From assembly GCA_016858145.1 (NCBI GenBank), contig JAEHOE010000012.1:1550001-1614000 (forward strand): 64,000 nt of DNA, read 5' to 3'. This document shows, piece after piece, positions 1-64,000 of this stretch (positions are counted from its first letter, which is position 1; every line of letters starts with the position of its first letter). The notes under the pieces are model-generated. The model did no database searches. It had not been told where the DNA came from and worked only from the letters and a program-made list of their open reading frames with translations. Source of the DNA: Edaphochlamys debaryana. Taxonomy: Eukaryota > Chlorophyta > Chlorophyceae > Chlamydomonadales. A program made the position numbers and the translations under genes.

Positions 1-694
1 ACTGCCCCCTCGCTCGATGATTGGGGCTGTGGGGGCGGGAGGGGAAGGGGAAGGCGGAGAGGGCGCAGGATGGCGTGAAGGGGCGAGCCCATTGTGCCTG
101 TTCAGGCCTGTTGTAGTTCCGGCTTGGGCATGAACAAAGGCTCACGAGGGCTCAGCGCACAGCTGCAGTCCAACGAGGGGAAGGTTGCAGGCGACTTGAG
201 TTGCGGTCGCACAGAGCCCACCGGCTGGTGAGGCGACCGAGGCCGAGGGACGGCATGTCGCCGATTGAAGTTGGCAGCTGAGCCTACCGTCTTCATTTAG
301 GAGCAGAGCCCGAGCCATCGTGCACGATAGCTATATAGTCGCTTACCACTTTCCTCGTGTCGACCCCACCAGTCAACCGCGAACATCCGAACCCCCTGAC
401 TTGCGAATGCCCTCCCGCGACCCATCGGCCACGTCGCGTCCATGGCCCCCCGCCCACGTCGCGTCGCATCCCCGTGCCCGCCGTCCCCACGCCCGCGCCT
501 CAGGCCAAGATATGCTGAAAGTAGTCAAGCGTTGAGACCATGTGGCTGCACTCGAGAAGTGCCGTCGCTCCGCCTCGGAACCACCCAGCTCGCCAGACCC
601 CCGCTGCTCCTCACCCCCTCTCCGTGCAGCCACCCGAGGCGTTCCGCGACGTGGAGCATGCAGAAGACCTCTAAAAGGCGAGAGGTTCGGGCGC
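1..694. other. Intergenic, no gene seen
   Basis: Only short open frames occur here, with no recognisable motif, splice-consistent exon chain or RNA gene. The tRNA terminator lies just inside its right edge. Confidence 0.4.
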
Positions 695-698
695 AAAA
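695..698 (-). terminator. Pol III T4 terminator of permuted tRNA gene
   Basis: On the minus strand a run of four T lies a few bases past the 3' trailer of the permuted tRNA-Ser gene. It is inside a GC-rich context, as expected for RNA polymerase III termination. Confidence 0.55.
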
Positions 699-712
699 CG
701 CCATCCCATGCA

Positions 713-814
713 TTCTAGTCAGTCCCCTTAACCACTCGGGCACGACTGCAGGGCTTGCGCCTGCTAGAATCGCAGTCGACAGGATTCGAACCTGTGCGGG
801 AGATCCCAACTGAT
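713..814 (-). tRNA. Circularly permuted tRNA-Ser(AGA) gene
   Basis: On the minus strand the 3' half of a serine tRNA (814-771) precedes its 5' half (749-713), with 21 nt (770-750) between them. Rejoined at the anticodon loop they give an 81-nt tRNA with every stem paired: acceptor GCAGTCG/CGACTGC plus discriminator G, D stem CCC/GGG around GAGTGGTTAA, anticodon stem ACTGA/TCAGT with loop CTAGAAA (anticodon AGA), the long variable arm GGGA/TCCC typical of Ser, and T arm ACAGG-TTCGAAT-CCTGT. The 5' leader CCATCCCA (829-822) is complementary to the trailer TGGGATGG (708-701). That would close the cut anticodon loop into a helix-bulge-helix-like substrate for tRNA splicing endonuclease. Known permuted tRNAs are ligated through a circular precursor; that step is inferred here. 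The tRNA would read UCU and, after A-to-I editing, UCC. Confidence 0.9.
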
Positions 815-853
815 TTCCGGCTGGGATGGACGTGAGAAAATGGTAATTCTGCC

Positions 854-860
854 TATATAT
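854..860 (-). promoter_or_regulatory. TATA element upstream of permuted tRNA gene
   Basis: The minus strand reads ATATATA about 25-30 nt upstream of the leader that pairs with the trailer. Plant and algal Pol III tRNA genes often have such a TATA-like box near -30. This places the likely transcript start close to 830. In the permuted gene the B box precedes the A box, so an upstream element may matter more than usual. Confidence 0.5.
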
Positions 861-861
861 G

Positions 862-1854
862 TATCGAACTAAACCGGCCAACGCACTATTTCATCGGCGG
901 TTCACGTGTCGGTCCCGTGCCGGGCCCGTACGCCCTCGTACGCCAACGCGTGCAGGGCCCGTACGGCCAACGCTCCGGCCAAGCAGGTCGGAGGGCTTGG
1001 AAAGGGCCGTGAACCCCTGCCCTCTGGCCCTCCGCCTGCACTCTCCCGGCGTCAGCGCCTCCTCTGTGGCCTCCTACGGCCCGCCCCTCCAAACCCCAGC
1101 CCGTTAGGGCCTGTCGCCTTGCCCCCGCCACCACGCCTCGAGTGTGCTGCCCCCAAGGCACCCGCAACTGCCGCAAGGCCGCCCACATCAGCACCTGCTG
1201 GAATGCCCGACTGCCGCCCAAGACGGCAGGCAACCGACCAGGTGCCTGCGTGTGGGCGCGCAGCATCTCTACCCGTCTACCGTAATCATCTCCCCATGGC
1301 GCCCAACTGAACATGCTGGCCGTGACCCGTGAGGCCCCCGGGGGCCGGGGCCCGGACGCTTCCCTCGGTGCCATCCTACAGCCCTCGCTCCACTTCTGTC
1401 ATAGCCCCAGACCGTAATCGCCACATCGCTGCACTGTGCTTCAAGCCCCGCTCCACACCCACACACCAGACCCGGCCAGACCCAGCTAGCTGCACGTTGC
1501 ATTGACACCCACACAACAAGTCGCCCATGCCCCTGCCGCCAGCCGCGGGCTGAAGCAGACGCCAGCCGCCGCCTGAGGTCACAACGGCCCACGACAGCCC
1601 CCACAGCCCACCTGTCACTACAGTCTACGCCCACATGGGCGCCTCCAAGCGCCTCCATGCCCCTTCCGAACTTGTCCAAGCCGTGCTCACCATTCCCTGG
1701 TCCTGCTCGCCACACGTGCTAAGAACCCGGCAAACGCCGCCCCTCTGCCCTTCAAGGCGCACACCAGCAAGCGCACCGCTGCTGCGCGCCACGCGCTGCT
1801 GCGGCGCTCGACGCTGCCCCACTAGCCTACCGGGAGGACTGGTCACCCCTCGTC
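862..1854. other. Intergenic, no gene seen
   Basis: GC-rich sequence between the tRNA and the 3' end of the MYND-finger gene. No exon chain, RNA gene or repeat could be supported. Part is presumably the 3' UTR of the minus-strand gene ending at 1855. Confidence 0.4.
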
Positions 1855-4729
1855 CTACAGCGCCGTCAGATCGACCCAGGGCGCGAAGCACCGCACCATC
1901 TCCAGGCTGGCGGGGTAGCGCCGGTACGTGCCCTGCGCACACGGTGGGCGTGACGGAGTCAAACCGAGCATACCCCACCCGCTTACCGCTAGGCCAGCCG
2001 GCTAATCACCGCGCCTATGCTTTTCTCGGCCTTGACACGAGCAGCCCTGAACACACACCGCTTCCTAGTCCCACGCTCCCACCCACGCAGCCCAGCCCAC
2101 CTGCTGCAGCACCGCCGTCGTGTTGTTGGCGGCGCACTCGAAGAACCCCATCGCCCGCTCCGCCTGCTCCTCCAGCGGCCCGTCCCGAAACGCCACCTCC
2201 ACTCGGTCCCGCTCCCCACGTGCGGAGCTGGACGCAGCCGCCGCAGATCCAGATCCAGGTCCGGATCTTGATCCGGATCCCGGCTCGGCCCCGGGCTCGC
2301 CGGCCAGGGCCTCCTGCCTCATCTCGCTCAGCAGCCCCTCCACCACGGACAGCGGGTCCACGGCCGGGCCGTCGGAGGCGGCGGAGGGCGTCGGCAGTGA
2401 GCTCACGGGGAAGCGGCGGCGGTCCTGTGGCCAGCGGGCGCAGAGGCGGCATGACACAGAAGTGAGGAGCCTGGCCGCTGCTAGACCAGTATCCGTAGCA
2501 AGCACGCCGGTCGAGCAGCTGTTCGTCCAGAATGGGCGTGCACGTGAGATGGCCTCCTTTGACCTCCGTCCCCGCGCTCCCCGCTGCCTGGCGCTCACCG
2601 CCAGGTAGCCCTTGCGCACGCCCCTGCGCTCGGGCGGCAGCCGGCTGCCGTGCCGGGCGACCTCCTCGGCCTGCGCCTCCAGCTGCGCCACCTCCTCGCG
2701 GCTGAGCACGCAGGCGGGGGCGCCCAGCTGCGGCATCATGCGCCGCAGCTGCGCCTCGGGGGTCTGGGGGGGGGAGAGAAAGAGAGGGGGAGAGGAGGAG
2801 AGGTAGAGTTCAGCGGTAGGGAGAAGAGGGGTGTTGGGAGAGCTCGGGGAGGACGTGGCAAGTGGGTTTCCAGAGGGTGTGCGGAGGGCCTGGGAGGAGC
2901 GGAGAGGTGACGCAGGAGGAAGGCGGAGAGCTCGGCTCCCCCGGAGGTTGGGCGGAGTGCTCGGGTCTCGGGTGCAAGTCCATGCAGGCCCATGCTCGGC
3001 TTCTAGCGAATCTAGCCCCGCACAGGAACATCCCCCGAGGACCCACCCCGTCCGGCAGGTAGTCCAGGATGGAGACCATCATGCCGAACCCGTACGGCAG
3101 CGACCCCACGTCCAGGTACACCCGGTCCGAGCGCTCCTGGGGGGGTTGAGGTTGTCAGGGGCCAGGGGGGGGAGGGGGGTCAGGGCCCAGGTCAGGGTAG
3201 CAACACGGAGTTTCCGAGCAGGACCCCACAGGCACAAGCTGAGGGGGGCTGCCGTGTGGAGCAGGGAGCAAAGTGAGAAGGCCCCCCGAGGCGGCGGGTC
3301 GGCGGCTCAGGGCGGCCGCCAACGTGGGCTCACCGTCTTGAAGTAGATCCAGCAGTGGTTCTCGGGGTCCTGCTGCCGCACCACCTGCCGCCAGGAAGAT
3401 GAAACGGCGGGATGCGAAGCCTCCGGTCAGGCCCACGTTGTCTTCAGCCCTGCTCCGCATCCCGCAATTATTCCCGCTCCCCGGCCGCCGCACCCGGCCG
3501 TCGGGCAGGTGGTAGACCATCGCGAAGTCGGGTGTCGTACTGCCCATGGCAATGCCGTACTCCAGGATGCGGCTGTTGCCGTGCGTGAGGACGACGAAGT
3601 TTTGGGAGCCTGACAGGCGGGGTGGCCGAGACGGAGACATCTTAATCAGCGCAGTCACCACGTGTCAAGCGTCGGCGGATGCTTCGGCCCCAAACTCATG
3701 CGCTTGCAGGTAGTACGCCTGTCCGGTACGATTACCCACGTGGCGAGCTGTTATACAGCTGCAGTGCTGTGTGGAAGCCATACAGGGCGCCGACCACGGC
3801 CGCCTCCAGAGAGCCGTCGTTCTGAACCTGCAGTTCAGTGGTCAGGGGGAGCAAGGATGCAAGGATGCCCGCCGCATGTCCCCTCCCACAACACCCTCCC
3901 ATAGTATAGGACAAGGGCAGGACAAGGCAATCAAACCCCCTCAATCCCCACGCATGCTGGGCGCTCGGCTTATAGCTTTCGACCAGCGTCCCCTCTCTCA
4001 GACCGCTTGGCGCCGTACTGATGAGCCCCGTGCGCAGAGTGGCCAGCCCTCAACTCCGGCATCGCACAACATCGTGCCAGTCCCGCGGCTGTGCCTTCGG
4101 CCCTCGGCTGCCCATGCCGGGCCCCCTTCCCTACGCCGGGCCCCAATTCCCCCACCATGTTGTGCAGCTGTGCTGCGGAGGGCTGGGCCTTGGCCCCGCT
4201 GACGTCGAAGTCCTGCGGCATGCGCGGCCTGCCCTGCCGGCGCAGGTGCAGGTGCAGGTCGAAGCCCCGCTGCTCCCGCCGGTGCACCTCGTAATGCAGC
4301 ATGTCAGGGAGGCCGTCACCCTGCAGCGGGAGGGACAGTGTATACAGCGGGGAGGGGCGTTAGGGGCGGGGAGGGCAGCGGGGAGGGGCGGGGAGGGCAG
4401 CGGGAGGGGCGGGGAGGACAGCGAAGGGTGCAAGTGAGCGCGCGCGTCGGACCACGGCACATTCTTAGTGCCTTAGCGCAGCATTTTGTCCCTGCACCTG
4501 GCAATTTCCGACGCACCTGCATCTTCGGAAGCATGCACATCGCTGCCAGGAACGGCGCGAGCGAGTACACGTCCACCTTGACGCATCTCGCGCAGGCGGG
4601 CTTGTGCTGCGGCCAGGCAGTCTTCTGGCAATCCAGTGAGCAGTACACAACCTGTAGACACCGTCCACAGCGCTGGAGCTTTTGTCCCGGTGGCGCGCTC
4701 GCGGCGCACACGGCACATGTTGCCGCCAT
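1855..4729 (-). CDS. MYND zinc-finger protein, eight exons
   Basis: The start is the ATG at 4729, directly before the finger. Approximate exons are 4729-4517, 4320-4156, 3610-3494, 3385-3335, 3138-3057, 2765-2602, 2430-2103 and 1935-1855, all with GT-AG borders on the minus strand; the protein is about 400 residues. Exon 1 encodes a complete MYND finger (CAVC, CGRC, VVYCSLDC, then H and C in HKPAC), which usually binds proline-rich partner peptides. Later exons read LHYEVHRREQRGFDLHLHLR, a segment with NFVVLTHGNSRILEYGIAMG and MVSILDYLPDG, then an alpha-helical charged stretch (SREEVAQLEAQAEEVARHG). The last exon ends FAPWVDLTAL. No SET domain or ankyrin repeat was seen, so this is not an evident SMYD methyltransferase. 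Function is unknown, and the nucleus or cytosol is only an assumption. Confidence 0.75.
4340..4435. repeat. G-rich short tandem repeat in MYND-gene intron 1
   Basis: Repeats of [25 protein letters not shown] units within the first intron of the minus-strand MYND gene. Low complexity and strand-asymmetric, with G runs on the plus strand. Confidence 0.6.
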
Positions 4730-4930
4730 CCTACCGCATGCCACCTCCGACACGAGTGACACGGATTCTGGCAGACCCGCAATCGCAGTCTGGCTTAAGT
4801 GACTAGGACTTTTATGCGTGGGGTGGAGGGGAGTGGAAGAGACTTGCTGCTCTAGAGCTGTACTGAGTGCACGGCACCCCTGGTGCACACTGCATGGCAA
4901 ATGGGGATGCAGGAGCGGGCCTTGACGACT

Positions 4931-4935
4931 TTACA
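4931..4935 (-). promoter_or_regulatory. TGTAA polyadenylation motif
   Basis: TGTAA on the minus strand about 435 bp after the stop at 5370, in the expected place for the 3' end of the small W-rich gene. TGTAA is the usual chlorophyte poly(A) signal. Confidence 0.35.
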
Positions 4936-5369
4936 CATACTGCGCACGACCCTCATGGCACCATCAGACCCACGGGAATGACCACCACCGTGCCACACGC
5001 TCCTTCCGGTCCAACCCATCAACCCCTGCATTGCATGCACTGCTGGGCACTGCCACCTCAGTCCGACACGTCTTGATGGCCCATCACTCCCGGCAACACG
5101 CCCTTGACGCCTGCACAGCGCTCCGTCCTTCTCACGCCGCCCCGACAATTCGACACCCCTGCATAGATCCGTCCCTGCCATCCCGCCTCCGAAACCCCAA
5201 CACCCCGTCTACGCCTGCACTCCACAAAACCCCAGGCGCCAGCACCAGCTTGCCAGCAGCCCCTTGGATCTAGCGAAAGCCGAAACGACTCCGCCGCTGC
5301 CCACAGTAGCTGCGCCGCACCCGTCCTCCGTGCTGCACGGTCGCCAGCAGCCCCCGCAGCCGCTTCCGC

Positions 5370-6597
5370 TTACTGCCAGTACATGTCCTGGGGGAAGGCC
5401 GGGCCCGTGCGGGGGATCTTCCAGCTGCGGGAGCGAGAAGGGGGCAGGGGAAGGGGAAGGGTGCGGCGGGGGCGTAAGTAGGCGAAGGTCGACCTACCGG
5501 AGAGCAGGCCTTGAGCCAACGTCATTCTTGGCTGCGGCGCAGTCTAGTCCCTCCGCGAGCCCCATCGAGCCCCTGCTGGTGACCCCCTGTTGATGACCCC
5601 TGGCTGGCGAGAGCCGCCTGTAGAAGTTGAGACTCTCATTCCCACGGGCGGAATCCGTCCCCAACTGGATTGCTTGCGCCACAAATCTCTGGGGTAGCGC
5701 TGCTCAAGGATGGCCGGGAGACCCTACTAGTATGGCACTCGACTATGAGGGTTTGGGCTCTCGTATGCACGGGCCTCGCTTGTTCCGCCAGCCCCGCTTT
5801 CCTCGCCCGCTACCCTCGCCAGGGCCCCTGTCCCACAGGTTGGCTTCACCAGCTTAGACACTGGGTCTGTGCGCTAACTATGTGCCCAGGCGAAGGGTCT
5901 CGGCTGGGGTGGAACCCTGGCGCCCCATCCCAGCCAGGCGCCCACCCCGGCGCTGCGCTCACCGCTTCCAGTGCAGGTTGTCCCACCACATGCGCTCCCA
6001 GCTGTCCTTGACCAGGCGAGGGCCGCCACCCAGCTGCAAGGCGGGAGCAAAGCCGGGTGCGCATGCGATGAGCGGCACCGTATGAGCGGGTGTTTGGCAG
6101 GTGACCAGACAGCAAGGCGTGCGGGTCCCGACGCCTGTCCCGACGCCTGCTGCGCGTGCACCCAACCCCGTCGCCCACCAGCCACATCTCGGGCTTCTTT
6201 CCCGCAAGCGCCTGCCGCCGCATGCCCTGCTCATTGCAGCAGGAAGCAATGTAGTCGGGGCTGCGGGCAGCGAGCGACAAGAGGTCAAGCATGCAATTTG
6301 ACGCGGAGCGACCGCCGTGCACGAGGCAGCCAAGCCGAAGCAACTTACTCCCATTTCCGGACGCGAAGCTCCGAGCCGAAGAACTTGCCCGGGAACATGT
6401 GCGCTAGGAGCGCGGTCTGCAAGCCGCCACCATTCGCGAGTTAGCCCACATGCTCGGCGAAGCCCGCGGCCGGCCCAATTGTGCCTTACGTTTGTTGCCA
6501 GGAAGAAGGCACCAAACACCTCGGCGCTCGTGTGCGGGATCGAGGCTGGGCCTTTATAGACGTTCAGCGCAAGGTTGAAGGGCGGCTCCTCGTCCAT
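5370..6597 (-). CDS. Small tryptophan-rich protein of unknown function
   Basis: A minus-strand gene in five exons: about 6597-6490, 6420-6346, 6265-6160, 6033-5963 and 5424-5370. The start ATG at 6597 has a good context (GCAACCATGG). The protein is roughly 145-150 residues. Exon 1 begins MDEEPPFNLALNVYKGPAS; later parts include MFPGKFFGSELRVRKWE, CCNEQGMRRQALAGKKPEMW, LVKDSWERMWWDNLHWKR and a C-terminus IPRTGPAFPQDMYWQ ending in TAA. The exon 4/5 phase (2+1) fits exactly. I see no clear transmembrane segment or known motif. Size, Trp and Lys/Arg content and the Pro-rich tail resemble small accessory subunits of organellar complexes, but that is only a guess. Not recognised. Confidence 0.6.
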
Positions 6598-7741
6598 GGT
6601 TGCGACCGAGACCTAGATACGTGCAAGTTCAGGCGTTCCGGGTGGCGCAGAAGCCCAAGTCTGTGCCGCGAAAGAATGCGGTCGCGGACCGTGAGCTCGG
6701 CCGCTGCGGGAACAACGACTATGTGCGCGAATGTTGAATATAGAAAATGGCTTACACCATGGACCTGTGCTCCCAGCGGCGCGGCAATGCACGCCACGAT
6801 CCTCCGCCCCTGCCCTCCCAGCACCCTGCCCTCCTGCGCCCCTGACCTCCCAGCACCCTCCCGCCCTCCAGGTGCCTACCCCTCGCTGTCTTGGGGCCCC
6901 ATACTCCCGCAGCTCCACGTGTAATGTGCACAATACCCTTCCCTCACCAGCTTACATCAACCTGCGTGGGTGGATGGGAGAAGTGCAGTTCGGCCGTGTT
7001 CGGCCTGCGGCCTGACTTGTGGCAGGGGCAAGCATGCGGGGACAGAAGGACACTCGCAGTATCAGTAGCGCCTGGGATACGTGGCATGGCGTCGGGGCTG
7101 ATCTGGGCGCAAAAGCCCTCGGAAGACCTCTGCGGGGTCTGGCGGGGTCGGCGGAGTTACCGACACGTGGACCCCGAGTGAGTGCCAAGGCGGAGTGGCT
7201 CGAGCCGGTATAGACAGATGAGAAGGGTAAGCGAAGGGGGATCGAAGGGGGAAGGGGGTGGGGGGTCAAGGGAAGGGGGAGAGAGGAGCAAAAGGGGCAG
7301 GCAAGGGAGATTGGGAACCCTTTGACAAGATGCCTTCTGCCCATCGGCTGGCTTCGGGATCGCGCAAGTTCGGCCAGGGTTCGGCTGGCTTTCCAGGCCC
7401 GAAGACAGGAGGCGAGTCAGGCGACGGCCAAGCAGAAGGCGGTGTGGCTTGAGTGGATGCGAGAGCTGAAGCGGATCTGGACAGGTGGGGACTGGGGAGG
7501 GGAGTGCAAGGGGGAAGGGGGGGGGGGAAGGGGCCGCCCGGCCGCGCGACACGCACGTCCACGCGCACGCCGGCACGCACATCACTTGGCCAACCCCACA
7601 GTGTCACCTGGTTGATACATAAAAGCTTTAAGCATAGTCGCCGTCCAACGGCGTCGACCCTACCCAACACCATGGCCGCATGCTTCTAGGCGGCAGGGCT
7701 TCTGACAAGTAGCTCGCCGCCCGTGAGCGGCAAATCGTATC
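6598..7741. other. Divergent intergenic region
   Basis: Lies between the minus-strand start at 6597 and the plus-strand RRP5 start at 7742, so it must hold both promoters and 5' UTRs. Purine-rich tracts (7200-7300, 7490-7540) are present. No TATA box or coding exon could be supported. Confidence 0.45.
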
Positions 7742-10700
7742 ATGGCCCCTCCAAAAGAGAAGAAGCGTCGCCAGCCAGCAGCTGATGCGGGCGACGCGCC
7801 GGCAGCGACAGCCGGCGACGCGCCGAAGCCTCGCGTTGTGCCGGCTGCCCCAGCGGATGAAGACTTCCCTCGTGGTGGTGACGATGGTCTCACGGCGCTG
7901 GAACGTCGCGAGTTGGCGGAGGCTGCCGCTCGCGATGTCGAGCACGAGCTCGCCGAAGGCAAGCAGCCTAAGGCGAAGAAGCCCAAGGTGGCGAAGCAGG
8001 TAAGCAGAGTCCGTCAAAAGGGGCTCTATTCCGGTATAACGGGTAGGGAGCCGCCGCCGAAAGCCGCCATGCCGAGCGCACCTGGCCTCAGGCGCGGTCT
8101 ATCCACGGCAGTTTCGCTCCAGGCGACCCTTGAGAGGCATGGGAGTGGCGTAGGCGGGGGCATGGGCACGGCCCGTCGTCCGCGACGCTTCAACGGGGAA
8201 CCAACCCCCAACGGCGCCTCCCGTTCCGGCTCCCCCCCCCTCCCCGCCGGCCGGCATGACACTCTAACCTGCCCTGCTTTCCCCCCCTCCTCTTCCTCCC
8301 AAGGCTGGCGACGCCGAGGACGCGTTCTTTGAGAAGCAGGCTGCCACGGTGGAGGGCAAGCTGGCCAAACACGTGGAGCTGCTGAGGGCCAAGGTGTGGA
8401 AGGCTAGCTAGACCCCTGGTGGCGTGCTGCTTCCGCACCAGGCTCAGTGGTTGCATCGGACGCGGCTGAACCCACAGCTTGAGGAGTTGCTCCCTGGCTG
8501 TACACCGCAGGGCACGCAGGCAACGTGCGCGGCTCTGTTGCTTGAGCACTGATGGACTGCCTCGGTGGCCCCACGGCCTTACTGCTGTACACCCAACTCT
8601 TCGCCCCGCCCTCACCGTCCTTCCCTGGCCCCCGTTTCTCCCCCCACAGAACCTGCAGGCCGGCACGCGGGTGTGGGGCATGGTGCTGGAGGTGACCCCG
8701 CGCGGGCTGGTGGTGTCCCTGCCGCACGGCCTGAGGGGGCACGTGGCGCCAGACCAGGTGGGGAGGGGCCGAGGGAGGCGGGGGGCGGGGCAGGCCTTAC
8801 CCTCGAGGCCTCGCGTGAGGCGACCTGGGGTCAGAACGCCCTAGACAGCAGCGCAGCGACTGTGGAGGCTGGAGTCCGCCTCGGCTTTCTCGCATCGCCG
8901 CAGCTACGACGCCCTCACGCCCCAGCCCGCCACCCGTCTGCCCCCTCTCATGACCCTCCCTCCCCTTCACTTCCCTGCCCCTCCCACGCCCCCTCCTCTC
9001 TCCCCAGGCCTCCGACGTGCTCAACCTGCTCTCGGCGGCCGCCTCGGGCGGCCCCGGCGCCAAGAAGGGCGCGGCGCTGCTGGCGGCTGCGGGCGGCTCC
9101 GTGCCGCCCCTCACCGACCTCTTCGCCGTGGGCCAGTTCGTGCGCTGCGTCGTCAGGGAGTCGGCCGACGGGGACGCCCCGGACGCGGCCCCGGCTGCGG
9201 CCGAGGGCAAGAAGGGCGGCAAGAAGCAGGGCGCGGAGGCGGCGCAGGGCGCGGCCCGCACGGCCAAGCACGTGGTGCTGTCGCTGCTGCTGACGGGGGT
9301 GCAGGGGCCGCTGGGCAAGGGGGCCCTGGCCGAGGGCCTGGCCCTGGGCGCGTGCGTGCGCAGCGTGGAGGACCACGGCTACACGCTCAGCTTCGGGCTC
9401 AAGGTGTGTGGGGGGGGGTTGTTTGGTGTGGGCGGGCGTAGGGCGAGGGCTTCCTTCGGGGACGGGGTTGAGCGGGAGCGCGCAGGCGGGGAGGCCTGGG
9501 GCCTTGCGTATGATGCGCCGTGTGTGGGCTGCGGGGCTGGCTACATGCGTGTGGCAAGTAAGAGCTGCGGAGTGTTGCTTGTGGGTCGGCTGACATGTTT
9601 GCACCCCCTACCTTGTGCCTGCGCCCGGCGCCGCCCCCCAGGGCGCCAGCGGCTTCCTGCCCAAGCGGGACCACGAGGCGCAGTTCGGGGAGGGGGTCAC
9701 GCTGCAGGTGAGCGGCAACAACACTGGAAGGGGTGGCTTGCTTGTGCGCCCTCTGCAGCGGCGTCTGCGTGCCCTAGTCCTGTGCAAAACCCCACGCACC
9801 TTCAACCTTGCCCACCCCTCCCGCTGCCCGTCCTCCTTCTCAGCCTCTCAGCCCTCTCACGACCCACCCCTCGCTTGTGTTCCCCTCCCCCCGTACCCTT
9901 GCCCTCCCCCCCCCCCCAGGTGGGTGGCCTGCTGGACGTGGTGGTCAAGTCCGTGGCCGACCCCCGCCACGTGGTGGTCACGTGCGCGCCCGGGGAGGTG
10001 GCGGCGGCGGTGTGGAAGGAGGGGCCGTACGGCGGCGGCGGGGGCCTGGACTCTCTCATGCCGGGGTCGCTGATCAACGTCAAGGTCCGCAAGGTAAGCA
10101 GAGAGGGGGGGGGGCTGGAGGAGGGAGGGGCGGGGGGCCTGGGTAGCAGCTGGGCGTGGAGAGGCGGTGTCGGGAACCCAGAGAGGACAGGGCTGCACAT
10201 GCAAAGTGGCTCCCCACCCCTGGCCTCCCCCCCCACCCCCCCACCCCCCCTCACCCTTCCCCTCTCCCCCCAGGTCCTTTCCAACGGCATCCTGGTCTCC
10301 TTCCTGACCTTCTTCCAAGGCACAATCGACCTCTACCACCTGCCCGCCGCCTCGCCCGCCGCGCCCACCGCCTCCTCCGCCCCCGGCGACTGGCGCAAGG
10401 CCTACCCCGAGGGCGCCAAGCTGCGCGCGCGGCTGCTCTACGTGGACCCCTCGGCCAAGCGCGCGGGCCTGTCGCTGCTGCCGCACCTGCTCTCCCTCAC
10501 GCTGCCCAGCCCCGTGCCCATGCTGGGGAGCGTGTTCAGCGATGCGCAGGTGCGTGCGTGCGGTGTGGGTGTGGGAAGGGGTGCAGGGTCGATGGGGGTG
10601 CACGGGTCAGGCGGCCTGCGGAGGTCCATGACGGCGCCATCGCCCCACCCTCCTGAGCATCCCCTCCCCATTCTCCCTAACCCCGTCTTCCCTCAACGCT

Positions 10701-13700
10701 ACCCTGCAATAACCCCCACCCACCCTCCCTCCGTCCTTTCATCTTCCCAGGTTGTCCGCATTGACCCCGCGGGCGGCCCCGGGCTGCTGCTGCGCCTGCC
10801 CGACTCGGGCGGCATGGGCGGCCCCGTGCCCGCCTACGCGCACGTGAGCAACGCCCTGGACGACAAGGTGGAGCGCGAGGCGGCGGCGGCGGAGCTGTCC
10901 AAGAAGTTCAAGGTGGGGGTTGGAAGCGGGGAAAGGGGGGGACAGAAGCTGAACGGGATGGCGACGGGGCTGGGTTGCAGGGTTACATAAGGACAGACGG
11001 GGTAAGGGAGAATGGGGAGGGGCTGCAGAGGAGGGAGTTTGGCTGTTTGCTTCTTGTTGGGAGGGCGGGGCGATGGCGTCGTCGTGGACCTCCGCAAGCC
11101 GCCTGACCCGTGCACCCCCGCTCCCTTCCCGGCGCCCCCCCCTCCCCGCAGCCCGGCACCCAGCTGCCCGCCCGCGTCATCGGCTACCGCCTCATGGACG
11201 GACTGGCGGCGGTGACGCTGCGGCCCTCGCAGGTGGGCAGGACAGGGCAGGCGGGGCTGGGGTCCGGGTCTGGGTCTGGGTCAGCCTGGGCCCTGAAGCG
11301 CGCTCACTTCCTTCTGCACTCGTTTACCCTGCGCACACCGCGCCGATCCGTGATGGCTGAACCCCACCCGCTCCCTCAACCCCCTCCCGCTCTTTCCCCT
11401 CCACCCACCCACCCCACCCACTAGGTCAACGCCAGCATCCTGTCCCTGTCCGACCTGTCCCCGGGCATGGTGGTGGCGGGGACCGTGGCGGCGGTGCCCG
11501 ACCGGGACGGCGAGGGACCACTGCTGGTGGCCCTGGCGGAGGGAGTGCGGGGGCTGGTGCCGCCGATGCACGCCGCGGAGCTGAGCGGCGCGGGCGAGGG
11601 CGCGCAGGTGAGGGGTATTGAGGCAGTAGGAAGGGCTTGCAGGGTATGCAGGCTCGGGGTATCGCCTTTGGGCCTGGCACCAGCCGTGCCTCCAAATTCT
11701 GGGATGCAACTGCCACGGCCCCACGGTAGCGATCACGCCCCCGCCATGTCCTCCCCGTAACCTTCTCCCCCCCCTTCTGTCCCCACCTGCTCCCCCGCCC
11801 CCTCCTCAGCGCAAGCTGGGCAAGGTGAAGGTCAAGGTGGGGCAGAAGGTGGAGGCGCGCGTGCTGGAGGTGGACCCCGGCAGCCGGCGCCTGCTGCTGA
11901 GCCTGCGCAAGGGCCTGCTGGCGGGCAAGGCGCAGCCGCTGGTGTCAGCCACGCAGGCGTCGCCGGGGGCGCGCTTCAGCGGCGTCGTCACGGGTGAGGC
12001 CGGTGCCATGGGTTGCGGCAGGGGAACCGCACGAGACGGCGTGCCGTGTGTTGGCGATGTGCCTGCGGTGGCGTGCGAGGGCTCCCTGCCCATCACCGCT
12101 CATTCCTTGCCACACCCTGCCTCCGCCTCCTCCACCCCCCAACCCCAGGCTTCCACGACCGCCTGGGCGTGTTCGTGGGCTTCTTCGGGGACCTCAGCGG
12201 CGCCGCTCCGCACACGGAGCTGGGGCTGCAGCCGGGGCAGACTGCGCAGGACGTGTTCGCAGTCGGGCAGGTGGTCAAGGCCACCATCCTGTCGGTCCGC
12301 AACGGCCGCCTGCGCCTGTCGCTGGCGCCCAAGGCCGCCGCCGAGGCGGCGGCCGCCGCCGCCGCCACCGCAACCCCGGCCGCCGCCGCCGCCGCCAGCC
12401 CTGCCGCCGCCGCCGGCGGCGCGGACCCGCTGGGCGGGCTGCAGCCGGGCGACGCGGCGGAGGCGACGGTGCTGGAGCTGCCGTCGGCGACGGCGCCGCA
12501 CTACGTGGTGCGGCTCGAGGCGGCGGGGGCGGCGGCTGGCGCTGGCGGCGTGGTGCGCGGGCGGCTGGAGCCGGCGCACCTGTCTGACCACCCGGCGGTG
12601 GTGGATGCGCTCAAGGAGGCGGTGCGGGTCGGCACCAAGCTGGGTGAGCGCAGGGCCTGGAGTAGGCTATGGCCTTGGGGGCGGCGGGCCGCAAAGGCTC
12701 ATGGTATAGCAAGGAGCATGCGGGCGTCCCTACCTGTTCTCTAGCCCTGGTGCCCATTGCCTGCCCCCTTCCCCTCCCCTCCATTCCAGGCCGCGTGGTT
12801 GTCCTGGACCGGCTGGAGGGCCAGCGCTGCCTGCGCGTCTCCCGCAAGCCCTGCCTGCTGGCCGCCGCGGCCGCGCGCTCTCTGCCCGCCTCGTTCGCGG
12901 AGGTGCGCGAGGGCGCGCTGCTGCCGGGCTTCGTGGCCTCGGTGACGGCGGACGCGGTGTACGTGCGCTTCCTGGCGGGGCTCACGGGTGAGGGTGGGAG
13001 GGGCTTGGGTGGGTGGGGCAGGGGCTGCGGGAGGGGTAGCAGGAACAGGGGCGGGGCTCATGGGGGAGGGCAGGGGACGGTGGGTCAGAGGGCGGGGCCG
13101 TGGGGGAGGGGTAGCACGGGCAGGGGCTGGGCGCATGGGGCAGTGCAGGGGGCGGGGGCAGGGCGCACAGGGAAGGGTTATACACCAACCATCGGCTGTA
13201 CCCCAGCTGCTTCCCGCACACCGCACCCTTAACCCTACCCCCACTCCCGAACCCGACCCACGCCCAGGCCGCGCCGGGCTGCCCCAGCTGGCCGACGTGT
13301 TCGTTTCGGACCCCCACACGCGCTTCACGGAGGGGCAGTCGGTGCGGGCGCAGGTGGGGTCGGTGGACGCGGCCAAGCAGCGGTTCGCGCTGTCGCTGCG
13401 GCCCTCAGCCACGGCCTCCAGCGACGGGGCCTACCTGCTGGACCTGTTCAGGTGGGGGCGGGGGGGGGGGGCGGGGCAGGGGGGGGGGCAGGGGCTAGGG
13501 CTGTGAGGAGCGGAGGGTCTGTCTGGACAGGGCAGTAGGGATGGGTTGGGAGGGCAGGCGGGGTTTGGGCTGCCAGGCCAGGCGACATAAAGGCAAGGAA
13601 CGAGCGGCCCCGTCGTTGCCTGTCTGTCTGTCTGGGAGGGCTGTGTGTCACTGACCTTTCGAATTCTACCGCTCTGTCCACAGGGAGATCCAGGCCCTGT

Positions 13701-16700
13701 CTGCGATCCGCGCTGAGGCGGAGGGCGCTGCCGGGGCGGCGGCCGAGGACCCCGCCAAGCTGTTCCCGCTGGGCTCCCTGGCGGGGGCCAAGGTGCACGA
13801 GGTCAAGGAGTACGGCATCGTGGTCGACATGGACAACCACCCGGTACGGCACCTGTACGGCACCTTTGCAGCTCTGCCCGCGCTTCTGCCCCTGCCCCTG
13901 CGCCGCTTCCACCCATCCTCGGGTTCCGCTCCCTGCCTCTCCGCCCCGTCCCGAACCCCTTTCCCGCCATCCTCGTTACCCTCATTCCCCTCCACCCCTT
14001 GCCCTCTCTCCGCAGGACGTGGTGGGGCTGGTGCCCTCGAGCCACACGGGCCCCGCGGGCGCCGCCCCCGCCCCGGGCAAGCACGTCAAGGGCGTGGTCC
14101 TGGACGTGGTGCCGCACCAGGTGGGGAGGGTGGGGGGGGGGCTGGAGAGGGAGGGGGGCTGCCTGAACGAGGGTGCGCAGAGGGCCACGGGTGCGGTTGC
14201 TGCAGGCTGAGGAGCCGCTAGCAGTTGTGGGCTCCTCTGCTGCCTGGCCGTCTGCTCGCGAGCGGACTAGCGCGCCCTGGTTCAATAGCAGCCCCCTTAC
14301 CTGACCTGGCCTAATACCCCTTCACCTTCCCGCCCCCGCTCCCCCCCCCTCGGTAGGGCCTGGTGGAGCTGTCCCTCAACCCCACCCTGGTGGGGGCCGC
14401 CAAGAAGGAGGCGGAGGCGAAGGCAGCGGCCAAGAAGCTCAAGGCAAGTGCGCCTGGTCCCCTTCATACCCGCATCCCTGTGCCTCCAGAAGCCATGCTT
14501 TCCCCTTCATCCCCCGCCCCGCTGCTCGACCACCCACACCCACACCTGTGCCCCGTCACCAACCCCCCCCCCCCCGCCCTTCCCCCACCGCATCCCCCGC
14601 AGGCCGGCACGAGCGTGGAGGCGGTGGTGGAGGGCGTGCGCCCCGGGGAGTACCTCATCCTCTCGCTGCCCTCGCACGCCTCGCTCCTCGCCTACGCCGC
14701 CGTCACGGACTACAACACGCCCCGCCCCGACCTGGTGCCCCGCACCTTCACCCCCGGCCAGCACGTGACCGCCACCATCGTGGCCACCCCCCCCGAGGCC
14801 CCCGCGGGCCGCATCGTCTGCCACGTGCCCCTCACGCGGGCGGCGGCGGACGGTGCGGCGGGGGCCAAGGGCGCCAAGGCGGCGACGCCAGGCAAGGCCG
14901 CGCCAGCGCCCAAGGTCGAGCTCAAGCCGGGCCAGGTGGTTGAGGCGGTTGTTACCGGAATCCAACCGCATCAGCTGGACGTGTCGGTCGGCGGGCGCGT
15001 GGCCGGCCGCATCCACGTGACGGAGGTGATCGACGTCGACGTCAAGGCGCTGGTGGCAGCGGCGGCGGCAGCCGCCTCCGCCGCGGTTGGCGACTCCGCC
15101 GCCGCCGCCGATGCCGCCGCGCCGCCGCCCAAGAAGAAGGCGCGCAAGAGCGAGGCCGCGGCGGTGGCGGCCAACGGCTCGGCGGCGGCGGAGGCCAACG
15201 GGTCAACCGCCGCCGCCGCGCCCGGCCGCAGCCCGCTGGACGGCTTCCGGCTGCAGCAGGTGGTGACGGCGGTGGTGCTGGGGCGACTGCAGGGCGGCGA
15301 CGGGCACAAGCGCGGCGTCATCGACCTCTCCCTGCGCCCCGGCCGCCTGGCCATCGCCAAGAAGGTGTGGGGGGGAGGGGGGGGTTATGCAGCAGGCTGG
15401 GAAGGACTGCGTTCACCTCACTGCTTCTGGGCCAAGTCCAGGCCATGCACCGTGCGTGTCTTCCCGCCCAGCCCCTACACCCATGGGCTGAGGCGGAGTT
15501 ATTTTAGCGCACCACAGCGAGGGCTCCCCGGGCGGTCGCACGAAGCGCGCCGGTGCCAACCCAGGCACCGGCGCATCCGGCGCGGCCTGCCTACATCACC
15601 AACACTACCCGCATGCCCTCTAACCCAGGCATCTCATGTTCACGCTGTCTCAAGTTATCTGACTCTGAATCTGCCGTCACGCTTGATGATGCATTCCGCC
15701 GCAGTCCTGACCCCCCCTGCTCTCCCATCCTCCCTCCCTGCCTCCCTCAGAACGAGCCGCAGGTGCCCCCAGTGCAGCTGTCGGACCTGGTGCCCGGCCA
15801 GCAGGTGAAGACCTGGGGTGGACATAAGATGCTCTGGGGCTGCAGCGTTCACTGCAGCCGCCGCCTCCCTGAGGGCCTTCGTCCACGCCTCGTCCAACCT
15901 CGTGCACCCTCTCCCGTCAACCTCGCCCCCCTCACCCTCACCCCTACTTCCCTCGCCCCTCTCAGGTGGTGGGCTACGTGCTGGAGGTGGCGGAGGACGC
16001 CCTGTGGATCGCCGCCGGCCCCGCCGTGCGCGGCCGCGTGGCGGCGCTGGACGCCTCCCTCTGCCCCGACACGCTCGCTCGCCTCTCCGCCGCCTTCCCG
16101 CCCGGCGCGCCCGTCGTGGCCCGCGTGCTGGGCGTCAACGCCAAGAAACACACGCTCGACCTCTCCCTCCTCGACCCCTGCTCCGGCCACACCAACGGCT
16201 CGGTTGCGGCCGGCTCGGGCGCCGCGGCCGACGCCGGCAAGGCCCCGATCCCGGCCGAGGGGGCCTTAGTCATGGGCCGGATCGTGGCGGTGTCGGGGGC
16301 GGGCGTGCGGGTCGCGATCGGGGCCAAGCGCTTCGGCCGCGTGGCGCTGACGGACATCCATGACACGTGGGTGCCGGACGCGCTGGCGGGGCTGACGGAA
16401 GGCGCCTACGTGCGGGCCCGTGTGGTCGGGAAGGACGGCGAGACGGCGCTGCTGTCGCTGCGGCCGTCGCGCGGCGGCGCGGTTGCGGGCGCGGCGGCGC
16501 GCGCGGGCGCGGCGGAGGGCGCCAAGGGCAAGGCTGGGGCCAAGGCCGCGGCGGCGGCGGCCGCTGGGGCCGGGGTGGAGGGCTCCCCGGCGGCCGAGGT
16601 GCTGGAGAAGGGCGCGCTCACGGAGGGCGGTGTGGTGGCGGGCTACGTCAAGCGCTGCGACGCCAAGGGCCTGTTCGTGGCCCTGGACCGGTGAGCTGGG

Positions 16701-19700
16701 GCAGGGCTGGACGGGTCGCCTTGCCAAGCACACCCCAGGGGCTCCAATCACAGCAAGCCGTACCTGGGCTTGCTGCTGTTTCTCCGTGCCGCCTTGTGTT
16801 TGCTTCGACCGGCGGAGGTGTGCTCACTCCTTCCCCGTTGTGCCTCGCCCCTGCCCCCCCCTCCCTCCCTCCCAGCTCCCGCGACGGGCACGTCAAGCTG
16901 GGCAACCTCAGCGACGGCTTCATCGAGGACCCCGCCGCCGCCTTCCCGCCCGGCATGCGCCTGGAGGCCAAGGTGCTCAAGCTGGAGGGGGGCCGCATTG
17001 AGCTCACGCTGCGGTAAGCCTGGCGCTGCGGGCCGCTGCCACGATTGCGATATCCTCGGCGGCGGCAGGGGCCGGGGCTGCAGCAGCGTTGTCGACAGCG
17101 CCGATGTCGTCGTCTGTACCCTGCCGCTTGAGGGGCTCACCCGAGCGTCTGGGGATGTACCGACGCTTGCCGTCTCGCAGTTGCCAGCTCCCTGTCCCAC
17201 AGCGCTGGCTTAACCCTCGCCTCCCCCTCCTCACCACCCCTTGTTGCCCCCCCCAGCTCCGAGGCGCGCCAGCCCTCGGCCGCGTCCATCCACTCCCTCT
17301 CGGAGCTGGCGCTGGGGCAGGTGGTGCCCGGGCGCGTGCGGCGGGTGGAGAAGTTTGGCGTGTTCGTGGAGGTGGGCGGCAACACCTCCCTGGTGGCCCT
17401 GGCGCACATCTCGGAGCTGGCGGACGGGCCGGTCAAGGACATCAACGCAGCCTTCAAGCCCAAGCAGGTGCGTGTGCTGATACTGGGTTAGAGACGACTC
17501 GGAAGCCAGTAGCGTGCTTGGGAGCCAACGCAGGGTGTGGTGGGACATGGGAGCTGCCGGAACGTGAGCTGCTGTGCAGGATGGGCGTGTACTGGCGGTT
17601 TCGGCGTGTTGTTCTGATACGTGCGATCCACCATCCCCCCTTCCCCCAGGCTGTGCGTGCCGTGGTGACCAAGATCGACACCGCCACCAACCGCCTGTCG
17701 CTCAGCCTCAAGCCCTCGGTCCTGGCGGCTGCGGAGGAGGAGGCGGGCGGCGCCAAGGCGGGCGGCAAGCGCCGGCGCGCGGCGGCGGAGGACGACATCG
17801 ATGCGGAGATGGCGGATGCGGATGAGGACGGCGCGGTGAGGAAACAGACGGGGGCGGTGTGGGGTGGGGGTACCGGTAGTGGGAACTTTGGCATGGGCGT
17901 TGGGCAGTCCTTTCTGGATGCTATCAGGTTGGATGCTCGTCCCGTGGTCCCCAAGCCTTCTCCGTCGCTCTTGAATTACCTCGTTCGCCAGCATGACACC
18001 CTCCTTACCGCCCAGGCTGGCAGCAGCAGCGACGAGGACGACGAGGGCGGCGAGGGCGAGGAGGGCGGCTCGGAGGACGGCCAGGAGGGCAAGGAGCCCG
18101 AGTCGGACGTTGCCGTTGATGACGTGGACGTGTCCGAGGAGGACGATGACGAGGAGGGTGACGAGGACGGCGCCATGTCTGACGAGGACGACCTGGGCGA
18201 GGACGAGGAGGACGAGGAGGCGGCGGAGGAGCTGGCCGAGGAGGCGGACGAGGGCGTGGAGGCCAAGAAGGCGGCGGGGGGCGCGCTGGCCTCGTCCAAA
18301 GGTGCGCAACGGCATGCCCAAGGCGACCCCTGGCACTGGCATTGCACTCCCCAACTCCGCCCTATCCAGGTCCTCCCCATCCCTACTCCTGCCGTTGCTC
18401 CCCATCCTGAACGGAGTTTGTCTTGGTTTCGGTTCTACGCAGGCCGTGGCCTGACCTCCACGGGCGACCTGGACCTGGCGGCGCCCTGGGGCGAGCTGCT
18501 GCTCGCCGACGACCCGCGCGCGGGGGCGGGCGCGGGGGCCGCGGCGGCCGCCGGCGCGGGCGCGGAGCAGGCCGGCAAGGGGCTGAGCAAGGGCGCCAAG
18601 AAGCGGGCCAAGGAGCAGCACGAGAAGGAGATTCGGTGAGGAATGGACCGGCTGTTCGCCAGCCGATCAGGGTGCTTGACGTTCCGTCTTGTTCCCCGCT
18701 TGCGCCGCCTCTACGTGGCTCGAGCCCGCTGACGCCCGCCTGCCCCGTTGCGTGCGGGCCGCCTGTGATGAACCCGCCATCCAACCCCAAGAGCGCTGAC
18801 GCCCATCCCCCGCCGTGCCTCCGTGTGCCCCCACCCCCAGCGAGGCCGAGCTGGCCCGCCTCTCCGGCACCGCCGCGCCCACCACCCCGGCCGACTACGA
18901 GCGCCTGGTGCTGGCCTCGCCCAACTCGTCCTTCGTGTGGATCAAGTACATGGCGCTGCAGATATCGCTGGGCGACGTGGCCGCGGCTCGCAAGGTCGCG
19001 GACAGGGCGCTACACACCATCAACTACCGGTGCGCTCCTGAGGATTGGCCGGGGCTTTTGAGGGGTTGTGGAGTATTCGCAAGACATGATCTGATAGAAG
19101 TGAGGCCACACGGCCCTGGCCCTGGCATGTGTGAGGGTGCTCAGTAGAGCGCGGTGGGCAACTATCCAGTGCGTCTCCACAACCGTGGGCGCCTAGGCTG
19201 ATTCCCCCCGCACAAGGACTGCACGTTTTATCTACCTCTTGGTGGCTTCGAACAAACCACCCTGGGGTTAAAACGCCGTGCAACAGTTTATTTTATTGCC
19301 ACTCAGCCTAGCAAACGTAGGGCCTGATCCTCCAGCTGAGCTACTGCACCGCAACGCTCCCACGGGAACGCGCGCGGTAGGCAACTATCCAGTGCGTCTC
19401 CACTTCCGTGGGCGCCTAGGCTGATTCCCACCGCACATGGACGCACGTTTTATCTACCTCTTGCGCGGCCGTTTCTACCGCCTTGGGGTTAAAACGCCGT
19501 GCAACAACTCCCTGTCACATGTGCACCTGACTCGTCATGGGCTGAAGAGCACTAGTGCCTTCACCGTACACCCGTGCGTGATGGCAAGCCGGATGAACAT
19601 CACATGCCCTTGTTTGTCAAGACACACGGCGCACAACTACTAACGCCATATGGCGCAAACGCCGCCGCATGTTTCCGCGCACACCCGGTGGGCAACTATC

Positions 19701-21226
19701 CAGTGCGTCTCCACTTCCGTGGGCGCCTAGGCTGATTCCCCCCGCATAAGGACTGCACGTTTTATCTACCTCTTGCGCGGACGTTTCTCCACACCGCCTT
19801 GGGGTTAAAACGCCGTGCGACACGTCCACCTCATCACCAGCCACCCTCCTCACGCTTAAGCATCCTCCCTGTACAGTGGCTGTGCGCCTTGTCCCCACCG
19901 CTCCATTGCTGACGCTCTGCCTGCGTTCTCGTCCCGCGCAGCGAGGAGGGTGAGAAGTTCAACGTGTGGGTGGCGTGGCTGAACCTGGAGAACGCCTACG
20001 GCACGCCCACGCCCGAGGAGGCGGCCTCGGAGCTGCTCAAGCGGGCGCTGCAGTACAACGACCACAAGAAGATGTACATGGCGGCGCTCGGTGAGTCATG
20101 TCTTCTTGACAACTGGGACGAGCCAGTTGCTGGAGCTCAGGAGCATTGAGTGGGCGTAGGCGGGCCTTGGCTAAAGACACAGAGATCCAGCAGGCTACTC
20201 AAGCCGCCGGAAGGCTCTGTGGTTCTGTGCCCTCGACCTGCCCCTGGCTCGGCTCCTCCTGACGCCCTCTCCTCCCCGACCCCAGGCGTGTTTGAGCGCT
20301 CGGGCCGCGACGAGCTGGCCGAGACGGTGGCCCGCACGCTGACCAAGAAGTTTGGGTCGAGCGTCAAGGTGTGGGAAAAGGCCATCGAGCGCGCCCTGCA
20401 GAAGGACGACGGCGAGGTGAGCCTCGGCCGCGGCGGGGGATGTATGGGCAAGCGACGAGGTGTGGCGCACGGTTGGGGCCTGAGCGGTTTGTACGCCTCA
20501 CCTGTAGCCCTCTCATCAACGCAAAGAAATTAGGGTAGGAGAGGTGGCCGATGGGGTGAGGCTCGTGGGCAACCTCCTGGCTCGTCCCTGACCTTCTCAC
20601 ACGCCGCCTGCCCTGCCCTGCCCTGCTCCTACCCCTGCCTCTCCTCCTGCCTCCCCAGGGCGCCCGCAAGCTGATGGAGCGGTCGCTGCAGTCGCTGCCC
20701 GCCCGCAAGCACGTCAAGGCGCTGGTGCGCACCGCCCTGGCCGAGTTCCGCCTGGGCAGCGCGGAGCGCGGGCGCGGCATCCTGGAGGGCGTGCTGCGCA
20801 ACCACCCCAAGCGCCTGGACCTGTGGAACGTGTACATCGACCAGGAGATCAAGGTGGGGCCACAGCGGGCAACATGCTAGAAGCGCGGAGGAGGGCTCGC
20901 ACGCTGTCCGATCCGAGTTGGCTCCTGGCAGTAGAGTCGCCGTTTCCCGACCTTGTCCGCTGTAGCTCTGACTCCCTTCTACTCCCTGTTGTGTTACTCA
21001 CGCCCTTCCCATCACCCAACCTTTGCCACTGCACCCCCAGACCGGGGAGCAGCGGCGCGTCCGCGCGCTGTTTGAGCGCGCCACGCACCTGCCGCTGCCG
21101 CCCAAGAAGATGAAGTTCCTGTTCAGGCGGTACCTGGAGTACGAGAAGGAGGAGGGCGACGCGGCGGCCGTGGAGCACGTCAAGAAGCGGGCCATGGAGT
21201 TTGTGGAGAACTCGCTCAAGGCCTGA
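7742..21226 (+). CDS. RRP5: rRNA biogenesis protein RRP5/PDCD11
   Basis: A large gene of about 30 exons from ATG 7742 to TGA 21224-21226. RRP5 is a nucleolar SSU-processome factor needed for the early pre-rRNA cleavages of both 18S and 5.8S/25S maturation. The N-terminus is Lys-rich (MAPPKEKKRR). Exons from about 8650 to 17720 encode a long series of S1 RNA-binding repeats, recognisable by G..V.G.V..... G..V.. and LSLR/LSLKP ends, e.g. 11809-11991, 13268-13451, 15966-16690, 17257-17466 and 17650-17720. An acidic Asp/Glu linker follows (18016-18300), then a basic stretch (KGAKKRAKEQ). From 18841 on come HAT/TPR-like helices: FVWIKYMALQISLGDVAAAR, WVAWLNLENAYG, VWEKAIERALQ and LWNVYIDQEIK, ending KKRAMEFVENSLKA. 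The order S1 repeats then HAT repeats is diagnostic. Many S1 linkers are Ala-rich insertions. Intron 19028-19941 carries snoRNA-like genes. Confidence 0.93.
10596..10715 (+). repeat. Inverted repeat arm 1 in an RRP5 intron
   Basis: This intron segment (intron 10549-10750) matches the reverse complement of 10974-11122 in the next intron. Shared stretches include gtgcacgggtcaggcggc, tgcggaggtcca and cccctccccattctccct. The two introns flank one 162-bp exon (10751-10912). Confidence 0.7.
10974..11122 (-). repeat. Inverted repeat arm 2 in the following RRP5 intron
   Basis: Reverse-complement homologue of 10596-10715, longer by a short insertion around 11035-11060. It lies inside intron 10913-11151. 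Confidence 0.7.
19151..19288 (+). ncRNA. H/ACA snoRNA-like copy 1 (intronic)
   Basis: First of three homologous units of about 138 nt in one RRP5 intron. Hairpin 1 has basal stem GCGGTGGG/CCCCCCGC (one mismatch), an internal pocket CAACTATC/GATT and an upper stem CCAC/GTGG. A hinge ACAAGGA follows, close to the H box ANANNA. Hairpin 2 has basal stem GCAC-GTTTTA/TAAAAC-GTGC and upper stem GGTGG/CCACC. ACA then lies exactly three nucleotides before the inferred 3' end (19283-19285). The fold was worked out by hand and no rRNA target was assigned. Confidence 0.65.
19374..19509 (+). ncRNA. H/ACA snoRNA-like copy 2 (intronic)
   Basis: Second unit. Basal stem 1 is GCGGTAGG/CCCACCGC, the hinge is ACATGGA, and hairpin 2 keeps GCAC-GTTTTA/TAAAAC-GTGC. 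The upper stem of hairpin 2 is GCGG/CCGC where copy 1 has GGTGG/CCACC, a paired change that keeps base pairing. The ACA box is at 19504-19506. Confidence 0.65.
19685..19825 (+). ncRNA. H/ACA snoRNA-like copy 3 (intronic)
   Basis: Third unit. It has the same two-hairpin layout, hinge ATAAGGA, upper stem GCGG/CCGC with a larger loop, and ACA at 19820-19822. Pocket sequences are shared with copies 1 and 2, so all three would guide the same site(s). An intron of a ribosome-biogenesis gene is a typical snoRNA host. Confidence 0.65.
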
Positions 21227-22302
21227 GACCGCTGACCGCCTGGTACCTGGCAGTGTGCGAGGGCCTTGGGTCGCGTCTGGTGTGCACGGCCCGGCGCTGC
21301 CGTGGATGGTGACGGGTGACGGGGTGGTGTTGCGTAAAGCGTGCGAGGCTGCGAGTCATGGCGCGGGCTGGTACGAAAGGACGGGGGGCTGTTGGGGCTT
21401 TCGAGGTTGGCCCTCGAGTGGGATAGGTCTGGGCTTAGGAATATGTTGGTGAGAGTCTGTAGGCAATGGGCCTCCCGGAAAAGTCTGAAGGCGGAGCGCA
21501 GCGCCCGACCGGCCCCCCTTGATCAAGTTGGGTCGTATGCAGCCGAGAGGCCTGCATGTTACGTTCGGGGCTTCGGGAAGTACACAGGGGCAAGCTGGAT
21601 GCCGGAATCGTGCTGGGGGTGTGAAGAGCTCCTGGGGGAGCTTGGGCCGCTGTGATGTGGGGCGGGCACGTAGGCCCTTGGCACTGGGGCAGCTGAAGCG
21701 CGTGGCCTACAGGCCGGGGTTTGCAGGGGAACTGCCAGAGAGGGCAGCAAGGGCATTGGCTGGTGGAAAACAGATCTGCAGGCGGTCTTGGCCCATTCGC
21801 CTACAACGGCTCCTCACTCCTTGAGACAGGCTTGCCCACGCGCTTCCTTCGTCACCAGCTTTGCATATTGGGTCCCACAGTGCTGTGTGCATTGCTGTAC
21901 TTGATCGTGAGGCTGCACGGATGGTGGTTATATGCTCGCAGGGGCCATGCAGCGTAGTCCGGACAACGGTCTCCGGAGCGGGCGGGGCCGGGCGGGCCGG
22001 AGCGGGCACGGTGAGCGTGTGTGCGCGTGCGGGCCGCCCCAGTCGCGGCGAGGCCAAGAGCTCAAGAGGGTTACGGGTCAACTGGTGCAGCTCTGGTGGT
22101 GTCAAGCGCGGGGCCAACGCGGACCGCCTCGCGAGCATTCGCGAGCCCAGTGCGGCAGTGCCGACACGCCACGTCCCAAGACGGTCTGCATCTCCAACAC
22201 CACAGAGCGCACACGCGTATGCACTGCTTAGTCTCATATAGTTGCTAGGCCTTAGACGCCCAATAACAGTCCGGGCGCTATCCGCGGAAGGCCAATTACA
22301 GA
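21227..22302. other. Intergenic: RRP5 3' UTR and next promoter
   Basis: Follows the RRP5 stop and precedes the signal-peptide ATG at 22303. No exon chain or RNA gene could be supported, and no TGTAA motif was noticed close to the stop. Confidence 0.4.
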
Positions 22303-25300
22303 ATGCGCCTGCGCCTGCGCCTCGCGCTCATGTTAGCCCTCGTATTGGGGCTGACTGTTGACGGACGGGTCCTGGTGGTGCAGCAGGTCCGCGAGTCCTC
22401 GCCCCGAATCAGCATGGCGCTTGGTTGCTGCCGCTGCAGCTCAAGCTGCAACCCACGCTGAGCCCTTCCCTGCTTGCTCACAGGCCTCCTCTATGAGCGA
22501 TGGTGGCATGATGTTTATGATTTCCGAGGAGCAGAGTGCATTCCCCGAGGCCCAGGGCCCCGAGGACTCGCAGCAGTCGGCGGAGCTCATCATCGGGACT
22601 CCCTTCTCGTCCTTTTACTCGCCGTTTGCCTGGCAAGTGGCGTGCGCCAGCAAGGGCAGTCCGGGCGCCGGGCTAGCACGCGCGAGAGCCCGTTTGAGGG
22701 CCTTGAGCAATTGTGCTTGCCCTGTATATCGAGGGCTCAGTCGCGCAGTGTGGTGCGGAGGTGTGGTTGCGAAGACATTCCTCATGCCCAGCCTCATGCC
22801 CCTCCTGCTACCGTTATCCACAGGTTTCAGCAGCAGCTGATGATTGTGGATGCGCTGCAGCGGGCGGCATTCGCGGGTCTGGGGCCGGCGTTCCTGGAGG
22901 AGTCGGAGTCGGCGGTTGAGCCCAGCCAGGCCGACATGCTCCGGAAGGTTGGATGCGCTCGCATGCGGGCGTCCATGGCGCAGAAGGTGCAGCAGCAGTC
23001 GATGATGGAGGTGAGCAGGGGCTGTTGCACGGCTCGGAAGGGCAGGGGGGGTGGGGGGATGAGGGGTGGGGCGGGGTGGGGTGGGGCGGGGTGGGGTGGG
23101 GTGGGCCGGTGAAGGACGCCGAGCGTGTCAACGCTTCCCTGGCGTGGTTGCGCACCCTTCCGTAGAACTCGCGCCTTGCAACCATCAAGCGGCACTCGGT
23201 ATCTGCAGTCATGTACTGCATTTGGCCGACGGCAAGGGAGTACGGCCTCCCTCGTGACGTCCCGGAGGACCGGTTGGCAGGCAAAATGCAGCCTAACAAA
23301 CTGCACCTGCACCGTACTGCACGGCGGTCCGGCCTCCCACGCACCGCCAGCTCGTGCATGCCTGCACCCCACACCAACCTCTCCCGCGACAACCAACCCT
23401 CGACTCCTTCCCCCACCGCGTGCGCGTCCCGCGCATCCCTCCCAACCCCCTCATCCCCGCCCCTGCTGTTCTTCCCCCACACAACACCTCCCCCCCTGCC
23501 CCACCCACCCCCGCCCCAGGGCGCGAGCACCAGCGCCAGCGCCGCCGCCTACCCCACCGGCGCCTCCTCCTCCGCCTCCTCCTCCTCCGCTGCCGCCACG
23601 GCCTTCCTGGTGGACCCCACCTACCACGAGTTCTATGAGGACTACGAGCGGGTGGAGCCGGCGGCCGCCGTCAACCCCCAGCTGTACGGCGGCCGGGGTG
23701 CGGGCGCGGGCGTGGGCGTGGGCGTGGGCGTGGGCCCAGGCGGGGGCGCCATGGAGCAGGGTGCCGTGTCGGAGCAGGCCACCGACCAGGCCGCGGACCG
23801 CATCGTGGCGCTGCTGCAGAACGCGTACGGCCAGTACCTGGCGTACGGCGACGACGCGGTGGCGCAGCCGCACGCGGGCAGTGCGGCCAAGGCGCGGCAT
23901 GGGAAGGGCTCTGGCAGCGCCGCGGCGGTGCTGGAGAACAGCTGGTGAGGGCGGGGTGGGTGGAGTCAGCAGCTGGCTGTCTGCCGGCAGGGACCTGTGC
24001 GGTACTCGGCCGTCTTTGGGGCCCGGAGGGTGGTTTCAGAGGGAAGTGTCTTAACTCAGCGCTTCGTGAGAGGGGCTTTTGTGCGTTTAGAAGCCCTATG
24101 GTGGCAGGGGCCTTGACGTCGCCCGCCCCCTTGACCCGGACTTCACCCTGCCCCTTGACCCGCATTCGCGCTGCCCCTCACCCAGGTACGAGGTCTTCAA
24201 CAAGCAGCTGTACGAGGACGACTCGTACGACGAGTACGAGGTGGTTACGGACGATGATGACGAGGAGTACCTACTGGACAGCCTTTTCTACGACGACAAT
24301 GAGTATACCGAGGACGACGAGTACGACGATGACTACACCTTTACGCTGGAGTACGACGAGGACCTCGAGTCCGAGTACCGCGAGGTGAGACCAACGGCGC
24401 GCACGGGTACAGCACTACAGCTACCGCTATCCCAAACACACAGCGCACTGAGGCAGGCAACCGCAGCCGCACGGCGCAGGGCGTTAAACTGACGTACCGG
24501 CGAGGCCTGGCCCTGACACGTCCGCCGTCCTGTTCCGCGCTCCTGCCCCCTGTTCGCCTGTCCTATCGCGCAGGCTCTGGACCTGGCGGACTCGCTGCTG
24601 TCGGAGCTGGGCTCTCTGGACGATGCGGACGAGGAGTGGGCCGACTACCTGCAGTCCGCCTACGAGTACTACACCTACGACGAGCCGGTGGGTGCGGGCG
24701 GTGGCCGTGGAGGGGCACACGCAGGGCTCCCTTCAGCCGGGGGTTTGGGTCCGTGGGGCACAGCGTGCTGGTGGCGGAGGAGGAGGCGGTCATTGGCACT
24801 GGCGGCGCAACAGCAAGGGCAGCACCGAGAGGACACACCACATCAAACCGGCGCCGGGCCACGCCCCGCTCTGGAGGCGCCCTTGCAAGGTTGCAACCTC
24901 TTTTCTTGGGTGGGGAGCGCTGCGGCTGAGAGGGGTCTTCGCGCTTGCTGCCGGGTCTACAATTGCAGTACCTGGTCTTCGTGGATGCGTCGGGGGCGGA
25001 GGCCGCCCTGGCCGAGGCGTCCATGCTGCGGCCGCCCAACCCGCTCGAGGTGCTGGCGCACCTGGCGGAGCTGCTCGCATGGTCGCACGCCGCCGACGGC
25101 GCCGTACAGATCGTGCAGTACAACGTGCAGGACGCGGACGGCGTACAAGTAGGGCCGACGTGTCGCGCCGCGGGCTCATAGTGTTGTCTCTGTGCGCTTG
25201 GCGGGAGGCGGCGTGGAGACAGGGGTGCCAGCAGGGGACAGCCTGCGGGCCTCAGCCCTCGGCGCATGCGCAGCACTCCCTCACCTGGAGCTGGTGGCCT

Positions 25301-26072
25301 GAAGGGGGTTCATACTCGGGTTCTTAGCTGACTCCCAAGGCCTTCCCCTGCCGGTCCCGCCCCACTCAGGTGCAGCACACCACGTTCATGTACCCCGCCG
25401 AGGACGCCTGGGAGCCACTGCCCGGCGAGCCGTGGGTTGGCCTGCAGCCCTCGCCCGGCCTGGAGGTAAGGCCTGCTCCCGCTCACGCATCCGCCCGCGA
25501 CTGCCGCGACGCCCCATGTCCTGCTTGCCGACTGTGTGGCCCCGACAGCCATCCGTGGTGCTAAGGAGCCCTCCAGAAGCAGCTACCGCAGACTCGAGGC
25601 ACCCCTCATGCGACGCCCCCCACGGGCGGCCTCTCGTAGCGAAAGCAGTTGCCCTGTCGAGCATCTTCCCCTCTCTCTCCCTCTGCTGAACCCTCCGCCT
25701 CCCACCCCTCCCCCCCACACCTGCCCGGCGCCAGGTCGAGGATGACCTGGACCTGTCCTGGTTCTCGCCCGACGGCAGCGTCAACTGGGGCCTCATCATG
25801 CTGTGCATCCTGGCGGCCGGCACGCTGGCCGTGCTGTGCGGCTTCGTGGTGTCCTTCATCGCGCTGCGCCGCAGCATGGGCGCCACGTGGGTGTTCGTGC
25901 CCTGCCGCGCGCCGCGCCGCGCCGGCAAGGGCTGCGGCGACGCCGAGGACCTGGACGCGCCGCTGGTGCTGCAGGCGGAGGAGTGCTACGGCGGCGTGCC
26001 CGTGGAGAGCGCGGCCGCGTACGTGCCCCCGGTGCTCCCGAACGAGAGCGTGGCCAAGGCCCTGTACAACTA
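22303..26072 (+). CDS. Type I membrane protein, acidic Tyr-rich lumenal domain
   Basis: Nine exons with consistent phases: 22303-22386, 22484-22636, 22831-23010, 23520-23944, 24186-24384, 24574-24687, 24969-25148, 25370-25465 and 25735-26072; about 590 residues. The first 28 codons form a signal peptide (MRLRLR, then LALMLALVLGLTV). The exon 4 part is low-complexity (Ser/Ala, then a GVGVGVGVG run). Exons 5 and 6 are extraordinarily acidic and Tyr-rich (YEDDSYDEYEVVTDDDDEEY and similar). A single transmembrane helix WGLIMLCILAAGTLAVLCGF lies in exon 9, followed by basic residues (ALRRS, CRAPRR) that predict a cytosolic tail of about 75 residues. No family is recognised. A secretory-pathway or plasma-membrane place is inferred from topology only. 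Confidence 0.75.
23040..23108 (+). repeat. GGGGTGGGGC tract in intron
   Basis: Near-uninterrupted GGGGT/GGGGC pentamers in intron 3 of the membrane-protein gene. The plus (sense) strand has many G4 runs and could form G-quadruplexes in DNA or pre-mRNA. Confidence 0.7.
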
Positions 26073-26506
26073 GGGGCACACCCGTGGGGTGATGGTGCAT
26101 GGTGGAGGGAGCTGCTGGAAATTGCGGGTGCAGGTGTTGCGTCAGGGGATGCATTCGGAGGTCAGGAGGGCCGAGTTTTGGGGTGTTCCATGATCGTTGG
26201 GCTTTGGTGCGCGCATGCGTGCGTTGGTAGTTGCGGGACGCTCAGAGGCCATCCGTCTTGGGCCGACTCGAGGAGCGTTTCCTTCAGCAGTCTTGCGTAC
26301 GTGATCCCTTCCAATGTACGGTAGGTGGGGTTTGCACCCCAAGGTAGACAATGGGACAGTGACGACGTAGTGCTGGACCCACCCAAGTTCTTCTTTCTTC
26401 CCCACTTCGCAGGCAGGTCGTGTATTTTAGATGCTAAGGGAAGGGGAGCTTCACTTAGAAGCCACACGTCTCCGTTCCACGCTTGACCAGTGTAGTTGCG
26501 AACATT

Positions 26507-26511
26507 TGTAA
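26507..26511 (+). promoter_or_regulatory. TGTAA polyadenylation motif
   Basis: TGTAA 435 bp after the stop of the membrane-protein gene, a plausible chlorophyte poly(A) signal. Confidence 0.35.
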
Positions 26512-27353
26512 TGACTCATGCGCCCTGCTGTCTCTTCGTCACTTGCCCCAACGGCACGCACCGGAAGGCGGCGCCCGCTCTGCGTCCATTGAGGTCCTTG
26601 ACCGCACGGCCGCACCCGGGGCGGGCCCCGGCAGGCCGTCACAGCCCCAGTACATGACGGAGCCAGCTTGGTAGGGCAGCCGCCTGCACGCAGCTGATCC
26701 AGGCATCCAGGCATCCAGCACGGCGGGCGCCCTTCGCAACGCGTGATGGACAGCGTAGCCAGGCGTAGCGCGCACACCACTACGCTTGTCATGTCACTGA
26801 CACGTGACACCGCAGACACCCTCTTGTCCTCAACGCGTGCTGCTCCATGTGGCCGTTAGTCAGTCCTCGCTCCTCGGGCACCGAAGGCTTGAGGTGAGGT
26901 GGGCAAGTAAGTGTTGAAGCTTCTGAAGCATGGTCAGGTGCCAGCGCGTGTGGTTGGGGGGAAGCGCGGAGTCGACAACCTGCCCGCGCCTCTCCCGCCG
27001 GATCCGAGGCATCCGAGCTCGCGTACAGCCGTGCAGGCGTTGAGACGATGTTGTCAAGGGTTGGGGACGCCTTGACAGGGCGGGGAGGCGCTGGGCGAGC
27101 GCTGGGCAGTCTGGGAGAGGCCAGGGAGAGGCGGGGGCGCGGGAGCGCGACACGATGCCGTATACGCAGGTCTAAGGGTGCCCGCGCCTGGTCCCATGCA
27201 AGCACACCAACCTGGTCCTCACCGCAACCTAGCGTCTTGACAAGACCTGCGAATCCAGTAGCTTTGTGCCGCAAGCGATATCGCCATCCTCACAAGCGAG
27301 AGTTGACTTGACAGAAAGCACACCCCCTTGCGCATTCTGCGTTTTTAGCAACC
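26512..27353. other. Intergenic, upstream of dynein light chain
   Basis: No gene seen. It should contain the promoter and 5' UTR of the Tctex-type light chain that starts at 27354. Confidence 0.4.
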
Positions 27354-27707
27354 ATGGACGAGGATGTTGCTTTCGATGGGCTCGCGGAGGATGACCTTAT
27401 GGACGACGCGGAGGTCGACACCATGGTCCGCGAGTCTATCAACGCGGCCATCGGGGATAACCAATTCATCCACAACAAGATAGACTCGTGGAGCAACAAC
27501 ATCGTGGAGGGCTGCCTAAAGCGGCTAGCGGCGATGAACAAGCCCTTCAAGTACATTGTGACGTGCAACCTCACGCAAAAGGCCGGAGCAGGGCTGCACG
27601 CTGCGAGCTGCGCAAGATGGAATGAGAAGACGGACGGGAAGCTGACGGTACAGTGGGAGAACAACACGATGATCGTGCTGGTCAGCGTGTACTGGCTCGC
27701 GGTCTGA
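27354..27707 (+). CDS. Tctex1-type dynein light chain
   Basis: An uninterrupted 117-codon gene. The protein matches the DYNLT/Tctex1 family in length and order: an acidic N-terminus (MDEDVAFDGLAEDDLMDD), a helix VRESINAAI, then a second helix through WSNNIVEGCLKRLA. The core signature LNKPFKY-VTC appears as MNKPFKYIVTCNLTQKAGAG. It closes with strands around LTVQWENNTMIVLVSVYWLA. These light chains dimerise and bind dynein intermediate chains. In green algae members sit in inner and outer flagellar arms as well as cytoplasmic dynein or IFT, and the sequence alone does not say which. The lack of introns is unusual next to its neighbours and might reflect a retrocopy or simply a short gene. ATG context is CAACCATGG. 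Confidence 0.9.
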   Translation: MDEDVAFDGLAEDDLMDDAEVDTMVRESINAAIGDNQFIHNKIDSWSNNIVEGCLKRLAAMNKPFKYIVTCNLTQKAGAGLHAASCARWNEKTDGKLTVQWENNTMIVLVSVYWLAV

Positions 27708-28450
27708 GCAGGCAGGGCAGGGCAGCGACGCTTGGGGTTAGCGGGTGGGGAGGGGGGGAGGCTCCTGCGGGGGGAGGGGACGGGACATGTCCTCGGGGGA
27801 CTAGGAGGGCTGCTGGGCCGCGGGGCACGGCCCGGACAGGCCGCTAGCTTGCAGGACTAAGCACATTAACTACTAGACCGCGCACAGGCAAGTCTGCCTA
27901 GCACTGCTGACTTGTGGGGCCTCTCTCAAGACGGGCGGCCCTTGGACGGCGGAGGAGGCTGTATCGCGTTGAGTGGATCAGTTCACCACCGAACGGCCCT
28001 TGTAGTTCTCGCCTGAGCCTGGTTCATGTTGGACTTGACCATTGTAAAGGCAGCCTGTATGACTTCTAGTGGATTTTGTCAGGCGAGCGGCGACGGGGCG
28101 GAGGATGAAGAGAGACGGCGCACATGCCAAAGGGTTACGGGCGGATGGCACGCGGTCTAGGGCCCTCGGGTAGGCATGCAGGCAGTGTGTGGTGTGAAGC
28201 TGTGTATCCCGCAAGTGGACTGGTCAATTATGATGTGCTTGCGACGTTCCCGGCGGCTTGGCTGGTGTGGTTCGAGGCCGGGCCGGCCGCGGGCCCCACG
28301 GAGGCCGTGGGGTTCGCCCTGGTTCGTGCCGTGTGCCAGACCCCATTCACGGTGTTGTCCCCTCGAGCTTTCTCCTGACCAGACGGGTAAGCCATATAGT
28401 GTAAAACTCAATCTACATTACTCTTGCTGCCTTCTTCCTCGCCTCGTGGC
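27708..28450. other. Intergenic; TGTAA motif at 28043
   Basis: Holds the 3' UTR of the dynein light chain, with a TGTAA poly(A) motif at 28043-28047, and the promoter of the methyltransferase gene. No exon could be supported. Confidence 0.4.
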
Positions 28451-31146
28451 ATGCGAGCCACGATGGCTGCCCTACTGCTCAACGTCCGCGTTTGTGGCTC
28501 CAGCCAATTACTTAGCCGTTCTACTGCCAGTAGTAGCACGCCTCTCGTCCCTCGCGCGGCAGTTGCGTCTCTGGCGCGGACGTGGCCGCCGCTCAGCGAC
28601 CTCGCGCGCTGCAACTCGTCAGCGGAGACCTGCAGCACCTCCTATGCTAGCAGCGAGCAGTCGTGGCTCATGCTTCGGGGGCCTTCGGGCATCAGCGGTC
28701 GGCACCTCTCGCCCCGCCGCTCCCTCAGCACGCGCACGGTGCCCCGCGCCACGGGCTCCGAAGCCGCCAGCGCTCCCGCGGAGAAGACCGATGAACCAGT
28801 GCCAAAGGCCACAAAGGGGCCCAAGCAGCGGATGAGGTGTGTTGGGGTTGTGTCGAGTAGGCACCAAGGGGTTCAGGCGGATTCGGGTCTGGTGCACATC
28901 AGAGGGCCACAAGCCGACACGGGGCTGGCCCCAGCGCCGCCGCCGCTGAGCCGGGCAGACACCAGGGCCTGCGGAAAGGCAGGTGCCACCGACGTAGCCT
29001 CACATATACAGCAAGGTACCTTGCTTACCCTTGCTCCCTGACCCGGGCAGGCTGGACGAGTACTGCATGACTCTGGCCCCTCAGGTGGGGAGTCGACGAC
29101 GCTGGGGGGTGGGGGGCGGAGCCGGCCAGTCCATTCAGCCTCCAAGACATGCCATGACTTCCCTTCCCTTCATCTCCTATCTCCACGTGCAGTTCAGCCG
29201 AAACGTCATCCAGTCCTTCATCCTGCAGGGCAAGGTGGGCAGCGGCGGGCAACGCCGCTCGGCCGGGCTTGCACCTTAAGCTGAGAACGCTCTGGCCCCG
29301 GCCTAGCCCGCACCTGCATCATGACCCGGGCTGATGCCGCCCGCTCCTGACCGTGTACCCCGTCCCTTGCCCCAGGTCCGCGTGGGGGACAAGGTGGTTA
29401 CTAAGGCTGGTACGCCAGTGGTGGTGGGCCCGGGCGGGCCTGTGGTGGTCATCGACAGCGAGCAGCCGCGCTACGTGTGCCGCGCGGGTCTCAAGCTGGA
29501 GAAGGCGCTGGAGCACTGGGGCATAGACGTCAGGTGGGTGGTGCTGACTGGCAGCTCAAGCGGCGCTGCAAGAGCGCCAGGCGACGCGGACGCAAGCAGC
29601 GGAGCGGTGGTGCTGCTGGACGTGGGGCAGGTCATGAGAGACACCTAACGGGCGTGCAGCACATGGGGCGGGGACTGTAAGCTGTGACAGCGTGCCACGC
29701 CACCTCCTGCGTCGCCCTGGGCATGACTCTCGCCCCGCTTGTGTGTCGCCTCTGTGCTCTGTCCCCGCAGCGGGCTGACGGTGCTGGACTCGGGGCAATC
29801 CACTGGCGGCTTCACGGACTGCCTCCTGCAGCACGGGGCGGCAAAGGTGGGGGGGGACCAGGGGGAGGGGGCTGGGCGGCCACAGCCGACAGGGCGGTCC
29901 AGTGCGAACGCGCACGGCAGACCCTCACGCCTCGCTCCAGGCTGAGGCGTTCAACCAGTGTTGTGCCCGGGCCTTACCTGGATCCAGGTGTACGGCATCG
30001 ATGTGGGTCATGGCCAGCTGGCCGACAAGATCCGCCACGACGAGCGGGTGGTGGTGATGGAGAAGTTCAACCTGCGCCACCTGCAGCCCCAGCACCTGCC
30101 CGAGCTGGTGAGCTTGCCCCCCCTTCCATGACACTCCTTTCGGCGCCTGTAACGGCTGCGCGCCGTCGTCACTGCCGCTGCTCACGACCTTCACGCCTCT
30201 AGCACACCCGCATACCAGCTGCTTCGCCCCTCTCCCTAAGCGCGCCGCATCACAGGCTTGGTGCGAAGAGCCCCGCTCGTGCCCCCCCCACTCCCCCGTC
30301 TTCCCTTATCCCGACCCCACGTGACCTCAACCTCGGACCTGCAGGTGGACATGGCCACGCTGGACCTGTCCTTCATCAGCCTGCTGCTGGTCATCCGCGG
30401 CGTCACCTCGGTGCTCAAGCCGCAGGGCCGCCTGGTGGCGCTCATCAAGCCGCAGTTCGAGGCGGGGCGCAGGCAGGTCGGGCCGGGAGGCCTGGTCAAG
30501 GACCCCAAGGTGAGCAAGGCAGGAAGAAGGGGTCAGCGATGCGATTGGGTCAGGGATGGATGCCGTGGCGTGCACCACACAGCTGTGGCAGGCAGCGTGC
30601 AGGGCCTGTGGGCAGAGCACCCCCGCAAGCACTGTGCCCCAGACGCTCAGCCGACGCTAGCCTCTCTGCCCGCGTTGCGCCAGGGACCAACGCTACTTCG
30701 TTACTTCTTTCCTGCACACGCGCCCCCAACGAAATGCGACGCCATGACTCCGCGGCACTACGCCCCGTTGTCTATAATAACCCCAGGTGCACGCCGAGGT
30801 CATTGAGCGCATCACGACCGGCATCGCGGCGCACGGCTACGAGCTGCTGGGCGTGACGGAGAGCCCCATCAAGGGCGACCGCTCGGGGAACACCGAGTTC
30901 CTGGCGCACTTCCTGCGGCGGCCGGAGCTGGCCAAGGAGGCCGTGGCGGGCGCTGCCGTGCAGGCGGCGGAGGCGGAGCAGGCGGAGGGCAGCGAGGCGG
31001 CGGGGGAGGCGCCAGGGGATGGTGCGACTGGGGCGGGGGCGCAGGGGCAAGGGGAGGAGGGGAGAGGACGGGGGAGCGGGGCGGAGGCAGGGGAAGGAGG
31101 GAAGGGGGGCCAGCGGGTGCGCAAGGGCCGTCGTGGGAGGCTGTGA
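28451..31146 (+). CDS. TlyA-family S4/FtsJ rRNA 2'-O-methyltransferase, organelle-targeted
   Basis: Eight exons: 28451-28837, 29050-29083, 29192-29235, 29376-29533, 29771-29847, 29988-30108, 30345-30509 and 30787-31146. ATG 28451 or 28463 opens a Ser/Arg/Ala-rich presequence of about 110 residues, low in acid, typical of plastid or mitochondrial import. An S4 RNA-binding fold spans exons 2-4 ([30 protein letters not shown]). An FtsJ-like SAM-dependent domain follows: [13 protein letters not shown], motif [31 protein letters not shown], then [14 protein letters not shown], a catalytic-region KPQFEAG and the terminal GNTEFLAHF. Bacterial TlyA enzymes methylate 16S/23S rRNA, so the likely substrate is organellar rRNA. 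The last about 70 residues are a low-complexity Gly/Ala/Glu then basic tail not usual for the family. Confidence 0.85.
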
Positions 31147-31317
31147 GGGGCTGTGATGGTCACGGCCGCCCTGCTGCGTACGATGGGACATTGGATGCGC
31201 GGGCTCCGTGGGACGTGACGGTGGGCATACCCCTGTGAGTCCCGTCAAAGCAGAGCCGACTTGACCTGACTTGACGGTCAACGACCCTCATGCTGGCGCC
31301 TGGGGTTGCCTTGACGG

Positions 31318-31830
31318 TCAATGATTCTTATGCTGGCTACTGGCTACTGGTTCCTGGCGGAGTGCGGCTGCAGCAACGCCAGAGGAGTACAAAGCGCTAC
31401 GAATGTAAACGGGTGTGACGAAACGCGCAGCCACGAAGCCATAAGGTCAAGGGGCTCACCAGCGAACCAGGACTCAGCTCACGGGCCACGAGCTGGCCCA
31501 CCCTCCTCGAGTCACATCTTGCACACGCGCCTCGATGCCACATCCGGCCTGACCAGTCTCATTCCGTTCCATGGGCAATGACCCTTACGCCTGCCCTTGG
31601 GGTTACCGGGCTGCTGATTTCTGGCGGAGACGACGCGGAGTGCCGCTGCAACTGTAAACCGGGTTGACCAAGAGCGGTTATGGAGCCAGACTCCGCACGC
31701 TCCGTCCTTACAGCCGACCATGCACGGAGGTCGGGGGCTCACCAGCGAACCGAGACTCAGCTCACGAGGCACAAGCTGGCCCACCTTCCTCTCGATTCAC
31801 ACCTAGTGCATACACGCCTCGATGCACGTC
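31318..31830 (+). repeat. Diverged tandem duplication, two units of about 230-260 bp
   Basis: Unit 1 (about 31318-31545) and unit 2 (about 31571-31830) share in order tggcggag...gcggagtgc, aatgtaaac/actgtaaacc, ggggctcaccagcgaacc, gactcagctcacg, agctggcccacc and cacgcgcctcgatgc/cacgcctcgatgc. It is intergenic between two converging genes, so it may lie in their 3' UTRs. Confidence 0.7.
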
Positions 31831-32066
31831 CCGTCCAGACGCGCAACAAGGCCAACCGAGCAGCACGGCACCTGGTAGCTCGAATTGCACGCAATCATCT
31901 CATTCACAGCCCGGCCGCATGCCGCTTCCTACCTCCCATCCTGCATCCACCCCACTGGCCCTGCCACCACCTCGTCACCGCCCCGCGCCAGCCACCCATA
32001 CTACCCTGCGCCCCCGGCCTGCTAAGCTCCCTCCCCTCTGCGCATTTCTCCCCTGCGGCCCGCGGC

Positions 32067-34807
32067 TTACGCCGGCACCGCGGTTTCGGCCTTCTCGGCC
32101 TTTGCGCACGCCTGGCTGACGGCCGCCCAGCGGTCCAGCACGGCCAGGGCGTCGCCGCGCCGCTGCACCTCCTGAGCCATGGCCACCCCCTCCTTGGGGT
32201 TGGGGGCCACCTGGGGCGCGGGGTGGGGGGGCGGAGGCGAGGCCGGGGTTGAGGTAAGGCTAAGAAGACGGCTGCCGACAGGCAAGCGCGAGGAACCGAG
32301 ACGCAAGCTTTCCGCTGTCCTTGCGTTCCTCTGCTCTTTTCCCATGCCCACCAGACCCTACCTGGCACGCTGCCAGGGCGTACCCAGCGTTGAGCACCAG
32401 AGCGTCCGCCACCGCGCCTGAGTGCAAGCGGGCAGCATGTTTAGCGAGCGGGGAAGACTGCGGTGCTAGTCCCATTAAACCTAGACTTCCCCATGCACGC
32501 TCCTCCGGTATAAACAGCCCCAAGCGCCGGTACCCACCTCGCTGCCCCCCCAGCACGTCCCGCAGGATGGCGGCGTTGAGCTTGGCGTCCCCGCCCTTGA
32601 GGTCCTCGACCTGGGGAGGAAGGGGAAGGGTTGGGTGTTTGAGTTTGAAGGTTGGGGCAGTGGAGAGGGGCGTTCGCAGGAGTGGTACAGGCCCAAGTGC
32701 ACACCCTCCAGAACGTCAGCCTCTCCTCCTCCCTCACGCATCGTGCCCAGGCTCCATAGCAACGGCAGGCCCTCCCCAGCGCTTCCTGCTCCTCTGCCCC
32801 TCCCCTCCAGCGCCATGCAACACGCACCTCGCACCGAGGGATGCCGACCTCCTTAGGGTCGAGAGTGTAGCGCTTGAGCCTCGACTCGCCCGCCGTCACC
32901 TCCACCACGTCCGCGGGCCCCATGGGCGTCAGCTCGTCCAGCCCCATGGAGTGCACCACCAGCGCCTTGCGGACGCCCATGCGCTGGGGGGGCAACGGAC
33001 AGGGGCCGCGAGGGGGTTGTGTGCATGCAGCACAGGGGGCTGAGGGTAAAGTAGGCTAGTACCGAACCGCAGCTTTGATCGCTCTGCACTATAGCCCAGG
33101 AGACCTGTGACCCTCTCTTAGAAGCACCGGCCATCGGACGGGGTTCAGGCCAGTGAGTGACCTGCGGGCTCCTGCCGGGAGACCTGGACCACCAGCCCCA
33201 CGCCCAAAGCTCGCTCACCAGCAGCGAGCCCGCCATGAGCTCAGAGATGGAGGTGTCGTACACGCCCACCAGGCCGTACGAGGCATTGGCAGGGTTGAGG
33301 AGGGGCCCCAGCATGTTGAGCGCCGTGCGGACCTGGGGCGGAGGGTTGGTGGTGGGGAGTTATACCCTATGGCAAGTCCAGCAATTCAACCAGAGGGCTC
33401 CCCGCACCGCCCCTCCTCGGGGGCCTACCTTAAGCGCCGAGCGCACGGGCCGCACCGCCGCCATGGCTGGGTGGTAGCGGGGGGCGTACATGAAGGCGAT
33501 GCCCGCCTCGTCCAGGCAGCGGTTGATGGAGGCGGGGCCCAGGTCGATCTCCACGCCCAGGGCCTGCGGGGCGGTGCAGAGAACTCACAACACGCGGCCC
33601 CGCACCCGGACTTCGACCAACTCCACAGCTCGCAGCCCGCGGCTTCGCCAGCAAGAGTAAGATGGCTGGTAGCCGCTCATAAACCATAAACAATGGCCTG
33701 GCCCCGCACCTCGAGCACGTCCGCCGAGCCGCACAGGCTGGACACGGAGCGGTTGCCGTGCTTAGCCACCTTGGCCCCCGCAGCGGCCGCCAGGATGGAG
33801 GCCCCCGTGGAGATGTTGACGGAGCCAATGCCGTCGCCGCCCGTGCCCACAATGTCCACCACTGGGGTTGGGACCGGCGCGGGTAGGGGTGGTGAGGGCA
33901 GGGCGGCGGCCGCCAGCTCACTGGAGTTGCGGTCAGACCCCGGTGACGGCGTTGGCCGACCGTGCTCCCTCCCAGCCCCGGCCGACCAAAGCTGACAAAC
34001 CCTAACAGGAGCGCGCACACCGCCGCTGGGGACGGTGGTACACAACGGATGTTTGGCCAAAGTTAAGCGTTGCACCGCTTGCCCGCCCCGCCGCTTGCCT
34101 GGCTGCCTGGTGACCACCGGCACCGCCTTGTCGAGCATGGCCTTGGCCAGGCCCGCAATCTCCTCAGGAGTCTCGCCCTGGGGGTTAATTTGAAGGGTGA
34201 GCAAGGGCCGCGTTGCGATGCAAGGTATATGACAGATTAGGTGGCCGTATCCCCGGGCCTGAAAGGGGTCGGACCAGTGTCATCGGCGCCTCCACGCCTC
34301 CCCCGCCCTCACCTTGGCGCGGAGCAGAACCAGGAAGGCCGCGGCCTGCTCTGACGAGAAGTTGTTGAGGATTGTCTGTTGCAAGCAGAAACAGTACGGG
34401 CAGGGTGGAGGTCAGTTCGTCCTAGGATGGTGGGGCCTTGGGCCCAGACGACAAGCAGCGGCGCTCTGTCTGCTCCTCTTGCCCCTCCTAACCCGAACCG
34501 CCTTTGCACGTCGAACACGCACCCCCAGAGCGTCCTCAGCTTGCTTCTCGCTCAGGCTGTGGCCCGCGATGAGCTGCTCCAGCACCTGCGCACACGCACA
34601 CCGCCGCGATGGGTGTGCCATTCCCCATGGCCCGAAGCGAGGGCAGGCCTCCAGCCAGCAACCGCTCACGTCACGAGTCTGCATCTTCGCCTGGCAGCTG
34701 ACCACACCACGTCGCTGCGAGGACGGAGCCCGCACGGCAGACGCCAACCCCCGGCAGCGCTGCGCCGTGAAGGGGCGCCCCGCCCGCCTGCCCATGAGTG
34801 TCTGCAT
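32067..34807 (-). CDS. trpD: Anthranilate phosphoribosyltransferase, plastid
   Basis: Catalyses the second step of tryptophan synthesis (anthranilate + PRPP to phosphoribosyl-anthranilate). Eleven exons on the minus strand; the first are 34807-34670, 34585-34523, 34375-34313 and 34177-34115, and later ones lie near 33863-33713, 33566-33430, 33333-33220, 32990-32831, 32610-32537, 32420-32362 and 32213-32067. Exon 1 is a 46-codon transit peptide ([20 protein letters not shown]). The N-terminal helical domain follows ([30 protein letters not shown]). Then come the PRPP-binding GTGGDG in [35 protein letters not shown] and [10 protein letters not shown], all family hallmarks. The gene is head-to-head with ProRS, 332 bp between outermost starts. 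Confidence 0.92.
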
Positions 34808-35139
34808 TTTTCGGGTTCTCTAGCCTACAGCAGCGCTAAAGGATCCGCGGTTGGTGCTTGGGTCGCGATTATGGGTCGGTGAAGCGAGACGGCAGCGACT
34901 CCGACGGTATGCCTGTGCGTCGGGTATATCAGACGACGTATTTGCAGGTATAGCGACCGGATTTGCAGGGGGCAAGCTGTGGGCTAATGGGACTCGATGG
35001 GGGGCGGGGACTCGCTTCGTCGGGGCCTTGACAGCACGCACGCCCTTGTCCGACTCTGACACCGCATACTGCAGTGCCCTACCGCACTGCGTGCTTGCCT
35101 TAGTAGGCATAGTGACCCACCCCTTGATCGAGGCGGTGC
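34808..35139. promoter_or_regulatory. Bidirectional promoter region trpD / ProRS
   Basis: A 332-bp gap between divergent start codons at 34807 (-) and 35140 (+), so both promoters and 5' UTRs must fit here. It is less GC-rich than the surroundings. No convincing TATA box was seen. Confidence 0.55.
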
Positions 35140-39082
<3,943 letters not shown>

Positions 39083-40496
39083 GCGCTGCCGGGCGAGCGA
39101 GGAGGAGGAGGGAGGCTGCTGGTGGCCCGGGGTCTTGTGGAAAGGAGGGCGTGGCGGCCCTGGGCATCACGCGGGCCGCAACTGCTACCGCAATGCAGAC
39201 GCCATTTGCCGCTGGGCGAACGGGTCACGTGGAGCAGAATGAGCCTGCAATGGAGGTGGACGGGCGGGAGCTCAGGAAGGGGTGTAGGATGGCGCACAGG
39301 GCCTTTGCCCGTGAGCTGTGCACAAAGGTGGGAGGGGGCGCTGGACGGCGCTGGCGGTCGGCGTTGGCGGGTCGCTGGAGGCTCGGAGCCAGCGCATAGC
39401 AGGCGCGCAGACGCGTGTACTCGAAGCAAGGGGCGCGATGCAAGGAGACCCCCGGGTGGTGGGCGCGTGCGCAGAAGCGTGCGGCTTCGGTGTCGAGTGT
39501 GAACCTCTGTCGGCTTGCCCGTGATAACGTGCCGCCTTCTGTGGCCCCAGTGGACTGAGCTGGCGTCGCGTTGGGCGGTGGTACGAGAAGAGGTGCTGTG
39601 TACTGTGCACATTTGTCAGAGTGTCGTACGGCTCGCGCGGTGCGGGACGACCTCCCGCGCGGAGCGACCTTCACCATGCATGTAGTATGCAGCAGACGCT
39701 GCTCACTGTATACACGATATGCTAGCCTCAAAGCAGTAAGAATCACCGGCCACCCCTTCTGCGACAACTCGTTGGTCCGCGACATTTCCTGCTTGGTAAG
39801 TCCCCGCCTCTATGGCACCGTTCTTCTTCAGAGCGTATCAGGCCACCTCTGGAGGCTATCTGGGCCGTGCGTCCACCTCGGGAGGCCGTGTGGGCCGTCC
39901 AATGTCGGGGGCTTGCCAGTTGGGGGCTTGCCAGTCAACGCAGAGCGCCCGGCCCTTTACCCGCCGCAGGAAGCTCGTTGTTGCTAGACAGCTGCACCGG
40001 GCGCTGGCTGACGGCCCTCCGGTGCGCGCGGGTCGGCCCAGCAAGACTGAATTGGCGGCATGTGCATTCGCTCCTTCGCCGCTCGCTGCTGACGCTCACA
40101 TCCCTGTTGCTGCTCCAACAGCGAGCTCCGGCGCGCACTTGCAAGTTTTGGGCGAGCAAGTGAGCTGCGTGCCAACGGGCGGCGAGGCCATAACTTGGCG
40201 GCAACCGCTTTGCGCGTGTGCTTGCTTCTAATTGTTTGCTATAGACTGACACGTGCCCGGGCCAACTTGCAGGTCGAGTACCTCCCTCCCGCCACATTCT
40301 CATCGGTGGGGTAGTCCATCCGTAGCCAAGGTGCGGTTCCTTTCACCAATATGCAGCTATAGAGGTGCAAGGGCCCATCGTCTAGCGGCAGGTCTAAGGA
40401 TGCTTTCCGGAAAGGGCTAGCTTGGGGTCCATCGGGGCCCACGCACTTTTGTGACCTCGCTCTGCCCCGCCCCGCCCAACCCCCAAACAGCGTTCG
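39083..40496. other. Intergenic, ProRS 3' UTR and upstream of unknown gene
   Basis: Several medium open frames are present on both strands but none has domains or consistent splice sites. An additional upstream exon of the gene at 40497 (e.g. around 39812) cannot be excluded. Confidence 0.35.
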
Positions 40497-43400
40497 ATGG
40501 CTGACAACCATGTGGAAGGGGCCGATCTGAACGCAGCAGACACGGAGGACAACACGCCGCGCTTGGACGACGACGACATACACATTGATGACCTGACCTC
40601 ACTAATCGTCAGCAGCAGGTGCGCATGTCAAGGACTGCGGTTGGCTTAGTCGTGCCCCGTCCCCACCGGCCTCTGCATGCATGCGACCCCACCATGCCTT
40701 GGCAACTGGCTTCTTGTCTGACGCAGCCCGGGCCTTGCTGGTACCAGCAGGTCCCCATCCCCTGGGGCAGTGGGCACGCCCGAGTCGTCACAGGTGCGAA
40801 TCACGGCCTCTGTTGCTTGCGCGGGGGGTGGGGCGTACCGTTTTCAGCGAGGTAGTTGAAGGAAGGGGCTGCTCCTGCCTGGCTGCTCACACTGTGCACG
40901 GCCCCGGCTGCTCCTGTCCACAGGAGGCGCCGCTCGTGACACCGTGTCCTGCGGCCCAGTTAGCGGAAAGCATACGTGAGAGATTCTCCATGTTGAGCGG
41001 GCTTGATTCAAACGCCTTGGCGCAGCTGCGCTACAGTGCGTTTGGCCCCGGCTCCGGCGGCTCCGGGCCCTGGATTCCCCGGCTGTCCTTCGGGTGCGTT
41101 GCCGGTTGGCTGGCATTATTCGTTGCTAAGGTCTCTTGCCCCCGCACTAGTCGGCATGCCAGGCGCATTACTCCTATCTATCTGAATAATAATGAACATA
41201 CAGGTCGAGCCACGGCCTAGTAGACCAGAAGTCCGCCCCATCGAGCGTCAGCGCCCAGGTGAGCGCACGACACGGGGTTGCAATGTGGGTTGCACAACAA
41301 CAACATGGGTCCGCCTGATGACGATCATCTGGGTTGGTCCTCCCCCGCCATCCGGCCCCGACTGCCACACCGGCGCTTGACCGCCAGGGCTGCTCGGGTC
41401 CAGTAAGACTGACGCCTTTATTTGCCTTTAAACCCAACCCATCCACAGGCGGCGGCACGCGGCTCAGTGGAGCCCAAGCAGCTCTTGCCCTCCCTGGAGG
41501 CAACACAAGGTGACGACACGACATCAAGCTCTCCGCTGCCGCAGCTGGCATCCGCCGCCTCCGCCTGCGCTGCCTCCATCTCCGCCGGGGTTCGTGCTGC
41601 CAGCGGCGCCGGCGATGGTGCGGGCGGTCCCGGCGATGGCGGCGCCAGCGGCGCTGATGATGCTGGCGCCGCCATCGGTGGTGCCGGCGCCGTCGGCGGT
41701 GCCGACGGCGCCCAAGAGCCCATGGCCCTGAGTCGGCGGCAGTTGCTTTGCGATCTGCTGTCTCAATCCGGCGGAATCTGGAGGAAGGAAGGCCTGGTCC
41801 TCAGCGCCTTCGCGGGGTTCGGCGGGGCACAGGCCGCCACCAAGGCCGCAGCAGGCCATGCCTCTGAGACAGGCCCCTATGGTGGCTCCGTGCTGATGGG
41901 GGCAGGCAGCAGCAGCAGGTGTGTATGAAGAACGTGTGCTTCGCTTGGTCCTTGTCGCAAGCCCGCTGCTGCATATATACATAACCCGTTTGCTCTTGGC
42001 TTGCTTGTACCCATGTCACCCCCTCAGCAGCCTCGACTTGGACGAACTCGGTGAGACATGCACCCTACCCTGACCGCACTATACGGACATAGTCTACAGA
42101 TAGAGCGGGATGGCTATGCTACCCTGCTGCAGCCAGGGCTTGTATGTGATACGTCCGGAGTAGCTTGAGTAGCGTACCCGAATGACACCTCGTTCACCTC
42201 AGTCACTTTCTCCCTCCCGGGTTCCGTCGCAGTCGAGGAGACCGATGGCATGACTGCCGAGGATCGTGCGCGGTACCAGAAGTGGAAGGGTCTGGTGGTC
42301 AACGCCCATGAAGCCCGCGACAGGGGCAGCCGCGTCCCTTTCCCCCCGCTGCCCGACGGACTGGCGTGGTTGAGGGTGCCGCACGGAGGCGGCAGCGCCG
42401 GCGAGGCCTACCTCCTGCACAGTGTGCTGGCAGAGCACACGACCCAGCGCTTCCAATCCCTCCAGCCGCCTGGCCCTCCCGAGTACAGCCCCAGTTGGCA
42501 CTGCTGCGGCGTGAAGCAGAACGGGTGCGTGCGTGCGTACTTCATCACTAGGTGTTGATTAACGTTTTCCACACCCGTCCGCTCTTTTGATCACTGTATC
42601 CGTTCAACGTCTCCATCCTCTTTACTTACCCAACCTAGGCCCAGTGACGGTCCTGGCAGCGGCCCCAGCGGCCCAAGGTCCAGCGGCCCCAACCGTTCAA
42701 CCAGCGACAGCTTTGAGGTAGAATGTTTTTATGAGCATGAAGCATGGCTGGGCGGCAGCGATTTGGGGCGAGGAGAGGTCACCGCTAGCTTGTCTTCATG
42801 AAAGGACAACAAATGCCCCTCAGTAGTCAGCAGCCGTGTAGGCGCACGCAGGAACACACCTCATCAGCCTCTGCTCATCAGGTGCGGTGCTCACGCTACT
42901 CTCGCCTTCGCGCACTGCCCCACCACAGGTCTCTGTTTGTGACCTGGCGCTGGAGGCCGCATTCAACGCGTTCAAGGACGAGGAGCACGCCACCAGCGAC
43001 ACGCAGCAGGTGAGTACTATCTCCAGCGAAGGGTCCCAGGGTGGGTCCGAGCAGATGGCTGACTGGTTGTTGCTTGCACCTCCTCTCCCCTTCCAGGGGG
43101 ACTTCCCGCTGGGCTTTGGCCATGGCTGCAACGGCGGTGAGCGTCGCTTAGCTAGGCTACAGAGGGACGGAGCGAGGGGGTCATCACATGCTTGGAACAG
43201 GACGAGAAGGGCCAACTGATTTGATGTTGTCGACCGCCAACCTCTTCCCTCGTTCCTGTCTGCCAACGAACCCAAGGCTCTGTCACCGCCAGCGGGTGTG
43301 GCCGAGATGAGTTCTCAACCGGCGTGATCAGCCCGCCGGACCTAGATCCGGCCGTGGTGGAGGTATACACGCCAGCGGCTTGCTGCAGCGATGCGTCCAA

Positions 43401-44057
43401 GGAGGTTGTTCGCTGCCGGCGCGGCGTGCGGCGCGCGGCCGGTGTGCTTCCGCAGGGCTCCCCGGCGCCCTATGAGTGGCCGGTTCCAGAGCTGCCTTCC
43501 CGCCTTAGGCTGGTGGGGTCCGTGCCCAGCAAGGAGCCTCCCGCGCCGTACGGGCTTCCGCCCACGGCGGAGTACTGCGGGACGGCGACCAGGGTGGTCA
43601 GAGGCGGCTACGTCCGCTTCGGAAAAACGACAATGGAGAATGTGAGGTACTGGGGCTATACGATTGGATGAAAGGCGGTGCCCCGCCTAAGACAAACAAA
43701 TTACCACCCCTGTTGTCCGACTATAACGCCGTATTGTATTTGCTTCAGGCATTCCCCGCGGCCAGCAGCACCGACTGCGGTGGGGAGATCAAGTCGACCA
43801 AGGTCATTGTGAGCACCTGCCTCAATGGTGCGGCTCCGATCCGCCACGAGAACTTCAACCTGGTGGCTTACCCGACCGGCAAGACCAAGGTGCAGTGGCG
43901 AATCCCCACCCTCACCACGCGGCTGACAGAGCTTGACCCACAAGCCGGCGGAGGACAGAGCGAGGTCGTCCACATCTGGCGCTCCACGGAACACGCAGAG
44001 CAGCTGGACCACACTGACCACATCTTCGTGGCCATGGCCACCACTGGTGGGTCCTGA
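40497..44057 (+). CDS. Multi-exon protein of unknown function
   Basis: A chain of in-frame segments with GT-AG borders starts at ATG 40497 (MADNHVEGADLNAADTED, acidic). It continues near 40924-41093 (LAESIRERFSMLSGLDSNAL), 41449-41920, 42029-42050, 42230-42525, 42640-42717, 42930-43008, 43098-43138, 43276-43650 and 43750-44057. The 41.5-41.7 kb part is a Gly/Ala/Asp low-complexity run. The next exons are better ordered: MTAEDRARYQKWKGLVVNAH, LAWLRVPHGG, LPSRLRLVGSV, YVRFGKTTMEN, TKVIVSTCLNGAAPIRHENF and VQWRIPTLTTRLTEL. No signal peptide, transmembrane helix or family motif was seen. The join between the first two exons is uncertain (the obvious donor at 40618 breaks frame; one at 40608 keeps it). 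The end is uncertain too: a splice at 44047 to 44225 would also stop at once. Confidence 0.5.
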
Positions 44058-44840
44058 GGGTGCGTGCGGATGGCGGTTGCGGCTCTAGCACGGGGCCTTG
44101 ATTGGTTGGTGGCATGTAGCAGAAGCCCACTCAGCTGAGTCGGAAGCAAGTAAGCGGCTGGATTACTGCTACTGCTAGAGCGCGTAACCCGCCCTGCGCT
44201 TCTTCATCACCCCTGCCCCCGCAGGCTAAGAGGCCTCCTAGATGGCGCTCGTTACCAAGACCGCTAGCTGTACGGAGGCGGCCTACGGGAGCTGAAGCGC
44301 CGGTGTGCGCCTGGCCACGCACATGGGGGCATACTATGCATGGAAGGAGCGGGTAGAGCGGGCAAGCGGGCTGGGACGGAGGTTTGCGAACAGATGCGGA
44401 GGGCGGAACAATAATGTGAAGCGGACTCTCCGCGGGGCTCTCCGAGGTCGGCACCGCCTCAGCGCATAGGGCTGAGCGAGCGGGAGGATATAAATGCTAT
44501 GCATGGAATGATTGATCTTTGCTCGGTCGTACGTCGGTCGGGCGGTTTGTTTAGGAGTGTGTACGGCGGGGGACACGGGCGCTGTGTCGCTGTGCGGGTG
44601 GTGGTAGCAAGCTGAGTGGGCTGTTTGGGCTGATGATGGCGCATGCATGCAGATTCAACCCGAACGAGGCGCTAGGTCCTGATGCATGAGTGGGCGTGAC
44701 CATGGCTTTCGGTGATGATCCGGTGAAGCTGAGAATTCAGTTGTTACGAGCCCACGGACACCATGCCCCGAAACCCTCACCGTAGTCCAACTGATGCCGT
44801 TCTTGTGCCTATGTGCTGCGCCGTTGGCCGAGAGCCCTTG
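44058..44840. other. Intergenic, no gene seen
   Basis: Presumed 3' UTR of the unknown gene followed by sequence with no supported feature. Repeat-rich DNA begins beyond it. Confidence 0.35.
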
Positions 44841-44929
44841 ATGACCACGCCATGGACCCTAACCCGTTCATTGACCGTCAGCTCCGCACTGAGGTAGGGG
44901 CTATCAGTGCTGGTATCTTCCGTCAGGAC

Positions 44930-45180
44930 CTTCTGGCTGAGAGCCAGAACCCCCCCCTGCGAGGCCCCAAACCTTCTGGCCATGGGAGCCAGAACAGCCC
45001 CCCTGGGAGGCCCAGATCCTTCTGGCTGGGTAGGGGGGGAACGTGCGGGGCCGGTCCAATGGTTCTCCCCGGGGTACAGACGGGCTTTCCGGCCCTCAGC
45101 GCGTGCCGATGCTAGGGTGCGTAGCCCTCTCGGTCCCACCCTGCTGACTCCTCGTGCCAGGGTGGAGCCAGAACAGTCCC
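44930..45180. repeat. Cluster of TTCTGGCT / AGCCAGAAC inverted motifs
   Basis: Near 44930-45030 the plus strand has ccttctggct three times and gagccagaac twice, and a further gagccagaac follows near 45170. These alternate with c-rich runs such as cccccctg. Adjacent copies can pair (TTCTGGCT with AGCCAGAA). Confidence 0.55.
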
Positions 45181-45834
45181 CCGCCGGTGGTGGCTATGCT
45201 ATGCCCGTGCTTGACATATTCTGTGCGAGGCACAAGCCTGCACGTCGCACGGGGGACTTCGGCAGTACTGGAGAGACGGCCTGGGGTAGAGCCATGTGCG
45301 TTGCCATGCCAGCATGTTTCGACCTCCGGGCAGTGCTGGAAGAGAGGACTGTTACAACCTTGTTGGGCTTGCTGTACGATGCCGGAGACTGCTCTGGGCC
45401 GCTGGAATGAACCCAAGCGGCCCCCTTGATGAAACCCCTCTACTTCGCAGAGATAGATTTAGCTCGCCCATCAGGGTTGCTGCTGGATTCTGGCTCCCTC
45501 GAATGAGGCACCCCCGCGGAGTTTGTAGCCCTGCATAGCTCTGCCTTGGGCGCAACAGGGTTCTTGGTAGCATGCAGTCCGTTAAGGGGGTGGAAAGCAT
45601 TCTAACACCCCAAACGGCAAGCGTCTGGCCCTCCTGGCTGGGCCGATTCTTCCCGCCCAAGCATAGCTCCCTCCACAGGGCAGTCCTCGGTGGTTACAAT
45701 GAGGGACCCCAGCGGGGTACACGGCAGCTGAACGCCGTGGCTTGACAGCCAACCTCACGGGCTTACCCCCTGCAAGCCAGCACGCCGCCCCCTAGCTTGA
45801 ACGGCAGGGCCCCTACCCGGGCTCCAAAAGAGAT

Positions 45835-46380
45835 CTAGTGAAGACCATCCATCACCTCAACGTGGGGCATGTAACGCACATCTCCCTCCTCAGTCACGGC
45901 CAAAAAGGGGTGGTCCTCAGGCACCGTGTCCCAATCTGACGGGGCTGACCCCACCCCGGCAAAGCACTGAAGGCGCGCTTCAAGCTCTCCCCTCGCCAGC
46001 GCCCTTGCCTGCATGATCAGACCCTGTGCACCCCGATGCGCGTACTTGTAGCGTCGTGCTTGCTCCATGGCCCCAACGGCGGCCAAGCACACCACATCCC
46101 AAACTTGCTGCTGAATGCCCGCGGGGGCCTGCACCAACCAAACCAGGGCAGCACTCGACATGCCGCTTGGCCCTGTCGCCTACATGTCTCTGTATGGATA
46201 CCGGTGTGGGGTCTGTGCTTATATGGTGCAGTGTGGGAGCCAGTTGGAGCACCTGTTCGCGACGCGCAACGCACGCAAGAATCCCCGCCCAAACCGCACG
46301 CTCTCTACACGCCCCCAATCGGCCTGCAAGTTGCCCAAGTAGCCAAAGGTATACACAAAGGATGCCAGGGGGTCGCTAGG
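45835..46380 (-). pseudogene. Degenerate transposable-element coding fragment
   Basis: A minus-strand open stretch, 46161-45835, reads VWDVVCLAAVGAMEQARRYK and ends HVEVMDGLH. An upstream stretch in another frame (DPLASFVYTFGYLGNLQADW) may belong to the same broken coding region. The Trp/Val-rich helix followed by an Arg-rich helix resembles the region after reverse transcriptase at the C-terminus of plant-type LINE ORF2, but no RT motif remains. The assignment is tentative. Confidence 0.35.
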
Positions 46381-46699
46381 CAGTCGTGAAGCCTCGTGCT
46401 CCAGCCTCGTGCTCCAACCGGCGATTGTGCCCCAATGATCTGGTCTTAGTGATGCCGCTTTTCGTTGCAGGGTGGGGGTGCTGGGAGGTAAGCTGGCCCG
46501 GGCAGAGCCGGAGGAGGCTGGGGGCGCGTGGGGGCTTATGAGGGCTCGTGGGGCTCGTAGAGTCACGTTGTTTAACGCGCACGTTACACGCACGCTCTGT
46601 CAGAGGCATGGATGTTGAGCGACGGGGAAGGGGTGGAGCACGCGTGGCCATGTCGGCCCAGTCCGGGAGGGTGACGTCGCGGAGGTGGGGCGGGCGTGC

Positions 46700-47268
46700 C
46701 AATGATCTGGCAACCACTTGGCAGGCGACGCCAGCGCACCCGCTTCTCTATGGGGCCCTCTGTTGTGCAGTCTGAGTGGCCCGGGGCGACACGCTGCGCC
46801 GAGCACGGCGGTTCGATTCAAGCGCGCTTGCACGCAGAGCGCTTTCTACGCTGCTGCCTGGGTCGCATTACCCTGGTCGCAATATGCCGGTTGCGCTTTG
46901 GAAGGGGTCGCTTCCGCGCACGTCTCTGCGGCGCCGATTTGAGAATGCCGCGTGCCGGCCGCCGCGCGTTTATGCCCGCGGCTTGCACCACTGTGGTCGC
47001 TGCATACCAACACTTTGGCTGGGGCTGGTCGCGGGTCTTGCGGCTGCGCCTTGGCGAAAAGCGCGTCGCGATGCTTGCAAGCGCGGCTGCGACCCCGCGC
47101 GTTTGCGGCCGCTGGCAGGCGCGTTGGCCCTTTGAGCACTCGGCCTACACGCGGCACTCGGTCCGGGGCGGCCTGGGGGCCTGTGGAGTTTAGAGTCAAG
47201 CCGGGGGCGACGGTTGGGACCCAGGGTCGGCCCGACTGCGACTTTCGTGTTCGATAGGCGGCATAACT
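46700..47268 (+). repeat. Diverged copy 0 of the 848-bp tandem repeat
   Basis: The right end (cagggtcgg...cataactag, with ggcgcgttggccctttgagc before it) lines up with the ends of the two better copies that follow, but identity is low. The left edge is uncertain. Confidence 0.45.
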
Positions 47269-48092
47269 AGCGCCCCCTCCCCGCCTTTAGGGGGTTTCCC
47301 CGGGGTGCGTGGCGGGGTTGGGCGGGGAAGAGGTTTGACGGCTCGATTCGTTTTAGGGGAGGAGGAAGGCGAAGAATGGGACGAAGGAAGTAACCGCGGA
47401 GCGCTGGGTGGGAGGGGTGCGTAGGTGTGCTTGCTCGGGTATGCGCTGGACGGAGTTGCCGGCGGGATGGATTGGAATTCCCCGCGTCGAAAATCCCCGT
47501 CGCGAAGGACCACGGGGGCCTGCCCAGGCTGCAGACGTGTGAAGTATCGCATGCTATATGTTGGTAGGGTCGCGCGTTGTTGGCAAACGCGTTCTGTCGC
47601 GGGCGAGCATGTGCGGGTCGCGAGGGCATTCGTTTCGCAGAGTTGCATTTGACGCCCGCCTGCAGGTGCTGTTATACCATGTAAGGTGTTTGTTGAAGTA
47701 TGGTTGTGAAGCGCAAGGCACTCGCGGCTCTGAGCGGCTGGTTGAGGGCGATGGGGCCCCTCCTGGTTTTGGCGCGAGTTTTGGCCGGTCCATCGCTGCA
47801 CGTGAGGTCGCCCGCAACGCCCCACGCTGGGGTAATAGAGCTGTGAACGCTATGCCGGCGTGGGCACGCGCGGCGGGCAGGCGCGACCGCCGGTGGGTGC
47901 GCATGTCCGCCGTCGAGGCATCCCCGCGTCGCCCTTCCGCTCCCTGGCCGGCGCAGGGGCCCTTTGACGTTCCGCGGCACCCGACGCACTGGGGTTAAGC
48001 GGCTCAAGGGGCCTCCTGAATAAAGGGTCAGAATCGGTGACCCGGGGTCGGCGGAACCGCCGTTTTGGCGCTTCTTGAGCTGCTTAACTAGC
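47269..48092 (+). repeat. 848-bp tandem repeat, copy A
   Basis: Shares long near-identical blocks with 48093-48938 at a constant offset of 847-851 bp: gaagaatggg, taaccgcggagcgctgggcg-like, gtgcgtaggtgtgcttgctcg, gcgcgttgttggcaaacgcg, tggccggtccatcgctgcac and cgcggcacccgacgcact. The open frames within are not preserved between copies, so I see no coding constraint. Confidence 0.85.
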
Positions 48093-48938
48093 GTGAAGCA
48101 GCTCTCCGGAGGCAGGCGGGGCGGGGGCGTGCCACCCCCTCCCCACCTTGAGGGGTTTCCCAGGGTGTTCGTGGCGGGGAGTGACTCGAAGGTTGGATTC
48201 GCTTTTGGGGTGGAGGAAGGCGAAGAATGGGGCCAAGGAAGTAACCGCGGAGCGCTGGGCGTTAGGGGTGCGTAGGTGTGCTTGCTCGGGGTTGCGCTGG
48301 ACGGAGTTGCGGCGGGATGGATTGGAAGGCCCCGCGTTGGAAATTCCCCTTCGCACAAGGGCCTGCCCAGGCTGCAGACGTGATAAGGCAACCATGGAGT
48401 ATGTTGAGAGAGGCGCGCGTTGTTGGCAAACGCGTTCTGTCGCGGGGCGAGCATGTGCCGGTCGCAAGGGCATTGTTTCGCAGAGTTGAATTCGACGCCC
48501 GCCTGCAGGTGCTGTTATACCCTGTGAGGAGCTTAGTGAAGTATGGTGGTGAAGCGCAAGGCAGTCGCGGCTCTGAGCGGAGCTTGTTGAGGGCGATGGG
48601 GCCCCTCCTGGTTTTAACGCGAGTTTTGGCCGGTCCATCGCTGCACGTGAGGTCGCCCGCAACGCCCCACGCTGGGGTAATAGAGCTGTGAACGCTATGC
48701 CGGCGTGGTCAGGCGCAGCGGGCAGGCGCGACCGCCGGTGGCGTGCGCATGTCCGCCGTCGAGGCATCCCCGCGTCGCCCAAGCGGCCCCCCGACCGGCG
48801 CAGGGCCCCTCTGGCGCTACGCGGCACCCGACGCACTGAGTTTGAGCGTCTCTGCGGGACTCCTGAATAAACACCCAGTTACGGTGACCCGGGGTCGGCG
48901 GAACCGCCGTTTTGGCGCTTCTTGAGCTGCTTAACCAG
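48093..48938 (+). repeat. 848-bp tandem repeat, copy B
   Basis: Second good copy. The junction sequence (gtgacccggggtcggcggaa, then gcgcttcttgagctgcttaa) occurs at the end of both A and B. Small indels separate the copies. Confidence 0.85.
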
Positions 48939-51900
48939 CCCCAAAACGCGCGCAAACACCGCGGCGTCCTGAGGCCACCCCTTCGCAAGAGGTTTGGCCC
49001 TGATGCCCCCGTTTCCATCCTAGAATCCCCTTTGCCGGCCGGTTTGGTGAGCGAGCCCGCGGCGCCCGCAGTCGGCGTGCAGTGTCGGCGGCTGTCCCCG
49101 TCGCAAAAGGCTCTTGACCTCTGTGCTATCGCGGCTTTCCAGTAACCCTCCACTGCATGCAGTAGCAATTCACACATCGCGACGGTTCATTGGCGGTCGA
49201 TGATGATGATGATTGTTACACAGCTTCATGGCTGTGAGGTCCAAACGAGCCAAAAGGCTTCATAGACCTCAGCAACAGCAGCTATCATTTGCAGCTATCA
49301 TCAATAATGTTCTTGGTCCAACCATTTACGCTAAGTCTGCTAGCCTCAAAAAGCGCGCGTGTCTCATCTCGGCAATTACCCGCGCCAAACCCCTCTGGTC
49401 CGGTCCTGCCATAACCTCCATCATAGTGCTTCCTGGCGTGACTCCTAAGGCCCACAAGCCTTGTCTAGCTTCAGCTAAAGCAGGGCACTCCAGCAAGAAA
49501 TGCCGCTCATCTTCTACTGCCCCGTGGTCTCCGCAGGCTCTGCACCACCGCTCATGCCTCGGCCGTCCCCCTGGCCGATTCACCTCCAACGCAAACGTGC
49601 ATAGGCGAAACCTTATAAGCAGCCGATGCTGCCAACGCGGGATATAACACTTCCTGTGCTTAGCTGGCCCCATCCAATGCATCCAACGGCACATCTTCAC
49701 CCCTGGGGGAGTGCCATCCGTCTGAAACAACTCAGGGCGTGTCTGTAACCTGTCGCTGCACCAATCGTCATCAAATCTCAGCCTCAGTTGCTCAAGAATC
49801 CTGTCTGCGGGAACCATGGATCGGGTGATCCGTTCAACCCGTTCTTCAATGCCTAGCGCGCTGGGCTTTCCTTAAAGTGGGTCAAAGCGCATCAGGCGCA
49901 AGAAACGAAGCATTTGGGCCCCCCATCCCCCCGCCCTACCCCTGAGTGCCAGTCGAATCTCCTCCCTGAACACACAGACGTAAACCTCCGGCGCCTTAAC
50001 CAAGCGGTTCCAAAATCCCAAGACCAGATGTGCCCAGAATACATGCAAGGGCCACTGTCCCATCTCCCTATACAAAACCCGGTCAGGCGACAGAGTAATA
50101 CCTGCTACCCGACGTAGGAAAGTGCGTTGTACCTGCACCGCTGGATCCTTCAGGGCCAGCTCAAAGTAGCCTGACCTGCCTGCCTGCGCCTCCGGTTGTT
50201 GCCCGTATCCCCCCTCTAAAACCTTCATCAAGACCCCCGGCGCCCACACTTCCGCCCCGTAAGACAAGATGGCTCGCACCTGGGTGTCAAAGCAACCCGT
50301 AGCAATATGGGGCGTTAGCAAACCTTGCCGTTCCAGCTTACTCAGAAGCGCATGCATAGCCCGTCTCCCACAATCGTTCAACTCCTCCCTACAGGACTCA
50401 AAAGGCGAGTCGGGTCCAAAGTGGATCCCCAGATACCGCGCCCTTCGCGTCCATGGCACAGCCTTCTCAGTCGCAACCCCTTGTTCCAGCCGCGTCATCT
50501 TCACGCACCCCGCCTCCCCCCGTTCGTACTGGGCTGCGCGAGCCGTTCCGTCGGGGTGAAAGAAAAGGCATTCACACTTGTCCACATTAGCGCTCATCCC
50601 AAACGCCGCACACCATTCATCCAAGCATCGCAGCACGTGATCCACTCGCCTCTGGCCATGGGCAAACAGCGCTAAATCATCCGCGTACAGCTTCAACGGC
50701 ACCCGTCTTCCATCTGCCTTAGGGCACTCATCCCCAAACGCCTGCACCATGCTACTTCTGTCCTTCGCCTCCACATAATCGGCATACGATTCACCGTAAA
50801 AACCATACAATGCGGGGCTGCTCGGGTCACCTTGCTTGACTCCCTGTGTTGACAGAAACGGCGGCCCCATCTCCCCATTCCCCTTAACCCGCAGCTCCAC
50901 CCTATTGTAGCAAGCCTTAAGTGCGGCAAGCATCTCCCCGTGCACCCCCCTCTCTTCCAACCTTTGCCAAAGCAACTCCCTAGGTACCCTGTCGAAGGCT
51001 TTCTCGAAATCAATGAGTAACACAAATAGCGGCTTGCGGTCCGTGGTGCCAGCTGGACCAGGCCGTTGCCGATCCGTCAGATGCCTCAAAACAAACAGAC
51101 AGTGGATTGTGCTTCGCCCTTCAATGAACCCTCCCTGCAGGGGGTTACGCGCCGGCTTGCCATGTTCCTGACAGACTTTGGCCCACCTTGCTAGCCTCCT
51201 CATGACAAACGCATACAACTTGGCCAGGGCACCCCCTACTGCCAAACCCCGATAGTTGCCTTCCGTGTGCGCATCTCCTTTCTTGTGGATGGCCGTGAGA
51301 GAGGAGCCTTCCCATTGCGGTGGATAGTCCCCTGTCCTCCTTATATGCTCAAACAACGTTGTAAGATGTGGTGCAAGCACCCACTCCGTCACAGTCCGCC
51401 CTTGCTCTGTCTCCCTGCTCCGTGTGGCGTTCTTATAGCACTCCGCAGGCACCGGGTCCAGCCCCCCTGACTTGTTGTTCGCAAGCCTCTTTAGCGCCTC
51501 CAGCACCTCACCCCTCTCTAGCGGCCCGTTCATTGCCGCCGCCAGCTCCACCCGCTTATCTCGGTCTCCACCCGCTTGTGCCCATTCTGCACCCGTTACG
51601 CAAGCTTTGCCATTGATTGCGCAGAAAATCCGGTTCACCATGTCCACAGAGAAACCATTAGCGTGGCCATTCAACAGCCCGTCAAACCATGTAGTGAGCC
51701 GCGCCACCGGAATAGGGCATGTGGTCTGTTGCTTGCCATTCAATAACTGCCAGAGCGCCCTTGGGTCTGCCACACAATCTTTCAGCAACGCCTCAAAGGT
51801 CCGTATCCTATACGCCTCAGTTGCTTCCCGCCTAGTCCGCTGGTACCTGTTGCGCAGTCGCCTGAACTCCGCGCAGGCTTCTGCATCCTCCAGTAGCCCT

Positions 51901-52694
51901 CCTCTCCTCATGGCCGCTTTATGAGCCAGCATGGCGTCCCTAGTTGAGGCGCACTCAGTCGTCCACCACGGAGCATCCCCGTCACCGTTACAGCGACGGT
52001 TCCGACCCCGCGGCCTCCCCATCACCTGCTCCATAGCGCCCAGCAGCGCCTTGGTAATACCCTCCACCGCTTGCGAACTGCTGGTGCCGTTACCCAGCCC
52101 GATCACCGCGTCCTTAACCGCCCGTTCCACTCCAGAGTCCTCCGTCTCAAACAGCCTCGTCCAGTCCCGTGCCTTACGAGGTATCCACTTCACCTTACGA
52201 CCATTGCGTGCCCTGGGTACAGACGCTAGGACCAGCTCCACCGGGCTGTGGTCACTGATCCAGCTTCCCATCTTCTCTCCATCCGTTGCCGCTTGCAGCC
52301 CTAGCACCCGCAGGGCCCTGGCCCACGGATACAGGCCCGGTGAAGCAACAAACAGATCAATGGCGCTAGACGCCTCCCCAAACGCTTGATGAAACGTGCA
52401 CGCTCCCTCCCTATCCCCCGCAACCCTGCCGTTCAGTACTACCAGTCCTTTCGCCTTGCAAAGCTCCACGAGTGCTCGACCAAACACATTGGATTCGGGG
52501 TCCTCATTGCGCCTGCATGGAATGGCAGCCGTGCCCACCACACCGTCTCCCACCCCAGCCGCGGCTTCAAGTGCGGCAACTCCATCCCCAGCCGCGATCT
52601 CCTGCAACTCTGCGACTCGAGCATTCATATCCCCCATGAGTAAAACCTCATCCCCAGCCCGCCTATGACGCAGCATAGCCTTGATGCGGCCCGT

Positions 52695-52705
52695 TAGACG
52701 TTTAG
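52695..52705. repeat. Target-site duplication, left copy
   Basis: TAGACGTTTAG on the plus strand, identical to 52958-52968. It flanks the insertion within LINE ORF2. Confidence 0.85.
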
Positions 52706-52957
52706 GAATGACGCGTTACAGGGTTGCGGCCAGCGGGCAGACGAGCTGCCGGCCCCGCATAAGGGGGAGAGAGTCAACTTCCCCCGACCCCAGGCGTTCC
52801 CTAAGGGATCGTCCACTACCGAGTCTCCACCTACTCCAACCAAGCCAAAGAATTGAGACACCCGGCCCACGCGGGGCACGGGGAAAGAATCAGCAGGCCG
52901 AAGCCGAGTCCAGGGCCAGAGCCCCGCCATGTCCACAGCACGTCCGCACCACCTAAT
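52706..52957 (-). mobile_element. 252-bp non-autonomous insertion inside the LINE
   Basis: Bounded by perfect 11-bp direct repeats. If the insert and one repeat are left out, LINE codons run on in frame (VAKRL then TGRIKAML), so this is a clean insertion. It lacks terminal inverted repeats, a TG...CA LTR end, a poly(A) or microsatellite tail, and a coding frame. The 11-bp duplication would suit a LINE-mobilised SINE-like element or an unusual DNA element. Class unknown. Confidence 0.8.
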
Positions 52958-52968
52958 AGACGTTTAGC
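52958..52968. repeat. Target-site duplication, right copy
   Basis: TAGACGTTTAG, the partner of 52695-52705. Confidence 0.85.
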
Positions 52969-53412
52969 CACCTCGGCCTGACCCGGCCTATGGGTCACAG
53001 ATGTGTAAACCGTTGCCCCCAGCGGTGACGCGTAGCACCCCATAAGAAGCAAGTGACCGTCCCGCTTGCCAACAACTCTGCCAGAAAGACGCAAACAAAC
53101 ATTCTCCACCCCTCGGGGTACGTTCCCCGATGCCAGCAGCGTGGTGCTTCCCGCCAGCTTGGCGCAAACCCACACCAACACCCCTCCCCTACGCACACCC
53201 CGCCCCTCCCCGCTCACAAAGAACAAACGAGAGCCTTGCGGAGCCATAGCTTCCAAGTCTGCAATTGTATCGCGGTGCAGCTCTGTAAGCACAACGATAT
53301 CATAGCGCGACAGACAAGATGTCAGTACACGCTGTTGCAGCTTCCAGTCCGTCAATCCTCTGATGTTCCATTGCAAGATCCGTAGCTCATGTGCCTTTTG
53401 GCTCGTGCCTCC

Positions 53413-54336
53413 CTAGGCCCCCTGCACCCATGGGCCCGTGTACGGGACCCTGCGCCCGCCCTCCATGAGCGACAGCTCCGCCCCGTGCTCCCAGCGGGGC
53501 TTCTTCTCCTCCGCCTTCAGCTTCTTGTACACGCCCACCCGCTGGTTCCGCAGCTCCATGCCCTCCTTCGTGAGGTACTCACGGAGATCGATGCCCTTCT
53601 CGTGCAGCGCCTGCAACTGCCGCATGACGTCCTTCCACATGGCCGGGTTGACGAGCGCCAGCATGATGGGGCGGCCGTCCCGCGTGCGCGCGGGAGCGGC
53701 GGCGGCTGCGGTGTGGGCTCCGGCCGGCCCGGCCTGCGCTCTGTCACCATTCGCCTGCCGCCGCGTCATCACGCGCTTCACCACCACGGACGCGGCTACC
53801 CCCGCTGTCTCCAGCTGCTGCTCCAGCGCCTGTTTCACCGCCCCCTCCGACATGCCCTCCTTCCCGACGATCTTCACGCGGTCCAGGTACTGCGTGCCGT
53901 CCAGCACCCCAACCGGGCCCTGACCGGCGGCCGCGCGGGCGTACCCGCCCGGCGCGGCCGCCGGCGCGGCCTTCACCTCCGCACGCAGCTGCTGCATCTC
54001 CAGCCTCAGTACCTCCAGCTGCGCCTTGTATGGGGCGACTGCCTCATCGACCGCCGCGATCACCATCTGCTTGATGTCGCGGACCGTGCCCTTCAGCTCC
54101 CCCACGGTCGCGTTGAAAGCGGCCATCGCCTGCGCGAGCCCTTGCTCGACCCATTGCTTCACATTGGCCTCGGTGGCCGCCATCGCAGCCTCCTGCGCTT
54201 GCCTTTCCTTGACCTTCTGCTCCCTCCTAGCTAGCTCCTGACTGTCACGTTCCTGTGCAGCAGAATAGCTCGTTCCCGACCTAGTTGTTCCACCGTTCGT
54301 CTGCTCCACAGGTCGTCGGCTAGGCGTTCCTGACAT
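53413..54336 (-). CDS. LINE ORF1 protein, coiled-coil nucleic-acid-binding type
   Basis: 308 codons starting MSGTPSRRPVEQTNGG at 54336. Residues about 25-140 are rich in heptad-like Ala/Gln/Glu/Lys/Leu patterns (ARREQKVKERQAQEAAMAAT, QLEVLRLEMQQLRAEVK), consistent with a trimeric or dimeric coiled coil. The second half has a compact domain (YLDRVKIVGKEGMSEGAVKQ, VVVKRVMTRRQANGDRAQA) and a basic C-terminus (VYKKLKAEEKKPRWEHG). LINE ORF1 proteins bind element RNA as chaperones, so that role is inferred from position and layout. It ends in TAG at 53415-53413, and the same frame runs directly into ORF2. Confidence 0.8.
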   Translation of the reverse strand: MSGTPSRRPVEQTNGGTTRSGTSYSAAQERDSQELARREQKVKERQAQEAAMAATEANVKQWVEQGLAQAMAAFNATVGELKGTVRDIKQMVIAAVDEAVAPYKAQLEVLRLEMQQLRAEVKAAPAAAPGGYARAAAGQGPVGVLDGTQYLDRVKIVGKEGMSEGAVKQALEQQLETAGVAASVVVKRVMTRRQANGDRAQAGPAGAHTAAAAAPARTRDGRPIMLALVNPAMWKDVMRQLQALHEKGIDLREYLTKEGMELRNQRVGVYKKLKAEEKKPRWEHGAELSLMEGGRRVPYTGPWVQGA

Positions 54337-54480
54337 CCATCACCGAGCAGAAGCAGGCACGGTTTGTGTAGGGGCACGGTTTGGCGGTCGACAGCTCCCT
54401 ACAGCTCGCGCCTCAATCGCGGCGGACTGCCCCCCCGAATCCGTAGAGCTCCAAGCTCTTAGCTCTATGCTTGTTTCATT

Positions 54481-55440
54481 GGGTCATAGGGCCTTAGAGG
54501 CATTGAGCCATCGCGTTCCACCTGAGCGCAGCTGGCCTGCCTCGACGTTGCCGACGCGCGCGACATCCCTGCTGGCCGGCGACAAGTGTGGAAACGGCCT
54601 GCTGTCAGCCGCGCGTGCAGCCCCGCGAACGCTTAACTGTTCCGATTCCGGCTTCTATCTGCTCGCACGCGACGGCCAAGAGCCCACAATCCGCCCCAGC
54701 AGCTCGCGATTCCCACCTCGCGCTCAGCTTGCTCTGGGCTGTGCACCTTGCGCGCAAGCTCTGTGCTACAACTTGACAGCGGAAGTCCCATGCGCGGGCT
54801 GGAGGCAAGCTCGAGGAAGCAGCAGGCGGCGGATGACCAACGGGGGAGCGAGGGGGTGTTGAGCGGGTGGGGTGTGTGGGCGGGGCGGGGGGGGGATCAC
54901 GCAGGCAGGAGCGGCCGCCAGAACGGGGGACGCCGAGCCGGAGGGCGTGGAGAGGCATGTACTCCCGCTCATGCGCTATTCTCCAGTCCGCTTGCATAAG
55001 AGGCGATGCGTACAGGTGCTCCGCAAGCGTGGGGCGGGCCTGCTGTTGGGCCTACACGTCTCGCTCTGTGGTCTCCCGGCCCCTTCCGCCCCTAATATCG
55101 TAGCCCCAGCGCACAATATCGGGAACAGTGAAGTGTAGTAAGATACGAGTGAGCATGGGCAGCCCCCGTGCCCGTACTGAATTGATCCGGTGCCCAGGCG
55201 GGTTGAGAGACTGCCGAACCGTGCGTACACGTACGGGACCCTTCCATCCGCACGAGCACCCGACCGCAGATGCCCCTGAGACTTGGTGGGCATACCCGGA
55301 TATGTGTCCCAAGTCTAAGCTATGCCTAGGAGGAATCAGTCGGGTGCTGTGTGGCTGGGACGTGCGGGGTGGTGGGAGCATGTGGGAGCCATGCACGTGC
55401 ACTCCTCCCCCCGGGGGGCCCTCTGGATACGCACACCCGG
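54481..55440. other. Inter-element region, nothing recognised
   Basis: Between the LINE 5' end and the decayed RT. Short open frames only, with no motif or repeat supported. Confidence 0.35.
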
Positions 55441-55699
55441 CCCTTTCACGCCAGCATCTGAGCAGCATGAGGTGCTCGGGGCCGGACCTGCGCTCTCTCA
55501 TCCTTAGCGCTCAGGACCACGTTCTCGCTCCGCTGACCAGCGTGGCCCTGTCCCAGCAGCTGGGTCGCCTCCCGGGCTCCGGGCTTCACGCAAGGACGCG
55601 CTTTTTGGCGGCGCTGCGCGCAATCAAGCTGTCCGGCCTGCCCGTCTCCCTTCGGCGATGTGGGCACGCTTGCGAGGACCCTCGCTGAATCCCCGCTTG

Positions 55700-57480
55700 G
55701 GCCTGGCCTCCCCCGCGCCCGCCTCCACTTCCTGGACTTCCCGTGTTTGCGGACGGAGCTGCACGATTGGCTCGCCCTCCGCACACCTACCGCCCCGGCA
55801 GATCCCAACGAGCTGCTGCGGTGGTGGCCCCGCTTCAAAGCTGACATGCCCCGCCTGGCTCAGTGCTGCTGCGCGGCGGCGGCATGTCTTCGCCGCCGCA
55901 ACCGAGGCTGCTGCTGCTGTGTCTGAGGTGGCGGCCCTGACGGCCTGCCGGTTGAGCTGTACCAAGAGTTTCCCGCATTCTTTGCGCCCCTGCTTGCCAG
56001 CGTGTTCTCCGCGGTTGAGCTGTACCAAGAGTTTCCCGCATTCTTTGCGCCCCTGCTTGCCAGCGTGTTCTCCTCCATCCTTCCCTCCGGCTCCGTCCCT
56101 CAAGGCTGGCGACCCCACCGTGCCCTCCAACTACCGCCCCATCACGCTGCTCGACACGGACTACCGCAGCCTTGCCCGCGTCCTGGTGCAGCGGCTCCTC
56201 CCTGTGTTTGGATGGTGAAGTCATTGCCCCCGAGCAGACCGCCTTCCGCCTCCAACCGCATCGCCGACAACGTCCTCCTCCTCCAGCTGCTGCCCGCCTT
56301 GCTCCAAGCGTTTGGGGCTAATGGTTGGGCGCTGTTCCTGGACTTCTACAAGGCCTACGACACCGTGGACCGCGAAATCTTGTTAGCCTGCCTCGAGGAG
56401 CTTGGGGTGGGCGCCGGCTTCCTGACGTGGGTGCGTCGGCTGCACACCCGCACACCCGGCGGGCAGCCGCCGCCATCGTCAACGGCCATCTTTCGTCCTG
56501 GGTGCCCATCGCCGCTGGGGTCGCCGCACGGTGGTCAGGGCTGCCCGCTGGCGCTGCTGCTCTACCTGGCGGTGGCATTATTGCTGTCCTGGCTGCGGAG
56601 CCAGGGCTTCAACTTTGATGGGGCCCCCAGCGCTTCACCAGACCGCATCTCAGTATGCTGATGACGACTGCACTGCCTTCGTTGCCACCACCTCCCGCCG
56701 CGCCTCAACGTCCAGAAATGCGATGTGCTGGCTATGGGGCCGCACGCGCCTGGCACGTGTGTTGACTGGGCGGAAACGGTGTGGGCTGCGATGGCGTATG
56801 TGGCGGCGCTGCGGGCTGCTGGGCCTTCGGCCACTGCGCCGCCGCAGCCGGGGCCCGTCCAGGTCCTCGACATGCGTGTCATACGCCACCCCAAGACCCT
56901 CAGCGTCCGCTTCTCGAACGCCAACGATCTGCCTCCTGCCTCCCTGGCGGCCGCCCTCCTTGAGGTGCTGAGGGCTTGAGGTGCTGCCCCGGCGGATCGC
57001 GCCCCTGCCTCTCTCCGCTTCTCTGGCTTGCCGCCTGTCGACCAGCAAGAGTCTTCTCAAAGCAGTCTCAGCCGTTGCTGACCGGGCCGTTCCGCCTGGT
57101 GCCCCCGCCGCCGAGGCCCCGCGCAGGGGGGCTGGTGTCAGCCGTACCTGAGTGCCTGGCCCTCCACCCAAGCTTGGGCGGCTTCGGGCTTCCGCCCCTG
57201 GTGGAGCACGTTCGTGGGCGGCACGCGGTGCTGGCAGCTCGGCTGCTGCTGCTGGGCAGTTGCGGCCTCCTGCCCATCGCTCCTCCCTGGAGTACGGTGG
57301 CGCTCGCTCGGCTACAGTGGGCCTGCCCCGGCGCCCACCCCTTGGGCCTCCTCACCCGCCCGCTCGTGCTGGCCTTCACCTGCGTGCCGCCCGTGGAGGT
57401 TGTGCGCCCTGAGGCTCTGGCCCCCGGCCCCTGGTGCGTGGCGGCGCCCCTGTGGTGGAACCCTGCCTTGCCGCCCTGGC
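55700..57480 (+). pseudogene. Decayed non-LTR reverse transcriptase
   Basis: Plus-strand RT remnants in several frames: LHFLDFPCLRTELHDW (about 55725), then SNYRPITLLDTDYRSLARVL (about 56130), WALFLDFYKAYDTVDREILL (about 56325), GQGCPLALLLYLAVALLLSW (about 56535) and a YADDDCTAF box (about 56655). C-terminal coding continues (LVSAVPECLALHPSLGGFGL, about 57130) to PPWLDGRRGG, where the satellite begins. At least three frameshifts and a 63-bp tandem duplication are seen. It differs from the LINE at 49-54 kb in every motif, so it is a separate family. Confidence 0.8.
55951..56076 (+). repeat. 63-bp tandem duplication within RT remnant
   Basis: gttgagctgtaccaagagtt and the rest of the unit occur at 55951 and again at 56014, nearly identical. 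63 is a multiple of three, so the duplication itself keeps frame. Confidence 0.9.
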
Positions 57481-60400
57481 TGGACGGGCGTCGCGGAGGC
57501 AGCTCGGGCGGCCCCTTTCCCAGCCCCTCCGCCGCTGCCTCCAGCCCGTGTCCACCTCCCCTGGCACCCCCTGGACGGGCGTCATGGAGGCAGCTCGGGC
57601 GGCCCCTTTCTTAGCCCCGCCGCCGCTGCCTCCAGCCCGTGACCACCTCCCCTGGCACCCCCTGGACGGGCGTCGCGGAGGCAGCTCGGGCGGCCCCTTT
57701 CCCAGCCCCGCCGCCGCTGCCTCGAGCCCGTGACCACCTCCCCTGGCACCCCCTGGACGGGCGTCGCGGAGGCAGCTCGGGCGGCCCCTTTCCCAGCCCC
57801 GCCGCCGCTGCCTCCAGCCCGTGACCACCTCCCCTGGCACCCCCGGGACGGGCGTCGCGGAGGCAGCTTGGGCGGCCCCTTTCCCAGCCCCGCCGCCGCT
57901 GCCTTCGGCCCGTGACCACCTCCCCTGGCACCCCCTGGACGGGCGTCGCGGAGGCAGTTCGGGCGGCCCCTTTCCCAGCCCCGCCGCCGCTGCCTCCAGC
58001 CCGTGACCACCTCCCCTGGCACCCCCTGGACGGGCGTCGCGGAGGCAGCTTGGGCGGCCCCTTTCTCAGCCCGCCGCCGCCGCCTCCAGCCCGTGACCAC
58101 CTCCCCTGGCACCCCCTGGACGGGCGTCGCGGAGGCAGCTCGGGCGGCCCCTTTCCCAGCCCCGCCGCCGCTGCCTTCGGCCCGTGACCACCTCCCCTGG
58201 CACCCCCTGGACGGGCGTCGCGGAGGCAGCTTGGGCGGCCCCTTTCCCAGCCCCGCCGCCGCTGCCTCCAGCCCGTGACCACCTCCCCTGGCACCCCCTG
58301 GACGGGCGTCGCGGAGGCAGCTTGGGCGGCCCCTTTCCCAGCCCCGCCGCCGCTGCCTCCAGCCCGTGACCACCTCCCCTGGCACCCCCTGGACGGGCGT
58401 CGCGGAGGCAGCTCGGGCGGCCCCTTTCCCAGCCCCGCCGCCGCTGCCTCCAGCCCGTGACCACCTCCCCTGGCACCCCCTGGACGGGCGTCATGGAGGC
58501 AGCTCGGGCGGCCCCTTTCTTAGCCCCGCCGCCGCTGCCTCCAGCCCGTGACCACCTCCCCTGGCACCCCCTGGACGGGCGTCGCGGAGGCAGCTTAGGC
58601 GGCCCCTTTCCCAGCCCCGCCGCCGCTGCCTCCAGCCCGTGACCACCTCCCCTGGCACCCCCTGGACGGGCGTCGCGGAGGCAGCTCGGGCGGCCCCTTT
58701 CTCAGCCCGCCGCCGCTGCCTCCAGCCCGTGACCACCTCCCCTGGCACCCCCTGGACGGGCGTCGCGGAGGCAGCTCGGGCGGCCCCTTTCCCAGCCCCG
58801 CCGCCGCTGCCTCCAGCCCGTGACCACCTCCCCTGGCACCCCCTGGACGGGCGTCGCGGAGGCAGCTTGGGCGGCCCCTTTCCCAGCCCCGCCGCCGCTG
58901 CCTCCAGCCCGTGACCACCTCCCCTGGCACCCCCTGGACGGGCGTCGCGGAGGCAGCTTGGGCGGCCCCTTTCTCAGCCCGCCGCCGCTGCCTCCAGCCC
59001 GTGACCACCTCCCCTGGCACCCCCTGGACGGGCGTCGCGGAGGCAGCTTGGGCGGCCCCTTTCCCAGCCCCGCCGCCGCTGCCTCCAGCCCGTGACCACC
59101 TCCCCTGGCACCCCCTGGACGGGCGTCGCGGAGGCAGCTCGGGCGGCCCCTTTCCCAGCCCCGCCGCCGCTGCCTCCAGCCCGTGACCACCTCCCCTGGC
59201 ACCCCCTGGACGGGCGTCGCGGAGGCAGCTCGGGCGGCCCCTTTCCCAGCCCCGCCGCTGCTGCCTCCAGCCCGTGACCACCTCCCCTGGCACCCCCTGG
59301 ACGGGCGTCGCGGAGGCAGCTCGGGCGGCCCCTTTCCCAGCCCCGCCGCCGCTGCCTCCAGCCCGTGACCACCTCCCCTGGCACCCCCTGGACGGGCGTC
59401 GCGGAGGCAGCTCGGGCGGCCCCTTTCCCAGCCCCGCCGCCGCTGCCTCCAGCCCGTGACCACCTCCCCTGGCACCCCCTGGACGGGCGTCGCGGAGGCA
59501 GCTCGGGCGGCCCCTTTCCCAGCCCCGCCGCCGCTGCCTCCAGCCCGTGACCACCTCCCCTGGCACCCCCTGGACGGGCGTCGCGGAGGCAGCTTGGGCG
59601 GCCCCTTTCCCAGCCCCGCCGCTGCTGCCTTCAGCCCGTGACCACCTCCCCTGGCACCCCCTGGACGGGCGTCGCGGAGGCAGCTCGGGCGGCCCCTTTC
59701 CCAGCCCCGCCGCCGCTGCCTCCAGCCCGTGACCACCTCCCCTGGCACCCCCTGGACGGGCGTCGCGGAGGCAGCTCGGGCGGCCCCTTTCCCAGCCCCG
59801 CCGCCGCTGCCTCCAGCCCGTGACCACCTCCCCTGGCACCCCCTGGACGGGCGTCGCGGAGGCAGCTTGGGCGGCCCCTTTCCCAGCCCCGCCGCCGCTG
59901 CCTCCAGCCCGTGACCACCTCCCCTGGCACCCCCTGGACGGGCGTCGCGGAGGCAGCTCGGGCGGCCCCTTTCCCAGCCCCGCCGCCGCTGCCTCCAGCC
60001 CGTGACCACCTCCCCTGGCACCCCCTGGACGGGCGTCGCGGAGGCAGCTCGGGCGGCCCCTTTCCCAGCCCCGCCGCCGCTGCCTCCAGCCCGTGACCAC
60101 CTCCCCTGGCACCCCCTGGACGGGCGTCGCGGAGGCAGCTCGGGCGGCCCCTTTCCCAGCCCCGCCGCTGCTGCCTCCAGCCCGTGACCACCTCCCCTGG
60201 CACCCCCTGGACGGGCGTCGCGGAGGCAGCTCGGGCGGCCCCTTTCCCAGCCCCGCCGCCGCTGCCTCCAGCCCGTGACCACCTCCCCTGGCACCCCCTG
60301 GACGGGCGTCGCGGAGGCAGCTCGGGCGGCCCCTTTCCCAGCCCCGCCGCCGCTGCCTCCAGCCCGTGACCACCTCCCCTGGCACCCCCTGGACGGGCGT

Positions 60401-63400
60401 CGCGGAGGCAGCTCGGGCGGCCCCTTTCCCAGCCCCGCCGCTGCTGCCTCCAGCCCGTGACCACCTCCCCTGGCACCCCCTGGACGGGCGTCGCGGAGGC
60501 AGCTCGGGCGGCCCCTTTCCCAGCCCCGCCGCCGCTGCCTCCAGCCCGTGACCACCTCCCCTGGCACCCCCTGGACGGGCGTCGCGGAGGCAGCTCGGGC
60601 GGCCCCTTTCCCAGCCCCGCCGCCGCTGCCTCCAGCCCGTGACCACCTCCCCTGGCACCCCCTGGACGGGCGTCGCGGAGGCAGCTCGGGCGGCCCCTTT
60701 CCCAGCCCCGCCGCCGCTGCCTCCAGCCCGTGACCACCTCCCCTGGCACCCCCTGGACGGGCGTCGCGGAGGCAGCTCGGGCGGCCCCTTTCCCAGCCCC
60801 GCCGCCTGCTGCCTCCAGCCCGTGACCACCTCCCCTGGCACCCCCTGGACGGGCGTCGCGGAGGCAGCTCGGGCGGCCCCTTTCCCAGCCCCGCCGCCGC
60901 TGCCTCCAGCCCGTGACCACCTCCCCTGGCACCCCCTGGACGGGCGTCGCGGAGGCAGCTCGGGCGGCCCCTTTCCCAGCCCCGCCGCCGCTGCCTCCAG
61001 CCCGTGACCACCTCCCCTGGCACCCCCTGGACGGGCGTCGCGGAGGCAGCTCGGGCGGCCCCTTTCCCAGCCCCGCCGCCGCTGCCTCCAGCCCGTGACC
61101 ACCTCCCCTGGCACCCCCTGGACGGGCGTCGCGGAGGCAGCTCGGGCGGCCCCTTTCCCAGCCCCGCCGCTGCTGCCTCCAGCCCGTGACCACCTCCCCT
61201 GGCACCCCCTGGACGGGCGTCGCGGAGGCAGCTCGGGCGGCCCCTTTCCCAGCCCCGCCGCCGCTGCCTCCAGCCCGTGACCACCTCCCCTGGCACCCCC
61301 TGGACGGGCGTCGCGGAGGCAGCTCGGGCGGCCCCTTTCCCAGCCCCGCCGCCGCTGCCTCCAGCCCGTGACCACCTCCCCTGGCACCCCCTGGACGGGC
61401 GTCGCGGAGGCAGCTCGGGCGGCCCCTTTCCCAGCCCCGCCGCCGCTGCCTCCAGCCCGTGACCACCTCCCCTGGCACCCCCTGGACGGGCGTCGCGGAG
61501 GCAGCTCGGGCGGCCCCTTTCCCAGCCCCGCCGCCGCTGCCTCCAGCCCGTGACCACCTCCCCTGGCACCCCCTGGACGGGCGTCGCGGAGGCAGCTCGG
61601 GCGGCCCCTTTCCCAGCCCCGCCGCCGCTGCCTCCAGCCCGTGACCACCTCCCCTGGCACCCCCTGGACGGGCGTCGCGGAGGCAGCTCGGGCGGCCCCT
61701 TTCCCAGCCCCGCCGCCGCTGCCTCCAGCCCGTGACCACCTCCCCTGGCACCCCCTGGACGGGCGTCGCGGAGGCAGCTCGGGCGGCCCCTTTCCCAGCC
61801 CCGCCGCCGCTGCCTCCAGCCCGTGACCACCTCCCCTGGCACCCCCTGGACGGGCGTCGCGGAGGCAGCTCGGGCGGCCCCTTTCCCAGCCCCGCCGCCG
61901 CTGCCTCCAGCCCGTGACCACCTCCCCTGGCACCCCCTGGACGGGCGTCGCGGAGGCAGCTCGGGCGGCCCCTTTCCCAGCCCCGCCGCCGCTGCCTCCA
62001 GCCCGTGACCACCTCCCCTGGCACCCCCTGGACGGGCGTCGCGGAGGCAGCTCGGGCGGCCCCTTTCCCAGCCCCGCCGCCTGCTGCCTCCAGCCCGTGA
62101 CCACCTCCCCTGGCACCCCCTGGACGGGCGTCGCGGAGGCAGCTCGGGCGGCCCCTTTCCCAGCCCCGCCGCCGCTGCCTCCAGCCCGTGACCACCTCCC
62201 CTGGCACCCCCTGGACGGGCGTCGCGGAGGCAGCTCGGGCGGCCCCTTTCCCAGCCCCGCCGCCTGCTGCCTCCAGCCCGTGACCACCTCCCCTGGCACC
62301 CCCTGGACGGGCGTCGCGGAGGCAGCTCGGGCGGCCCCTTTCCCAGCCCCGCCGCCGCTGCCTCCAGCCCGTGACCACCTCCCCTGGCACCCCCTGGACG
62401 GGCGTCGCGGAGGCAGCTCGGGCGGCCCCTTTCCCAGCCCCGCCGCCGCTGCCTCCAGCCCGTGACCACCTCCCCTGGCACCCCCTGGACGGGCGTCGCG
62501 GAGGCAGCTCGGGCGGCCCCTTTCCCAGCCCCGCCGCCGCTGCCTCCAGCCCGTGACCACCTCCCCTGGCACCCCCTGGACGGGCGTCGCGGAGGCAGCT
62601 CGGGCGGCCCCTTTCCCAGCCCCGCCGCCGCTGCCTCCAGCCCGTGACCACCTCCCCTGGCACCCCCTGGACGGGCGTCGCGGAGGCAGCTCGGGCGGCC
62701 CCTTTCCCAGCCCCGCCGCCGCTGCCTCCAGCCCGTGACCACCTCCCCTGGCACCCCCTGGACGGGCGTCGCGGAGGCAGCTCGGGCGGCCCCTTTCCCA
62801 GCCCCGCCGCCGCTGCCTCCAGCCCGTGACCACCTCCCCTGGCACCCCCTGGACGGGCGTCGCGGAGGCAGCTCGGGCGGCCCCTTTCCCAGCCCCGCCG
62901 CCGCTGCCTCCAGCCCGTGACCACCTCCCCTGGCACCCCCTGGACGGGCGTCGCGGAGGCAGCTCGGGCGGCCCCTTTCCCAGCCCCGCCGCCTGCTGCC
63001 TCCAGCCCGTGACCACCTCCCCTGGCACCCCCTGGACGGGCGTCGCGGAGGCAGCTCGGGCGGCCCCTTTCCCAGCCCCGCCGCCGCTGCCTCCAGCCCG
63101 TGACCACCTCCCCTGGCACCCCCTGGACGGGCGTCGCGGAGGCAGCTCGGGCGGCCCCTTTCCCAGCCCCGCCGCCGCTGCCTCCAGCCCGTGACCACCT
63201 CCCCTGGCACCCCCTGGACGGGCGTCGCGGAGGCAGCTCGGGCGGCCCCTTTCCCAGCCCCGCCGCCGCTGCCTCCAGCCCGTGACCACCTCCCCTGGCA
63301 CCCCCTGGACGGGCGTCGCGGAGGCAGCTCGGGCGGCCCCTTTCCCAGCCCCGCCGCTGCTGCCTCCAGCCCGTGACCACCTCCCCTGGCACCCCCTGGA

Positions 63401-64000
63401 CGGGCGTCGCGGAGGCAGCTCGGGCGGCCCCTTTCCCAGCCCCGCCGCCGCTGCCTCCAGCCCGTGACCACCTCCCCTGGCACCCCCTGGACGGGCGTCG
63501 CGGAGGCAGCTCGGGCGGCCCCTTTCCCAGCCCCGCCGCCTGCTGCCTCCAGCCCGTGACCACCTCCCCTGGCACCCCCTGGACGGGCGTCGCGGAGGCA
63601 GCTCGGGCGGCCCCTTTCCCAGCCCCGCCGCCGCTGCCTCCAGCCCGTGACCACCTCCCCTGGCACCCCCTGGACGGGCGTCGCGGAGGCAGCTCGGGCG
63701 GCCCCTTTCCCAGCCCCGCCGCCGCTGCCTCCAGCCCGTGACCACCTCCCCTGGCACCCCCTGGACGGGCGTCGCGGAGGCAGCTCGGGCGGCCCCTTTC
63801 CCAGCCCCGCCGCCGCTGCCTCCAGCCCGTGACCACCTCCCCTGGCACCCCCTGGACGGGCGTCGCGGAGGCAGCTCGGGCGGCCCCTTTCCCAGCCCCG
63901 CCGCCTGCTGCCTCCAGCCCGTGACCACCTCCCCTGGCACCCCCTGGACGGGCGTCGCGGAGGCAGCTCGGGCGGCCCCTTTCCCAGCCCCGCCGCCGCT
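57481..64000 (+). repeat. 91-bp satellite, about 72 copies, derived from RT coding end
   Basis: The unit starts tggacgggcgtcgcggaggc and ends ctggcaccccc. 6520 bp gives about 71.6 units and the array runs off the window. Variants: 90-bp units lacking one C in the agccccgcc stretch (near 58061, 58700 and 58970), 92-bp units with gcctgctgcc (e.g. 60802, 62080, 62262, 62991, 63538, 63902), a ctgctgcc substitution (e.g. 59260, 60170, 61169), and catgg variants at 57583 and 58492. Units left of about 59.1 kb are more diverse than those to the right. Unit 1 is in frame with the RT C-terminus. The consensus has no stop in any minus-strand frame, which produces very long but meaningless open frames there. 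Confidence 0.95.

What the first reader, a model, noticed from the sequence alone, without database searches (positions are those of the whole stretch)
695..860. Circularly permuted tRNA-Ser(AGA) gene in a green alga
Seen: on the minus strand a complete 3' half precedes a complete 5' half by 21 nt. Joined at the anticodon loop they give a serine tRNA with fully paired acceptor, D, anticodon, variable and T stems. Leader (829-822) and trailer (708-701) are perfectly complementary over 8 nt, a TATA element lies about 30 nt upstream and a T4 follows. Known: permuted tRNA genes were described in the red alga Cyanidioschyzon and in some prasinophytes, and mature through a circular intermediate. Inferred: this one is functional, as no stem is broken.
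Basis: partly seen in the sequence, partly recalled or inferred. Interest (0 to 1): 0.93.

Follow-up and report, generated by a model that had tools for sequence, protein, structure and literature searches.

The report
Permuted serine tRNA genes, eight copies
In this green alga the gene for one serine tRNA is written with its second half before its first half, in eight copies and with no ordinary copy found, so the cell probably depends on cutting and rejoining this scrambled RNA to read common serine codons.

Summary
On the minus strand a 44-nt 3' half (814-771) lies 21 nt before a 37-nt 5' half (749-713). Joined at 37/38 they read as tRNA-Ser(AGA); unjoined, neither ARAGORN nor Rfam sees a tRNA in the window. 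The genome (141.9 Mb; by its statistics most likely Edaphochlamys debaryana, inferred) holds eight such genes: two in a palindrome here, five on contig C68, one on C65. Their halves are identical (81 of 81 nt) although C12, C68 and C65 flanks do not align; a T4 follows all eight. Leader and trailer can pair with different letters, well at C12 and most C68 copies, weakly at C65. No ordinary Ser(AGA) gene was found. So these genes are probably the sole source of that tRNA. Permuted tRNA genes, Ser(AGA) included, are a known kind. New, as far as the papers seen show, are the likely chlorophycean host and a multi-copy family without an ordinary copy. Expression and the circular intermediate are untested.

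The parts
771..814 (-). 3' half of tRNA-Ser(AGA), positions 38-73 (44 nt)
   Evidence: identical in 8 of 8 genomic copies
750..770 (-). intervening sequence (21 nt) between acceptor ends; holds TTCTAGCAGGC, present in 8 of 8 copies
713..749 (-). 5' half of tRNA-Ser(AGA), positions 1-37 (37 nt)
   Evidence: identical in 8 of 8 copies
822..829 (-). leader strand of the junction helix (8 nt)
701..708 (-). trailer strand of the junction helix (8 nt, perfect complement of 829-822)
695..698 (-). T4, likely RNA polymerase III terminator
   Evidence: T4 or longer begins 14-22 nt after the 5' half in 8 of 8 copies; 346 of 18,276 sampled 35-mers of the window hold T4
854..860 (-). ATATATA, possible TATA element of this copy
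   Evidence: TATA-like in 2 of 8 permuted copies and 3 of 57 ordinary tRNA loci looked at
1..1486 (.). right arm of a 3.08-kb palindrome (C12:1548412-1551486) whose left arm carries the second identical permuted gene, outside the window at C12:1549010-1549190 (+)
   Evidence: 99.35% over 3079 columns

Best explanation
A functional, nuclear, circularly permuted tRNA-Ser(AGA) gene, one of eight that together are probably the cell's only source of this tRNA. Inferred path: RNA polymerase III transcribes leader - 3' half - spacer - 5' half - trailer and stops at the T4. The two halves fold together, with the anticodon stem and the leader/trailer helix making the splice-site motif. tRNA-splicing endonuclease cuts after position 37 and before position 38; ligase joins the halves into a circle whose acceptor ends are linked by the spacer. 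RNase P and tRNase Z cut out the spacer, CCA is added, A34 becomes inosine, and the tRNA reads UCU and UCC. Shown here: gene anatomy, copy number, lack of a detected ordinary gene, sequence constraint. Inferred: every processing step.
For: Joined halves are called tRNA-Ser(aga), with 7-bp acceptor, 3-bp D, 5-bp anticodon and 5-bp T stems. Eight copies with six distinct leader/trailer contexts; the 81 mature positions are identical in all eight, while 700-nt flanks of the C12, C68 and C65 groups do not align with each other apart from one 16-nt match. Between different C68 loci the similarity stops 28-107 nt upstream and 28-31 nt downstream, just past the T4, so roughly the predicted transcript is what is kept. 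A query of the joined sequence found only Ser(CGA) genes and two truncated copies, one Ser(TGA) and these permuted genes, 17 of 17 candidates scored; a Ser(TGA)+Ser(GCT) query added eight Ser(GCT)-like matches and nothing else new, 16 of 16 scored. Differences from Ser(CGA), 6 of 81: two swapped base pairs (3:78 and 27:43 in linear numbering), the wobble base 34, and a T-stem C:G in place of U:G; none breaks a stem. T4 follows in 8 of 8. The junction at 37/38 is the usual eukaryotic intron site, and G at -3 faces C32 in 8 of 8 (that this pair matters is recalled). UCC and UCU codons are in use, 20+5 and 11+1 in two RRP5 exons. Permuted Ser(AGA), type II, is on record from M. pusilla and from nucleomorphs.
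Against: No RNA data. Unconstrained folding prefers another structure by 1.8-6.5 kcal/mol in 6 of 6 distinct precursors. Leader/trailer pairing is only modestly better than shuffled trailers: 15, 2, 23, 7, 5 and 76 of 500 shuffles do as well, weakest at C65, and 3 of 4 distinct C68 leaders pair better with the C12 trailer than its own leader does. A and B boxes are in reverse order, and 6 of 8 copies lack a TATA element, so the promoter is unexplained. The genome searches score only the best candidates, two of the eight Ser(GCT)-like matches (99% and 91%) were not read for their anticodon, and the assembly may lack sequence.
Confidence: 0.9

Rival explanations
1. Silent rearranged copies (tRNA pseudogenes or a tRNA-derived repeat) spread by duplication; the working tRNA-Ser(AGA) comes from an ordinary gene missed by the searches or missing from the assembly.
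For: Six of the copies sit in inverted duplications, as repeats do; only the best candidates are scored and the assembly is in 502 contigs.
Against: 81 of 81 positions identical in 8 copies with unalignable flanks between groups; compensatory stem changes against Ser(CGA); T4 at 8 of 8; no ordinary AGA gene among the 17 and the 16 candidates scored. Two truncated Ser(CGA)-like copies on C214, one with anticodon TGA, show that ordinary copies do decay visibly here.
Confidence: 0.06
2. The halves are transcribed but used as something else, for instance as tRNA fragments or a stable circular RNA, rather than as a translating tRNA.
For: A spacer block TTCTAGCAGGC, part of which is complementary to the anticodon loop, is present in 8 of 8 copies, which mature tRNA function does not need.
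Against: The joined tRNA is intact in every stem and no other gene for this anticodon was found.
Confidence: 0.03
3. Assembly artefact: missed hairpin adapters or a misjoin made the palindrome and the swapped order.
For: The C12 copies lie in a near-perfect palindrome (99.35%).
Against: The same order appears in six distinct contexts on three contigs, including single copies on C65 and at C68:616 kb with no inverted partner among the matches; the arms of one C68 pair differ by 5%. The swap lies within about 110 nt, unlike a palindrome artefact.
Confidence: 0.01

Closest known systems
Permuted tRNA-Ser(AGA) of Micromonas pusilla and of the Bigelowiella natans nucleomorph (Soma 2014, PMC3978253, Table 1; section 4 part 1 read)
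   Same: Same isoacceptor, junction at 37/38 (type II), no intron, 3' half first.
   Different: Spacer 64 and 5 nt there, 21-28 nt here. One table entry each there; eight genes here. Those are a prasinophyte and a nucleomorph; here most likely a chlorophycean nucleus.
Circularly permuted tRNA genes of Cyanidioschyzon merolae (Soma 2007; known here only through the 2014 review)
   Same: Gene order, T-stretch, upstream TATA at the window copy, CCA not encoded.
   Different: C. merolae junctions lie at several positions and most genes have a TATA-like element; here only 37/38, and 2 of 8 copies have TATA. In the table only its Gly(CCC) has two genes.
Permuted tRNA genes of Auxenochlorella UTEX 250-A (Plant Cell 2025, PMC12636532; passages read, supplementary figure not seen)
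   Same: Permuted tRNA genes in a green alga outside the prasinophytes.
   Different: That alga is in another class (Trebouxiophyceae; recalled). Which tRNAs are permuted there was not seen.
Chlamydomonas reinhardtii tRNA genes
   Same: Probably the same order of algae as the window's organism; tandem intron-containing tRNA genes are reported.
   Different: Said to contain no permuted tRNA genes (Maruyama 2010, as cited in Soma 2014; the original was not read).

Membership tests
circularly permuted tRNA gene (type II, 37/38) | 3' half upstream of 5' half with a short spacer between the acceptor ends | tested here: met
   44-nt and 37-nt halves, spacer 21-28 nt, 8 of 8 copies
circularly permuted tRNA gene (type II, 37/38) | joined halves make a normal tRNA with U8, G18G19, U33 and U54U55C56 | tested here: met
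   ARAGORN tRNA-Ser(aga) on the joined sequence with CCA added; the bases named are read from that sequence
circularly permuted tRNA gene (type II, 37/38) | junction sequences can form the splice-site (bulge-helix-bulge type) motif | tested here: inconclusive
   8 bp at C12; 9 Watson-Crick bp at 3 of 5 C68 copies, one more with a G-U and one with a mismatch; 8 of 9 with a mismatch at C65; G-3 opposite C32 in 8 of 8. Unconstrained folding prefers other structures in 6 of 6
circularly permuted tRNA gene (type II, 37/38) | T-stretch downstream of the 5' half and none between the halves | tested here: met
   first T4 begins 14-22 nt after the 5' half in 8 of 8; none in spacer or halves
circularly permuted tRNA gene (type II, 37/38) | upstream TATA-like element (typical of C. 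merolae, not required) | tested here: not met
   2 of 8 copies only; the window's own copy has it
circularly permuted tRNA gene (type II, 37/38) | CCA not encoded | tested here: met
   spacers begin ATT, ATC or AAT
circularly permuted tRNA gene (type II, 37/38) | circular RNA intermediate and charged mature tRNA | not testable with these tools
   no RNA data

The most novel reading that the evidence does not exclude
A whole isoacceptor family in a chlorophycean nucleus has gone over to the permuted form and multiplied as such: eight genes, six of them in palindromic pairs kept alike by gene conversion, with no ordinary gene left. The conserved spacer block TTCTAGCAGGC, whose TTCTAG can pair with the anticodon loop CTAGAA, would be a working part of the precursor (a folding switch or a guard against premature use) or of a promoter adapted to reversed A and B boxes.
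Probability: 0.25. Interest if true: 0.75.

Novelty: new member of a known kind. Interest (0 to 1): 0.6.

Why it matters
The permuted tRNA genes listed in the 2014 review come from small genomes (C. merolae, prasinophytes, nucleomorphs, one archaeon). Here a 142-Mb genome seems to rely on them for an essential tRNA and carries eight copies, so neither genome compaction nor a single frozen accident explains them well. With a relative reported to lack permuted genes (C. reinhardtii), the origin of permutation could be dated and tested among related algae. ARAGORN and Rfam miss the gene in this window, so standard annotation would probably report Ser(AGA) as missing.

Tried and rejected
Tried without use: two exact-pattern scans of IMG/VR for relatives, 0 matches each; RNAalifold on two precursors only, which aligned the leaders poorly; a second Rfam tRNA scan of the genome, a repeat, which again scored 63 of 1469 candidates, so no full tRNA inventory of the genome was made; an RRP5 exon as protein query, 1 unnamed hit. 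With introns allowed, ARAGORN made two false calls across permuted loci, a tRNA-Gly at L011 and a tRNA-Ala at L016.

Considered and set aside: an A-box-like site across the border of leader and 3' half scored high in 6 of 6 contexts, but the matrix came from nine non-serine genes, gave the true serine A box a poor score, and the site lies mostly in the mature tRNA, so it says little. Other permuted tRNAs: an iMet+Cys+Asn query gave 18 matches (11 to the iMet part, 5 longer and 2 of 17 nt to the Cys part, none to Asn) and a Leu(AAG) query gave 15. None is in swapped order; the genes behind them were not read, except that one Cys-part match is the known Thr(TGT), and other tRNAs were not asked about. 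The count of 57 ordinary loci leaves out one false tRNA-Ala call and genes too close to the end of a fetched locus. An earlier count gave nine Ser(GCT) matches; the recount is eight.

Full report
What is there. On the minus strand of the window, leader 829-822, 3' half 814-771, spacer 770-750, 5' half 749-713, trailer 708-701 and T4 698-695 follow in that order. ARAGORN and Rfam at gathering threshold report nothing in the window. Joined after position 37 (with CCA and filler ends typed on), the halves are called tRNA-Ser(aga) by ARAGORN, with 7-bp acceptor, 3-bp D, 5-bp anticodon and 5-bp T stems. A simple scan for swapped tRNA halves finds this one place on both strands of the window and none in 200 block-shuffled windows.

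The family. A search of the window's own genome (G000, 141,892,200 bases, 502 contigs) with window 690-870 gave 24 matches from 16 candidates, all scored. Eight candidates are permuted copies: C12 x2, C68 x5, C65 x1. The others fall on ordinary tRNA-Ser(CGA) genes or their truncated copies on C214, C169 and C23. The 81 mature positions are identical in all 8 copies. In 700-nt flanks the members of each inverted pair are alike over 293-700 nt; different C68 loci share 28-107 nt upstream and 28-31 nt downstream; between C12, C68 and C65 there is no alignment apart from one 16-nt match. Identical mature sequence inside unrelated flanks is what selection or gene conversion on a working gene gives; drift of dead copies would not.

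Is there an ordinary gene? The joined sequence as query gave 25 matches from 17 candidates, all scored: six full ordinary Ser(CGA), two truncated copies, one Ser(TGA), and the eight permuted genes as two halves each; one truncated copy reads TGA. A Ser(TGA)+Ser(GCT) query gave 16 matches from 16 candidates, all scored: eight to Ser(GCT) (six at 100%, one at 99%, one at 91%), the Ser(TGA), and seven on the Ser(CGA) set. One of the eight Ser(GCT) matches was read by ARAGORN (L060); the 99% and 91% ones were not read. No ordinary Ser(AGA) was found. The tool warns that counts are lower bounds, and the assembly may be incomplete, so 'no ordinary copy' is strong but not final. UCC and UCU codons are in use in the neighbouring RRP5 exons, so the tRNA is needed, given that eukaryotes read both with Ser(IGA) (recalled).

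Constraint. Against Ser(CGA) the permuted Ser(AGA) differs at 6 of 81 positions: 3 and 78 (a base-pair swap in the acceptor stem), 27 and 43 (a swap in the anticodon stem), 34 (the wobble base) and 58 (T-stem C:G in place of U:G). No difference breaks a stem.

Precursor. The 3' half starts with A38 after GAA (C12) or GAC (C68, C65), and the 5' half ends with A37 before TGC in all copies. This is the usual eukaryotic intron site. G at -3 faces C32 in all 8; that this pair matters for the eukaryotic enzyme is recalled, not tested. Leader and trailer can pair: 8 bp at C12; 9 Watson-Crick bp at 3 of 5 C68 copies, one more with a G-U and one with a mismatch; 8 of 9 with a mismatch at C65. Tests against this: with trailers shuffled 500 times, 15, 2, 23, 7, 5 and 76 shuffles reach the observed duplex energy for the six distinct contexts. 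In the cross-pairing table each leader group does best with its own trailer group, but the C12 trailer pairs better with 3 of 4 distinct C68 leaders than with its own. Unconstrained folding prefers other structures by 1.8-6.5 kcal/mol in 6 of 6. So the junction motif is plausible and not proven by structure alone.

Transcription. T4 or longer begins 14-22 nt after the 5' half in 8 of 8 copies (6 of 6 distinct contexts); 346 of 18,276 sampled 35-mers of the window hold T4. Of 57 ordinary tRNA loci with unique upstream sequence, 25 have T4 within 40 nt. A TATA-like element is present within 120 nt upstream only at the C12 pair; ordinary loci have it in 3 of 57 (within 80 nt) and the background is 272 of 9,834 80-mers. 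So the TATA is not the family's promoter. How polymerase III starts with A and B boxes in reverse order remains open; the 2014 review discusses the same problem for other algae.

Spacer. All eight spacers hold TTCTAGCAGGC followed by a short loop and GCCT or GCCCT, even at C65, where little else outside the tRNA is shared (GTCCAGAC before the 3' half as in two C68 copies, and TGC after the 5' half). TTCTAG is complementary to CTAGAA of the anticodon loop; TTCTAG occurs in 28 of 25,590 sampled 24-mers of the window. It is unexplained: a processing or promoter element, or a relic of the founding rearrangement.

Arrangement. The C12 genes converge inside a 3.08-kb palindrome (99.35%) whose centre lies about 60 bases left of the window, so only one gene is visible in it. 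On C68 two divergent pairs lie in inverted repeats with arms of 1.40 kb (99.86%) and 0.85 kb (94.7%). This suggests spread by inverted duplication and upkeep by gene conversion (inference).

Organism. GC 67.2% in the window, 141.89 Mb, longest contig seen 4,216,157 bp, and best named hits of a reverse-transcriptase ORF in Pleodorina, Volvox and Astrephomene. Craig 2021 (PMC8226300; passages read) gives Edaphochlamys debaryana 142.14 Mb, GC 67.1%, longest contig 4.2 Mb, 527 contigs; the held genome has 502. Likely, not proven.

Known or new. Soma 2014 (PMC3978253; section 4 part 1 and passages read) lists 34 permuted tRNA genes, among them Ser(AGA) of M. pusilla and of the B. natans nucleomorph, both type II, and says that C. 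reinhardtii has none. PMC4494063 (passages read) adds Ser(AGA) and Ser(CGA) of the A. amoebiformis nucleomorph. PMC12633428 and its journal version PMC12636532 (passages read) report permuted tRNA genes in Auxenochlorella. Searches of the held open papers for permuted tRNA, alone or with green alga, Chlamydomonas, Volvocales/Chlorophyceae/Volvox or Chlamydomonadales, and for tRNA with Edaphochlamys showed, by title and start of abstract, none that reports this family. Two lists were cut (40 of 45, 20 of 151), and subscription papers, Maruyama 2010 included, and database entries were not seen. So: a new member of a known kind, notable for its copy number, its apparent sole-source status and its likely place in a large chlorophycean genome. 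Whether it descends from an old green-algal permuted Ser(AGA) or arose anew cannot be told here.

Noticed in passing
window 1-1486 (L054:1912-4986): Right arm of a nearly perfect 3.08-kb palindrome without spacer; two more inverted pairs of permuted genes lie on C68.
   Followed up: partly
window 750-770 and L011, L016, L055, L056: Spacer block TTCTAGCAGGC present in 8 of 8 permuted genes; TTCTAG is complementary to the anticodon loop.
   Followed up: partly
G000:C214:28973-29037 and 29788-29852: Two truncated ordinary Ser(CGA)-like copies, one of them with anticodon TGA, that lose the tRNA sequence in the T arm.
   Followed up: no
L057, L058, L059, L060: Dense tandem tRNA arrays (such as Lys-Gly-Ala-Gln); 32 of 57 ordinary tRNA loci looked at lack a T4 within 40 nt, which suggests joint transcripts. 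A gene that ARAGORN names tRNA-SeC(tca) with a 25-nt intron is probably a misnamed tRNA-Leu (own reading).
   Followed up: no
window 8954-10990 and 14357-15808 (+): Exons of an RRP5-like rRNA-processing protein (Pfam PF23459, PF24682).
   Followed up: no
window 49872-52715 (-): Reverse transcriptase ORF, probably of a LINE-like element; its best named hits are volvocine algal proteins.
   Followed up: partly
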